Translations under genes and position numbers: made by a program | Virus record (IMG/VR): IMGVR_UViG_3300042937_000333 | Coordinates: 1 to 45,305 of that record | DNA: 45,305 nucleotides | Source of the DNA: a virus | Direction: 5' to 3' (one strand) | Part shown: positions 1 through 45,305 of the stretch, one piece after another | Layout of the letters: each line of letters begins with the position of its first letter | Numbering within the stretch: the stretch's first letter is position 1 | The notes under the pieces: generated by a model | Told to the model about the DNA's origin: nothing | The model's input: only the letters and a program-made list of their open reading frames with translations | Databases searched by the model: none

Positions 1-135
1 CATCAAAGATATATATATTACTAAAACAAACGTAAATTTTAACATTTTTTAACAATTTGTCTTTTATATAAATATTTGAGAATGTTCCAGAACACAACAA
101 CATCTTTTTTCTTTATATAAAACAACCAACCATTA

Positions 136-142
136 TATTTAT
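136..142 (+). promoter_or_regulatory. Candidate phage late promoter (TATTTAT)
   Basis: The heptamer TATTTAT ends five bases before the ATG of the gp25-like gene. The same heptamer recurs before most structural gene groups in this window, which is why I list it. It resembles a -10-like late element in position only; no -35-like partner is evident. The rest of bases 1-147 is very AT-rich leader with no gene that I can see. Confidence 0.45.
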
Positions 143-147
143 TAAAT

Positions 148-606
148 ATGGCAAATGGTGTAACATATGGGATAAATTTTCCTTTTAGAGATTCTTTTAA
201 TGGACGTTATTTAGATTTATCTGACACTACGGATGAAGAAATTAGAACTGATTTGGTGCATTTATTATTATCCAGAAAAGGAACAAGATATTTTTTACCA
301 GACTTTGGTACGAGATTATATGAATATATTTTTGAACCATTAGACGGGCCAACGTTTGCTGATGTTGAGTCTGAAATTAGGGATTCTGTTGAAAAATACA
401 TACCTGGGATTCAGATTTTAAATATTGAAATTAAAGATGCTTCTGAGGGTGAAGAAAATAAAGGTACATTTATTAATTCACAAGGTGAACGAGAATATAC
501 GGTACAAGGTATTGGTGAAAAAGAACATACGGCAAGAATAAAAATAAATTATAGGGTAACAAATCAAGCGTTTGAAAGTACAGATTTTGTTATTATTAAT
601 ATTTAA
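148..606 (+). CDS. Baseplate wedge protein, T4 gp25-like
   Basis: This 152-residue protein matches the GPW/gp25 family of small baseplate wedge subunits of contractile tails, which help join the inner baseplate to the sheath. The diagnostic stretch is at about residues 25-75: a DEEIRTDLVHLLL segment, then SRKGTRYFLPDFGTRLYEYIFEP, where the G-x-R-x-x-x-P-x-F-G-x-x-L core is typical. T4 gp25 is 132 residues, so the length fits, with a slightly longer C-terminal half. The start is the first ATG after an AT-rich leader and a TATTTAT element. Only five bases separate its stop from the gp6-like gene, the same functional neighbourhood as in T4-like baseplate operons. Family assignment is from motif and context, without a search. 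Confidence 0.88.
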   Translation: MANGVTYGINFPFRDSFNGRYLDLSDTTDEEIRTDLVHLLLSRKGTRYFLPDFGTRLYEYIFEPLDGPTFADVESEIRDSVEKYIPGIQILNIEIKDASEGEENKGTFINSQGEREYTVQGIGEKEHTARIKINYRVTNQAFESTDFVIINI

Positions 607-611
607 TAATT

Positions 612-2450
612 ATGGCAGAGAAAAAGATTTCATATACGGCTAGGGATTTTCAAACGATTAGAACGGAATTAATAAATTTTACACGAACGTATTATCCAGA
701 TTTAATCCAGAACTTTAATGATGCTGGTGTTTTTTCTGTTTTAATGGATTTGAACGCGGCGGTAACCGACAATCTACAATTCCAAATAGATAGAAGTATT
801 CAAGAAACGGTATTACAATACGCACAACAAAAATCATCAATTTATAACATAGCAAGAACATACGGATTAAAAATCCCTGGTCAACGACCTTCTGTTGCGT
901 TAACTGATTTCTCAATTACGGTACCAGCGTTTGGTGATAAAGAAGATTTAAGATATTGTGGTATATTAAGACGAGGATCACAAGTATCTGGTGCTGGGCA
1001 ACCATTTGAAACTGTTTATGATATTGATTTTGCATCACCATTAAATGGTGAGGGTTCACCAAATAGACTTAAAATACCAAATTTTGATTCAAACGGTAAA
1101 ATTTTAAATTATACAATAACAAAAAGAGAGGTTGTTGTTAATGGGACAACAAAGGTATTTAAGAGAGTTATTACACCAAATGATGTAAAACCTTATTTTG
1201 AATTATTCTTACCAGAAAAAAATGTTTTGGGAATAACAAGTGTTTTATTAAAAGATGGTACACAATATACAACAATACCTGAACCACAAGAATTTCTTGG
1301 GTTGGATAACAGATGGTATGAAGTTAAAGCGTTGGCCGAAGATAGAGTGTTCATTGAGGACCCAACAAAGGTATCAGACCAACCTGGTGTTAAAGTAGGT
1401 AAATATATTACAACTAACACTAAATTCATTAGTGAATACACACCAGAAGGTTATCTAAAAATGACATTTGGTGGTGGTAATGTTTCGGCTGAAGAACAAT
1501 TAAGAGAATTTACAAGAACTGGTAATTCATTTGATTTGAATAAGTACTCAAACAACTTAGCACTAGGTGCTGCGTTAAAGTCAAACTCTACTTTATTTAT
1601 TCAGTATAGAATTGGTGGTGGACAATCAACAAACCTTGGATCAAATGTGATAACACAGATTGGTACGGTTTCGTTTTTTGTTAATGGACCATCAGAAACA
1701 ATTAATAAAAGTGTTATTAACACATTAAGATGTAATAACGTTACGGCGGCAATAGGAGGGGCGAACGCGCCAACAACTGAAGACGTAAGACAAATGGTTT
1801 CATTTAATTTTGCGGCACAAAATAGAGCGGTAACAATTAATGATTATGAATCAATAATAAAAACAATGCCGTCACAATTTGGTGCACCAGCAAAAGTTGC
1901 GATAACTGAAGAAAACAATAAGATAAAAGTTAAAATGTTATCTTATGATAGTAATGGTAATTTAACTGATACAATATCAAACACACTAAAAAGTAATTTA
2001 TCAAATTATTTATCAAACTATAGAATGATAAATGATTATATCTCAATTGAGAGTGCAAACCCAATTGATCTATCTGTTGACGTTGACGTTGTTTTGGATG
2101 CAACACAAAACCAAGGTGCTATCATATCAAAATTAATTAATATTGTAACAACATTCTTTAGTCCAACAAATAGACAATTAGGACAAAACGTTAACGTATC
2201 TGAATTAAGAAGAATTATCCAGAACGAAAATGGAATTGTGAGTATTTCGGATTTAAGGTTTTTTAATAAGGTTGGGGGTCAGTATTCTTCATATCAGACA
2301 TCACAAAGGTATTCCGATTTATCAACAAAACAAATTGAATTAATTAATGATACGATATTTGCGGAACCAACACAGACTTATCAAGTTAGGTTTCCGAATA
2401 AGGATATTAATGTTAGGGTAATAAACTTAAAAACTGTGAATTTTTCATAA
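612..2450 (+). CDS. Baseplate wedge protein, T4 gp6 / baseplate J-like
   Basis: At 612 residues this is close to T4 gp6 (660), the wedge subunit that forms the ring around the baseplate hub and belongs to the baseplate-J superfamily. The N-terminus carries the typical start of the family (SYTARDFQTIRTELINF, then a YYPDLIQNFNDAGVFSVLMD-like segment). The middle contains a conserved J-type segment near residue 400 (AAQNRAVTINDYESIIKTMP), followed by the C-terminal alpha/beta region with LRRIIQNENGI. It directly follows the gp25-like gene, as expected for a wedge operon. It ends one base before a TATTTAT element that precedes the next gene. I am confident of the family, less so of one-to-one equivalence with gp6. 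Confidence 0.86.
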   Translation: MAEKKISYTARDFQTIRTELINFTRTYYPDLIQNFNDAGVFSVLMDLNAAVTDNLQFQIDRSIQETVLQYAQQKSSIYNIARTYGLKIPGQRPSVALTDFSITVPAFGDKEDLRYCGILRRGSQVSGAGQPFETVYDIDFASPLNGEGSPNRLKIPNFDSNGKILNYTITKREVVVNGTTKVFKRVITPNDVKPYFELFLPEKNVLGITSVLLKDGTQYTTIPEPQEFLGLDNRWYEVKALAEDRVFIEDPTKVSDQPGVKVGKYITTNTKFISEYTPEGYLKMTFGGGNVSAEEQLREFTRTGNSFDLNKYSNNLALGAALKSNSTLFIQYRIGGGQSTNLGSNVITQIGTVSFFVNGPSETINKSVINTLRCNNVTAAIGGANAPTTEDVRQMVSFNFAAQNRAVTINDYESIIKTMPSQFGAPAKVAITEENNKIKVKMLSYDSNGNLTDTISNTLKSNLSNYLSNYRMINDYISIESANPIDLSVDVDVVLDATQNQGAIISKLINIVTTFFSPTNRQLGQNVNVSELRRIIQNENGIVSISDLRFFNKVGGQYSSYQTSQRYSDLSTKQIELINDTIFAEPTQTYQVRFPNKDINVRVINLKTVNFS

Positions 2451-2457
2451 TATTTAT
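2451..2457 (+). promoter_or_regulatory. Candidate phage late promoter (TATTTAT)
   Basis: TATTTAT lies in the 11-base gap between the gp6-like gene and the next ATG, four bases upstream of that ATG. If transcription starts about six bases downstream, the mRNA would be essentially leaderless. Confidence 0.45.
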
Positions 2458-2461
2458 TGAT

Positions 2462-2980
2462 ATGAAAATAATTATAACCGAAAATCAATACAAGTTAATT
2501 AAAGAAAACATTTCTTTAAAAGAAAAATTAAAGGACTTAATCAAAAAGGTTGGTTTTGAATCAATGGTAAGAGTTGTTGGATCCTTGGATAAAACGTTTG
2601 AAATCTTTGATGTCAAAGAACCGATGGATTTCTTAAATTTATTTAATGATTTGGAATCGGTTCAGAGTGAAGAACGTGAAGATTGGACGTTATATCGTTA
2701 TAAAAAAGGACATAATTTTATAGTTTACAATAGAAAAAATGATTATGTTCATATCAATTATGATGAAATTTGGTCAGTTTTAGAAGACAATTTTGGACTT
2801 AACTACTCTGAAACACAGAAACTTACAAAGAGATGGTTGGATGAGGTCTACAATTTAAGGGGAGTCACACCTTATATTTTTGACTTAACATCAACAGGGT
2901 TAAGGTTGGATGAGGTCTACAATTTAAGGGGAGTCACACCTCGCGAAAATATATCGTTCGATATGTCTCGGATTGGATGA
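2462..2980 (+). CDS. Hypothetical protein, C-terminus runs into a repeat array
   Basis: A 172-residue reading frame of unknown function begins MKIIITENQYKLIKEN, a start style I associate with small accessory proteins of related phages. Residues 1-125 look like an ordinary soluble protein (Lys/Glu-rich helix, then mixed alpha/beta). From about residue 126 it runs into the 36-nt repeats at 2836-3007: the peptide LDEVYNLRGVTP appears twice, 23 residues apart, because the first repeat period (69 bases) is divisible by three. The second period is 67 bases, so the third copy is out of frame, and the stop codon (2978-2980) lies inside that copy. The ancestral C-terminus may end near the first copy, with the rest added by duplication or array growth. 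It is inserted between baseplate genes. Confidence 0.6.
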   Translation: MKIIITENQYKLIKENISLKEKLKDLIKKVGFESMVRVVGSLDKTFEIFDVKEPMDFLNLFNDLESVQSEEREDWTLYRYKKGHNFIVYNRKNDYVHINYDEIWSVLEDNFGLNYSETQKLTKRWLDEVYNLRGVTPYIFDLTSTGLRLDEVYNLRGVTPRENISFDMSRIG

Positions 2981-3007
2981 GGTCTACAATTTAAGGGGAG
3001 TCACCGT
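2836..3007 (+). CRISPR. Three-unit 36-nt repeat array, CRISPR-like (type VI-B-like repeat)
   Basis: Copies lie at 2836-2871, 2905-2940 and 2972-3007. The first two are identical over 36 bases, starting GTTGGATGAGG and ending GGGGAGTCACACC. The third differs at its first base and last three bases, like a degenerate terminal repeat. The intervening sequences are 33 and 31 bases and unrelated to each other. From memory, the repeat lines up without gaps with the 36-nt type VI-B direct repeats of Bergeyella zoohelcum and Flavobacterium columnare at about 23 of 36 positions, including the GTTGG start, TCT at 12-14, the G-run near 24-26 and TCACA near the end. No cas gene is visible. The alternative is a tandem duplication of a coding segment, since copies 1 and 2 lie inside a reading frame. 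Confidence 0.45.
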
Positions 3008-3018
3008 CTATTGTAATA

Positions 3019-3047
3019 TTTCCACAAAAAAGACATTTTTGTGGAAA
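3019..3047. other. Perfect 12-bp inverted repeat (hairpin)
   Basis: TTTCCACAAAAA and its exact complement TTTTTGTGGAAA flank a five-base loop (AGACA). It sits 12 bases after the last repeat unit and before the giant baseplate-region gene. There is no T-run after it on the plus strand, so a classic Rho-independent terminator is not supported; it may be an RNA-processing or end-protecting hairpin. The remaining bases up to 3105 show no gene. Confidence 0.6.
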
Positions 3048-3105
3048 AAACACAAACTTTTACTTTTTCACAAATAAGATTATTCTTTGAAAATAGGAAA
3101 TAAAC

Positions 3106-3112
3106 TATTTAT
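3106..3112 (+). promoter_or_regulatory. Candidate phage late promoter (TATTTAT)
   Basis: TATTTAT lies 17 bases before the ATG at 3130. Between them is AGAAGGA, one of the few Shine-Dalgarno-like sequences in the window, which supports ATG 3130 as the start of the giant gene. Confidence 0.5.
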
Positions 3113-3129
3113 CAAAAAAGAAGGAATTA

Positions 3130-6100
3130 ATGCCCAAGTCATATAGAATAAGAACCGAGATTGGTCAAGACAAGTACGTAAATGTCAAATTAGAACAAGA
3201 TTTTGAACAATTAGAAATATTATCACTTAAAATAAACGAATCTGATATATACACTAGAGTTTGTTCGGATTATGGTGTTATTGTTGGTCGTGTTTTGGTT
3301 AATGGTGGGTTTGGAGTACCAAACGCAAAAGTATCGGTTTTTATACCGTTATCAGATGAGGATGAGTTAAACCCATTGATTTCTGAATTATACCCATATA
3401 AAAATTTAACTGATTTAAATGAAGATGGTTATAGATATAATTTATTACCAAAAGACCCCTCTTATACAACACACGCAGCAACTGGAACGTTTCCAACAAG
3501 GGATGAGGTTTTGTTAGAACAATCGTACATTGAGGTGTATGACAAATATTATAAATTTACGGTTAAAACAAATGAAAGTGGTGACTATATGATATTTGGT
3601 GTACCAACAGGAACACAAACAATTGTAATGGATGTTGACTTATCCGATATCGGATGCTTTTCATTAACACCACAAGATTTAATTGACTCTGGTGTTGCCA
3701 ACCCATCACAAGTTAACGGAAACACATTTAAAACCTCAACAAATTTAAACGAGTTACCACAAATTAAAACTTTAAATACGATTACTGAAATCGCACCATT
3801 TTGGGGTGATGCTGATATTTGTCAATTTGGTATAAATCGTCTTGATTTTGACTTAACCGCCGAGGCAAATATCAAAATTGAACCAACCGCTATTTTTATG
3901 GGATCAATAATAACAACAGCGGATGATGATGCTTTAAAAACAAATTGTAAACCAAAAAACAATACTGGTAATTTATGTGAATTAATATCTGGACCAGGTC
4001 AAATATTATCAATTAGACAAACAATATTTCCTGATAGTCAAAATTTACCGGTTTTAGAAGAGTATAAATTTGAACAAAATGGTAAAGTAATTGATGGTGA
4101 CGGATCGTTTTTAACTAAAGTACCAATGAACTTGGATTATATTATTACAAATGAATTTGGTCAACAAGTTTTATCAAACGACCCAACAAAGGGTATACCA
4201 ACAAAAGGAAAATATAGATTCAAGTTTAAATTTGAAAATGAACAAGGATTACAAAATGAGTTTTTACGAGCAAATTTTCTTGTCCCAAATATAAAAGAAC
4301 ACGGATGGACATCATCATCTAACGACCCATTTGACCCAACTACAGCGGTACCTTTAATAATTACGTTACCAGTTGGTACATTAACTGGAACGACAACAAT
4401 AACACAAATAGGGGGGTTGTTATTTGAAAATACTATAAATTCATCTAATTTTTCCGTTGTTATAAATGGTCAACCATATTTTGGTGACACTGGTGTAATA
4501 CCAGTAATTGCTGGTGACATAGTTCAGATAATCTCAAATCCAATTGATGATACACAATTACAAGATGTTAATTTTAAATTTTTACCTCAAGATTATTTTG
4601 ATGTATTAAGATCTTATTCATTTAGTTTAGATTGGGATGATTATGCCGATACACAATCAGCAATTGATTGTGAAGACACTTTTTATGAGTTTCACTATAA
4701 TAAAGTATATACGACATCGATGTTTCTTGACCGATACAAAAATGGTTTAGGTAGGGCAAAACACCTTGGAATTAAAGAAATTGATAATAGAACCTGTAAG
4801 ACAACTGTAAATACATTCCCTGTTAATGATGCAATAAGAAACTTTGATTTCCTATTCTTTGTTTTTAATATTCTTATCAATATTTTAACAATTCCAATTA
4901 TTGTATTACTTTTTGTTGCTCATCTTATATTATTTATTTGGCCAATTTTAAAATATCTTTTAATAGCCCTTGGAATTTATTTTGCATTTGATGCCGTAAG
5001 AGATATGCTCGATTGGATAAACTCTGGTATTGAAAGTGGTGCGTTCTCTCCGTTAGGTGGTCCAGTTGTTAATATTGGTTTATACTTTAGAATTGCAGCA
5101 CAAGCTGCTTCATTTGTTTTTAGATTTGCTTTCTCAATTGCTTTTGCTATTTTTGCCGCAGTTTATTTAATTAGGATTAAAAACTTCCCAAGAATTGGAT
5201 TACCAATGGTTTCATATCCTGATTGTAATACCTGTGATTGTGAATGTGGTAATGCGGAAATTGATGATGATATAACAACACAATCTGTACAACAATCAAT
5301 TGACGAACAACAAAATGCCGACCCAAATTCTGGTAATAATAGCGTTGTGTCACAAGCAAATTCATTTTTAGCACCAATAAATATTTCACAATCATATGAA
5401 GTTGTTCACCCAAACTATAAAAATCCAGACTTTGTAGATATTGACGCAAATAACGGCGGACCATTTGGACCAAATGCTGGTAACTCAGGTTATCCTGGGT
5501 ATCCTGCGTGTGGTGTAAAAAGTTTATTAACAGCGGCTGTTGATCAAGATATTGACGCACAAGTTGTGGGTAGAGCGTTAATTGATATTAAAAGAATTTT
5601 TTCTGGATATGATATTGTTAATTCGTCTGGATCTTTAGGTGTTGATGTTATTTTTAATAATGAAGGTTATTTGAGAAAAGCACCCCAACCCTTTATTTTT
5701 GCTGCGGAAGATAGTAGTGGCTCTGATGTTAGAAGTTATGCGATACCGACAAAAGAATCTTATCCTCAAAAATTAAATGAATTTAATACTCGTGATAAGT
5801 ATTTTTCTGATTACAATAGAATAAAAACAACAGTGAATCCTTCTTCTGGAAATACATATTATGAAGATCAGGTTATTGTTGTTTTAGCAAATCCAGGGAC
5901 AAAAGAGATTTTGGGGGTTGGAAACCTCTTTAGTTTCCAAGATCAAAGTTTGTCAAACTGTCAAGTAAACCTAACTGGATCAACTCTAAATATTTTTGGA
6001 AATAATGCAATTACGGGTACAACAATAATTGGGGATACTTCTGTGAATATTTCATATGCGACATCACCAACAACTAATTCACCCCAGTTTCCTGTTTTGA

Positions 6101-8526
6101 TTACCCAACAATCTGAAGATAACACTTCTTTTTTACAATACCCAACTGATATTGAGTACTTTCAAATGATTACTGGATATACCGTAAGTGATTTTAACTC
6201 TCTTGCAAATTTTTCAACAACAGGATACTTCCCAAAAACATTTCTAAGTCACGAAATTGAGTTCCAATATTGTTGTAATGGTACATATACTACTTTTAAT
6301 TTAGGTAAAGCTATTGACTCACTAACAAATAACGTTAATTATGAAGTTTTAATTTTTGTTAGGGGGGTTGACCCAAATACATCAAAACAGACAATTAGGT
6401 ATGATATCTCCAAAATACTTGGAAATACGTCTTATGGATCACATATCGTTGAAGGAACATATTATATGAATATACCAATCCAAGGTGTCGGTCAAACACC
6501 AAAAGGACACAACACGTCAACAAATAATGAACCTCAGTTATATTTTAATTCTTTTACATTTAGTATTGGGAATGATTACACAGGATTTACATCTGATCTA
6601 CCATATTATTATTTATCTACGGATGATGTTATTTCAGATACATATAAACCATACTCAACTTGGTTACAAATAAATAACCCATTAGTTAGATCAAACCAAT
6701 ATACAAACGCAAATTCACAATATACACTTCCAAAAAATAATCAAAAATATTATGGTGGTGGAACATTTATAGCGTCAGATGAAGCGTCTTTTCCATCTTG
6801 TGGTGGTCCAGGTAATGATTGGAATAGTTTAACACCTTCTGGTTCTGGTGACGAAGCAAAATTGGAAATTGGTTTTCCGCCATCAAGATTATTTATGGTT
6901 TATTCTCCGGCGTATATTAGACAGTCTTTGGGTGGTGTTAACTTCTCAAATAAAACAAAAATTGTAATGAGAAGTGATAGGTTACCCTTATCAACAAAAA
7001 GAGAAGATGGTTTAGATAGTGATACGTCATACGCATTACATCAAAATAATAACTTTACATACTACACCGCTGACGGACAAACATCAGTACCATCAAATGG
7101 GATTGCATCAGATTTACCTTCTGGTGAAGCTGCAGATTCAAGTGTTGCGTCACTTATAACAACATTATCTTGTGATGGTATGGAACCTCTTGATTGTTAT
7201 TCAGGAACAGGAAATAACGTTGGTGTTTTAGCACCAGGTACTTGTGAAATACCAAATAATAGAGTTGTTAGGGGTTGTTATTGTCTTTTAAATAAAAAAT
7301 ACTTATCTCAAGTTGATGAAGATGTTAAATTGTTTTTGGAGTGGAAAACAAGATTTACAATAACATTTGCGGCTTGTAGGGGTGTGTTTGCACAGACATT
7401 TCAAAATAACTGGATAAATGGTACTTTATATATGTTTAACTTCAATAAAACGGCAACATATACACTGACAGACCCAACAACACCAACATATAATTATTGT
7501 TCTGATGTTATTGTTTTTAACGACATAAATAATAGTTTCTTTTACAGGAGTTCACCTTGGAGAGACTCTACACAACAATTTATTGGTAAAGACGCACCTA
7601 CATTTAGTTCTATTATAAATTTACCACCATCTATTTTAAATACCTATCCTGGACTTGGTTATAATAAAAAACAAATACAATTCCCAACAACTATAGTCGA
7701 TATGGGGCCAAGAGAAAAATTCATTTCTGAGATATGTAATAATAATAATTTTAATAGTTATTATGTTGATAACATAAAATCAACATCATATCAGGATTTA
7801 TCTGATGTGATACAAGTTGGTTTTTTGTCTAGATTATTAAACGATAATGTTAGACAATCCATAATCCCCATTGCAAACCCAAGTGGTGGGAACACTGAAG
7901 GAAAGGGAATAATTCAATTCTTTAATAGTAAAAGACAAGGTGACAGAATTGATGGTGATTTCGCTCAAATGTTCTCAATTAGTTCAGAATGGAAAATCTT
8001 ACCTTTTATTGTTGAAAATTACCCAAATCCAGATTCTATATTTTTTGGAAATGACACACAATCAGATCAAAGACCGGTCTTTGGTGTTTTTTATGAGGTT
8101 TCACAAATTAACGATTCTTACAGAAAAAACTTAACACCTGGACTTGAAACCTTAAACTACTCACCACTATTACAATATTACTACGGATACCCAAAAACAC
8201 AAGAAGTACCATTCTATAAATGGACAATTGAATCACAATCTGGTAATATTTTTGGTAATGAAAATAATAATTGGGACACAACCGGACCTTTCTATAAGAG
8301 AGGGTATCAAGATTTAGATTTTACAAATAATAACGAGTACTACCAAACATCTACAACACAATTAGGATATTTAACAAATTTTGATCTAAATGGAGATCCT
8401 CAACCATTACAAAATAATTCTGGTAGTTACGTTGTTGGTGCACCATTTCATTTTTATTTTGGTTTAAATAATGGTAAAACTGCAATTGATAAATTTGTTA
8501 AATTATATGTAAACACTGAGGAATAA
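3130..8526 (+). CDS. Giant baseplate-region structural protein with hydrophobic segments
   Basis: This 1798-residue protein is the largest in the window and sits where T4 has the gp7/gp8 wedge genes, downstream of the gp6-like gene; I infer a baseplate or tail role from that. Residues about 50-175 look like a carboxypeptidase-regulatory/transthyretin-like beta domain (YGVIVGRVLVNGGFGVPNAKV, later NESGDYMIFGVPTGTQTI). Residues about 573-622 and 656-683 are strongly hydrophobic and read as two or three transmembrane-type helices, with a short amphipathic stretch between. A Cys cluster (CNTCDCECG) follows near residue 699 and could bind metal. The last 1000 residues are Asn/Tyr/Ser-rich, as in beta-rich fibre-type proteins. 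Membrane segments in a virion protein may point to membrane penetration during infection. It ends in a TAATG overlap with the next gene. Confidence 0.7.
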   Translation: MPKSYRIRTEIGQDKYVNVKLEQDFEQLEILSLKINESDIYTRVCSDYGVIVGRVLVNGGFGVPNAKVSVFIPLSDEDELNPLISELYPYKNLTDLNEDGYRYNLLPKDPSYTTHAATGTFPTRDEVLLEQSYIEVYDKYYKFTVKTNESGDYMIFGVPTGTQTIVMDVDLSDIGCFSLTPQDLIDSGVANPSQVNGNTFKTSTNLNELPQIKTLNTITEIAPFWGDADICQFGINRLDFDLTAEANIKIEPTAIFMGSIITTADDDALKTNCKPKNNTGNLCELISGPGQILSIRQTIFPDSQNLPVLEEYKFEQNGKVIDGDGSFLTKVPMNLDYIITNEFGQQVLSNDPTKGIPTKGKYRFKFKFENEQGLQNEFLRANFLVPNIKEHGWTSSSNDPFDPTTAVPLIITLPVGTLTGTTTITQIGGLLFENTINSSNFSVVINGQPYFGDTGVIPVIAGDIVQIISNPIDDTQLQDVNFKFLPQDYFDVLRSYSFSLDWDDYADTQSAIDCEDTFYEFHYNKVYTTSMFLDRYKNGLGRAKHLGIKEIDNRTCKTTVNTFPVNDAIRNFDFLFFVFNILINILTIPIIVLLFVAHLILFIWPILKYLLIALGIYFAFDAVRDMLDWINSGIESGAFSPLGGPVVNIGLYFRIAAQAASFVFRFAFSIAFAIFAAVYLIRIKNFPRIGLPMVSYPDCNTCDCECGNAEIDDDITTQSVQQSIDEQQNADPNSGNNSVVSQANSFLAPINISQSYEVVHPNYKNPDFVDIDANNGGPFGPNAGNSGYPGYPACGVKSLLTAAVDQDIDAQVVGRALIDIKRIFSGYDIVNSSGSLGVDVIFNNEGYLRKAPQPFIFAAEDSSGSDVRSYAIPTKESYPQKLNEFNTRDKYFSDYNRIKTTVNPSSGNTYYEDQVIVVLANPGTKEILGVGNLFSFQDQSLSNCQVNLTGSTLNIFGNNAITGTTIIGDTSVNISYATSPTTNSPQFPVLITQQSEDNTSFLQYPTDIEYFQMITGYTVSDFNSLANFSTTGYFPKTFLSHEIEFQYCCNGTYTTFNLGKAIDSLTNNVNYEVLIFVRGVDPNTSKQTIRYDISKILGNTSYGSHIVEGTYYMNIPIQGVGQTPKGHNTSTNNEPQLYFNSFTFSIGNDYTGFTSDLPYYYLSTDDVISDTYKPYSTWLQINNPLVRSNQYTNANSQYTLPKNNQKYYGGGTFIASDEASFPSCGGPGNDWNSLTPSGSGDEAKLEIGFPPSRLFMVYSPAYIRQSLGGVNFSNKTKIVMRSDRLPLSTKREDGLDSDTSYALHQNNNFTYYTADGQTSVPSNGIASDLPSGEAADSSVASLITTLSCDGMEPLDCYSGTGNNVGVLAPGTCEIPNNRVVRGCYCLLNKKYLSQVDEDVKLFLEWKTRFTITFAACRGVFAQTFQNNWINGTLYMFNFNKTATYTLTDPTTPTYNYCSDVIVFNDINNSFFYRSSPWRDSTQQFIGKDAPTFSSIINLPPSILNTYPGLGYNKKQIQFPTTIVDMGPREKFISEICNNNNFNSYYVDNIKSTSYQDLSDVIQVGFLSRLLNDNVRQSIIPIANPSGGNTEGKGIIQFFNSKRQGDRIDGDFAQMFSISSEWKILPFIVENYPNPDSIFFGNDTQSDQRPVFGVFYEVSQINDSYRKNLTPGLETLNYSPLLQYYYGYPKTQEVPFYKWTIESQSGNIFGNENNNWDTTGPFYKRGYQDLDFTNNNEYYQTSTTQLGYLTNFDLNGDPQPLQNNSGSYVVGAPFHFYFGLNNGKTAIDKFVKLYVNTEE

Positions 8527-10265
8527 TGGGTATAGACAACACAACAACAATTGTTTTAGGTAGTGAAAGATTTAAATCATCACAGAACCAAAGTATTTCT
8601 TTAAACGTCCCATTAGAACAGACACATAAAGAATCGGTTGAGTATGATAGAAATGTTGATTTAAATCTACAAATAGTTTTTGATCAAGAACGTCAATCGT
8701 CAACGGTTTTTAGACCAACTTGTAAGTACACTTTTATATTCCAAAATGAATTTAGTGGAACAACAACATACAAACCATATAAAGATAATTTATTTTATAC
8801 AAATAGTATTAACAATAAAATATCACAAATAACTGGATCAACAAATAATCCGTGGGATGGCAATCCACAATATTTTGAATTTGATTTATTTAGAAATGAT
8901 AATAATACTTTAGGTTATACACAACCACCAAACAACCACATTAACTTTATAAACAAAAGTGCGACAACCTATAATTGGTCACATTACATAACATATGCGT
9001 TTGAGAACGATTACGACAAACAATTATATGCGATTGACCCCCAAACACAAGCATCGTGGTATTGGTTAGCAAATGAGGGTATTCCATTTTATATTAAGTT
9101 TGGTACTGATTTAAACGGGAATGAAATATCGTTTCAAACACCGATGAAACACGGATTAAATGTTGGTGAATTTGTTAAATTACCTTTTAATTATAATGGT
9201 GTTGATATTTTTCAGGTAAGTAGTTTGGGTGATGTTGGTTATGGTAGTGACGTTTATATTTTTAATATTGATAACATTGGGTATACTGGCACAACGTTTC
9301 AAACGGGTAATGTTGGTAATTTCAAACGAATAATCAATGATACAAATACTGGTGAAACAACTTCTAAGTATTACGTTAGATTACATAAAGTATTAACAAA
9401 CTCAGAATGTGCCGTATTAACTAAGGCTGGTTTTGAATTAAATAATTTTAGTACTAAAACAAAATTAGAAAAGGCTGTCTTAACACCCAATAACACTGAA
9501 AGAACTTCAATTAAAGATGGTAATCAAAGTTATACATTATCATTTAATTGTGATATAGATATTAATCCATTATTGGATAACCAAAAAAGACCAATTAGTG
9601 AATTATATTTTACAACAATTTGGAGAGGTTATTTTGGTTGGACAAAAGATTTAAAACAAGGTTTTGATTTTAACGTACCATTAATTAATGGGTTAACAAA
9701 TCCTTGGTGGGATCAAACAAACCCCCTCTCATCAACTGGTGTTTTGCAATCATCGTATAATTCAAATACACAACCACCAATAGGTCCATTTTATTATAAT
9801 GAATTATTAACGATTGGTGATATTATTGATGGGGCGTATTGTGAATGGAATGATTATGATCAAATTGAACGTGTTATATCTGAAACGAATCATAAAATAA
9901 CATTTAACGTTAGTCATTTTAATGTTCCTTCATTAATGTTATCAACAAATCCATTAGGTTACTATTATAGACCGCACTCACCATTAAAAATTAGGGCGTT
10001 CTCGGATTATATTGAGGAAGCACCAGCGAGTGGTGTTATTGGGATTCCTAATTATGCGTTTTATTCAAATTTATCAAATAGTTTTAGATGGCGAGATATG
10101 TATCCATATGGATATATTGATACTGCTGATATTGGTGTTGATTATCCGTTTTTAAACAGTAAACATTATCCGTATGATAATTATATTTTTAGGTTATACC
10201 CAGAGGGTATTGGACTACAAAACATAAGTGAAATTGAAATACCAACAACAGATGAGTGTGAATAA
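8526..10265 (+). CDS. Structural protein, unrecognised (baseplate/tail region)
   Basis: I do not recognise this 579-residue protein. It starts at an ATG that shares its A with the stop of the giant gene (TAATG), so translation is probably coupled, and it lies in an unbroken run of virion genes. Composition is Asn/Thr/Tyr-rich with many short beta-like stretches and no signal peptide or transmembrane segment. Its N-terminus includes ERFKSSQNQSISLNVPLEQT and its C-terminal third is aromatic-rich (FRWRDMYPYGYIDTADIG). The position suggests an outer baseplate or short-fibre component, but this is inference from context only. Confidence 0.65.
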   Translation: MGIDNTTTIVLGSERFKSSQNQSISLNVPLEQTHKESVEYDRNVDLNLQIVFDQERQSSTVFRPTCKYTFIFQNEFSGTTTYKPYKDNLFYTNSINNKISQITGSTNNPWDGNPQYFEFDLFRNDNNTLGYTQPPNNHINFINKSATTYNWSHYITYAFENDYDKQLYAIDPQTQASWYWLANEGIPFYIKFGTDLNGNEISFQTPMKHGLNVGEFVKLPFNYNGVDIFQVSSLGDVGYGSDVYIFNIDNIGYTGTTFQTGNVGNFKRIINDTNTGETTSKYYVRLHKVLTNSECAVLTKAGFELNNFSTKTKLEKAVLTPNNTERTSIKDGNQSYTLSFNCDIDINPLLDNQKRPISELYFTTIWRGYFGWTKDLKQGFDFNVPLINGLTNPWWDQTNPLSSTGVLQSSYNSNTQPPIGPFYYNELLTIGDIIDGAYCEWNDYDQIERVISETNHKITFNVSHFNVPSLMLSTNPLGYYYRPHSPLKIRAFSDYIEEAPASGVIGIPNYAFYSNLSNSFRWRDMYPYGYIDTADIGVDYPFLNSKHYPYDNYIFRLYPEGIGLQNISEIEIPTTDECE

Positions 10266-11064
10266 ATTTAAAATAGTGTTACCAGATAACGATCAGTTCG
10301 TAAATGTCCCTGTTGAGATGAAATGGGATTTTACTGGACGTGACGATAGTATCGCTGAGTATCAAGAAAAAATGGTTAAAGAAATTATTGGTTTGGCCAA
10401 TGATTTTGAAACAATTCGGTTTTCACACAATGAGTTCCAAAACCAAACAACTGAAATTAATTATGAGTTTCAGTTTTATGACAATACTTTACCAATAAGT
10501 GCGACAACTGTAACACCATTAAATTGGGGTGTTACATATTTAAATAAGGGTTTTACACCATCTAATGTTTATTATTTTGTTAAACCATTCACAAAATCAT
10601 TTTTTAAATTGGATTTTTATGATACACCACAAGATAAAACACAAACATTATATTTCACAATTATATTACCCGTACAACAAGGCCAATTCCAAACGGGGAT
10701 TTCAATTTCACCTTTATTACCACCAGTTGATATTAGAAAACCAAAATTTAATTTGGATTTTATTGGTGATAAAGAGGGATTTTTTGTTTATTGGTTAAGA
10801 AAAAGAGAATTTATTGATATAACTGAGTTTTATATGTCGGCAAAATTTTTTAATGGTAGAACTGGTGTTTATTCAGTAATGACAAACACGCCACAACCAC
10901 TTATAACACCCAATAAATTCACATTTCAAGGGGAAAATTACTTTTACTATAAACTAAATTTAGATTATAACACAAACACATATGAGGTATTCTCAACAAC
11001 AACAAACAATAGAGTTGGTGATACCACAAACCCAATAACTTGGTACGAATATATTAACCCATAA
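10252..11064 (+). CDS. Structural protein, unrecognised
   Basis: An unrecognised protein of about 270 residues. I prefer ATG 10252 (MSVNKFKIVLPDNDQ) to the upstream ATG at 10228, because the longer form would add a MKLKYQQQ leader and overlap the preceding gene by 38 bases instead of 14. The N-terminal half (VPVEMKWDFTGRDDSIAEYQEKMVK) has a charged helix, and the rest is beta-rich. It sits between two other unknown virion genes and ends in a TAATG overlap with the next. No catalytic motif, signal peptide or membrane segment is apparent. Function is inferred only as virion-associated. Confidence 0.62.
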   Translation: MSVNKFKIVLPDNDQFVNVPVEMKWDFTGRDDSIAEYQEKMVKEIIGLANDFETIRFSHNEFQNQTTEINYEFQFYDNTLPISATTVTPLNWGVTYLNKGFTPSNVYYFVKPFTKSFFKLDFYDTPQDKTQTLYFTIILPVQQGQFQTGISISPLLPPVDIRKPKFNLDFIGDKEGFFVYWLRKREFIDITEFYMSAKFFNGRTGVYSVMTNTPQPLITPNKFTFQGENYFYYKLNLDYNTNTYEVFSTTTNNRVGDTTNPITWYEYINP

Positions 11065-12239
11065 TGGAAGAACAAAAATATTATTTTAAGATATCACCCG
11101 AAAATATTAAATCGGACTTAACCACAGTAACATATACCGCTGGAACTGAAGTGTACTATGATGTTGATCTTTGTTGTTTAGTTACAGCAACAACAGAAAA
11201 CACCATAACAGGTACTACTGGTTTATATTTGGATATGAAAGATATTTTATCTGGTGGAACAAATGGAACGTCAATTTTAACTGGATTAACTATACCAATT
11301 TTATTCACACAAACTGCGATTGATTTTGGTTATTATTCGGTATTTGACGGTGCTATACTACAAAAAGACGTTATAAATAATTTTGTATTTACTGCTAACA
11401 CATCAAATCCTTATACTTACATATTCTATAATACATCAGATGTTGAGATGGTTAAATTTTTAGGTTTAATCACATACACTTTGAGTTGGGGTGACGGATC
11501 ACCAGAAATTACATTAACAACCCCTGGACCAATAAACCATACATACCCGTCATCAGATAGTGATTACACTATAACAATGAAAGCAAACTCACCCTGGGGT
11601 ATATCTTTAGTACAAAAAACAATAACAGTACCATTTACTGGTACAACAATAGCAAACCCAAACGGTGTTGCAACATTTACACCAACTGGTGGTAATTGGA
11701 GTGGTACACCCATAAGTTATGACTATATATTCACTGGTGATTCTAACACAAATTTGGTTGATTTTTATAGTAGTAATTACACTCAAGTACCGTTTTTAGT
11801 TAGTGGATATACTGAATCATCAATCAACGATTTATCACAATATGGGCCAAAATATAATTTACTTGGTGGTAAATTCAAAATTGGTGTTGAAGTTACGGGA
11901 ACAACAGGATGTGTTGGTACTGTTTGGGGTCCAGATGTGACAAATGTATACACAGCATACACGATAAATAACATTGACTATTTTGATTTTGAGGATTATA
12001 CCTTATATGTTACATATTCGTCTGGTTTAACACAAAACGATCTTGTTATGTCGGCAATAACTAAAAATGAGGGATTAATTAATGTTATTGATCAACCTGA
12101 AGTTCAGACAAATGTTTTTATTGAAAGAGGGAAACAAGGTGTTTTAGAATATATAGAAAGGATTGGTGAGATTGATAACGTTGGTGATTTGGAAAAATAT
12201 GGTTATGGGTTTTTTAATGTAAAAAAAGATACAGCATAA
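11064..12239 (+). CDS. Virion protein with PKD-like domain
   Basis: A 391-residue protein. Residues about 128-185 fit a PKD-type immunoglobulin-like fold: the segment TYTLSWGDGSPEITL carries the WGDG-type core and is followed by NHTYPSSDSDYTITMKA, the usual H-x-Y-x(5-8)-Y-x-V/I-T strand pair. PKD domains are common in adhesins and in tail proteins that contact carbohydrates. The N-terminal 110 residues are Thr/Tyr-rich and beta-like. The last 60 residues (VFIERGKQGVLEYIERIGEIDN) contain a helix that may anchor it to neighbouring subunits. It begins in a TAATG overlap and ends just before a TATTTAT element, closing the transcription unit that begins at 3130. Confidence 0.68.
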   Translation: MEEQKYYFKISPENIKSDLTTVTYTAGTEVYYDVDLCCLVTATTENTITGTTGLYLDMKDILSGGTNGTSILTGLTIPILFTQTAIDFGYYSVFDGAILQKDVINNFVFTANTSNPYTYIFYNTSDVEMVKFLGLITYTLSWGDGSPEITLTTPGPINHTYPSSDSDYTITMKANSPWGISLVQKTITVPFTGTTIANPNGVATFTPTGGNWSGTPISYDYIFTGDSNTNLVDFYSSNYTQVPFLVSGYTESSINDLSQYGPKYNLLGGKFKIGVEVTGTTGCVGTVWGPDVTNVYTAYTINNIDYFDFEDYTLYVTYSSGLTQNDLVMSAITKNEGLINVIDQPEVQTNVFIERGKQGVLEYIERIGEIDNVGDLEKYGYGFFNVKKDTA

Positions 12240-12240
12240 C

Positions 12241-12247
12241 TATTTAT
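12241..12247 (+). promoter_or_regulatory. Candidate phage late promoter (TATTTAT)
   Basis: TATTTAT begins two bases after the preceding stop codon and 44 bases before the next ATG (12285). An AAGAAGGA sequence follows within ten bases, too far from the ATG to act as its ribosome site. Confidence 0.42.
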
Positions 12248-12284
12248 TACTAAGAAGGATAAACAAAATTTTAAATATTAAAAG

Positions 12285-13190
12285 ATGTCAGTTGGCAATT
12301 ACGGAACAATAAGAAGTGCGGATGTTAGTCCGGATGATGTTGAGATTATATTAAATTACACATCAAGTCGTGATGTGACAGATAATTTTGTATTAACAAA
12401 GTTGGATGCCAAATCAATATTAAAACCTTATTTTCATAATTCAGAAACTGGTGGGTCAAATAATGAAATTATTGGTGGTCTATATAATTTAAAACTACCT
12501 GCTGACGTGTTTAACAAGTTGGGTATCTACACATTATATATTAAACCAGCGGAAATAAGAACAACAATAACTGATTGTGGTGTTTTATCCGCATTACCGA
12601 ACGTTAAAGGAATTGTAGTTGATTTAAACAATGTTCCATCACAATTTAGAAATAAATTTGTTAATCAAGGACTTGTTGGTTTTAGAGTTGAGTATTTAAA
12701 TTCAGATGGGACAAAAATACCAAATTTTTTCAGAGTAATAACATCATCATTTTATTGTGAACCAGTTGTTCAGAATTTAACCAACACATCACAGAAGTCT
12801 ATTAGATATATCTATGTTGAGGGTGCGTCAAACTTATTATTTTGTACATTATCACCATCCTCATCACCAACTAACAAACCAAACGCAACACCATTTATTG
12901 GCCAACCAAATCAAAATATAATAATTTCTAACACATACTTTAATCCAATAACCACTGAGATTGAAATTGTAGATCAGGATATTTCAACATTAGCGATTGC
13001 GTTATACGGAAACCAGACCAAATCAATGGATGATGGTATCTACACAATTTACGATAGTAATAACAATATTTACAAACAATACAACTTATACGAAATTAAA
13101 GACCAATTTAATGACTTGTTATATGAAGTTAGACAAGACAGGGGTAATAACATTGATTTTAGTAAAGCGTTTAACAATATAACGGGATAA
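12285..13190 (+). CDS. Structural protein, unrecognised
   Basis: An unrecognised 301-residue protein that starts MSVGNYGTIRSADVSPDDVEI at the first ATG after a candidate late promoter. It is soluble and beta-rich, with mixed segments such as NVKGIVVDLNNVPSQFRNKF and a Ser/Pro-rich loop (SPSSSPTNKP) near residue 200. The C-terminal 70 residues look helical and charged (YEIKDQFNDLLYEVRQDRG). It ends in a TAATG overlap with the 1005-residue tail protein, so the two are probably produced together and may interact. No enzymatic motif is visible. Confidence 0.62.
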   Translation: MSVGNYGTIRSADVSPDDVEIILNYTSSRDVTDNFVLTKLDAKSILKPYFHNSETGGSNNEIIGGLYNLKLPADVFNKLGIYTLYIKPAEIRTTITDCGVLSALPNVKGIVVDLNNVPSQFRNKFVNQGLVGFRVEYLNSDGTKIPNFFRVITSSFYCEPVVQNLTNTSQKSIRYIYVEGASNLLFCTLSPSSSPTNKPNATPFIGQPNQNIIISNTYFNPITTEIEIVDQDISTLAIALYGNQTKSMDDGIYTIYDSNNNIYKQYNLYEIKDQFNDLLYEVRQDRGNNIDFSKAFNNITG

Positions 13191-16100
13191 TGGCATTAAA
13201 AAAATATACATGCCCACCACAAACACCATCGGGAAGTGGGACTTTTTCTGACAACTTAGTTGGTTTCCAATTAGTTGATGGGGGAGGTTTTACACAAGGA
13301 AATTTTGAATTTACAGAAAACTTAACAGAAAAACAAAATAGAACATTCAATATTGGTTCTTTTTCTGACCCAATAAATTTGGATAGTTTAAAAATAACGA
13401 GTGTTGACGAATCTAGATTATTACAAGCAAAAAACTTCAGAGTTTTCCCAAATTTTGATTTATCACAAGTAACAAATTTTACGTTATATGGGTCGTTAGT
13501 AAAACGAATTTCAGTGTCTGTTACAAACATTATAAATTATTTTCCAGGTGGGTTAGAAATTATTACAACAAAACCTGACTTCACAAAAACGGAGACGGCA
13601 AAAAACATTGTTTACGATCCAATTGAGAATGAAACTTATTTTCAAATTCCATTAAATGCGATTAGAAATCCTTTTGGTGTTGATTACTCACAAAATGCTA
13701 CAAGAAATTTAGAAGTTAGTGAGTTAAAAGTTTCGCAATTAAGAAATTTTACACTAAATTATGATAAATACGCGGTTTTTGTTAATGGTAATAATTACAT
13801 AATAAATACTTTTGAACCAACAACATCAACCTCACAAACATTAAATATGTATGTTGAGGGAAATCCATTTTCTGGTGAATCAATAACGTACACATCAATA
13901 TTAATACGACCAACAGACTATTATGTTAGTAAAGTTTTTAACGAAGAGTTTGATGAGGTTGAAAAGTTTTTACTAAATAGAAGTTCAGTACCACAATATA
14001 CCGCAACATTTAATGTTACAAAAGAAAATGATGATGGTACGTTTTATTTAACAACTGAAAATATAACATTTCCTAAAAATGGTTTTTGGAATTTGGATAT
14101 TAGTTCAGTTTCATTTGACAAATATTTAACACAATTAAATACTTTTGCAGCAAGTTTAGATACTTTCAGAACAAATTTGGTATCTAGATTTTTAACAACT
14201 GGTGCTTTTAAAGATTTTGATACTGATGATCAAAAAATGGAAAAAATCTTACAAATTTATGGTAGGAGTTTTGATGAATCAATGAAATTTATATTGGCAT
14301 TACCAAATATGAATAACGTTCATTATATTGTTAAAAATGATATACCATCACAATTATTAAAAAACTTAGCACAAACATTAGGGTGGAAAACAAATATCTC
14401 ACCAATAACCGAAGAACAATTATTGGATTCAGTTTTTAATAATGGTTCTAACAATTTTTCTGGTGTTGGTATTGGTCAAACCCCAGAAGAGTTAAATTAC
14501 CAATACTATAGAAATCTAATATTAAATTCGGCTTACTTATTCAAGTCAAAAGGAACCCGTAAATCTATTGAAATATTATTACGATTAATTGGTGCTCCAG
14601 AAATGTTAGTTGAATTTAATGAATACATTTATATTGCTGACCAAAAGATAAATTTAAATGATTTTGAAAAACAATACCAGTTAATAACTGGTGGTACCTA
14701 TAACCAAGAATTACCGGTGTTAGATACCACTGATATCTTCTCAATTATGGGAACACAATATACAGGGTTTACAACACAAACAATATCACAAAATGTTGAT
14801 ACCGTATTAGAAGATTACCCAATTGATGATCTTGGTTATCCAGCAATGCCCCAACAAAGTGATTCGTTTTTCTATCAAATCGGTGGTGGTTGGTTTGAGT
14901 CAACACCGCAGCACAGAATGCCCGAAAAGGTAGATGTAACAAATAGTGTATTTACTGGTGAGAATCCAACATTCCAAACGACATTACTACCTTTTAATTA
15001 TGGTGAACAGTACCTACAAAGATACCGACAATTTCCATATATGAATTTAGGTTTTAGGTTAAGAAAGGTTATTGACAATAAAAAAAGTTGGACAGACGAA
15101 GAAGACACTTTAAGAAGAAGTTTTGATGGGAATTTTAATGCGTATTATGAGGTTGGTGATGAAAATTTAACAATTAACGTTAAAAACGTTGACATACATA
15201 TGAATCCAGCACAAGGTTTGGTTTATGACGTGTATACAATGTCCAGAGCGTATAATTACCCAATACCAAACGAGGGTTTGAATTATGTTAAACCAACATA
15301 TTGTGATCCGACACCAAATAGTCAATACCCAAAAAGAGGTGGGATTGACTGGACAGAAATAAATCCTAAACCAAAACAAAAGACGTTTTTTGAATTTGCA
15401 CAAACATTTTGGCGAAATATGATAAACGTTAGAAATAGACAATACATAACAGATGGTAAAACTGGGGGTTACCCAACTTTACAATCAATATATTGGAAAT
15501 ATTTAGAATCAGATTCGGCGATTAATATACCAAACGACAATTTCACGTATCAAACAATGATTAATTACGTGCATGGCCTTGGTGATTATTGGATTCGGTT
15601 AATTGAACAAATGGTTCCAGCAACAACAATATGGAATACGGGTGTTAAGTATGAGAACTCAATTTTCCACAGACAAAAATTTGTTTGGAGAAGACAATCT
15701 GGTTGTCAGATTATCCCAGTACCGTGTAAACCGTGTTCATTAGTCAGTCAACTATTTGCGTATGATTGTCCAATCCAAGCCGTAGATTGTTCATTATATC
15801 CTTGGGGTTCTGACCCAACAGTTAATTCATTTGGTGTTGTTTTAAGTTCGGTGGTTAATAAGTATTTATTAAATAATGGTTATGACCCAACAAATGATTG
15901 TGTTTTAAATTCAATTGAATCAACTTGGTATTTGGATGTTAGTGTTAACGGTGATACATTAGTATCACAAGAATTTTTCACTGGTTTTGGATACACATTA
16001 AGTGGTACTAGTTACCCAACAACAATTGAATGGCTTAACGCAGTAAACAACATAAATTCTGAACTACAAATTTTTGGTTTGAGTGTTATAATTAACGATG

Positions 16101-16207
16101 TTGATGAAACAATAACGGTATATAATAATAATTGTATACCACTAAGTACTCAAAATCAATTTGAATTTAATGTGGGTATAAACTTTGATATAACGTGTAA
16201 TAATTAA
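13190..16207 (+). CDS. Large tail/baseplate protein with P2 gpI-like segment
   Basis: A 1005-residue tail protein. The segment at about residues 441-475 (RNLILNSAYLFKSKGTRKS, then IEILLRLIGAPEM) resembles the helical signature of the P2 gpI tail-protein family (periphery of the baseplate): a helix, K-G-T, then a hydrophobic helix. It is preceded by a helical stretch at about 335-410 (MEKILQIYGRSFDESMKFI). The N-terminal 300 residues are beta-rich. The last ~110 residues form a separate module (WYLDVSVNGDTL, then a W-x-x-A-V-N-N-I-N motif, then VGINFDITC) that recurs in the middle of the next protein, perhaps an assembly interface. It has TAATG junctions at both ends. The gpI relationship is suggested, not proven. 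Confidence 0.68.
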   Translation: MALKKYTCPPQTPSGSGTFSDNLVGFQLVDGGGFTQGNFEFTENLTEKQNRTFNIGSFSDPINLDSLKITSVDESRLLQAKNFRVFPNFDLSQVTNFTLYGSLVKRISVSVTNIINYFPGGLEIITTKPDFTKTETAKNIVYDPIENETYFQIPLNAIRNPFGVDYSQNATRNLEVSELKVSQLRNFTLNYDKYAVFVNGNNYIINTFEPTTSTSQTLNMYVEGNPFSGESITYTSILIRPTDYYVSKVFNEEFDEVEKFLLNRSSVPQYTATFNVTKENDDGTFYLTTENITFPKNGFWNLDISSVSFDKYLTQLNTFAASLDTFRTNLVSRFLTTGAFKDFDTDDQKMEKILQIYGRSFDESMKFILALPNMNNVHYIVKNDIPSQLLKNLAQTLGWKTNISPITEEQLLDSVFNNGSNNFSGVGIGQTPEELNYQYYRNLILNSAYLFKSKGTRKSIEILLRLIGAPEMLVEFNEYIYIADQKINLNDFEKQYQLITGGTYNQELPVLDTTDIFSIMGTQYTGFTTQTISQNVDTVLEDYPIDDLGYPAMPQQSDSFFYQIGGGWFESTPQHRMPEKVDVTNSVFTGENPTFQTTLLPFNYGEQYLQRYRQFPYMNLGFRLRKVIDNKKSWTDEEDTLRRSFDGNFNAYYEVGDENLTINVKNVDIHMNPAQGLVYDVYTMSRAYNYPIPNEGLNYVKPTYCDPTPNSQYPKRGGIDWTEINPKPKQKTFFEFAQTFWRNMINVRNRQYITDGKTGGYPTLQSIYWKYLESDSAINIPNDNFTYQTMINYVHGLGDYWIRLIEQMVPATTIWNTGVKYENSIFHRQKFVWRRQSGCQIIPVPCKPCSLVSQLFAYDCPIQAVDCSLYPWGSDPTVNSFGVVLSSVVNKYLLNNGYDPTNDCVLNSIESTWYLDVSVNGDTLVSQEFFTGFGYTLSGTSYPTTIEWLNAVNNINSELQIFGLSVIINDVDETITVYNNNCIPLSTQNQFEFNVGINFDITCNN

Positions 16208-19155
16208 TGTCAATAATAATAAATAACTATTCGGTAACTGGCGACTGCTCAAACCTTGGTGTTGGTGCTGTGTATTTTAATATAACTGGAGATAGTCCAA
16301 CTTGGGCTGTTAGCGAAATAACAACAAGTGGTTTATTACCAACATCGGCATCAACGACAGATTATTATGTGGATAATTTACCACCTGGTAATTACTTTGT
16401 TGAAATCATTGATTCTGGGATACCCACACAAGAAACCATAATATTACCAGTTTATATATCATCGGGAACTTGTGTTTCAATAGAGACTGAAGGTACAAAT
16501 TGTGGTATTACCAATGGATCTATAACAGCAACAACTGCAAACGTTTACGGACCAATTGATTTTTATTTATTTGATATTAATGATAATTTAGTTAATTTAG
16601 CAAGTGGTGTAACAAATGACTACGTGTTTAATAGTTTATCTGCCGACACATATTATGTTATTGCAGATGATGGTGGTGGTTGTACGGGTAGATCGGAATC
16701 TTGTATCATATATACCTCAACATCAATTACATACGGACTATATGTTGTAAACGATGCTAATTGTGTATCAACAACTGGAAGTGGTAAGATATTTGTAACA
16801 GGTTTAACAGGTAACGCACCATTCACGTATCTTTGGTCTAATGGTGAATCAACAAATCAAATTGAAAATTTAACACCTGGAGCATATTCTGTAACAGTAA
16901 CAGATAGTTTAGGTTGTTCACTAATACAAACCGCAATCGTTAATAATGTAAATCCAGTAACTTTTGGGTCATTTATAACAACACCACCAACTTGTTTTAG
17001 TAATGATGGTGAGATTGACGTGATTATAGTTGATGGTACAGCACCATATTATTATAGTGGTAGTAATGGTGATACAGTTATAACATATTCTCAAAATTAC
17101 ACATTTACTGGATTAAGTTCGGGTGGCTTCACCGTGTTTGTACAAGACGCTGGACTATGTAGTTTTACACAATCAACAACATTAATAACACCTAATAGTT
17201 TTTCAGTAACAAGTGTCAATGCGACTAACTCAAACTGTGGTAATAACGGACAGGTTGATGTTATAATAAATAGTGGTGGGGGTTTAGGTAGTTTTACATA
17301 TTCGTTAACAAACTCAAGTGGTAATACGATATCTAATACAACACCATCAATAACATATTCATTCCCAAACCTAAGTTCGGATACTTACACATTAACAATA
17401 ACTGATGGTACTTGTACATATACGACAACCGTAACGATTAATAACGTAATATTATTCGGAATAAGTACCTCAATAACAGGCACAACTTGTGGTTTAAATA
17501 ACGGATCCGTACAAATTACCGCAACAACTGGGGGTACGTTACCATATACATACTCAATAAATGGGTTAACACCATCTCAACAAACAATATTTAACAATTT
17601 AACATCAGGAAACTACATTGCAACTGTAACTGATTTTAATGGTTGTTCACAAACACAGAATTTTAGTGTTTCAGCATCAACAGGTGTATTTTTTGATTTA
17701 TCAACAACACAACCGATAACGGGTAATGATGGGGAAATTGATGTTTTATTATATAATGGTGAACCACCATTTACCTACAATTGGAGTACAAATGTTGGAT
17801 CACAAACAGGATTAGTTGTTACTGGATTAACAGCCGGAACATACACACTAGAGGTCATTGATGATAATGGTTGTGCATACACTAAAAGTACCATATTAAA
17901 CGGTACTAATAGAGTCTCAACGTACCAAAAATACACTATTTGTGATACTCAATTTGAAAACACTGATATTATTGGTAAACGAGGTATCCAACAAATGTAC
18001 AACGAAGGTTTTTATGATTTAACATTAGATGATGTTAATTGTGTTGTAAATTCAGCAAAATTTACTGCAGTCCTAAATGTTAACGATGTTGTAAAAAACA
18101 TTGAATTTTACACATCAAATGGTTTAACAGATTTCCCAAGTGATGTTTTATGGGTTGAAACAATTGTTAATAACTTAAAAACTTTTGACGGTATAGGTGA
18201 CGTTATTGTGGACTATACAACAAACACAATACAGATTTTCAACGCGTGTGATATTGTTGGTAGTACTTGTAACCCACAAATTATTAACACATTATCCGAT
18301 GTGAAAGTGATTATCAATTTATTGATTGATTATGATATTTCTTGTGTGTCGTGTGATGGACCAACAACAACACCAACACCAACAACAACACCAACAACAA
18401 CACCAACAACAACACCTACACCAACACCAACAACAACACCAACACCTACACCAACACCTGGACCATACACCGCTGAATTTACTCAAGCCGGTGGTATTAG
18501 TATTAGTAATGGTTGGGTACTACCTAGAGTAAACACATATACGTTTACTCTTATAAGTGCACCGAATGATGTATTAACAATAGAAATTAAAATGCCTAAC
18601 ACATTAGGTTGGAATGTGACAACGGCAATAGATTCCGTCATATACCCTCACGGAGTGACATCAACATTTAATTTGGCGATGGGACCATTAGGGTCTAATT
18701 CATTTTTATTAAGTTATTCAGGTGACACTTCACAACCAGCAACTACTGTCGGTCAGATAATCCATTTATTTAGAATAGTCTCCTCAAGTCTTGGTACGAC
18801 TATAAATCCAGGATCATTTAGATCTGTTAAGGCTGACGCAACAATAGGAGGATCAATACCTACAAATGCTTATGTTGGTTTATTAAATATAACTGCAACA
18901 ACAAGTGTGGATGCTTGTACTAACTTTGACCCTGAAACGATATATAGGGTAAATAATAATATTTTAAATGTGGGATCAAGAGTTTTTTCTGGACTTACCG
19001 GAAATATTCCAGTTAATGGTAATAATAGTTGGGTAGCATTTATCGCCGCGCCCCAACCGACCAAACAAACAATAAGTGGTACCTTATTATATGACACCAA
19101 AAAAACCGTACAAATTGATACGTCTGGTTATATTATAGATGTTAATACATGCTAG
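16207..19155 (+). CDS. Tail fibre/adhesin with SprB-like repeats and Thr/Pro linker
   Basis: A 982-residue adhesin-like protein. Residues about 88-566 hold six tandem units of 75-85 residues, each of the form C-x-x-x-x-G-x-I/V-x-V, then P-F/Y-x-Y-x-W/S-x-N-G, then L-x-x-G-x-Y-x-V-x-V-x-D-x-x-G-C. That is the pattern of SprB repeats found in Bacteroidetes gliding adhesins; an example is NAPFTYLWSNGESTNQ. A module shared with the preceding protein follows (about 570-715). Next comes a Thr/Pro linker (about 719-752, TTTPTPTTTPTTTPT) and a 230-residue C-terminal domain. The architecture suggests a repetitive stalk, flexible linker and receptor-binding tip. There is no signal peptide, consistent with a virion protein. 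It begins in a TAATG overlap. Confidence 0.75.
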   Translation: MSIIINNYSVTGDCSNLGVGAVYFNITGDSPTWAVSEITTSGLLPTSASTTDYYVDNLPPGNYFVEIIDSGIPTQETIILPVYISSGTCVSIETEGTNCGITNGSITATTANVYGPIDFYLFDINDNLVNLASGVTNDYVFNSLSADTYYVIADDGGGCTGRSESCIIYTSTSITYGLYVVNDANCVSTTGSGKIFVTGLTGNAPFTYLWSNGESTNQIENLTPGAYSVTVTDSLGCSLIQTAIVNNVNPVTFGSFITTPPTCFSNDGEIDVIIVDGTAPYYYSGSNGDTVITYSQNYTFTGLSSGGFTVFVQDAGLCSFTQSTTLITPNSFSVTSVNATNSNCGNNGQVDVIINSGGGLGSFTYSLTNSSGNTISNTTPSITYSFPNLSSDTYTLTITDGTCTYTTTVTINNVILFGISTSITGTTCGLNNGSVQITATTGGTLPYTYSINGLTPSQQTIFNNLTSGNYIATVTDFNGCSQTQNFSVSASTGVFFDLSTTQPITGNDGEIDVLLYNGEPPFTYNWSTNVGSQTGLVVTGLTAGTYTLEVIDDNGCAYTKSTILNGTNRVSTYQKYTICDTQFENTDIIGKRGIQQMYNEGFYDLTLDDVNCVVNSAKFTAVLNVNDVVKNIEFYTSNGLTDFPSDVLWVETIVNNLKTFDGIGDVIVDYTTNTIQIFNACDIVGSTCNPQIINTLSDVKVIINLLIDYDISCVSCDGPTTTPTPTTTPTTTPTTTPTPTPTTTPTPTPTPGPYTAEFTQAGGISISNGWVLPRVNTYTFTLISAPNDVLTIEIKMPNTLGWNVTTAIDSVIYPHGVTSTFNLAMGPLGSNSFLLSYSGDTSQPATTVGQIIHLFRIVSSSLGTTINPGSFRSVKADATIGGSIPTNAYVGLLNITATTSVDACTNFDPETIYRVNNNILNVGSRVFSGLTGNIPVNGNNSWVAFIAAPQPTKQTISGTLLYDTKKTVQIDTSGYIIDVNTC

Positions 19156-19216
19156 TAGGTATCAAATCACAAATAAAATAGTATCAAAAAATGATTTAAT
19201 AAATTGAATTTTTGAT

Positions 19217-19223
19217 TATTTAT
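19217..19223 (+). promoter_or_regulatory. Candidate phage late promoter (TATTTAT)
   Basis: TATTTAT lies in the 88-base gap after the SprB-like fibre gene and 20 bases before the ATG of a 46-codon gene at 19244. Its presence helps support that small gene. Confidence 0.42.
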
Positions 19224-19243
19224 ATAATAAAGTAAATTTTTAT

Positions 19244-19384
19244 ATGGCATATTGTATATCGGGTTTAACTGATGGTGTATATTCATACACAGACTGTTGT
19301 GGAATATTACAAACAGGAGCATCACTTGGTGAAAGTATTTGTATTGATAGTTTACCAATAATTCTTAGCCCTTGTATTCCATAA
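19244..19384 (+). CDS. Small Cys-rich hypothetical protein (46 aa)
   Basis: A 46-codon frame reads MAYCISGLTDGVYSYTDCCG and ends with DSLPIILSPCIP. I count five cysteines, which is high for its size. It follows a candidate late promoter, and its stop is one base before the next ATG at 19386, so it is packed like a real gene. The YTDCCG pattern looks like a small beta hairpin with paired cysteines; I infer a fibre tip or attachment accessory from its place in the adhesin cluster. No known family recognised. Confidence 0.5.
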   Translation: MAYCISGLTDGVYSYTDCCGILQTGASLGESICIDSLPIILSPCIP

Positions 19385-19385
19385 T

Positions 19386-19691
19386 ATGCCACAATTAATT
19401 ATATCAAATATCACAGGGATGACACTACCATATAATGTTTATGGTTGTGATTACTATGGTAATAACTGTGTCTTATTGGCAACAATAACAACATCAATAA
19501 CACCGATAACAATAGAATTACCACCAATTTTTATAACGTATCCAGCGTTAACAGTTAAATTAGGTAATTGTATTAATTGTGATTATAGTGAATTTATAAC
19601 TGCAAGTTGTTTTGTACCCCAATCTAAAAACTTTCAAACGGGGGAAATATTCTTTTTTATGGATGGTACTGAATATACTTTCCAAACATAA
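19386..19691 (+). CDS. Small Ig-like adhesin-cluster protein
   Basis: A 101-residue protein with alternating hydrophobic strands and a central NGC-type pair (VYGCDYYGNNCVLLATI). It is similar to the minus-strand 73-residue protein at 28630-28851. Both start MPxxIxIxNIxG, continue with PY/FxVYxCD and a short loop to a second Cys, then FxIPxxF/I and a xLTVKxxxxxNC strand. They look like paralogues of one small immunoglobulin-like domain. This copy has an extra C-terminal tail of about 30 residues ending in FMDGTEYTFQT. It sits between two fibre genes, which suggests a fibre-associated subunit. Function not recognised. Confidence 0.62.
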   Translation: MPQLIISNITGMTLPYNVYGCDYYGNNCVLLATITTSITPITIELPPIFITYPALTVKLGNCINCDYSEFITASCFVPQSKNFQTGEIFFFMDGTEYTFQT

Positions 19692-19693
19692 AG

Positions 19694-19700
19694 TATTTAT
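19694..19700 (+). promoter_or_regulatory. Candidate phage late promoter (TATTTAT)
   Basis: TATTTAT falls in the 18-base gap before the fibre gene at 19710, nine bases upstream of its ATG. Confidence 0.45.
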
Positions 19701-19709
19701 AAATAAAAA

Positions 19710-21257
19710 ATGGGATTTTTAACTAGTAGAACAATAGCACCAACAGTAACGACAAACGACCTCGTACACATCGTAATTACTGGTGACACATCACAAGGAA
19801 ATCCATCAGGTTCATCATATAAAGCAACTATTGGTCAAATAGGTTTAGCGATTGGTACTGGAGACACGATAACAATTAGTGGGGGTACGGACATATCAGT
19901 TACGGGATCACACCCAAATTTTGGTATTAGTTTTACAGGAACAACAGGTGGTGATTATTTACCATTAAGTGGTGGTACAGTAACAGGAACAACAGTATTT
20001 ACAAGTGGTATTACCGCTAACACAATATCAGCGACAACAATTGGAAATAGTGCCGATTGTGTTGACGATATTTACGTGTACAATATACACTCTTGTTCAC
20101 CGTTAAATATAAACCCATTAAATGAGGGTAATGTTTATTTTGGACAAACAAGTGGTATTACAATTGACGTTACAAATAATAGACTTGGGATTAACAACCC
20201 AACACCAACATATCCATTAGATATTTTAGGTAGTGGTAATAGCGGAAATTTTTACTACACACCATCAAGTGCCGGAGGACTTACATTTTTAAGTGGTAAC
20301 ACAACAACACCAACAGATTCAATTGTAAGATACGGCATTGCAACACCACCATATTTATCAAAACCATCCGCAGCAATAACGTTTGGTATTAGAGGGTGGG
20401 GTGACACAACATATAATGGATATGGTAATAATGGTGATGGTTTTATACGAGCGTCAGTTGAATCAAATGGGTTAACCTTTATAAAAACGCAAGGAACGGG
20501 AACAAGTGATTATATTCGTTTCTTTGCCGGATCAAACCCAACACTAACACCAAACTTGATGATAAATGGTACAGGTGCAACACAAGGGTTTATCGGTATC
20601 AACACATCAACACCAAGTCAAAGGTTACACGTTAGTGGAAATACGTTAATTGATGGTAGTCTTACTGCAACAACGGCAAACACCTCAACATTGGTGATAA
20701 ACACAACACCAACAACAGATCCTACAAATAATAATGTTTTAGTGAGGGATGTGTCAACCGGTGTTGTTAAACAAAGAGATATTACAAGTACTTTAAATAA
20801 AAATTACGCATCTTTTTATGATACTGGTGATCAAACAGGTCTTGCTAATGCTGTATTAACTATGTCGGCAAACACATCAGATTCTTGGAATACTGGAATT
20901 ACTTTAAGTGCAAATACAAGATTTGTAATACAAAACCCTGGTGTTTATAGTTTAGCGTTTAGTGGTCAAATGGTAAAAACTGGTGGTAATACTGCTACGC
21001 ACGCACACATATGGCTTTACCAAAATGGTCTTGATGTACCAAATAGTGCTAGTCAGATTGGGTTTCCTTCAAATTCTGTATATATTGTTTCTGCTTGGAA
21101 TTTCTTTTTTAGTACTACAACACCAAACGAATATGTTGAATTAAAATGGGAAATAAATAGTAATGTAGATAACCAATTGTCATTAAAGCATCAACCAGCG
21201 ACTGGAAATGTACCGGCAATCCCATCTCTTATTGTTACTATTAACCAAGTAAATTAA
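19710..21257 (+). CDS. Tail fibre with C1q/TNF-like C-terminal domain
   Basis: A 515-residue fibre. Residues 1-30 (MGFLTSRTIAPTVTTNDLVHIVITGD) look like a virion-anchoring segment. The body is Gly/Thr/Ser-rich with collagen-free beta-helix-like strands (LPLSGGTVTGTTVFTSG) and typical fibre phrases such as PTYPLDILGSGNSG and SQRLHVSGNTLIDGS. A linker with VLVRDVSTGVVKQRD, common before fibre heads, leads to the last 150 residues. These read as a C1q/TNF-type jelly roll: PGVYSLAFSGQMVK, HIWLYQNGLDVP, VELKWEINSN. It probably forms trimers and binds a host surface structure. Adjacent fibre genes and a late promoter support a structural role. The C1q-like call is from pattern only. Confidence 0.72.
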   Translation: MGFLTSRTIAPTVTTNDLVHIVITGDTSQGNPSGSSYKATIGQIGLAIGTGDTITISGGTDISVTGSHPNFGISFTGTTGGDYLPLSGGTVTGTTVFTSGITANTISATTIGNSADCVDDIYVYNIHSCSPLNINPLNEGNVYFGQTSGITIDVTNNRLGINNPTPTYPLDILGSGNSGNFYYTPSSAGGLTFLSGNTTTPTDSIVRYGIATPPYLSKPSAAITFGIRGWGDTTYNGYGNNGDGFIRASVESNGLTFIKTQGTGTSDYIRFFAGSNPTLTPNLMINGTGATQGFIGINTSTPSQRLHVSGNTLIDGSLTATTANTSTLVINTTPTTDPTNNNVLVRDVSTGVVKQRDITSTLNKNYASFYDTGDQTGLANAVLTMSANTSDSWNTGITLSANTRFVIQNPGVYSLAFSGQMVKTGGNTATHAHIWLYQNGLDVPNSASQIGFPSNSVYIVSAWNFFFSTTTPNEYVELKWEINSNVDNQLSLKHQPATGNVPAIPSLIVTINQVN

Positions 21258-21291
21258 TTCACTTTAAAGATTTTAACAATATATTTTCATT

Positions 21292-22269
21292 ATGAAAGAT
21301 ATTGTATTTGTAACCGCACAACCAGATGTCCCATATTTTCATTGGCAAGTTAAATTATACACACATAATTTTATGTCTTTAGGTATAAACCCAATGAACA
21401 TTCACGTTATTTTCTCAACATTGGGAAACAACATATTATCTGATGGTGCAAATTCTTTAAAAGAATTAGGGATAAACATCCACACGTATAAGGATGAACG
21501 AACAAATAAAACTTATATACCTAGTATAAAACCATATCTAATTTCAAAATGGTTGGAAGAATATCCACAGTTTGGTAATTGTTTTTTCTTACACGACGCC
21601 GATATTATCTTTAGAGAATTACCAAATTTTGACGAACTATTAAACGATAATATTTCTTATTTATCAGATACTATTGGTTATATCGGATATGAATATATTA
21701 TGGATTGTTGTAGAAGATATGAGAAACAACACCCAACAACCAACGAAGGACAGTTACTACAAGAAATGTGTGATATTATTGGTATTGATGTTAACACAGT
21801 TAAGGATAATCAATTAAATTCTGGTGGCGGACAATACATTATAAAGAATACCGACCACAAATTATGGGAAAAAATCTACAATGATTCAACACCATTATAT
21901 TCACAAATGTTAGACTATCAAAAACGATACCCAATAAATCCTGGTCAAATACAATTTTGGACGGCAGAAATGTGGTCTGTATTGTGGAACTTATGGTTAT
22001 ATGGGATTGAAACTAAAATTACAAAAGAATTAGATTTTTCTTGGGCGACAGATAGTATTGACGTATATAATAAAAAACCAATTTTACATATGGCTGGTAT
22101 TACTGATAATCTAAAATTGACAAAATTCTATAAAGGTGAATATATTAATGTTAACCCAATACAAAAACTAATAGAAAACCCAAATCATTTTGATTATGTA
22201 GATAAAAATAATGCAACAATAAAATATATTGATGTTATGAAATCATGCACCCAAAAAACGAATAATTGA
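21292..22269 (+). CDS. Predicted GT-A glycosyltransferase
   Basis: A 325-residue enzyme-like protein inside the tail fibre cluster. It starts with a beta-alpha-beta glycosyltransferase layout (IVFVTAQPDVPYFHWQVKLY), contains a DxD-type metal/nucleotide-sugar motif at residues 102-104 (LHDADIIF), then GGGQYII near residue 178 and W-x-AEMW at 223-228. That order (DxD, glycine turn, W-x-x-E-M-W) recalls the hydroxyproline arabinosyltransferase / serine galactosyltransferase type of GT-A enzymes described in plants, but the identity needs a search. Because neighbours carry Thr/Pro-rich linkers, it may O-glycosylate virion fibres; alternatives are modification of host glycans. No signal peptide or membrane helix, so it should act in the cytoplasm. 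Confidence 0.68.
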   Translation: MKDIVFVTAQPDVPYFHWQVKLYTHNFMSLGINPMNIHVIFSTLGNNILSDGANSLKELGINIHTYKDERTNKTYIPSIKPYLISKWLEEYPQFGNCFFLHDADIIFRELPNFDELLNDNISYLSDTIGYIGYEYIMDCCRRYEKQHPTTNEGQLLQEMCDIIGIDVNTVKDNQLNSGGGQYIIKNTDHKLWEKIYNDSTPLYSQMLDYQKRYPINPGQIQFWTAEMWSVLWNLWLYGIETKITKELDFSWATDSIDVYNKKPILHMAGITDNLKLTKFYKGEYINVNPIQKLIENPNHFDYVDKNNATIKYIDVMKSCTQKTNN

Positions 22270-22270
22270 T

Positions 22271-22277
22271 TATTTAT
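22271..22277 (+). promoter_or_regulatory. Candidate phage late promoter (TATTTAT)
   Basis: TATTTAT occupies the 22-base gap between the glycosyltransferase stop and the ATG at 22292, 14 bases upstream of that ATG. Confidence 0.45.
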
Positions 22278-22291
22278 AATAAAATAGAATA

Positions 22292-23977
22292 ATGCCCGAA
22301 GAAATATTTAGTTGTGATCAATGTCTTAACGTATCTTTTATAATTACCAGTGGCGGTGACCAACCAATATCGGTTGATTTACAAATGTCTTACGATGGGA
22401 TTAATGGTTTATACAGTGGTGAAACACTTGGTGAAACATACACGATTTACAATGATAATGGTGTTTGGGTTATTGAAAATGAAAATGAAATATTAGCAAC
22501 AGGAGACACATGTAGTTGTTCATATGATTGTAATTGGACGTATCTACCAATTTTTGATACAACAATTACTGACTTATTAGTGGTTTCGTGTACACAAACT
22601 ACAACAACCACATTTTATCCGTTTACAACCACCACAACAACACTACAACCAACACCAATCCAACCAACAAATGAATGTGACGTTATCACGATATTCCCAA
22701 TGAATGTTATTTGTGAATCAACAAACCCAACATTTACAAACACGTTTGACGGTATTGCGACAATCTTAATTACTGGTGGGACACCACCTTATGAGATTTT
22801 ATGGGATAATGGTGGTGTTGGTCCTTTTGTTACAAATTTAGGTGTTGGTGAATACGTTGCAACGATTAGTGATTATTATAATGATTTTATAATTACAAGT
22901 ACTTGTGTTTTAACAGCACAAACACCTGCGACAACAACTACAACATCAACAACCACATTACCTCAGTTTGGTAATCTTTGTTTTATTGTTTCTGGATTAT
23001 TTGGTAGAACATATCAAACCCAATACATTAGTTTTGATTTTGATGGTTATATTAACGACAAACCTAGTTGGTTATCTGACGATGGAGAATATTTCTTATA
23101 TTGGAATACTGGTACAACATCACAATGGACTGTTTCTGGTTATACAGGTGGTGCAATTTTTAACCAAAACCCAAGTGTACCACCAATTACTGGGTGGCAA
23201 CATTTAGGTAAACAAAGTTTAGAAATTAATGTTTATGAAGGTGATTGTGTTTTTATCAACCCAATAACATTCCAGATTGGAAAAAATAACGCAACATGTA
23301 TTAATGACGGATCCATTATTATTAATGCGAGTGGTGGAATACCACCATATGAATATTCATTAAATGGTGGGACTAATTTCGTAACAACACCAATAATAAA
23401 TAACTTATCACCTGGTTCATATATTGTGTTAGTTAGAGATTCATTAAATAATATCTCAACAACACAAAACGTATTAATATCACAAAATGTGACAAATACT
23501 GTGTATACATTAACATTAAATAAAGTTGGAAACAATATTACCATTGTGGTATCACCAACATTACCTATTGGAACATCAATATCATTTGACGTTGTATATG
23601 AAAGTGTGTTTACTGTGGCACCATCACCAACTTCAGCTAGTTTTAATGGAAATTTAAATTTATTATTAAATGGTAGTCCAATTATATCAAATTCACCAAT
23701 AATAACGAATACAACAACATTTAATCCGTGTAATAATGGTAGTCTTTATACAACCAACAATAAACTAATTTGGACAAATGTTGTAATGGTAAATACATCA
23801 ACACTTACAGGTTCTTTAACCGGTCAAATAACACCAAATACACCTTTACCATCTTGTTATTCTGCAAACAAAAGCAATTCCGTAACACTAAATAATGTAA
23901 CAATAAGTGGTTGTCAGTGTTGTTCGGTTGTAATTACACAATTAGTGGTAGAAACAATATCACAAGGGTTTAATTAA
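22292..23977 (+). CDS. Adhesin-like tail protein with SprB-like repeats and poly-Thr linkers
   Basis: A 561-residue protein made of beta domains joined by threonine-rich linkers. The linkers are at about residues 102-125 (TTTTTFYPFTTTTTT) and 213-223 (TTTTTSTTT). Two SprB-like units are visible: residues about 140-205 (TGGTPPYEILWDNGG, then LGVGEYVATISD) and about 329-400 (ASGGIPPYEYSLNGG, then LSPGSYIVLVRD). The N-terminal 100 residues hold four close cysteines (CDQC, CSCSYDC), and the C-terminus ends in a CQCC motif. The linkers are plausible O-glycosylation sites for the enzyme encoded just upstream, though this is speculative. A candidate late promoter precedes it. Likely a fibre or head/tail decoration adhesin. 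Confidence 0.68.
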   Translation: MPEEIFSCDQCLNVSFIITSGGDQPISVDLQMSYDGINGLYSGETLGETYTIYNDNGVWVIENENEILATGDTCSCSYDCNWTYLPIFDTTITDLLVVSCTQTTTTTFYPFTTTTTTLQPTPIQPTNECDVITIFPMNVICESTNPTFTNTFDGIATILITGGTPPYEILWDNGGVGPFVTNLGVGEYVATISDYYNDFIITSTCVLTAQTPATTTTTSTTTLPQFGNLCFIVSGLFGRTYQTQYISFDFDGYINDKPSWLSDDGEYFLYWNTGTTSQWTVSGYTGGAIFNQNPSVPPITGWQHLGKQSLEINVYEGDCVFINPITFQIGKNNATCINDGSIIINASGGIPPYEYSLNGGTNFVTTPIINNLSPGSYIVLVRDSLNNISTTQNVLISQNVTNTVYTLTLNKVGNNITIVVSPTLPIGTSISFDVVYESVFTVAPSPTSASFNGNLNLLLNGSPIISNSPIITNTTTFNPCNNGSLYTTNNKLIWTNVVMVNTSTLTGSLTGQITPNTPLPSCYSANKSNSVTLNNVTISGCQCCSVVITQLVVETISQGFN

Positions 23978-23999
23978 GTTATAAAATCAATAAATTATA

Positions 24000-24006
24000 T
24001 ATTTAT
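24000..24006 (+). promoter_or_regulatory. Candidate phage late promoter (TATTTAT)
   Basis: TATTTAT sits inside a TATATATTTATATATT stretch seven bases before the ATG at 24014. The surrounding repeat-like AT sequence makes this instance less distinctive. Confidence 0.4.
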
Positions 24007-24013
24007 ATATTAA

Positions 24014-26647
24014 ATGGCATACATACTTAAAAATACTTCAGGACTTGTAAACACAAGGGTTACCGATACCGGTAGACAAAAATTATCACAAGGTAATTTT
24101 AAAATCGCATACTTCCAAGTTGGTGATAGTGAAGTGTCTTACGATAAAACACCGTTAAATTACAATCAACCGAATAGTTATGTGTTAGAACCACCATTTA
24201 ATACACAAAACACAAGTGGTGTTCCACAATCAAACAAACAAAGTATTAAATACCCTTATTATGTTGATGGTAACGAAGGAAACACATATGGAATACCTTA
24301 TATGGATTCTGTTGTTGATCCTGTTTATAATAGAGCACCATTAAGAGGTTTTTTTAGTGGTAACACGTCAGCAACAACAATAGATTGGAAAGTTTTAACA
24401 AATAATAAGTATGTGATTTCCGCGAATTTTGTTATTAATTTATCAATGTTAAACGGAACAAATAAGATTAATTTAATTTACGACCCTTGTAATGTACAAA
24501 ATTATAAAGAACCATCTGTTGGTGATATAGTAACAATATATTACGATGGTAAAGGTGGGTATAATTGCGGTTGTACTAATTACCCCCCATTACCAACACC
24601 ATCGCCTAGTTCAACGATTGTTATAACACCAACACCTAGTTTATCTGCAACAAACCCGTGCGCTTCACCAACCCCAACCCCAACACCTAGTGCAACACCT
24701 TGTTTAACCCCAACACCTAGTTCACAATGTCCGTTACCATCGGATCCTAATTGTGAGATGAATATTGCGTCTTGTTATCCGATTTTAACGTATAAGATTA
24801 TTTCGGTTTGTGAAAATGAAATAACATTAGATAGAAAATTACCATATTTTGGTAATATTTTAGGGGATTGTTTTGGTAGAGTCGTTATTTATCCATCAAG
24901 TATGACATCATTATACGATAGTATAACACCACGACCACACTGGTCTGACGATGTTATTAATTTTGAATCAATATGTGATACAGATCAATTTGATGTTAAG
25001 GTTTGGAATATGAATATTCCTTGGACTGAAAACCCGGCTGGGTTAAAAACAAACACATATGAGGGTTATGATAAGTTTGGTTCAATTGATTATATTGGTA
25101 CAAAAGAATATTTTGGGTACAACTCAAGTGTTGGTCAAACAGATACAGACTACGTTTATTATTATAATTCATTTGATGAAATCGTTGAGGTAAAACCAGA
25201 AGAACAAAAGGCTATTGCAATTATTCACTATACTAACCAAACAATTGATTTTTTCTATGGTGAAAAATTCGCTTTAGAACCGTACAACCCAACAAATATT
25301 GATGACACAACAGGTCAAGCAAGAAATTTTAAAATACATATTCCTTGGTTAATGTGGCATAAAAATCCAGAGTGTTGTTATGGTGAAACATTTTGGGTTG
25401 ACCCACCAAATTTTGACGATTTAGATTTATTTCAAGTACAATATATCAAATCAACTAAAAATGATGGAATGAACCAACCAGGTATTAGATACTACCACTT
25501 ATGGGATACACATAGAAATTCAAATGGTATACCAAGTCGTATTGGTAAAGTTTTTCCAGACAGTAAAATGATTATTATTGACGACGAAGAAATAATTGCT
25601 GCGATGTCATATAAATCAAATAGAAACTGGACATTACCAGCACCACAAGTTTCATTAATAACACCAAATACATGTGGTATTGAATCAACAACGACTGAAG
25701 GTGTTTTAACGGGTAGTAATGAAACAATGTATGTTACATATAGACTATCAAACGATGTTGATTTTACAAATTCGTTACATTCAAATTATTATTCAAAAAT
25801 AACTGGAAATAATAATATTTGTAACCCTGACACACCAAAAAATGTTGCGATCAGATTTGGTGCTGAGTTTAATTGTTTAACACAACCATACACACCAACA
25901 ACAACGACAACAACTTTTAACCCGACAACAACGACAACAACAATAATACCTATTGAAAATTGTTATATTTTAACTGAAGATTTAAACATCCTTACAACAG
26001 AATCTGGTCAAGGACTACTTTGGTGTAACACCATAAATGACGTTGAGACATTACAAGATAGTGTTTATTATCCTATTGGTTATTTAACGACAACAACAAC
26101 AACACAATGTCCCGTTGTTTGTGATGTACCAAGTGGTTTTTACGCTACAAATTTGGAAATATTAGTACAAAAAGTAACAACAGGTCAACGACCAAACGCT
26201 AGTGATTGGAAAATAATTGATTTCACAAACAATATTAGTGGTCAAACAATTAATGGGTATTTAACACAAGAATCATTAACGGGAACAACATTTGTTGTCA
26301 CAAAGGAATTATATAATTCAGCACCGTACTATAACCTAAATGATTATATTGATTTGACACCATTAGGTAATACAAGTCCAAAATTAAATTTTGGTGATGA
26401 GTATTATTTTTATGGGGGTGTTGAAACTGACATTCAGGCGACAATATATGAAATGAACTATAAAGTTAATTTAAATTTTACTGAGTTCCAGAATACAACA
26501 AACCCAACTTGGACAAAAGGTACTAAATCGTATATCACAGAAATAGCCCTATTGGATGAAAACAAAGATATTATGGTTATGTCTAAATTACAGTCACCAG
26601 TATTAAGACAAGGAATCCAACAGTTTGTTGTTAAATTAGACTTCTAA
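24014..26647 (+). CDS. Large tail/adhesin protein with Pro/Thr linkers
   Basis: An 877-residue protein. The N-terminus (LKNTSGLVNTRVTDTGRQKL, then SQGNFKIAYFQVGDSEV) looks like a virion-attachment domain; similar phrases occur in tail proteins of other large phages. A Pro/Thr/Ser linker interrupts the protein at about residues 193-241 (PTPSPSS, SPTPTPTPSATPCLTPTPSS), and a poly-Thr linker at about 626-648 (TPTTTTTTFNPTTTTTT). The long central domain is Trp/Tyr-rich (FKIHIPWLMWHKNPECCYGE, RYYHLWDTHRNSNG), suggesting a carbohydrate-binding surface. The C-terminal domain ends VLRQGIQQFVVKLDF. It is the last gene of the structural run. I infer a receptor-binding or fibre role from composition and context; no exact family recognised. 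Confidence 0.65.
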   Translation: MAYILKNTSGLVNTRVTDTGRQKLSQGNFKIAYFQVGDSEVSYDKTPLNYNQPNSYVLEPPFNTQNTSGVPQSNKQSIKYPYYVDGNEGNTYGIPYMDSVVDPVYNRAPLRGFFSGNTSATTIDWKVLTNNKYVISANFVINLSMLNGTNKINLIYDPCNVQNYKEPSVGDIVTIYYDGKGGYNCGCTNYPPLPTPSPSSTIVITPTPSLSATNPCASPTPTPTPSATPCLTPTPSSQCPLPSDPNCEMNIASCYPILTYKIISVCENEITLDRKLPYFGNILGDCFGRVVIYPSSMTSLYDSITPRPHWSDDVINFESICDTDQFDVKVWNMNIPWTENPAGLKTNTYEGYDKFGSIDYIGTKEYFGYNSSVGQTDTDYVYYYNSFDEIVEVKPEEQKAIAIIHYTNQTIDFFYGEKFALEPYNPTNIDDTTGQARNFKIHIPWLMWHKNPECCYGETFWVDPPNFDDLDLFQVQYIKSTKNDGMNQPGIRYYHLWDTHRNSNGIPSRIGKVFPDSKMIIIDDEEIIAAMSYKSNRNWTLPAPQVSLITPNTCGIESTTTEGVLTGSNETMYVTYRLSNDVDFTNSLHSNYYSKITGNNNICNPDTPKNVAIRFGAEFNCLTQPYTPTTTTTTFNPTTTTTTIIPIENCYILTEDLNILTTESGQGLLWCNTINDVETLQDSVYYPIGYLTTTTTTQCPVVCDVPSGFYATNLEILVQKVTTGQRPNASDWKIIDFTNNISGQTINGYLTQESLTGTTFVVTKELYNSAPYYNLNDYIDLTPLGNTSPKLNFGDEYYFYGGVETDIQATIYEMNYKVNLNFTEFQNTTNPTWTKGTKSYITEIALLDENKDIMVMSKLQSPVLRQGIQQFVVKLDF

Positions 26648-26697
26648 TCTTTAAATTATTTAAAACTAACCTATTATATTAATAAAAAAAAATTAAT

Positions 26698-27303
26698 ATG
26701 TCAAAAAATATTAAAAATTCACCAAAAGTTTTAGGGTTAGACGTATCAACTCGTACAATCGGTTGGGCTCTATTTGATGTTCAGTCACAAGAATTATTGG
26801 AATTGTCACACATATCACCTAGACCAAAATTAAAAGACAATGATGATAAAATATTAGAATTGTTGATTAAATCTGAAATTTTTGCTGAAAAATTACGACA
26901 ATATGTTGGGTTGGGAATTGTTAGGGTCATCATTGAAGAACCATTAATGAATTCAAATAACGTATATACAATTCAAACCTTATTAAGGTTCAATAGTTTT
27001 GTTTTTAAAGAAATATATAATATTTTAGGTATTGTACCAGAATTTATATCAACATATAATTCTAGAAAATTTGCTTGGCCTGATTTTGTTAAAGAAAACG
27101 ATAAGGGTAAGCACGTTTTATTCGGTGGTTTACCAAAAGATGTTGATAAGAAAATGTTAATTTGGGAAAAGGTTGCTAAACGTGAACCACAAATTGTTTG
27201 GGATTACACAAAAAATAACACATTGAAAAAAGAAAATTTTGATCAAACGGACGCATATACTTGTGTGTTGGGTTATATGAGATCAAAAGAAATTTGGAAT
27301 TAA
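26698..27303 (+). CDS. RuvC-like Holliday junction resolvase / RNase H-fold nuclease
   Basis: A 201-residue RNase H-fold nuclease of the RuvC type. Acidic residues fit the usual order: D15 in LGLDVSTRTIGWALFD (first strand), E80/E81 in VRVIIEEPL (fourth strand) and D182/D185 in FDQTDAYTCVLGY (last helix). Such proteins cut four-way junctions and resolve replication or recombination intermediates before packaging; in T4 this job belongs to the unrelated endonuclease VII. The length is slightly above bacterial RuvC (about 170). It is separated from the structural genes by 50 bases and is followed by a hairpin terminator. Exact substrate is inferred. Confidence 0.8.
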   Translation: MSKNIKNSPKVLGLDVSTRTIGWALFDVQSQELLELSHISPRPKLKDNDDKILELLIKSEIFAEKLRQYVGLGIVRVIIEEPLMNSNNVYTIQTLLRFNSFVFKEIYNILGIVPEFISTYNSRKFAWPDFVKENDKGKHVLFGGLPKDVDKKMLIWEKVAKREPQIVWDYTKNNTLKKENFDQTDAYTCVLGYMRSKEIWN

Positions 27304-27328
27304 TATCGTTTAAATTACCGATAATTTG

Positions 27329-27358
27329 AAATATCGTCTTTTTAGACGATATTTTTTT
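27329..27358. terminator. Hairpin terminator between convergent genes
   Basis: An 11-bp perfect stem (AAATATCGTCT / AGACGATATTT) with a TTTT loop is followed by a T-run on the plus strand. It lies between the plus-strand RuvC-like gene and the minus-strand adhesin gene whose stop is at 27357. It should stop plus-strand transcription well; the minus-strand U-tract is weaker. Confidence 0.8.
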
Positions 27359-28628
27359 ATATTATACAATTACCAATTTGTGTTGCAATGAATACTGATG
27401 TTGACGTTTGTATTTCTGATGTGCAAATTTTAACACTTTTACCAGGACTAACCAAAACACTTTGTGTTTGACCATAACAATCTTTATAATCATAAACATA
27501 AACACTAAAAGGATCTGAGTTCACAATTAAAAAATCATAACACGGTAATAAACTAGGTGTTGGCGTCATTGTTGGTGTAACACTAGGTGTTGGTGTTGGT
27601 GTTTGACTTGGGATTGGAACACAGGTTAAACAAGACCCTGCACTTTCAAAACCAATGTTTTGCAATATCGTAACATTATCAACACCACTAATGTTCTCAA
27701 CTAAACCATCATAAACAACACATACTGAATTATCATTAATGTTTGCACGATAAACATAACCTAATGTTGGTAAATTACCAAATTCATCTAATATAACACT
27801 AGATGTATGATATAAGAAACCATTATTACAATCTTTAAATCTTTTACTATTTGCACATCGGATAAAATCGTCAACCGTATTAAATGTAACAATACCATCA
27901 AAATTACAAGGTCGTGTAATGTCAGGTGTTGAACTAGGTGTCATCGTTGGTGTTGGACTAGGAGTTGGTGTAATCGTTATCGCACTTACTGTTAATGAAA
28001 TACCACCACAAGGGTTTGTGGGTGTTACCGTAGGTGTTGGTGTCATTGTTGGTGTTACACTAGGTGTTGGCGTCGGTGTTGGACTTACAGCACAATTAAA
28101 AACCGCGTTAAAATCAATATTACAAACAGACGTTGGTGATGGTGTGGGTGATGGACAAGAACCGGCGGTAAAAAAACTATCACATAAATCAGGACAAGAA
28201 CTAACACACGGAGATTTACCAAATAACAAACAACTACCATCCAAGACAGTTGATAAACACCAAGAATTTGATGTTATTGATGAAAAAATGTAATAAGTTG
28301 GTGAAGTGTTACCAGTGTAATAAAACATACCATTATGAAGTGACGGAGCAAGTTCATACGTACCATCATATGTGTTTGTATTTGAAATACAATATTCCGT
28401 ATCACAATTAGGACAAGATGTAATGTCTGTAATTCCTAAAGGTAGTGTGTTATATATAATCTGGTCAACACCATTAGAATATGTTGTACTATCTGCCTCA
28501 ACAGTACATGCAACGTCATAATATAAACCTTCACCTAAAGTAATAGAATCACCATAAAGAGTTAATGTTGGTGTTATAAAACACGAAGTATCACCAGAAG
28601 AAAATAAACCTAAATTATTACAAGCCAT
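27357..28628 (-). CDS. Cys-rich adhesin-like protein with Pro/Thr linkers
   Basis: A 423-residue minus-strand protein built from short Cys-containing beta domains separated by Pro/Thr/Ser linkers. The clearest linkers are at about residues 160-168 (SPTPSPTS), 184-206 (PTPTPTPSVTPTMTPTPT), 220-235 and 343-360. Two inner domains look alike: VSSCPDLCDSFFTAGSC-type and NGFLYHTSSVILDE-type segments flank the linkers. The opposite strand shows a Val/Gly-rich open frame only because these linkers are repetitive. It shares its linker style with the plus-strand tail proteins at 16207-26647, so it is probably another surface or fibre subunit, placed in a separate reverse cassette with the 73-residue gene just upstream. 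No signal peptide. Confidence 0.65.
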   Translation of the reverse strand: MACNNLGLFSSGDTSCFITPTLTLYGDSITLGEGLYYDVACTVEADSTTYSNGVDQIIYNTLPLGITDITSCPNCDTEYCISNTNTYDGTYELAPSLHNGMFYYTGNTSPTYYIFSSITSNSWCLSTVLDGSCLLFGKSPCVSSCPDLCDSFFTAGSCPSPTPSPTSVCNIDFNAVFNCAVSPTPTPTPSVTPTMTPTPTVTPTNPCGGISLTVSAITITPTPSPTPTMTPSSTPDITRPCNFDGIVTFNTVDDFIRCANSKRFKDCNNGFLYHTSSVILDEFGNLPTLGYVYRANINDNSVCVVYDGLVENISGVDNVTILQNIGFESAGSCLTCVPIPSQTPTPTPSVTPTMTPTPSLLPCYDFLIVNSDPFSVYVYDYKDCYGQTQSVLVSPGKSVKICTSEIQTSTSVFIATQIGNCII

Positions 28629-28629
28629 A

Positions 28630-28851
28630 TTATACGGTTAAAGTGTCATTTATAGTACAGTTATTACTGTCAACAACTTTAACTGTGAACGTACTTAACG
28701 AACTAAAAACAGAAGGAATTTCAAAAGCATAGGGAAAATCACCGCTGGTTACCGTGTTAACGTAAATACAAGTCGTAACACCTGAATCACATACGTATAC
28801 ATCAAAGGGTGATGCACCACCAATGTTTGTTATTGTTATATTTGTTGGCAT
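28630..28851 (-). CDS. Small Ig-like protein, paralogue of 19386-19691
   Basis: A 73-residue minus-strand protein (MPTNITITNIGGASPFDVYVCD start, ending NNCTINDTLTV). It matches the plus-strand 101-residue protein at 19386-19691 in start, Cys positions and the FxIP and FTVKVVDSNNC strands. Its stop abuts the start of the 423-residue adhesin gene (one-base gap), so the two form a cassette read leftwards from a TATTTAT element. I infer a small fibre-associated Ig-like domain; the duplication on the other strand suggests cassette movement within the phage. Confidence 0.62.
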   Translation of the reverse strand: MPTNITITNIGGASPFDVYVCDSGVTTCIYVNTVTSGDFPYAFEIPSVFSSLSTFTVKVVDSNNCTINDTLTV

Positions 28852-28859
28852 ATATACTA

Positions 28860-28866
28860 ATAAATA
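28860..28866 (-). promoter_or_regulatory. Candidate phage late promoter (TATTTAT), minus strand
   Basis: On the minus strand TATTTAT precedes the ATG of the 73-residue gene by eight bases. Its correct orientation before a reverse-strand gene is good evidence that the motif is functional rather than background AT content. Confidence 0.5.
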
Positions 28867-28927
28867 TAAAAAAATATAAAAACTTGTGAAGTTGATAATA
28901 ATATTTAATTTTACTATATTATAACAA

Positions 28928-29833
28928 ATGGAAGAAGAACACGAAGCAATTGTTGAATTACTAGAAGAAATTTTTGGTGACCACGGACTTCACTACTCAA
29001 ATCGTGGGCAGATATCACTAAATTGTCCGATATGTGACGAGGGTAGAAACAAACACAATTTGGAAGTAAATTACTTCAACGACGTATATCATTGTTGGAG
29101 TTGTGGTGACAGTGAAGGTACACACGGGTCATTAGGTAAATTGTTTGATAAATTTGGAAACAAAAAACAAAAGAAACTATATAAAATATTTAAACCAGAC
29201 GACACCGAAAAAAAAGTTAGAGTAAAAAAACCAAAAGTGGTTTTACCTGATAACTTTACGTTATTTAAAGACTCACATCCAGTATACCCAATAAGACGAC
29301 AAGCATATAATTATTTAAAAAGTAGGGGAATCACAGATGAAATAATTGAAAAATTCGGAATTGGGTTTTGTGATAAAGGAAGTCATTCTGGTAGAATTAT
29401 CATCCCATCATATGATACAAAAGAAGATTTGAATTATTATGTTGGTAGAAGTTGGGATCCACATAGTAGAGCCAAATACCGAAACCCAGAAGCGGAAAAA
29501 GATCAAATCATATTTTGGGAAAATTTAATTGATTGGAACAAGGACATTTATTTAGTTGAGGGTGCGTTTGATGGAATGTTTTTGGACAATCCAGTTGTGA
29601 TGTTAGGAAAACATATGTCGGAATTAATGTTTGACAAGATTTACAATAACGCAAAAGGAAATGTTATTATTTGTTTGGATGGTGATGCTTGGGATAATGC
29701 TGTTAAGTTATACCACGAGTTAAATGGTGGTGAATTGTGGGGTAAAATTAAGATTGTTAAATTACCGAAAGATAGGGATGTTTGTGACCTTAAAGGACAA
29801 ATTGATGATTTTTTTGTAAAAATTTTGGATTAG
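28928..29833 (+). CDS. DnaG-type DNA primase
   Basis: A 301-residue primase that makes RNA primers for lagging-strand synthesis. The N-terminus has a zinc ribbon, C33-x-x-C36 and C56-W-S-C59 (NCPICDE, HCWSCGD). A linker rich in Lys follows (residues 85-105), then a catalytic core with a TOPRIM signature: E211 in LVEGAFDGMF and D251/D253 in ICLDGDAWD. It is shorter than bacterial DnaG because the helicase-binding C-terminal domain is missing, as in T4 gp61-like phage primases. It is divergent from the adhesin cassette, with the shared 76-base gap containing the reverse late promoter. It starts the replication region. Confidence 0.85.
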   Translation: MEEEHEAIVELLEEIFGDHGLHYSNRGQISLNCPICDEGRNKHNLEVNYFNDVYHCWSCGDSEGTHGSLGKLFDKFGNKKQKKLYKIFKPDDTEKKVRVKKPKVVLPDNFTLFKDSHPVYPIRRQAYNYLKSRGITDEIIEKFGIGFCDKGSHSGRIIIPSYDTKEDLNYYVGRSWDPHSRAKYRNPEAEKDQIIFWENLIDWNKDIYLVEGAFDGMFLDNPVVMLGKHMSELMFDKIYNNAKGNVIICLDGDAWDNAVKLYHELNGGELWGKIKIVKLPKDRDVCDLKGQIDDFFVKILD

Positions 29834-29854
29834 TCAAAAAAATATATATCTTTG
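29824..29854 (+). promoter_or_regulatory. Bacteroidetes-type promoter
   Basis: TATCTTTG at 29847-29854 matches the -7 consensus TAnnTTTG, and a TTTTG ending at 29827 gives a -33 element with a 19-base spacer. It overlaps the end of the primase gene and lies 17 bases before the ATG at 29872. Confidence 0.68.
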
Positions 29855-29871
29855 TACCATAATTAAAGACT

Positions 29872-30354
29872 ATGAATATTTTTGTATTAGATTTGGATAT
29901 CAAAAAATGTGTTGAATATCACAATGATAAACATGTTGTTAAAATGATACTTGAATACAATCAATTATTATGTTCTACACATTGGCTCACTGATAGTGAA
30001 GCACCTTATAAATTAACACATAAAAACCATCCTTGTGCAATCTGGACAAGAGAATGTATTGAAAATTATATTTGGTTGGCCGATTTATGTTTGGAATTAT
30101 GTAAGGAATACACCTACAGATATGGAAAACGCCACAAATCACAAGATGTTGTTGAATGGTGCATTGTTAACAAACCAAACTTAACTGAAAATGGTAACAT
30201 AACTGAATTTCCATTGGCAATGCCAGACGAATGTAAAATTGGAAATGCTGTTGAATCATACAGAGAATATTATATTAAACATAAACAATCAATTTCTTCC
30301 TGGAAACATAGAGAAATACCATATTGGTTTGAATCGGAAAGTTGTTTTGTTTAA
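29872..30354 (+). CDS. Conserved phage protein of unknown function
   Basis: A 160-residue protein of a type I recognise from large phages: start MNIFVLDLDIKKCVEYHNDKHVVKMILE, a central KNHPCAIWTRECIENYIWL segment, and a YTYRYGKRH-K and PYWF ending. The conserved His/Lys (NDKHVVK, THKNHPC) and Trp residues look like an active or binding site, but I do not know a proven function. It has its own host-type promoter, so it may be expressed early. A DNA-glycosylase-like role has crossed my mind but has no motif support. Confidence 0.65.
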   Translation: MNIFVLDLDIKKCVEYHNDKHVVKMILEYNQLLCSTHWLTDSEAPYKLTHKNHPCAIWTRECIENYIWLADLCLELCKEYTYRYGKRHKSQDVVEWCIVNKPNLTENGNITEFPLAMPDECKIGNAVESYREYYIKHKQSISSWKHREIPYWFESESCFV

Positions 30355-30385
30355 TTGTGAGATAACAAATAAAATATAAAAAGTT

Positions 30386-30568
30386 ATGAGAGAAGAAATT
30401 TTAGAAATAGCATCAAAACTCCAATTTAATATGATAACGGAAAATGAGGCCGAAGACTTATTATTAGAGTTATTTGATGTCAGTCGGTTTAGCGGTTATT
30501 GTAGTAACGAAATATTAGAAGGTAAAAGATGTAAAGATATGTGTGATAAATCACAATGTGGTTACTAA
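30386..30568 (+). CDS. Small hypothetical protein
   Basis: A 60-residue protein with an acidic helical N-terminal half (MREEILEIASKLQFNMITEN) and a Cys-rich C-terminus (four Cys, in CSNE, GKRCKDMC, SQCGY), possibly a small metal-binding knuckle. It stands in the replication region, six bases before the next gene, and is probably translated with its neighbours. Function not recognised. Confidence 0.55.
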   Translation: MREEILEIASKLQFNMITENEAEDLLLELFDVSRFSGYCSNEILEGKRCKDMCDKSQCGY

Positions 30569-30574
30569 ATTTTT

Positions 30575-30916
30575 ATGTGTGATAGATATGAGAAAATAGA
30601 CGAAAAATCAAAAATAATTACCGACTTACTTGGTTGTAAGATTGATGAAGGTATTAGGGAATTAATCGTCTTACTTAACTACAATCATATTGGAACAACC
30701 CAGTCTTGTTGGGGACATAAAAATTGGGGTGAAAAATTTCCTTGGTTTGATATTAATAGTGACTACTATGATAATATAAAACCAATTATTCTTGACTTAG
30801 AAATTGAACTTGAAAAGATTGGTACTGATACAATACGATTTTATCCGAAATGTAAAACCTTAATAAAAGGTAGGAGAGAATTTAACAAATTGAAAGAAAA
30901 ATTAAAACAAAAATAA
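30575..30916 (+). CDS. Hypothetical protein
   Basis: A 113-residue soluble protein with no recognised family. It starts MCDRYEKIDEKSKI and has an internal GTTQSCWGHKNWGEKFPWFD segment rich in Trp/His, then a helical, lysine-rich C-terminus. The gap to the PD-(D/E)XK nuclease gene is five bases, which puts it in the same transcription unit. The Cys-Trp-Gly-His cluster might form part of a binding site, but this is only an observation. Confidence 0.55.
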   Translation: MCDRYEKIDEKSKIITDLLGCKIDEGIRELIVLLNYNHIGTTQSCWGHKNWGEKFPWFDINSDYYDNIKPIILDLEIELEKIGTDTIRFYPKCKTLIKGRREFNKLKEKLKQK

Positions 30917-30921
30917 ACATA

Positions 30922-31785
30922 ATGGATTTAAACAAAGTAGCGTCCGAGATCAGAGAAATCTTACAGAAAAAAAGACAAGATTTCCAATTAACTTTTGAAG
31001 AAGAAAGTCACCAATACACAATGTTGGGTTTAGACGGAAAATTAACAAATGAATGGCCTTCAGTTTCAAAGGTAATGAAGTTATTCTATAATGAATTCCC
31101 AAGCGAAGAAATGGCTTTCAAAAAGTCTGGAGGTGATCCTGATGAAGCAGAACGATTACTAGTGGAATGGGCGGAAAAAGGTCGTTTATCAACAAATTTA
31201 GGTTCTAGAGTTCATTACTTTCTTGAAGAACAAACATTAAAAGAATTTGGTCACGATAAAGAAGTTCGTCAACCTATTTTTGACTGTAACGCAGAACAAA
31301 TCACAATTAGTGATGCTATGATTACGGGGGGGAAAAATTACATCAATTTATTAAAAGAACGTGGATGTGAGTTATTGGACACTGAACTTGTTTTAGGTAG
31401 TCCAGAACTAGGGTTTGTTGGGCAGCCTGATAAGGTGTGGTTAGTAAATAGTAATAAAGGTGAACTTGGGTTATTAATAACAGACTGGAAAAGTAATGCT
31501 GAGAAAAATTTCTTAAAACAATGGTTTACTAAACCAATGTTACATCCCTTTCAACACCTACCAAATAATGCGTTGGGTCATTATAACACCCAGTTACCTT
31601 TATATGGAAAATTATTACTTAAAATGTTGGAAGGTACAAAATACGAGAACATTAAATTATTAGGTTGTATCATCGTTAGATTGACTGAGGGTAGAGAATT
31701 TGTTGAGTACAGAGTTGATAAATCAACAATAAATACTATACTTGATATGGATATTAAACCAATGTTAAAAAAATTTAAGAAATGA
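30922..31785 (+). CDS. PD-(D/E)XK nuclease, RecB/Cas4-like
   Basis: A 287-residue nuclease of the PD-(D/E)XK superfamily. The motifs are ordered as in RecB-like exonucleases: GSRVHYFLE with H98, then GFVGQPDKVW with D170, ITDWKSN with D188 and K190, and the QxxxY-type motif QLPLY at 224-228. It likely trims or degrades DNA in recombination or repair, or breaks down host DNA. It sits in the same run as the gp46/gp47-like genes. No Cys cluster of the Cas4 type is visible, so an iron-sulphur version is unlikely. Its stop overlaps a 29-codon frame by four bases (ATGA). Confidence 0.75.
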   Translation: MDLNKVASEIREILQKKRQDFQLTFEEESHQYTMLGLDGKLTNEWPSVSKVMKLFYNEFPSEEMAFKKSGGDPDEAERLLVEWAEKGRLSTNLGSRVHYFLEEQTLKEFGHDKEVRQPIFDCNAEQITISDAMITGGKNYINLLKERGCELLDTELVLGSPELGFVGQPDKVWLVNSNKGELGLLITDWKSNAEKNFLKQWFTKPMLHPFQHLPNNALGHYNTQLPLYGKLLLKMLEGTKYENIKLLGCIIVRLTEGREFVEYRVDKSTINTILDMDIKPMLKKFKK

Positions 31786-31871
31786 AATACGAGATAGTAA
31801 CAATCTGGACAACAACCACAAGTTGGGATAAAATGGTGGGTAAAATAAATATTAATTATATAATCAAATAA
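31782..31871 (+). CDS. Possible 29-aa small protein
   Basis: A 29-codon frame (MKYEIVTIWTTTTSWDKMVG...) starts in an ATGA overlap with the nuclease gene and stops two bases before the ATG at 31874. It fills the gap exactly, which is the reason to list it. No homologue recognised. It could be a leader peptide or spurious. Confidence 0.4.
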   Translation: MKYEIVTIWTTTTSWDKMVGKININYIIK

Positions 31872-31873
31872 CG

Positions 31874-32089
31874 ATGGACGAAATCATTAAACCAAGAATT
31901 GACCTAAAACAACAAGAAACAGTAAAATGTACTGAGTGTGGATCTAAATATTTTAAAGAAGTCACAATGATTAAAAAAGTACCGAAATTATTAACTGGTA
32001 GTCACGAGGACTCGATCGTACCATTTCCGACCTATATGTGTAATAGTTGTGGTTTTGTGAATGAAGTGTTTGAACTTTTCATTGATTAA
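31874..32089 (+). CDS. Small zinc-ribbon protein
   Basis: A 71-residue protein with two CxxC knuckles, CTECG (about residues 19-22) and CNSCG (about 56-59), separated by 34 residues. This is a classic zinc-ribbon arrangement that could bind nucleic acid or protein. It ends with FELFID, one base before the next ATG. Zinc ribbons of this size occur in many phages as small transcription or repair accessories; the specific function here is unknown. Confidence 0.65.
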   Translation: MDEIIKPRIDLKQQETVKCTECGSKYFKEVTMIKKVPKLLTGSHEDSIVPFPTYMCNSCGFVNEVFELFID

Positions 32090-32090
32090 T

Positions 32091-32324
32091 ATGGATTATA
32101 GAGACTTTTACATTTGGTTAGATGGTTTTATGACAAATAGACCCTGGACTGTAATAAAACAGTCTGATATTGAAACGATTCAAACAAAGATGAAAGAAGT
32201 TCATAGTGGTAAGAATCAATTGTCAACACAAAAAATTATTATCAAACAACCTTTTGATCCAATTCAAATTCCAACACCTAAAAACCCTTTTGATATAACT
32301 TGTAAAACAAATTTAGATGATTAA
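32091..32324 (+). CDS. Hypothetical protein
   Basis: A 77-residue protein. I chose ATG 32091 (MDYRDFYIWLDGFMTNRPW); a longer frame from 32061 would overlap the zinc-ribbon gene by 29 bases. The YRDFYIWLDGF start resembles small conserved proteins near T4-like gp47 genes that I have not been able to name. The C-terminus is Pro-rich (PFDPIQIPTPKNPF). The stop overlaps the start of the gp47-like gene by eight bases, suggesting coupled translation. Confidence 0.58.
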   Translation: MDYRDFYIWLDGFMTNRPWTVIKQSDIETIQTKMKEVHSGKNQLSTQKIIIKQPFDPIQIPTPKNPFDITCKTNLDD

Positions 32325-33096
32325 AACTATAGTACATTTCTCTGACCTTCATATCAGATTATTTAAAGATCACGACCTATACAGATTGGTATTACAGGAT
32401 GCGATTAACCAATGGAAAGAATTAAAACCTTGTAGAATCGTATTCTCTGGAGACCTAGTTCATAGTAAGAACCAGTTAACTCCGGAATTGATAGAAATGG
32501 TTAGTTGGGTTTTAAATGAGTGTTCAGAAATCGCACCAACAGTTATTATACCAGGCAATCACGATGCCTTGATCAACAATACTGAACGCTTGGATGCTTT
32601 AACACCAATAATTAATTCATTGAATAATGAAGATATTATTTATTACAAAGACCGTGGTGTTTATGAAGACGAAAACATTAGTTGGTGTGTATATTCACAA
32701 TTCCAAAACAACATTCCACCAGACATTAATACTGCAACCGGAGTTAAAATCGGATTATTTCACGGACCAATACAAGGAATGACAACCGATTTGGGGTTTG
32801 ATTTTGGTGACCACGCTTACGATATTGATAAGTTTAATGGTTTAGATGTTTGTCTATGTGGGGATATTCACAAAAGGCAAGAATTTAACTTTAGTACTGG
32901 TAAAGGATATATGATTGGTTCAACTTTACAGAACAATATGGGTGAAAGTGTTGGGAAACACGGATATGGTATTTATGATGTTGAAACAAAAGATTATAAG
33001 TACGTTGATTTGTTCAACCCCAAACCATTTTTGAAATTCTCAATAAAATCCATTGAAGATATTGAGAATGGAACTGAAAGATTATTGAATTTGTGA
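32317..33096 (+). CDS. Recombination endonuclease subunit, T4 gp47 / SbcD (Mre11)-like
   Basis: A 259-residue calcineurin-type metallophosphoesterase. All core motifs are visible: FSDLHIRL (residues 8-15), FSGDLVHS (about 45), PGNHDAL with N81/H82/D83, LFHGPIQG and CGDIHKR with H185. Such proteins pair with a Rad50-like ATPase (here the 34937-37306 gene) to resect DNA ends for recombination-dependent replication and host DNA breakdown. At 259 residues it lacks much of the C-terminal capping region of SbcD (400) and T4 gp47 (339). The two subunit genes are separated by five small genes, whereas in T4 they are adjacent. Confidence 0.85.
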   Translation: MIKTIVHFSDLHIRLFKDHDLYRLVLQDAINQWKELKPCRIVFSGDLVHSKNQLTPELIEMVSWVLNECSEIAPTVIIPGNHDALINNTERLDALTPIINSLNNEDIIYYKDRGVYEDENISWCVYSQFQNNIPPDINTATGVKIGLFHGPIQGMTTDLGFDFGDHAYDIDKFNGLDVCLCGDIHKRQEFNFSTGKGYMIGSTLQNNMGESVGKHGYGIYDVETKDYKYVDLFNPKPFLKFSIKSIEDIENGTERLLNL

Positions 33097-33103
33097 TATT
33101 TAT
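33097..33103 (+). promoter_or_regulatory. Candidate phage late promoter (TATTTAT)
   Basis: TATTTAT directly follows the gp47-like stop and lies four bases before ATG 33108. It argues for ATG 33108 as the start, since a GTG at 33093 would place the promoter inside the gene. Confidence 0.45.
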
Positions 33104-33107
33104 TGGT

Positions 33108-33647
33108 ATGTTAAAAAATATCATCAAATCTGTACTTAAAGAACATATCACCGAATCACTAATTAACCAAGATGGTAGTTTGGGTGATATAACCCAGGAC
33201 GACATTAATGAAATTTTAAGTGGTTATATTGACTGTGCTTTATGGACTGAAGAAGAACGACTAGAAGACGAGTCAACTTACGAAAGTGATGATGAGGATT
33301 ATGAAGATATGGATGAGATTGAAAAACTCATTACATTGAAAGGTAAATTTGATAGTAAGGACTTTACATCATTCGTATCAGATGATATAGATTTTGACAG
33401 TAAAATTGACGCATATCTTGATATCAAAAAATTCATTATGTACGCAGGAGACACCGCAATTGACGAAGCCATTGATGATAATGGTCTATACCAATTGGGA
33501 ATGGATATCTGGTTAACAAGAAACGGACACGGTTCCGGATTTTTTGACAGATCCTACGACAATGAAGAAGACTTGGAAAATGCTGCAAGAAAAATAAAAT
33601 CAAAAGATCTATACGTTGGTGACGACGGGAAACTATATTTTAGTTAA
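33108..33647 (+). CDS. Acidic hypothetical protein
   Basis: A 179-residue protein if started at ATG 33108 (MLKNIIKSVLKEHITESL); the longer alternative uses GTG 33093 and would overlap the gp47-like stop and the TATTTAT element. It is very acidic in the middle (ESDDEDYEDMDEIEK). The C-terminal third (DIWLTRNGHGSGFFDRSYD, then KSKDLYVGDDGKLYF) looks like a compact domain with a His-Gly pair. I recall similar short proteins in T4-like phages but cannot assign a function. It has its own candidate late promoter, which sets it apart from its replication neighbours. Confidence 0.6.
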   Translation: MLKNIIKSVLKEHITESLINQDGSLGDITQDDINEILSGYIDCALWTEEERLEDESTYESDDEDYEDMDEIEKLITLKGKFDSKDFTSFVSDDIDFDSKIDAYLDIKKFIMYAGDTAIDEAIDDNGLYQLGMDIWLTRNGHGSGFFDRSYDNEEDLENAARKIKSKDLYVGDDGKLYFS

Positions 33648-33651
33648 AAGT

Positions 33652-33681
33652 TGATATTGTAACAAATTTTGTTTAGATTTG
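33652..33681 (+). promoter_or_regulatory. Bacteroidetes-type promoter (TTG-N19-TAGATTTG)
   Basis: TTG at 33652-33654 and TAGATTTG at 33674-33681 are separated by 19 bases, the best full match to the Bacteroidetes -33/-7 consensus in the window. The ATG at 33688 is six bases beyond the -7 element, so the transcript may be leaderless. Confidence 0.72.
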
Positions 33682-33687
33682 TTGCAG

Positions 33688-34263
33688 ATGAACTCAAAAA
33701 TTTACGACAAAACAATTTATTCACAAATTCAAACCTATTGTAATGAAAACAATATCAGTGATATTGAAGATTTTATATTTAGGTGTTTCAAACAGGGTTT
33801 TGATATTAATAGATATGGATTTTTGGGAAAAACCCAGGATGTTATTGAAAAAGAAATCATCATTGAAAAAGAAGTGCCAGTTGAGGTGATTAAAGAGGTT
33901 GAAAAAATTGTCTATATTACCAACACAGAAAATGAAAAAAATTTAACCGAAAGAATAACTAAATTAGACGAAGAAAGTAAAAAATTTTCCACTAAAATAG
34001 ATGAACTTGAGTTAGAAAGACAATTTTTTTCCACTAAAACACAAGAAATGGAAAAAAATTTCCATTATAGTTTATCTAAGAAGGATGAAGAATTAGATGA
34101 ACTTAAACGGAATTTAGACGATGATCAGTCAAAAAAATTACAAGAAACCTTACAAAAATTAAGGAAAGAGTTAGTTGAAAAAAACAAAAAAATAGAAGAA
34201 TTAGAAAAAATAAACCAGAACCCCATTAAAGGAAATTTGATGAATGGTTCAAAATTAATATAA
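33688..34263 (+). CDS. Coiled-coil hypothetical protein
   Basis: A 191-residue protein when begun at ATG 33688 (MNSKIYDKTIYSQIQTYC); TTG codons just upstream would lie inside the promoter. Residues 1-50 look like a small helical domain, then a charged segment with repeated EKE/VEV pairs (IIEKEVPVEVIKEVEKIVYI), then a long coiled coil (about residues 70-175) rich in Glu/Lys with heptad-like Leu. No membrane segment. It could be an oligomeric DNA-region accessory or anti-host protein; nothing specific can be said. Confidence 0.62.
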   Translation: MNSKIYDKTIYSQIQTYCNENNISDIEDFIFRCFKQGFDINRYGFLGKTQDVIEKEIIIEKEVPVEVIKEVEKIVYITNTENEKNLTERITKLDEESKKFSTKIDELELERQFFSTKTQEMEKNFHYSLSKKDEELDELKRNLDDDQSKKLQETLQKLRKELVEKNKKIEELEKINQNPIKGNLMNGSKLI

Positions 34264-34268
34264 CAATT

Positions 34269-34694
34269 ATGATTGAATTACTATTATTTACATTTGTTGC
34301 ATATGGAATGACAACAATTTTAGTTTACGGATCCATCTTTAATGATGTCCGAGATTTTATTCACCGACAAGCACAAGATGAAAACAGTTTTATACTAACT
34401 AGACCAATTTTTAAGTTTTTATCTGGACTAATTGTCTGTCCGTTATGTACATCAACTTGGGTTGGTTTTCTTTTATCGTTGACATTATTTTCACCAATTA
34501 AACATTTTATTGGACTTAATAGTTTTTATTATGTATTTTTTGATGGAATGTTTGCCGCAGGAATTGTTTGGGCGTTAAACGCAATAATTGAATGGTTTGA
34601 GGAAAATAGATTAAACAATCAAAAACAAATGGTTGAATATATTTTACCTGATGAAGATGAACCACAACAACAAAAAGAAATTTTAAACGATTAA
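34269..34694 (+). CDS. Membrane protein, DUF1360-like
   Basis: A 141-residue integral membrane protein. I see three hydrophobic segments: residues 1-22 (IELLLFTFVAYGMTTILVYG), about 50-75 (FLSGLIVCPLCTSTWVGFLL) and about 85-112 (FYYVFFDGMFAAGIVWALNA). The CPLCTSTWVG segment recalls the conserved P-F/L-C-x-x-C-x-x-x-W-x-G of the DUF1360 family found in Bacillus sporulation proteins and in some phages. It is charged and acidic at the C-terminus (LPDEDEPQQQKE). It may modify the host envelope, or recruit phage proteins to the membrane. Function unknown. Confidence 0.6.
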   Translation: MIELLLFTFVAYGMTTILVYGSIFNDVRDFIHRQAQDENSFILTRPIFKFLSGLIVCPLCTSTWVGFLLSLTLFSPIKHFIGLNSFYYVFFDGMFAAGIVWALNAIIEWFEENRLNNQKQMVEYILPDEDEPQQQKEILND

Positions 34695-34706
34695 ATATAA
34701 ATAAAG

Positions 34707-34928
34707 ATGGGAAAAAAAACAAAAGCACACAGAGCAAAAGTTCAGAAACGAAATCGTACATTATCACAAGAACGATACACGATGCAAAATTCATTAACTA
34801 AAATGATGAAAGAAATGGCATTACAACAAAATGGTGAAAAAGAAAATTTACAAGTTAAAGTTGGTAATGAAACCGTACCTTTTGAAATTGTCGCAGAACC
34901 TATGACAACAGGGATTAAAGGGTTTTAA
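34707..34928 (+). CDS. Small basic hypothetical protein
   Basis: A 73-residue protein with a very basic N-terminus (MGKKTKAHRAKVQKRNRTL) and a soluble C-terminal half (VKVGNETVPFEIVAEP). The basic tail suggests RNA or DNA binding. It is nine bases upstream of the gp46-like gene and probably co-expressed. TATAAATA (34696-34703, the T4 late -10 consensus) lies just before its ATG, but this is a single match. No family recognised. Confidence 0.55.
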   Translation: MGKKTKAHRAKVQKRNRTLSQERYTMQNSLTKMMKEMALQQNGEKENLQVKVGNETVPFEIVAEPMTTGIKGF

Positions 34929-34936
34929 TTACAATA

Positions 34937-37306
34937 ATGGATCTATTTAATCCACCAAAATTATACAATTACAACATTATGATTAAAGATATTGACTTCT
35001 CAAAATTTGAAAATCCTACAATACAAGTTGTTTGGGAGGATTTGTCAGAGAATTTCACACAAGATAAGATAAAAAGTGTTAAACATTATTTCCAAAAGAA
35101 ATATAATACGACAAATGTAAATGTCTTAACAAAAGCCAAGATTGTTGATCAAGAAACAAATCAAACAATTGATATTTCGGTAAACATTACCGACACAAAT
35201 TATCAATTGGATTTATTGAAGAATTTTATTACATCAAAGGGTTATGATAAAAAGATGGACGAAATCTTGGATTTAAATAAATCTGTTGAGGGCAGAATGG
35301 ATAATATTGACACATCACAATTCAAACAGTGGTATATTAGAAATATTGAATTTTCAAACTTTTTATCGTATGGTGAGAATCAAAAACTGGACATTGATAA
35401 GTTAAATGGTATCGTTGTTGTTGAATCAGACCCAAAAAATTTCGGTGGAAAAACTGTTTTAAGCCTGGACCTATTATTGTTTTTATTCTTTAATGAGACA
35501 ACCAAAACAACAAAGGCCGAGGAGATTTTTAACCGATTTACCGATAAAGACAAAGTCTCGGTTAAGGGTGAAATCACGATTGATGGTGAGGACTATATAA
35601 TTGTACGAACGATTGAACGAAAAAAATCAAAGAAAGGTGAATGGAATGTAAAAACCGAATTGGACTTTTTCAAAAAGTTGGGTGATGGATCGTTACAAAA
35701 CTTTACTGGGGAACAAAGACGAGAGACTGAAGATTTTATTAAGAACTCAATTGGAACAAAGGAAGACTTCTTAATGACAATTCTAACAACCGCAACAAAC
35801 TTGGAGGACTTGTTGGAATCAAAACCAACAGCAAGAGGTCAAATTTTGTCACGATTTATGGGACTAGAATTTCTTAAAAGAAAGGAAGAGGTGGCTAAAG
35901 AAATTTATTCCGAATTTAACAAGTCAAAATTATCAAACATTTATAATTCTGAACAATTAAAAAATGATATTGAGACTTATAGACAAGAAATAAGTGACCT
36001 TAATGATAAAATCATCACATACGATGTTGAACTAAAAACAATTGAAGAAGGTATCACCAAGGGTAAACAATATCGCGATGATATGTTAAACAAAAAACAT
36101 AGTGACATTGACCGTGAGATTGCGATTATGAATCCAGATGAGGTTAAAAACCAAATCCAAAAGTTAACAACCGAAAAAAGTTCATTCCAGACAAAGTTAA
36201 ACGAATTAAATGTTGTTGAACCAGAAACATTTTACCACGAGGACGAACACGACAATGTTAAAGATGAGTACAACAAGGTTAATACGGAAAAAATAACACT
36301 TGATACAAAAATATCTGAAATTGAGAAATTAAAAAGTTCTGTTAAAGGTGGTATTAAATGTGAACACTGTGGAATTGAGTTAATGAACGCTGCGATTACC
36401 CAACAAAAAATTTCAGAACTTGACGGATTTATCAATCAAAGAGATGAAAAAATTAGGTTAATGACTGATTTATCACTCAAAGAAAAAGAATTTGTTGAAA
36501 CTAAAAAACAGTTTGATGAGTATGAAAAAAACAAACTAATCAAAGAAAAATACGATTTAAGTATTGAAAGTTGTGATTTAAAAATTGCTGGTTTAAATAC
36601 AAAACTAGAAAAGTGGGAAGAAGTCCAGGATAAAATCCAAGGTAACAAAAAGATTGATGAGATGTTACTTAAAGCGGATATGCGTTTGGAAGAACTGGAA
36701 AGAACGAAAAGGGCGAAAACAACTGAAATTTCAACCGCTGAGTACAACATTAAATCCAAGAACGAAAAAATCGTACACAACGAAAGTATGATTGTCAAAA
36801 TCAATGAAGAAGAACAAAAAGACAGTATCTACAAAATGTACTTGGAGGCCTTCGGTAAAAACGGACTATCTAAAAGTATTATGAAAACAATGATGCCGTT
36901 GATTAATTCTGAGTTACAACGATTAATGGAAGATAGTGCATACTTCAAATTAGAGGTTAGAATTAACGATAAAAACGAAGTTGAGTTCATTATGGTTGAT
37001 AATAGTACTGGTGTTGAGAAATTAATGATTAGTGGGTCTGGTTATGAGAAAACAATTGCGTCATTAGCATTACGATCGGTATTAAGTAAAGTATGTTCAC
37101 TACCAAAGCCCAACATTGTTGTGTTTGACGAGGTTTTTGGAAAGATTGCGAATGACAATTTAGAGTTGGTTGCCGAATTTTTCACAAAGATTAAAACGTA
37201 TTTTGATAAGATCTTTGTTATCAGTCACAATCCATTAATTAACCAATGGGCAGATTCAACGATTAGAGTTACCAAGGAAGACAATGTTTCACGAATTTTA
37301 TCTTAA
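34937..37306 (+). CDS. Recombination endonuclease subunit, T4 gp46 / SbcC (Rad50)-like
   Basis: A 789-residue SMC-type ATPase, longer than T4 gp46 (560). The N-terminal ~130 residues are an extension before the ATPase fold begins at WYIRNIEFSNFLSYGE. Walker A is atypical, DPKNFGGKT at 165-173, lacking the usual first Gly. A long Lys/Glu coiled coil (about 310-660) contains a zinc-hook-like CEHC at residues 475-478. The signature motif ISGSG (698-702), Walker B with D731/E732 (NIVVFDEVFG) and the SHNPLI motif close the fold. It pairs with the 32317-33096 gene to process DNA ends. It lies six bases before the next gene. Confidence 0.85.
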   Translation: MDLFNPPKLYNYNIMIKDIDFSKFENPTIQVVWEDLSENFTQDKIKSVKHYFQKKYNTTNVNVLTKAKIVDQETNQTIDISVNITDTNYQLDLLKNFITSKGYDKKMDEILDLNKSVEGRMDNIDTSQFKQWYIRNIEFSNFLSYGENQKLDIDKLNGIVVVESDPKNFGGKTVLSLDLLLFLFFNETTKTTKAEEIFNRFTDKDKVSVKGEITIDGEDYIIVRTIERKKSKKGEWNVKTELDFFKKLGDGSLQNFTGEQRRETEDFIKNSIGTKEDFLMTILTTATNLEDLLESKPTARGQILSRFMGLEFLKRKEEVAKEIYSEFNKSKLSNIYNSEQLKNDIETYRQEISDLNDKIITYDVELKTIEEGITKGKQYRDDMLNKKHSDIDREIAIMNPDEVKNQIQKLTTEKSSFQTKLNELNVVEPETFYHEDEHDNVKDEYNKVNTEKITLDTKISEIEKLKSSVKGGIKCEHCGIELMNAAITQQKISELDGFINQRDEKIRLMTDLSLKEKEFVETKKQFDEYEKNKLIKEKYDLSIESCDLKIAGLNTKLEKWEEVQDKIQGNKKIDEMLLKADMRLEELERTKRAKTTEISTAEYNIKSKNEKIVHNESMIVKINEEEQKDSIYKMYLEAFGKNGLSKSIMKTMMPLINSELQRLMEDSAYFKLEVRINDKNEVEFIMVDNSTGVEKLMISGSGYEKTIASLALRSVLSKVCSLPKPNIVVFDEVFGKIANDNLELVAEFFTKIKTYFDKIFVISHNPLINQWADSTIRVTKEDNVSRILS

Positions 37307-37312
37307 TTTAAT

Positions 37313-37846
37313 ATGCAAAAAAGATGTTTAACGGGTACAATTTTTGAAAAATTTTTATGTACGGATGGTTTTATCCACAAATCAAAATCACCAAAGGTAA
37401 AATACTCTGGTGAGGGTAAATCCATCCTAAGTAAAATTAAAAACTCAAATTATGATCCATCAATAGTGGAAGTATTACCTGAAAGTGATTTTACAAAATA
37501 CGACATTATAAATGAAGAAACCAACGAAAAGTTGGAAGCAAAAAAATACAAAAGAGAGTCGGTAACAAAATGGACACTATTCTCTGAACCATTTTTTAAG
37601 ATTGCAACAAGAAAACAAGCAACAAAAATTACCGTCAGACAATATAATTTATTTGTCAATCGTTTTTGGAAACTTAACAATAAAAAAGGGTTTTTTGATG
37701 ATATCATAACACAAATGACTGAAACGTTATCTGGGATTTGTGTTATTGATGGATTCATACCAATAGATGATATTGAGTTTAGGTTTGTTGTTAAAGATTC
37801 CTGGATGGGATATAAAAGAATTACATTAGAATTTAGAGTAAAATAA
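37313..37846 (+). CDS. Hypothetical protein
   Basis: A 177-residue soluble protein of unknown function, starting MQKRCLTGTIFEKFLCTDGF six bases after the gp46-like stop. It is rich in Lys/Thr with several aromatic clusters (SEPFFKIATRKQA, NLFVNRFWKLNNKKGFF) and ends KRITLEFRVK. It could be a nucleic acid-binding partner of the ATPase, but there is no motif evidence. It is followed by a promoter and the sigma unit. Confidence 0.58.
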   Translation: MQKRCLTGTIFEKFLCTDGFIHKSKSPKVKYSGEGKSILSKIKNSNYDPSIVEVLPESDFTKYDIINEETNEKLEAKKYKRESVTKWTLFSEPFFKIATRKQATKITVRQYNLFVNRFWKLNNKKGFFDDIITQMTETLSGICVIDGFIPIDDIEFRFVVKDSWMGYKRITLEFRVK

Positions 37847-37892
37847 ATCAAATTTGACACAAAAAAAATTAGTATATATACTAAACTTTCAC

Positions 37893-37900
37893 TACCTTTG
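37893..37900 (+). promoter_or_regulatory. Bacteroidetes-type promoter -7 element (TACCTTTG)
   Basis: TACCTTTG matches TAnnTTTG exactly. No TTG sits at the usual -33 distance. The ATG of the next gene is 24 bases downstream. It would drive the two-gene unit that contains the sigma factor. Confidence 0.6.
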
Positions 37901-37923
37901 TATCAACAAAAAAAGATAACATT

Positions 37924-38466
37924 ATGAAGTATTTATTATTTGTCTATCCCAATCATACATACTGGGAAGCCGATATTATGAACCACGAAATAGGGGTTGA
38001 ACTAACTAAAATTTCAAAAGAAAAAAAACCAGTTAATTTTATTTACAGCGAAACGGATTCGGTATTTAATTTCAATTCTGATTTGTCGGAAGATGAGTTA
38101 TTAATATACCTTGATACGTTAGATCCCATAATAGATGAGTTTACCTATATTTTAGTTAGAGGTGCTAAAAGTATCACGTCAAATTTACCTAAACAACATT
38201 TTAAACAATTAACAAACCCTAAAAATAAGGGTAAAACAGATGGTGATATTAATTATTTCGCAACAAGTGACGGTGAATTAGATCAAAACTATTATGAAAC
38301 ATTAGTGAATAACGCCATGGATTATTTTTTCAGTAAAAATCTAGGACAAAATGTTTGTACAATGACACTTGACGACCTATTAGATAAAATATCATTAGAT
38401 GGTATTGATTCATTAACAACAGAAGAGAAAAATAAATTAGACGAATATTCAAAAACACAATTATGA
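37924..38466 (+). CDS. Hypothetical protein upstream of the sigma factor
   Basis: A 180-residue unknown protein, starting MKYLLFVYPNHTYWEADIM. It has a beta-rich N-terminal half, a central segment VRGAKSITSNLPKQ, and an acidic helical C-terminus (LTTEEKNKLDEYSKTQL). Its stop overlaps the start of the sigma gene by four bases (ATGA), so the two are probably translationally coupled. A partner or anti-sigma role is conceivable from this coupling only; no motif supports it. Confidence 0.58.
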   Translation: MKYLLFVYPNHTYWEADIMNHEIGVELTKISKEKKPVNFIYSETDSVFNFNSDLSEDELLIYLDTLDPIIDEFTYILVRGAKSITSNLPKQHFKQLTNPKNKGKTDGDINYFATSDGELDQNYYETLVNNAMDYFFSKNLGQNVCTMTLDDLLDKISLDGIDSLTTEEKNKLDEYSKTQL

Positions 38467-39263
38467 GAGAAAAAACAAACGGAGCGCCGATTAATCAAGA
38501 CGAAATTTATCACTACTTAAAGGACATTAGAAAAATAAAAGTAATGACACCTGAACGTGAGAAAGAATTAGCGATTAAAATGAAGTCAGAAGAAACGTCG
38601 TTGATTGAAAAGAAACGGATTGAAGAGGAGTTAATACAAGGTAACCTACGTTTTGTTATCACCGTCGCAAAACAATATCAAAATCAAGGTCTTGAATTAC
38701 CAGACTTAATTGCCGAAGGAAATCTTGGTTTAATGAAAGCAATTAAACATTTTGATTGGACAAAAGATCTTAGATTTATATCATATGCTGTTTGGTGGGT
38801 TAAACAATCAATAATACAATCACTAAATGATAATTCAAGAACAATACGACTACCAGTTAATGTTGTCCAGGATTTACAACGAGCAAAAAAAGAAGTTGAA
38901 CAGAACGGTAAAAAAATAGACGATAAATTCTCTGCATTACCATCAATTATCAACTTGGATATGAACATCAATGAAGAAGGTGATACGTTAGTAGACATCA
39001 TCCAGAACCATAACGCTGAAGCACCAGACGCATGTTTTGATACCAAAGATATTTTAAAACAAAAATTAATATCGTTATTGGACGTATTGGATGATCGTGA
39101 AAAAGTTATTGTTGAAGATTACTTTGGTTTAAGTGGAACACCAAGAACTTTAGAAGACATTGGATCCGATTTTAACTTAACGAAAGAACGCGTTAGACAG
39201 GTAAAGGAAAAAAGTTTAAGAAAGTTAAGAAACCATTGTTCTGAATTATTTGATTATTTATAA
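38463..39263 (+). CDS. Full-length sigma-70 family factor
   Basis: A 266-residue sigma factor with recognisable regions: 1.2 (DEIYHYLKDIRKIKVMTPER), 2 (NLRFVITVAKQYQNQG, DLIAEGNLGLMKAIKHFDW and the W-rich 2.3/2.4 stretch SYAVWWVKQSIIQSL), 3 (IRLPVNVVQDLQRAKKEV) and 4 (TLEDIGSDFNLTKERVRQVK, LRKLRNH). It resembles the short Bacteroidetes primary sigma type rather than T4 gp55, which lacks most of region 4. It probably redirects host RNA polymerase to phage promoters, perhaps those with TATTTAT. It is read from a host-type promoter at 37893. A 16-bp palindrome (39262-39277) overlaps its end. Confidence 0.86.
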   Translation: MREKTNGAPINQDEIYHYLKDIRKIKVMTPEREKELAIKMKSEETSLIEKKRIEEELIQGNLRFVITVAKQYQNQGLELPDLIAEGNLGLMKAIKHFDWTKDLRFISYAVWWVKQSIIQSLNDNSRTIRLPVNVVQDLQRAKKEVEQNGKKIDDKFSALPSIINLDMNINEEGDTLVDIIQNHNAEAPDACFDTKDILKQKLISLLDVLDDREKVIVEDYFGLSGTPRTLEDIGSDFNLTKERVRQVKEKSLRKLRNHCSELFDYL

Positions 39264-39319
39264 ATCAATATTGATTTGCTAAAATATGTTAAAAAAAATT
39301 TTTGTATTGAAAAATAACA

Positions 39320-39327
39320 TACCTTTG
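39320..39327 (+). promoter_or_regulatory. Bacteroidetes-type promoter -7 element (TACCTTTG)
   Basis: TACCTTTG lies 28 bases before the ATG at 39356. A TTTG at 39301-39304 is upstream but with a short spacer (15). It gives the next small gene its own transcript, closed by the terminator at 39620. Confidence 0.6.
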
Positions 39328-39355
39328 TCTTGTTAATCATTTAAAAATATGTCTT

Positions 39356-39586
39356 ATGTTGAATTTATGTAAAAAGGTTGAAAAGGATTTCCAAATCCTT
39401 AAAAGTGGTGTTAAGAATGACACGCTTACAATCAACGAGATTGATACTATGAGTTTTGAATTACTTGGTATTTTAGGAACATTGACACAAAACAATGTTG
39501 TTAACATCAACGGAAAGGAAACTGTTGATAAATACAAAGATCGTGTTTGGATGATTATTGAGAACGTAGGTTTATTGGCCGACTAA
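39356..39586 (+). CDS. Small helical hypothetical protein
   Basis: A 76-residue protein (MLNLCKKVEKDFQILKSGVK start, ending VWMIIENVGLLAD), predicted as two or three helices. It is the only gene between a host-type promoter and a strong terminator, so it is a monocistronic unit, probably early. A seven-codon frame starting at 39349 overlaps its first codons, which could affect initiation. No family recognised; an early regulatory or anti-host role is a guess from its isolated unit. Confidence 0.55.
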   Translation: MLNLCKKVEKDFQILKSGVKNDTLTINEIDTMSFELLGILGTLTQNNVVNINGKETVDKYKDRVWMIIENVGLLAD

Positions 39587-39619
39587 ACTTGATAATTAAT
39601 TTCTTGAAAATATTTGATT

Positions 39620-39647
39620 CCCACCGTAAATGGTGGGTTTTTTTTTT
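39620..39647 (+). terminator. Rho-independent terminator
   Basis: A six-bp stem (CCCACC / GGTGGG) around a GTAAAT loop is followed directly by ten T's. It ends the small-gene transcript and lies 47 bases before the first methyltransferase start. Confidence 0.9.
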
Positions 39648-39657
39648 GATCATATCA

Positions 39658-39689
39658 TTTGACATTAAAAAACGTTTCACCTATATTTC
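39658..39689 (+). promoter_or_regulatory. Bacteroidetes-type promoter for methyltransferases
   Basis: TTTG at 39658-39661, a 20-base gap, and TATATTTC at 39682-39689 match the -33/-7 layout with one change (final G to C). ATG 39694 is four bases downstream, so a leaderless message is likely. It follows a terminator, so it should be the start of the three-gene unit. Confidence 0.58.
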
Positions 39690-39693
39690 ATCT

Positions 39694-40530
39694 ATGAATG
39701 TATTAAGTTTATTTGATGGATTATCTTGTGGTCAAATTGCCCTTAATAGAGTTGGAATTAAATACAACAAGTATTTTGCGTCAGAGATTGACGAATACGC
39801 GATTAAAGTAACCCAACAGAATTATCCAGGAACAACCCAAATTGGTGATGTAACACAAGTTAAAGGATCTGAGTTACCACAAATTGATCTTATCATTGGT
39901 GGATCACCTTGTCAAGGATTTTCATTTGCGGGAAAAGGTTTAAATTTTGACGATCCAAGAAGTGCTTTATTCTTTGAATTTGTTAGATTAGTAAAAGAAT
40001 GTAATCCGAAATACTTTTTACTTGAAAATGTTAAAATGAAAAAAGAACACGAAGATGTTATTACTGAACATATGGGGATTAAACCTATTAAGATTAATAG
40101 TAAATTAGTATCAGCACAAAGTAGGGAAAGACTATATTGGACTAATATTCCGAACATAAAACAACCGGAAGATAAAGGTATTTTAGTTAAAGATATTTTA
40201 GATTATACCACCGAACATAAACTTTTAACTGAGAAGGGTATTAAATCACAAATCCATTATGCCAAAAATTACAAGTCAATAGGTAAATCACCAACATTAA
40301 CTAGTGAATTGGCGCACGGTTGGGGTAAGAACATCACACCCAAATGTTATATTGAAATAAAAGCAATTACTGGTGAGGATAGGTTATTCTCACCATTAGA
40401 ATGTGAACGATTACAAACAGTTCCAGATAATTACACTTCAGTTGTATCAAATACACAAAGATATAAAATGTTGGGGAATGGATGGACAGTAGATGTAATC
40501 GCACATATATTTAAAAATATTGAAATATGA
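39694..40530 (+). CDS. DNA cytosine-C5 methyltransferase 1
   Basis: A 278-residue C5-cytosine methyltransferase; I start it at ATG 39694 (MNVLSLFDGLSCGQ), because an upstream in-frame extension to 39589 would run through the terminator. The motifs are complete: I (LSLFDGLSCG, SAM binding), IV (PCQ at residues 72-74 in GGSPCQGFSFAG, catalytic Cys73), VI (LLENV), VIII (SRERLYW) and X (GNGWTVDVIAHIF). The target-recognition region, about residues 160-230, differs from that of its two paralogues. It is the first of three overlapping copies (4-base ATGA). It would protect phage DNA from restriction. Confidence 0.88.
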   Translation: MNVLSLFDGLSCGQIALNRVGIKYNKYFASEIDEYAIKVTQQNYPGTTQIGDVTQVKGSELPQIDLIIGGSPCQGFSFAGKGLNFDDPRSALFFEFVRLVKECNPKYFLLENVKMKKEHEDVITEHMGIKPIKINSKLVSAQSRERLYWTNIPNIKQPEDKGILVKDILDYTTEHKLLTEKGIKSQIHYAKNYKSIGKSPTLTSELAHGWGKNITPKCYIEIKAITGEDRLFSPLECERLQTVPDNYTSVVSNTQRYKMLGNGWTVDVIAHIFKNIEI

Positions 40531-41324
40531 ATGTATTAAGTTTATTTGACGGCATGTCAGTAGGACAAATTGCTCTTAATAGAGTTGGAATTAAGTATGA
40601 CAAATATTTTGCATCAGAGATTGATAAATTTGCAATACAAGTAACACAATGTAATTATCCAGAAACAACCCAAATTGGGGATGTAACACAAGTGAAAGGT
40701 TCCGATCTGCCACAAATTGATCTTATTATTGGTGGATCACCTTGTCAAGGATTTTCATTTGCTGGTAAACAATTGAATTTTGATGATCCAAGAAGTGCTT
40801 TATTCTTTGAGTTTGTTAGGTTAATTGAAGAATGTAAACCAAAGTATTTTCTACTTGAAAATGTTGTGATGAAAAAAGAATATGAAGATATTATCACACA
40901 ACATATGGGTGTAAAACCAATTCTCATAAATAGTAATCTTGTTTCAGCACAAAATAGAAAACGACTTTATTGGACCAACATTCCAAACATAGAACAACCA
41001 GAAGATTTAAATATAACTATGTCTGACATACTTTTAAGTGGTCAACATATACTTGTCTCAAAACAAAAAAAGGAACATAAACCTGGTGGTGATAAAACGG
41101 CAACATTACTTGCTAGAGACTATAAAGGATTTGGTAATCAACAAATGAGTGGTGCTATGGACAATGGTAATATTAGAATGTTTACACCTGTAGAATATGA
41201 AAGATTACAAACTGTTCCAGATAATTACACCTCTGTCGTCTCAAACACCCAAAGATATAAAATGCTTGGAAATGGATGGACTGTTGATGTAATTGCACAT
41301 ATATTTAAAAATATAGAAATATGA
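40527..41324 (+). CDS. DNA cytosine-C5 methyltransferase 2
   Basis: A 265-residue paralogue, starting in an ATGA overlap with methyltransferase 1. It has the same N-terminal half almost residue for residue (LSLFDGMSVGQIALNRVG; PCQ at 72-74) and a near-identical C-terminal motif block (YERLQTVPDNYTSVVSNTQR). The region between motifs VIII and IX, about residues 160-205, is short and distinct (SGQHILVSKQKKEHKPGGDK), so the recognition sequence is probably different from copies 1 and 3. One change from the others is FDGMSVGQ in motif I, where Cys is replaced by Val. Probably active. Confidence 0.87.
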   Translation: MNVLSLFDGMSVGQIALNRVGIKYDKYFASEIDKFAIQVTQCNYPETTQIGDVTQVKGSDLPQIDLIIGGSPCQGFSFAGKQLNFDDPRSALFFEFVRLIEECKPKYFLLENVVMKKEYEDIITQHMGVKPILINSNLVSAQNRKRLYWTNIPNIEQPEDLNITMSDILLSGQHILVSKQKKEHKPGGDKTATLLARDYKGFGNQQMSGAMDNGNIRMFTPVEYERLQTVPDNYTSVVSNTQRYKMLGNGWTVDVIAHIFKNIEI

Positions 41325-42229
41325 ATGTATTAAGTTTATTTGATGGGTTATCTTGCGGTCAAATCGCATTGAACCGTGCTGATATTAAATATGAAAATTA
41401 TTTTGCTTCCGAAATTGACAAACACGCAATCAAGGTAACGCAACACAATTACCCAAACACAATACAACTTGGAAGTGTTACAGAAATTAAAGGGTCTGAT
41501 TTACCACAAATTGATCTTATCATTGGTGGATCACCGTGTCAAGGATTTTCATTCGCTGGTAAACAATTAAACTTTGATGATCCACGAAGTAAATTATTTT
41601 TTGAGTTTGTTAGACTAAAAAATGAGTTAAATCCAAAATACTTTTTACTTGAAAACGTTGTGATGAAACAAGAGTTCCAGGATGTAATAACCGAGTATCT
41701 GGGTGTCAAACCAATTAAGATTAATAGTAAATTGGTATCAGCACAAACCAGAGAAAGATTATATTGGACTAATATACCAAATTTAAAACAACCAGAGGAT
41801 TGTGGAATAACATTAAATGATATCTTGGAGGATATTGGTATAAATGGTGAATCTTTTGATAAAACAAAATTAAATAAAGCGACAATATTAGGTAGAAGAT
41901 TAGATTCTCGTGGTAAACGGATGGATTATGACAAAACAATCCCAATTACACAATGTTTGGAGGTTAGAGCGACAAATAGAGATAAAAGTAATTGTTTAAC
42001 AACGGTTGCAAAAGATAATGTTTTAACAACACTACCAATTGGTCGTCACGTTGACGCATTTAAAAAGAATTTACCATTCAGATATTTTACAATAAAAGAA
42101 CATTGTAGACTACAAACCGTACCAGATACTTATTTTGATGGTGTTGCGAGTGAAAATCAAATTAGAAAAATGTTAGGAAATGGGTGGACAGTTGATGTTA
42201 TTTCACATATTTTTAAAAATATTTTGTGA
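41321..42229 (+). CDS. DNA cytosine-C5 methyltransferase 3
   Basis: A 302-residue paralogue that again begins in an ATGA overlap. Motifs I, IV (PCQ at 72-74), VI (LLENV), VIII (TRERLYW) and X (GNGWTVDVISHIF) are present. Its recognition region is the longest of the three, about residues 165-265 (TILGRRLDSRGKRMDYDK, then AKDNVLTTLPIGRHV), and shows no obvious match to the other two. The C-terminal block is more diverged (ERLQTVPDNYTS becomes CRLQTVPDTYFDG), so this copy is the oldest branch of the trio. It ends eight bases before the TATTTAT and promoter of the RNA region. Confidence 0.87.
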   Translation: MNVLSLFDGLSCGQIALNRADIKYENYFASEIDKHAIKVTQHNYPNTIQLGSVTEIKGSDLPQIDLIIGGSPCQGFSFAGKQLNFDDPRSKLFFEFVRLKNELNPKYFLLENVVMKQEFQDVITEYLGVKPIKINSKLVSAQTRERLYWTNIPNLKQPEDCGITLNDILEDIGINGESFDKTKLNKATILGRRLDSRGKRMDYDKTIPITQCLEVRATNRDKSNCLTTVAKDNVLTTLPIGRHVDAFKKNLPFRYFTIKEHCRLQTVPDTYFDGVASENQIRKMLGNGWTVDVISHIFKNIL

Positions 42230-42232
42230 AAG

Positions 42233-42265
42233 TTGTTATTTATTCAAAATAAAGTGTTACATTTG
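42233..42265 (+). promoter_or_regulatory. Bacteroidetes-type promoter for the RNA region
   Basis: TACATTTG at 42258-42265 matches TAnnTTTG. A TTG at 42233-42235 gives a -33 element with a slightly long 22-base gap, and a TATTTAT (42237-42243) lies between them. Predicted start of transcription is near 42270, with no start codon following for a plus-strand gene. Confidence 0.6.
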
Positions 42266-42269
42266 TACT

Positions 42270-42595
42270 GTTGGATTAATCAACAACTTGTTTTTGGACT
42301 CCCAAGTATAGAAAAGGAGTTTATCACTTAACTCACGGGTTAGGTGGGGTGATTGAAAAAGATGGGAGATCCCCAAAATACACAGAAACGTGGTAATTAC
42401 CAGCCATCCCATATACGGCTAGATGGGCGTTAAGTCTTTACGAGATAAGGACAGAAAGGACGGGTTAAAAATCACAAATGAGCTCAAAGTGATGGTTTAA
42501 GTAGAAGTAGTTTGGGAAGAAACGAGCCCAGGCTGATAGGAAGATGGAAGACGATTAAGATACTAATATCCTATCCTACTTAAGCAACCCAAATT
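42270..42595 (+). ncRNA. Candidate structured non-coding RNA, ~325 nt
   Basis: About 310 bases here have no plus-strand gene, and G+C rises to roughly 40-47% per line against about 31% around it. Several complementary segments can be drawn: TGTTG/CAACA (42269-42285), ACTCC/GGAGT (42298-42320), GGGG/CCCC (42346-42374), GTCTT/AGGAC near 42434-42452, GATAGGA/TCCTATC (42535-42575) and a ten-base helix 42495-42504 with 42576-42585 that encloses the last. TTTGGG (42511-42516) could also pair with CCCAAA (42588-42593) as a pseudoknot. It follows a host-type promoter. I do not recognise the family; tRNA, tmRNA, RNase P RNA, SRP RNA and group I intron were considered and not supported. The 3' end is uncertain. 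Confidence 0.6.
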
Positions 42596-43002
42596 ACAAC
42601 TTGATTATCACCAACTCTAAAAGGATTTGAAGGTGATTCCCTAAATACAGTTGAAATTTCTAATCTCCAGTAAGTACCCCCAATATGTATAGGGTTTATC
42701 GCTAACGCTAATTCCCGTTCAACTGATTTAACGACAAATGGTTTTTTGTTAAAAATTTCTCTATTAATAATTTTTTCGGCGATATCACCCTTAACTAGTG
42801 AAATAAGTTCTTTAATTTCTCTATTTTCAATAGGGTTCTGATTATAATCTGTTCCATCAAGTTCTGGTCTTGTAGATCTATCAAAAGCATGACTCCTCCT
42901 GTCAACTTCAAAATTAAATGAAACCTCAAGATTTGAAACAACTTGTGCTATTTTCTTTTCAAGTATTAAATGTTTTCTAATTGACTCTCTAAGTAGTGAC
43001 AT
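42580..43002 (-). CDS. Hypothetical protein, minus strand
   Basis: A 140-residue minus-strand protein, starting MSLLRESIRKHLILEKKIAQ, whose last codons overlap the 3' end of the RNA candidate. The centre has FEVDRRSHAFDRSTRPELDG with His/Arg pairs, then helical DIAEKIINREIF and a beta-rich C-terminus (TYWRLEISTVFRES, QVVIWVA). That helix-then-sheet layout with early His could fit a small BECR-type nuclease fold, but this is a weak guess. It is the only reverse gene in this part and faces the plus-strand membrane protein gene. Function unknown. Confidence 0.58.
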   Translation of the reverse strand: MSLLRESIRKHLILEKKIAQVVSNLEVSFNFEVDRRSHAFDRSTRPELDGTDYNQNPIENREIKELISLVKGDIAEKIINREIFNKKPFVVKSVERELALAINPIHIGGTYWRLEISTVFRESPSNPFRVGDNQVVIWVA

Positions 43003-43024
43003 ATCTATTAAACTTTATTATAAG

Positions 43025-43031
43025 TATTTAT
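43025..43031 (+). promoter_or_regulatory. Candidate phage late promoter (TATTTAT)
   Basis: TATTTAT lies in the divergent gap between the minus-strand gene and ATG 43051, 19 bases upstream of the latter, pointing rightwards. Confidence 0.42.
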
Positions 43032-43050
43032 TTGTTATATTTTAGTCATT

Positions 43051-44136
43051 ATGAAAGAAAAATTTTTACCTTGGTTTATGTTAGTGTGTGCGTTAGGTCT
43101 ATCTGGTACCGCAGCATACTATAGTGTTATTGGATTATCCGTTGTGTTTATTAGTGTTGCAACACCAGTTATTATTATGGGATCATTCCTTGAGATCTCA
43201 AAAATCGCAATTGCGACCTATTTACACGACAAATGGAATGAAACATACGGAATGTTAAAGTTCTATATGACAACTGCCTTAATTACATTATCAATAATTA
43301 CATCAATTGGTATTTACGGACTTTTGAGTACTGGATTCCAGGGAAATATTGCCAAAATGGAAATCAATGAAAAACGAATTAAAAATATTGAGGTTAAGAA
43401 GAATCGGTTTATAGAAATAAAAGATGAATTAATTGATGAGAAAACAATATTAAATGGTGATATAACAAAATTGAGAGATGGACTATCAAATAATACAACG
43501 ACACAAACAGTTGACAGAAAAACAGGACAATTAATAACCAAGGCCAACGAGGGTAATAGGAAATCTTTTGAAACTCAATTACAACAAGCACAAGTCAGAC
43601 GAGACGATATTTCAAAAAAGATTGACAATTGTAACGACAGTATTACCAAATTAGATGTTCAGATTTTAGATATGGAATCTGCGGAAATTGAGGGTAGTGA
43701 ACTTGGGGCTATAAAATACATTGGAGAAATATTAGATTGGGATATAAAAAAAGTTGCCAACTTATTTATATTGATATTAATTTTTGTTTTTGATCCGTTA
43801 GCGATAACATTAGTGATTGCAACAAATCAATTGTTTAAATCAAACAAGAAAAAGAATCCGACAACACAAAAAATTGAGACGGATAATACCAAAATAGAAA
43901 CAGAAAAAATTTGGGAAAAGGCAAACCAATTACGAGAAGAAGGTAAATTAGAACCACCAACCACAGAAGACATTATTAATGAACCAACGGCTTTGGCCAA
44001 TTCACAATACCGAAATGAATATAATATAGAACGGGAACCATTAAATCTGAACCAAGAGATAAATTGGGTTCAGACAAGTGAAGAAAATAATGGTGAGGTT
44101 AATCAAAACATAAAAAGATTGATATATAAGAAATAA
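43051..44136 (+). CDS. Membrane protein with internal coiled coil
   Basis: A 361-residue membrane protein. Hydrophobic segments occur at about residues 7-28 (FMLVCALGLSGTAAYYSVIG), 28-52, 72-93 (FYMTTALITLSIITSIGIYG) and 230-255 (VANLFILILIFVFDPLAIT). Between the third and fourth is a long charged coiled coil (about 100-215; KRIKNIEVKKNRFIEIKDEL, then QAQVRRDDISKKIDNCND). The C-terminal 100 residues are polar and acidic. The stop overlaps the amidase gene (TAATG), so they are coupled. Similar membrane/coiled-coil proteins are annotated in T4-like phages of other hosts without known function. It could act in lysis, superinfection exclusion or envelope remodelling. Confidence 0.65.
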   Translation: MKEKFLPWFMLVCALGLSGTAAYYSVIGLSVVFISVATPVIIMGSFLEISKIAIATYLHDKWNETYGMLKFYMTTALITLSIITSIGIYGLLSTGFQGNIAKMEINEKRIKNIEVKKNRFIEIKDELIDEKTILNGDITKLRDGLSNNTTTQTVDRKTGQLITKANEGNRKSFETQLQQAQVRRDDISKKIDNCNDSITKLDVQILDMESAEIEGSELGAIKYIGEILDWDIKKVANLFILILIFVFDPLAITLVIATNQLFKSNKKKNPTTQKIETDNTKIETEKIWEKANQLREEGKLEPPTTEDIINEPTALANSQYRNEYNIEREPLNLNQEINWVQTSEENNGEVNQNIKRLIYKK

Positions 44137-44732
44137 TGACAAAAATTATTAAGTATGGAAAATTTGTTGGTCTTGGTATTAATGAAAATAAACGACAAAT
44201 TGTTTTAATTCATTCTGGTAGACCAAGTGATGAATATTTAACATCACTTAAATATCGTCTGAATGGTAATTACGAAAAAATACCTAATTATTTTATAGAT
44301 AAAGATGGTAAGATTTTACAATTATTACCAAAGGAGGAAACCTCAAAAAACTTTAATATTAGTGTTGTTGATAAGAACGCAATTGTTATTTGTTTGGAAA
44401 ATTTGGGTTGGTTAGAAAAAGAACCATTAAAAAATGGTTACATTAACTGGATTGGTAATATTTATAAAGGTAAGGTGTACGAAAAAAAATGGAGAGACTA
44501 CATTTTTTGGGATCCTTACACTGAAGAACAAACTAATTCAACGTTATTCTTGTGTAAGAAACTAATCGCACAAATGAATATTGACAATAAGTTTGTTGGA
44601 CATAACACTAAAATTAACGGTGCTGAAAAATTTTTTGGAGTACTAACAAGAAGTAATTTCTTTATGGAAACAACAGATTTAAATCCATCGTTTAATTTTG
44701 AATATTTTTTAAAAAAAATTGAAGATGAATAG
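44136..44732 (+). CDS. N-acetylmuramoyl-L-alanine amidase-like endolysin candidate
   Basis: A 198-residue protein of the amidase_2 (PGRP-like) type. The core matches: first zinc ligand H26 (VLIHSG), the usual fold segment IPNYFIDKDGKILQLLP (about 50-67), AIVICLENLGWL (about 88-99, with the conserved Glu-Asn-x-G), second ligand H156 (VGHNTKING) and D181 in TDLNPSF as a likely third ligand. It would cleave the amide bond between muramic acid and the stem peptide, lysing the cell. No signal peptide, so a holin or the upstream membrane protein may be needed for release. It shares TAATG with that membrane gene. Confidence 0.72.
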   Translation: MTKIIKYGKFVGLGINENKRQIVLIHSGRPSDEYLTSLKYRLNGNYEKIPNYFIDKDGKILQLLPKEETSKNFNISVVDKNAIVICLENLGWLEKEPLKNGYINWIGNIYKGKVYEKKWRDYIFWDPYTEEQTNSTLFLCKKLIAQMNIDNKFVGHNTKINGAEKFFGVLTRSNFFMETTDLNPSFNFEYFLKKIEDE

Positions 44733-45305
44733 ATATGACGAAATTAAATCACTTTTAAGTGCATCAAGAAAAGTACTTAAAAACACATTAAATGAAAGTG
44801 AAATTTATAAAATTAAATCAACCCACGGATTACTAACGGAACAAGAGGATGTTGAAAAGGAATATGAAACTTTTGATGGTGAAGAAGAAGATGGTAATGA
44901 GGAAGAAACTGTAAATAAATCAGATAAAAAACGAGCATACAGAATTTCTGGTGGTGTATTTGTTATCCACAGTAAAGAACCTAAAAATTTACAACTTACA
45001 ACTGAAGACAAACGAGCATTCCAAGAAACAATGGATGAGTTTACCGCCGACGTATCTGAATTGGTTGATTTTGACAAGTTAAATTTATATGACAATAATG
45101 TTGAGTGGTCTGGTAAAATAAATGAATTGGATGTTGAGTTCTTTTTATCAATTGGTGAAAAGAATGGTATTTATATAAATGGGACTATGACCAAGGTTGA
45201 CGATGAGTATATGGAGTTTTTGACAAATTTAAAACAGTATTACGATAAGTTTAAAACTAAATGGTCACAAGTAATCTCATCAAGAAAAAAAACACCAATA
45301 GAATG
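44725..45305 (+). CDS. Hypothetical protein, truncated by the window end
   Basis: At least 193 residues of an open frame starting at ATG 44725 (MNRYDEIKSLLSASRKVL), which overlaps the amidase stop by eight bases. It has a helical N-terminus, a very acidic linker (EEEDGNEEE, about 52-60), then a beta-rich domain (AYRISGGVFVIHSKEP) and a helix near the cut (MEFLTNLKQYYDKFKTKW). No stop is reached at 45305. I do not recognise it; the tight coupling puts it in the same late unit as the amidase. Confidence 0.6.
   Translation, partial: MNRYDEIKSLLSASRKVLKNTLNESEIYKIKSTHGLLTEQEDVEKEYETFDGEEEDGNEEETVNKSDKKRAYRISGGVFVIHSKEPKNLQLTTEDKRAFQETMDEFTADVSELVDFDKLNLYDNNVEWSGKINELDVEFFLSIGEKNGIYINGTMTKVDDEYMEFLTNLKQYYDKFKTKWSQVISSRKKTPIE

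Follow-up and report, generated by a model that had tools for sequence, protein, structure and literature searches.

The window analysed here, 45,305 nucleotides of the virus record IMGVR_UViG_3300042937_000333, carries an intergenic region that lies in a slot bounded on the left by a phage RNA polymerase sigma factor gene (38463..39263, plus strand; identified by Pfam) and on the right by a gene for a 361-aa membrane protein (43051..44136, plus strand). Three tandem 5mC methyltransferase genes occupy positions 39589–42229; the copy number at this place ranges from none to at least three among relatives, and these genes are variable cargo of the slot. Between the region of interest and the membrane-protein gene there is a convergent gene of 140 aa (42580..43002, minus strand), for which searches of Pfam and PHROG gave no match. 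As had been described previously, the 3′ end of this gene runs into the 3′ side of the RNA, the overlap being 15 nt.

Wherever the two were compared, the window was 100% identical to a record of 296,330 bases, IMGVR_UViG_3300044633_000899 (G001), referred to below as the parent genome. The start of the window corresponds to G001 position 281,182 and the RNA region to position 26,947, so the window spans the ends of the G001 record, which is presumably circularly permuted. Genes in the window include what we take to be gp25- and gp6-like baseplate genes and gp46/47-like recombination genes. The gene content and the Bacteroidetes-type promoters appear to match those of the moraphages, a described group of large aquatic phages of Bacteroidota (PMC12619734).

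The parent genome also encodes a GOLLD RNA (321 bits; L285:3666-4074, equivalent to G001:143666-144074), a tmRNA (RF00023, 103 bits; L285:5949-6345, minus strand), which ARAGORN did not report, and two tRNAs (tRNA-Glu at L283:4846-4918 and a second at L285:218-314), the second being found by Rfam only. Three further intergenic stretches of the parent are G+C-rich (G001:141028-141230, 103195-103870 and 105795-105996); two of them have strong predicted folds and none matched Rfam.

A non-coding, structured region

The preliminary description had reported that the region holds no plus-strand gene and has a raised G+C content, and both observations were borne out. Each of the three plus frames contains 7 stops between 42266 and 42600, where there is no plus-strand ORF of at least 100 aa, and the G+C content from 42266 to about 42600 is 0.40, whereas the window averages 0.313 (sd 0.030); only 0.6% of stretches of this length in the window are as G+C-rich. 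The predicted fold of the plus strand (−90.2 kcal/mol, z = −2.39) was equalled by 1 of 100 shuffled sequences, and that of the minus strand was unremarkable (z = −0.48). A long-range helix joining the 5′ and 3′ parts of the minimum-energy fold was judged unlikely, as its 3′ strand lies where the convergent gene is coding.

No Rfam family, including GOLLD, ROOL and OLE, matched the window at the gathering score. When E-values up to 10 were allowed for 42200–42700, only hits of 14–16 bits were seen, which is chance level. ARAGORN and Rfam found no tRNA or tmRNA in the window or in the 44 loci examined. Nor was a conserved reading frame found: stops occur in all plus frames of the region in the window and of nine of the ten module A sequences described below, the sequence from L185 being open in one frame. 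This outcome, like the covariation among module A homologues, speaks for an RNA; a conserved frame and a lack of covariation were among the refuting results named in the preliminary description.

Promoter and 5′ leader

A Bacteroidetes-type promoter lies at 42233..42265 on the plus strand, with a −33 element (TTG, 42233–42235), a 22-nt spacer and a −7 element, TACATTTG, at 42258–42265, just before the RNA as previously described. The −33 element is degenerate and weak in the window; it is perfect in most relatives. The full TTTG-N17-22-TAnnTTTG sequence, the known motif of Bacteroidetes housekeeping promoters, was present upstream of module A in nine of ten sequences (shuffled expectation 0.000), ending 11–15 nt before the module in these nine. 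The single exception is the window itself, where a second module, B, sits between the promoter and A. The promoter is followed by a 5′ leader hairpin, TGTTG/CAACA (42269..42285, plus strand), and TTATT/AATAA is found at the equivalent place in L085.

Module A and its covarying fold

Comparison with relatives by blast showed that the region falls into two parts of different history. Positions 42262–42463 matched, at 88%, an intergenic element of L085/L086/L090. Positions 42462–42597 matched, at 73–98%, elements in L013, L028, L042, L044, L045, L107, L109, L113 and others, in which module A follows directly 3′ of the promoter; in L003/L005 it is preceded by a third, short element (type C). The proposal that a host-type promoter here precedes a new structured RNA stands, given the lack of an Rfam family, the covarying homologues, the fixed promoter distance and the absence of a conserved frame. 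The region consists of two joined modules.

Module A (42460..42594, plus strand) was compared across ten distinct homologous sequences. Of the cells in its 33 base pairs, 96.6% were paired; 9 pairs showed double-sided changes, in 20 cells, a level that none of 500 shuffles reached. When the partners were slid by one to three columns the proportion of paired cells fell to 27–47%, in a test biased in favour of the structure because this had been derived from nine of the same sequences. The tenth, L185, was left out of the derivation; in it, P4 reads GACTTGG/CCAAGTC and P5 reads GGTGAAA/TTTCACC.

The long helix P3 (42495–42504 with 42576–42585) is supported by covariation and encloses two hairpins: P4 (42509–42516 with 42527–42534), which has three double-sided pairs, and P5 (42535–42541 with 42569–42575), which has four. 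P3 and P5 are the ten-base helix and the enclosed seven-base helix noted earlier; both are present and both show double-sided changes in homologues. The P5 loop, ATGGAAGACGATTAAGATACTAA (42544–42566), is near-invariant. A pseudoknot between 42511–42516 and 42588–42593 had also been suggested. It is unsupported, because 42511–42516 belongs to P4, whose two strands change together: TTTGGG becomes TTTAGG in most homologues along with its P4 partner, while CCCAAA is unchanged.

The covariance model of module A, R1, gave matches (103–159 bits) only at the sigma-factor/membrane-protein slot. In pattern scans of 2.9 million viral contigs, A and B were found only in this clade, coincidental matches aside. 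Module A was not found by blastn in 50,697 phage records, and its exact pattern had no match in bacterial genomes. A looser pattern recovered one new homologue, L185, and its remaining matches were unrelated.

A self-complementary loop in hairpin P2

Hairpin P2 of module A (42471–42475 with 42489–42493, plus strand) carries the loop sequence GAGCTC at 42480–42485. The same six columns read GAGCTC, GAATTC, TAATTA or GATATC in the homologues, so that in all nine sequences having P2 the loop is self-complementary, with four different palindromes. Scored as a hexamer paired with itself, 27 of 27 cells were complementary with five double-sided changes (0/500 shuffles as high), albeit from few sequences. 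The two middle bases of the loop are adjacent and cannot pair within one chain; the pairing would therefore have to join two molecules. The same argument from palindrome covariation backs the symmetric kissing loops of OLE and GOLLD (PMC12286853). On this comparative evidence the P2 palindrome indicates a homodimeric kissing loop, and dimerisation of module A is likely. P2 is missing from L185, so dimerisation would not be needed in every member.

Module B and the B–A junction

Module B (about 42286..42459, plus strand) shares 88% identity across ~200 nt with an RNA that stands alone in L085/L086/L090/L180 and ends in its own terminator, and it has a distant homologue in L144/L183. Its helices were compared across three distinct sequences (window, L085 and L144) with strands chosen by eye, so that the support is suggestive and carries no statistical test. 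Hairpin P2 of this module (42325–42332 with 42339–42346) keeps its 8 pairs in all three although the sequences differ. Helix P3, GGTGATT/AATTACC (42348..42401), is kept as GGTGATT/AATCATC and TGATT/GATCA; it encloses P3a, a GAAA-loop hairpin kept in two of the three sequences and with one mismatch in the window, and contains a conserved core, AAATACACAGAAACGTGGTAATTACC (42376–42401), whose pattern occurs only in this clade. Hairpin P4, CCCAT/ATGGG with a 10-nt loop (42408..42427), corresponds to CATAC/GTATG in L144, and hairpin P5, GTCTTT/AAGGAC with the loop ACGAGAT (42434..42452), to AATCTT/AAGATT in L085 and TTTC/GAAA in L144. All these features are on the plus strand. The comparison thus suggests that helices P2–P5 are kept with different bases.

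The terminator of module B has been lost in the window. At the junction (42455..42463, plus strand) a remnant 5′ terminator arm, AAAGGACGG, is fused to the start of A; the equivalent sequence in L085 is AAAAAAGGACGGATAAACCGTCCTTTTTTT. Since this left arm runs directly into A, B and A would now form a single transcription unit. No terminator was found after module A in the window, and a separate 335-nt RNA would consequently need another way to end. We conclude from the comparisons that region 42258–42594 is a previously undescribed structured RNA gene of a giant phage, a chimera of two modules, and we are highly confident of its fold and non-coding nature.

The slot as an exchange site for structured RNAs

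We compared 85 distinct sigma-factor/membrane-protein intervals of 88–4,395 nt. Patterns for RNA types D, E, H and B were found 49, 5, 7 and 5 times, respectively. The slot pattern for module A was too strict, and its count of 10 comes from blast and the covariance model. Most intervals contained A, B, D, E or H, and about a sixth had none of these. The RNAs occurred in the combinations B-A, C-A, A-E-D, D-E, E-D and D-H. Judged from these comparisons, the phage group uses one site as a swap place for many structured RNAs, where 'different families' means families between which sequence similarity was not seen.

Type D, the commonest slot RNA (e.g. L022:4824-4960 and L101:10800-10936), has a putative H-type pseudoknot and three hairpins. 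Among 30 sequences, 95.8% of cells were paired and 15 pairs showed double-sided changes (0/500 shuffles). The pseudoknot pairings (GGGU/ACCC with CCGAG/CUCGG) are almost invariant, and covariation says neither for nor against them. In a pattern comparable to that of the module A P2 loop, the loop of the type D terminator reads GGTACC, GGCGCC or GATATC, with 94.4% of cells complementary, though its outer pair could instead extend the stem. Type D had no Rfam match at the loci tested and no match in bacterial genomes.

Type E occurs in the L109:11085 region and in L024, L027, L049, L127, L200, L210, L213 and L229; its hairpins resemble the D, anticodon and T arms of tRNA (GGGTTTAAATTCC) and it is not called as a tRNA. 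The slots of L011 and L104 hold further candidates, F and G. Elsewhere in the parent genome, G001:39185-39415 is a candidate small RNA with its own promoter and terminator, and has ATGGTGGTTAAGTGGGTCTCTTGGATATACCC in common with the L104 slot RNA (type G).

Possible function of the RNA

We infer that a transcript would start near 42272 from the promoter at 42233–42265 and would comprise module B followed by module A. The latter would fold into a closing helix, the P2 hairpin with its self-complementary loop and the long P3 bearing P4 and P5, and two copies of it would dimerise by contact between their P2 loops. Such an RNA may then act in trans, by way of its fold and of the near-invariant P5 loop; during takeover it would most likely bind a protein of the host or the phage, for instance as a decoy for a defence factor. 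Phages of the group exchange such RNAs at one site. We favour this trans-acting, protein-binding RNA, and consider it on balance probable, because the RNA has its own promoter, a fold, an invariant loop and is exchanged as a unit, and because control of the convergent gene is unlikely as a general role and antisense action on phage mRNAs had no support in the parent genome. Counter-defence would be the most plausible use given the exchange pattern and the methyltransferase neighbours, but we attach low certainty to it. A wider and rather speculative extension is that the slot is dedicated to RNAs, with at least five families without detected similarity (A, B, D, E and H) that are exchanged and joined together much as accessory genes are. 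Some of these RNAs would be homodimeric, and together they would make up an RNA arsenal against host defences, a counterpart of an anti-defence gene island.

The RNA might instead be a cis-acting 5′ leader or an antisense transcript controlling the 140-aa gene or, by read-through, the membrane-protein gene. The 15-nt overlap and the lack of a terminator following module A are compatible with such control, and in many phages type D lies 158–190 nt upstream of the membrane-protein start and ends in a terminator, as a riboswitch would. However, L109 has module A but lacks the convergent gene, so the pairing with its mRNA that had been raised earlier is not the conserved feature, and the gene is also found together with D and other RNAs. 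As each of the two is found in the absence of the other, a general role of A in controlling this gene is unlikely. A convergent gene often stands between the RNA and the membrane-protein gene, as it does in the window, and more RNA cassettes come next in L109 and L024; a constant position upstream on the same transcript, as for a riboswitch or cis-leader, was not found. We regard cis control as unlikely, and put slightly below it a small RNA whose conserved P5 loop base-pairs with mRNAs of the host or the phage to regulate them. The long, invariant and nominally unpaired stretch of P5 is what would be expected of a seed region, but when the P5 loop, the P4 loop and the module B loops were compared with the 296-kb parent genome outside their own locus, the best complementarity was within the shuffled range, leaving no antisense match above chance, and no complementarity to Escherichia coli rRNA was found. 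Mimicry of rRNA, suggested by GATT(A/C)AGATAC (790 loop) and GTGGTAAT (530 loop), was rejected, the local scores of A, B, D and E lying within the shuffled range.

Two further explanations seem much less probable. The slot RNAs could be partners or cargo of the GOLLD nanocage of the same phage: GOLLD was encoded by all eight searched records of at least 257 kb, the parent included, and it has been proposed that RNAs, phage tRNAs for example, are enclosed in its cages (PMC12286853). No physical or sequence link beyond co-occurrence was seen, however; the slot RNAs vary while GOLLD is constant, and the 224-kb relative G006, a record that may be incomplete, has type D and no GOLLD hit. We regard this association as very doubtful. 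It is more improbable still that the palindromes and hairpins are DNA-level elements without RNA function, used for recombination or protein binding at a hotspot of exchange. The slot is clearly an exchange site, and GAGCTC, GAATTC and GATATC are also typical DNA sites; yet the covarying pairs include G-U, hairpin arms lie up to 90 nt apart, and the fixed-distance promoters and the terminators after B, D and E point to RNA.

Comparison with known RNAs

In a phage group already endowed with GOLLD, the slot adds RNA families absent from Rfam, and one site with many structured RNAs provides a natural comparison for the roles of ornate phage RNAs. The phi29 pRNA, a small RNA of a phage, is built around a multi-helix junction, and its copies make loop–loop contacts. 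Unlike the module A palindrome, its loops are mutually complementary; it serves a packaging motor, and no Rfam sequence match to it was seen here. OLE RNA is much larger and is not known as a phage RNA, and it too had no match in the window. As proposed here for module A, OLE is homodimeric, and the palindrome in its kissing loop changes between GGCC, GAUC and AGCU (PMC12286853).

GOLLD (RF02032) is likewise a large-phage RNA of unknown function, and the same phage encodes it at 143.7 kb. It forms a homo-oligomer through symmetric kissing loops with covarying palindromes (PMC12286853), and palindrome covariation was also found in module A. The two differ in locus and fold, the RNA described here measures 135–335 nt compared with 400–800 nt for GOLLD, and cmscan gave no match in the window. 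RNA anti-CRISPRs (Racrs) mimic CRISPR repeats (PMC10651486), and a small phage RNA acting as a decoy for host immunity would, by analogy, share their principle. Module A, at 135 nt, would be a compact natural case of a covarying palindromic kissing loop, and far more tractable than the large RNA cages.
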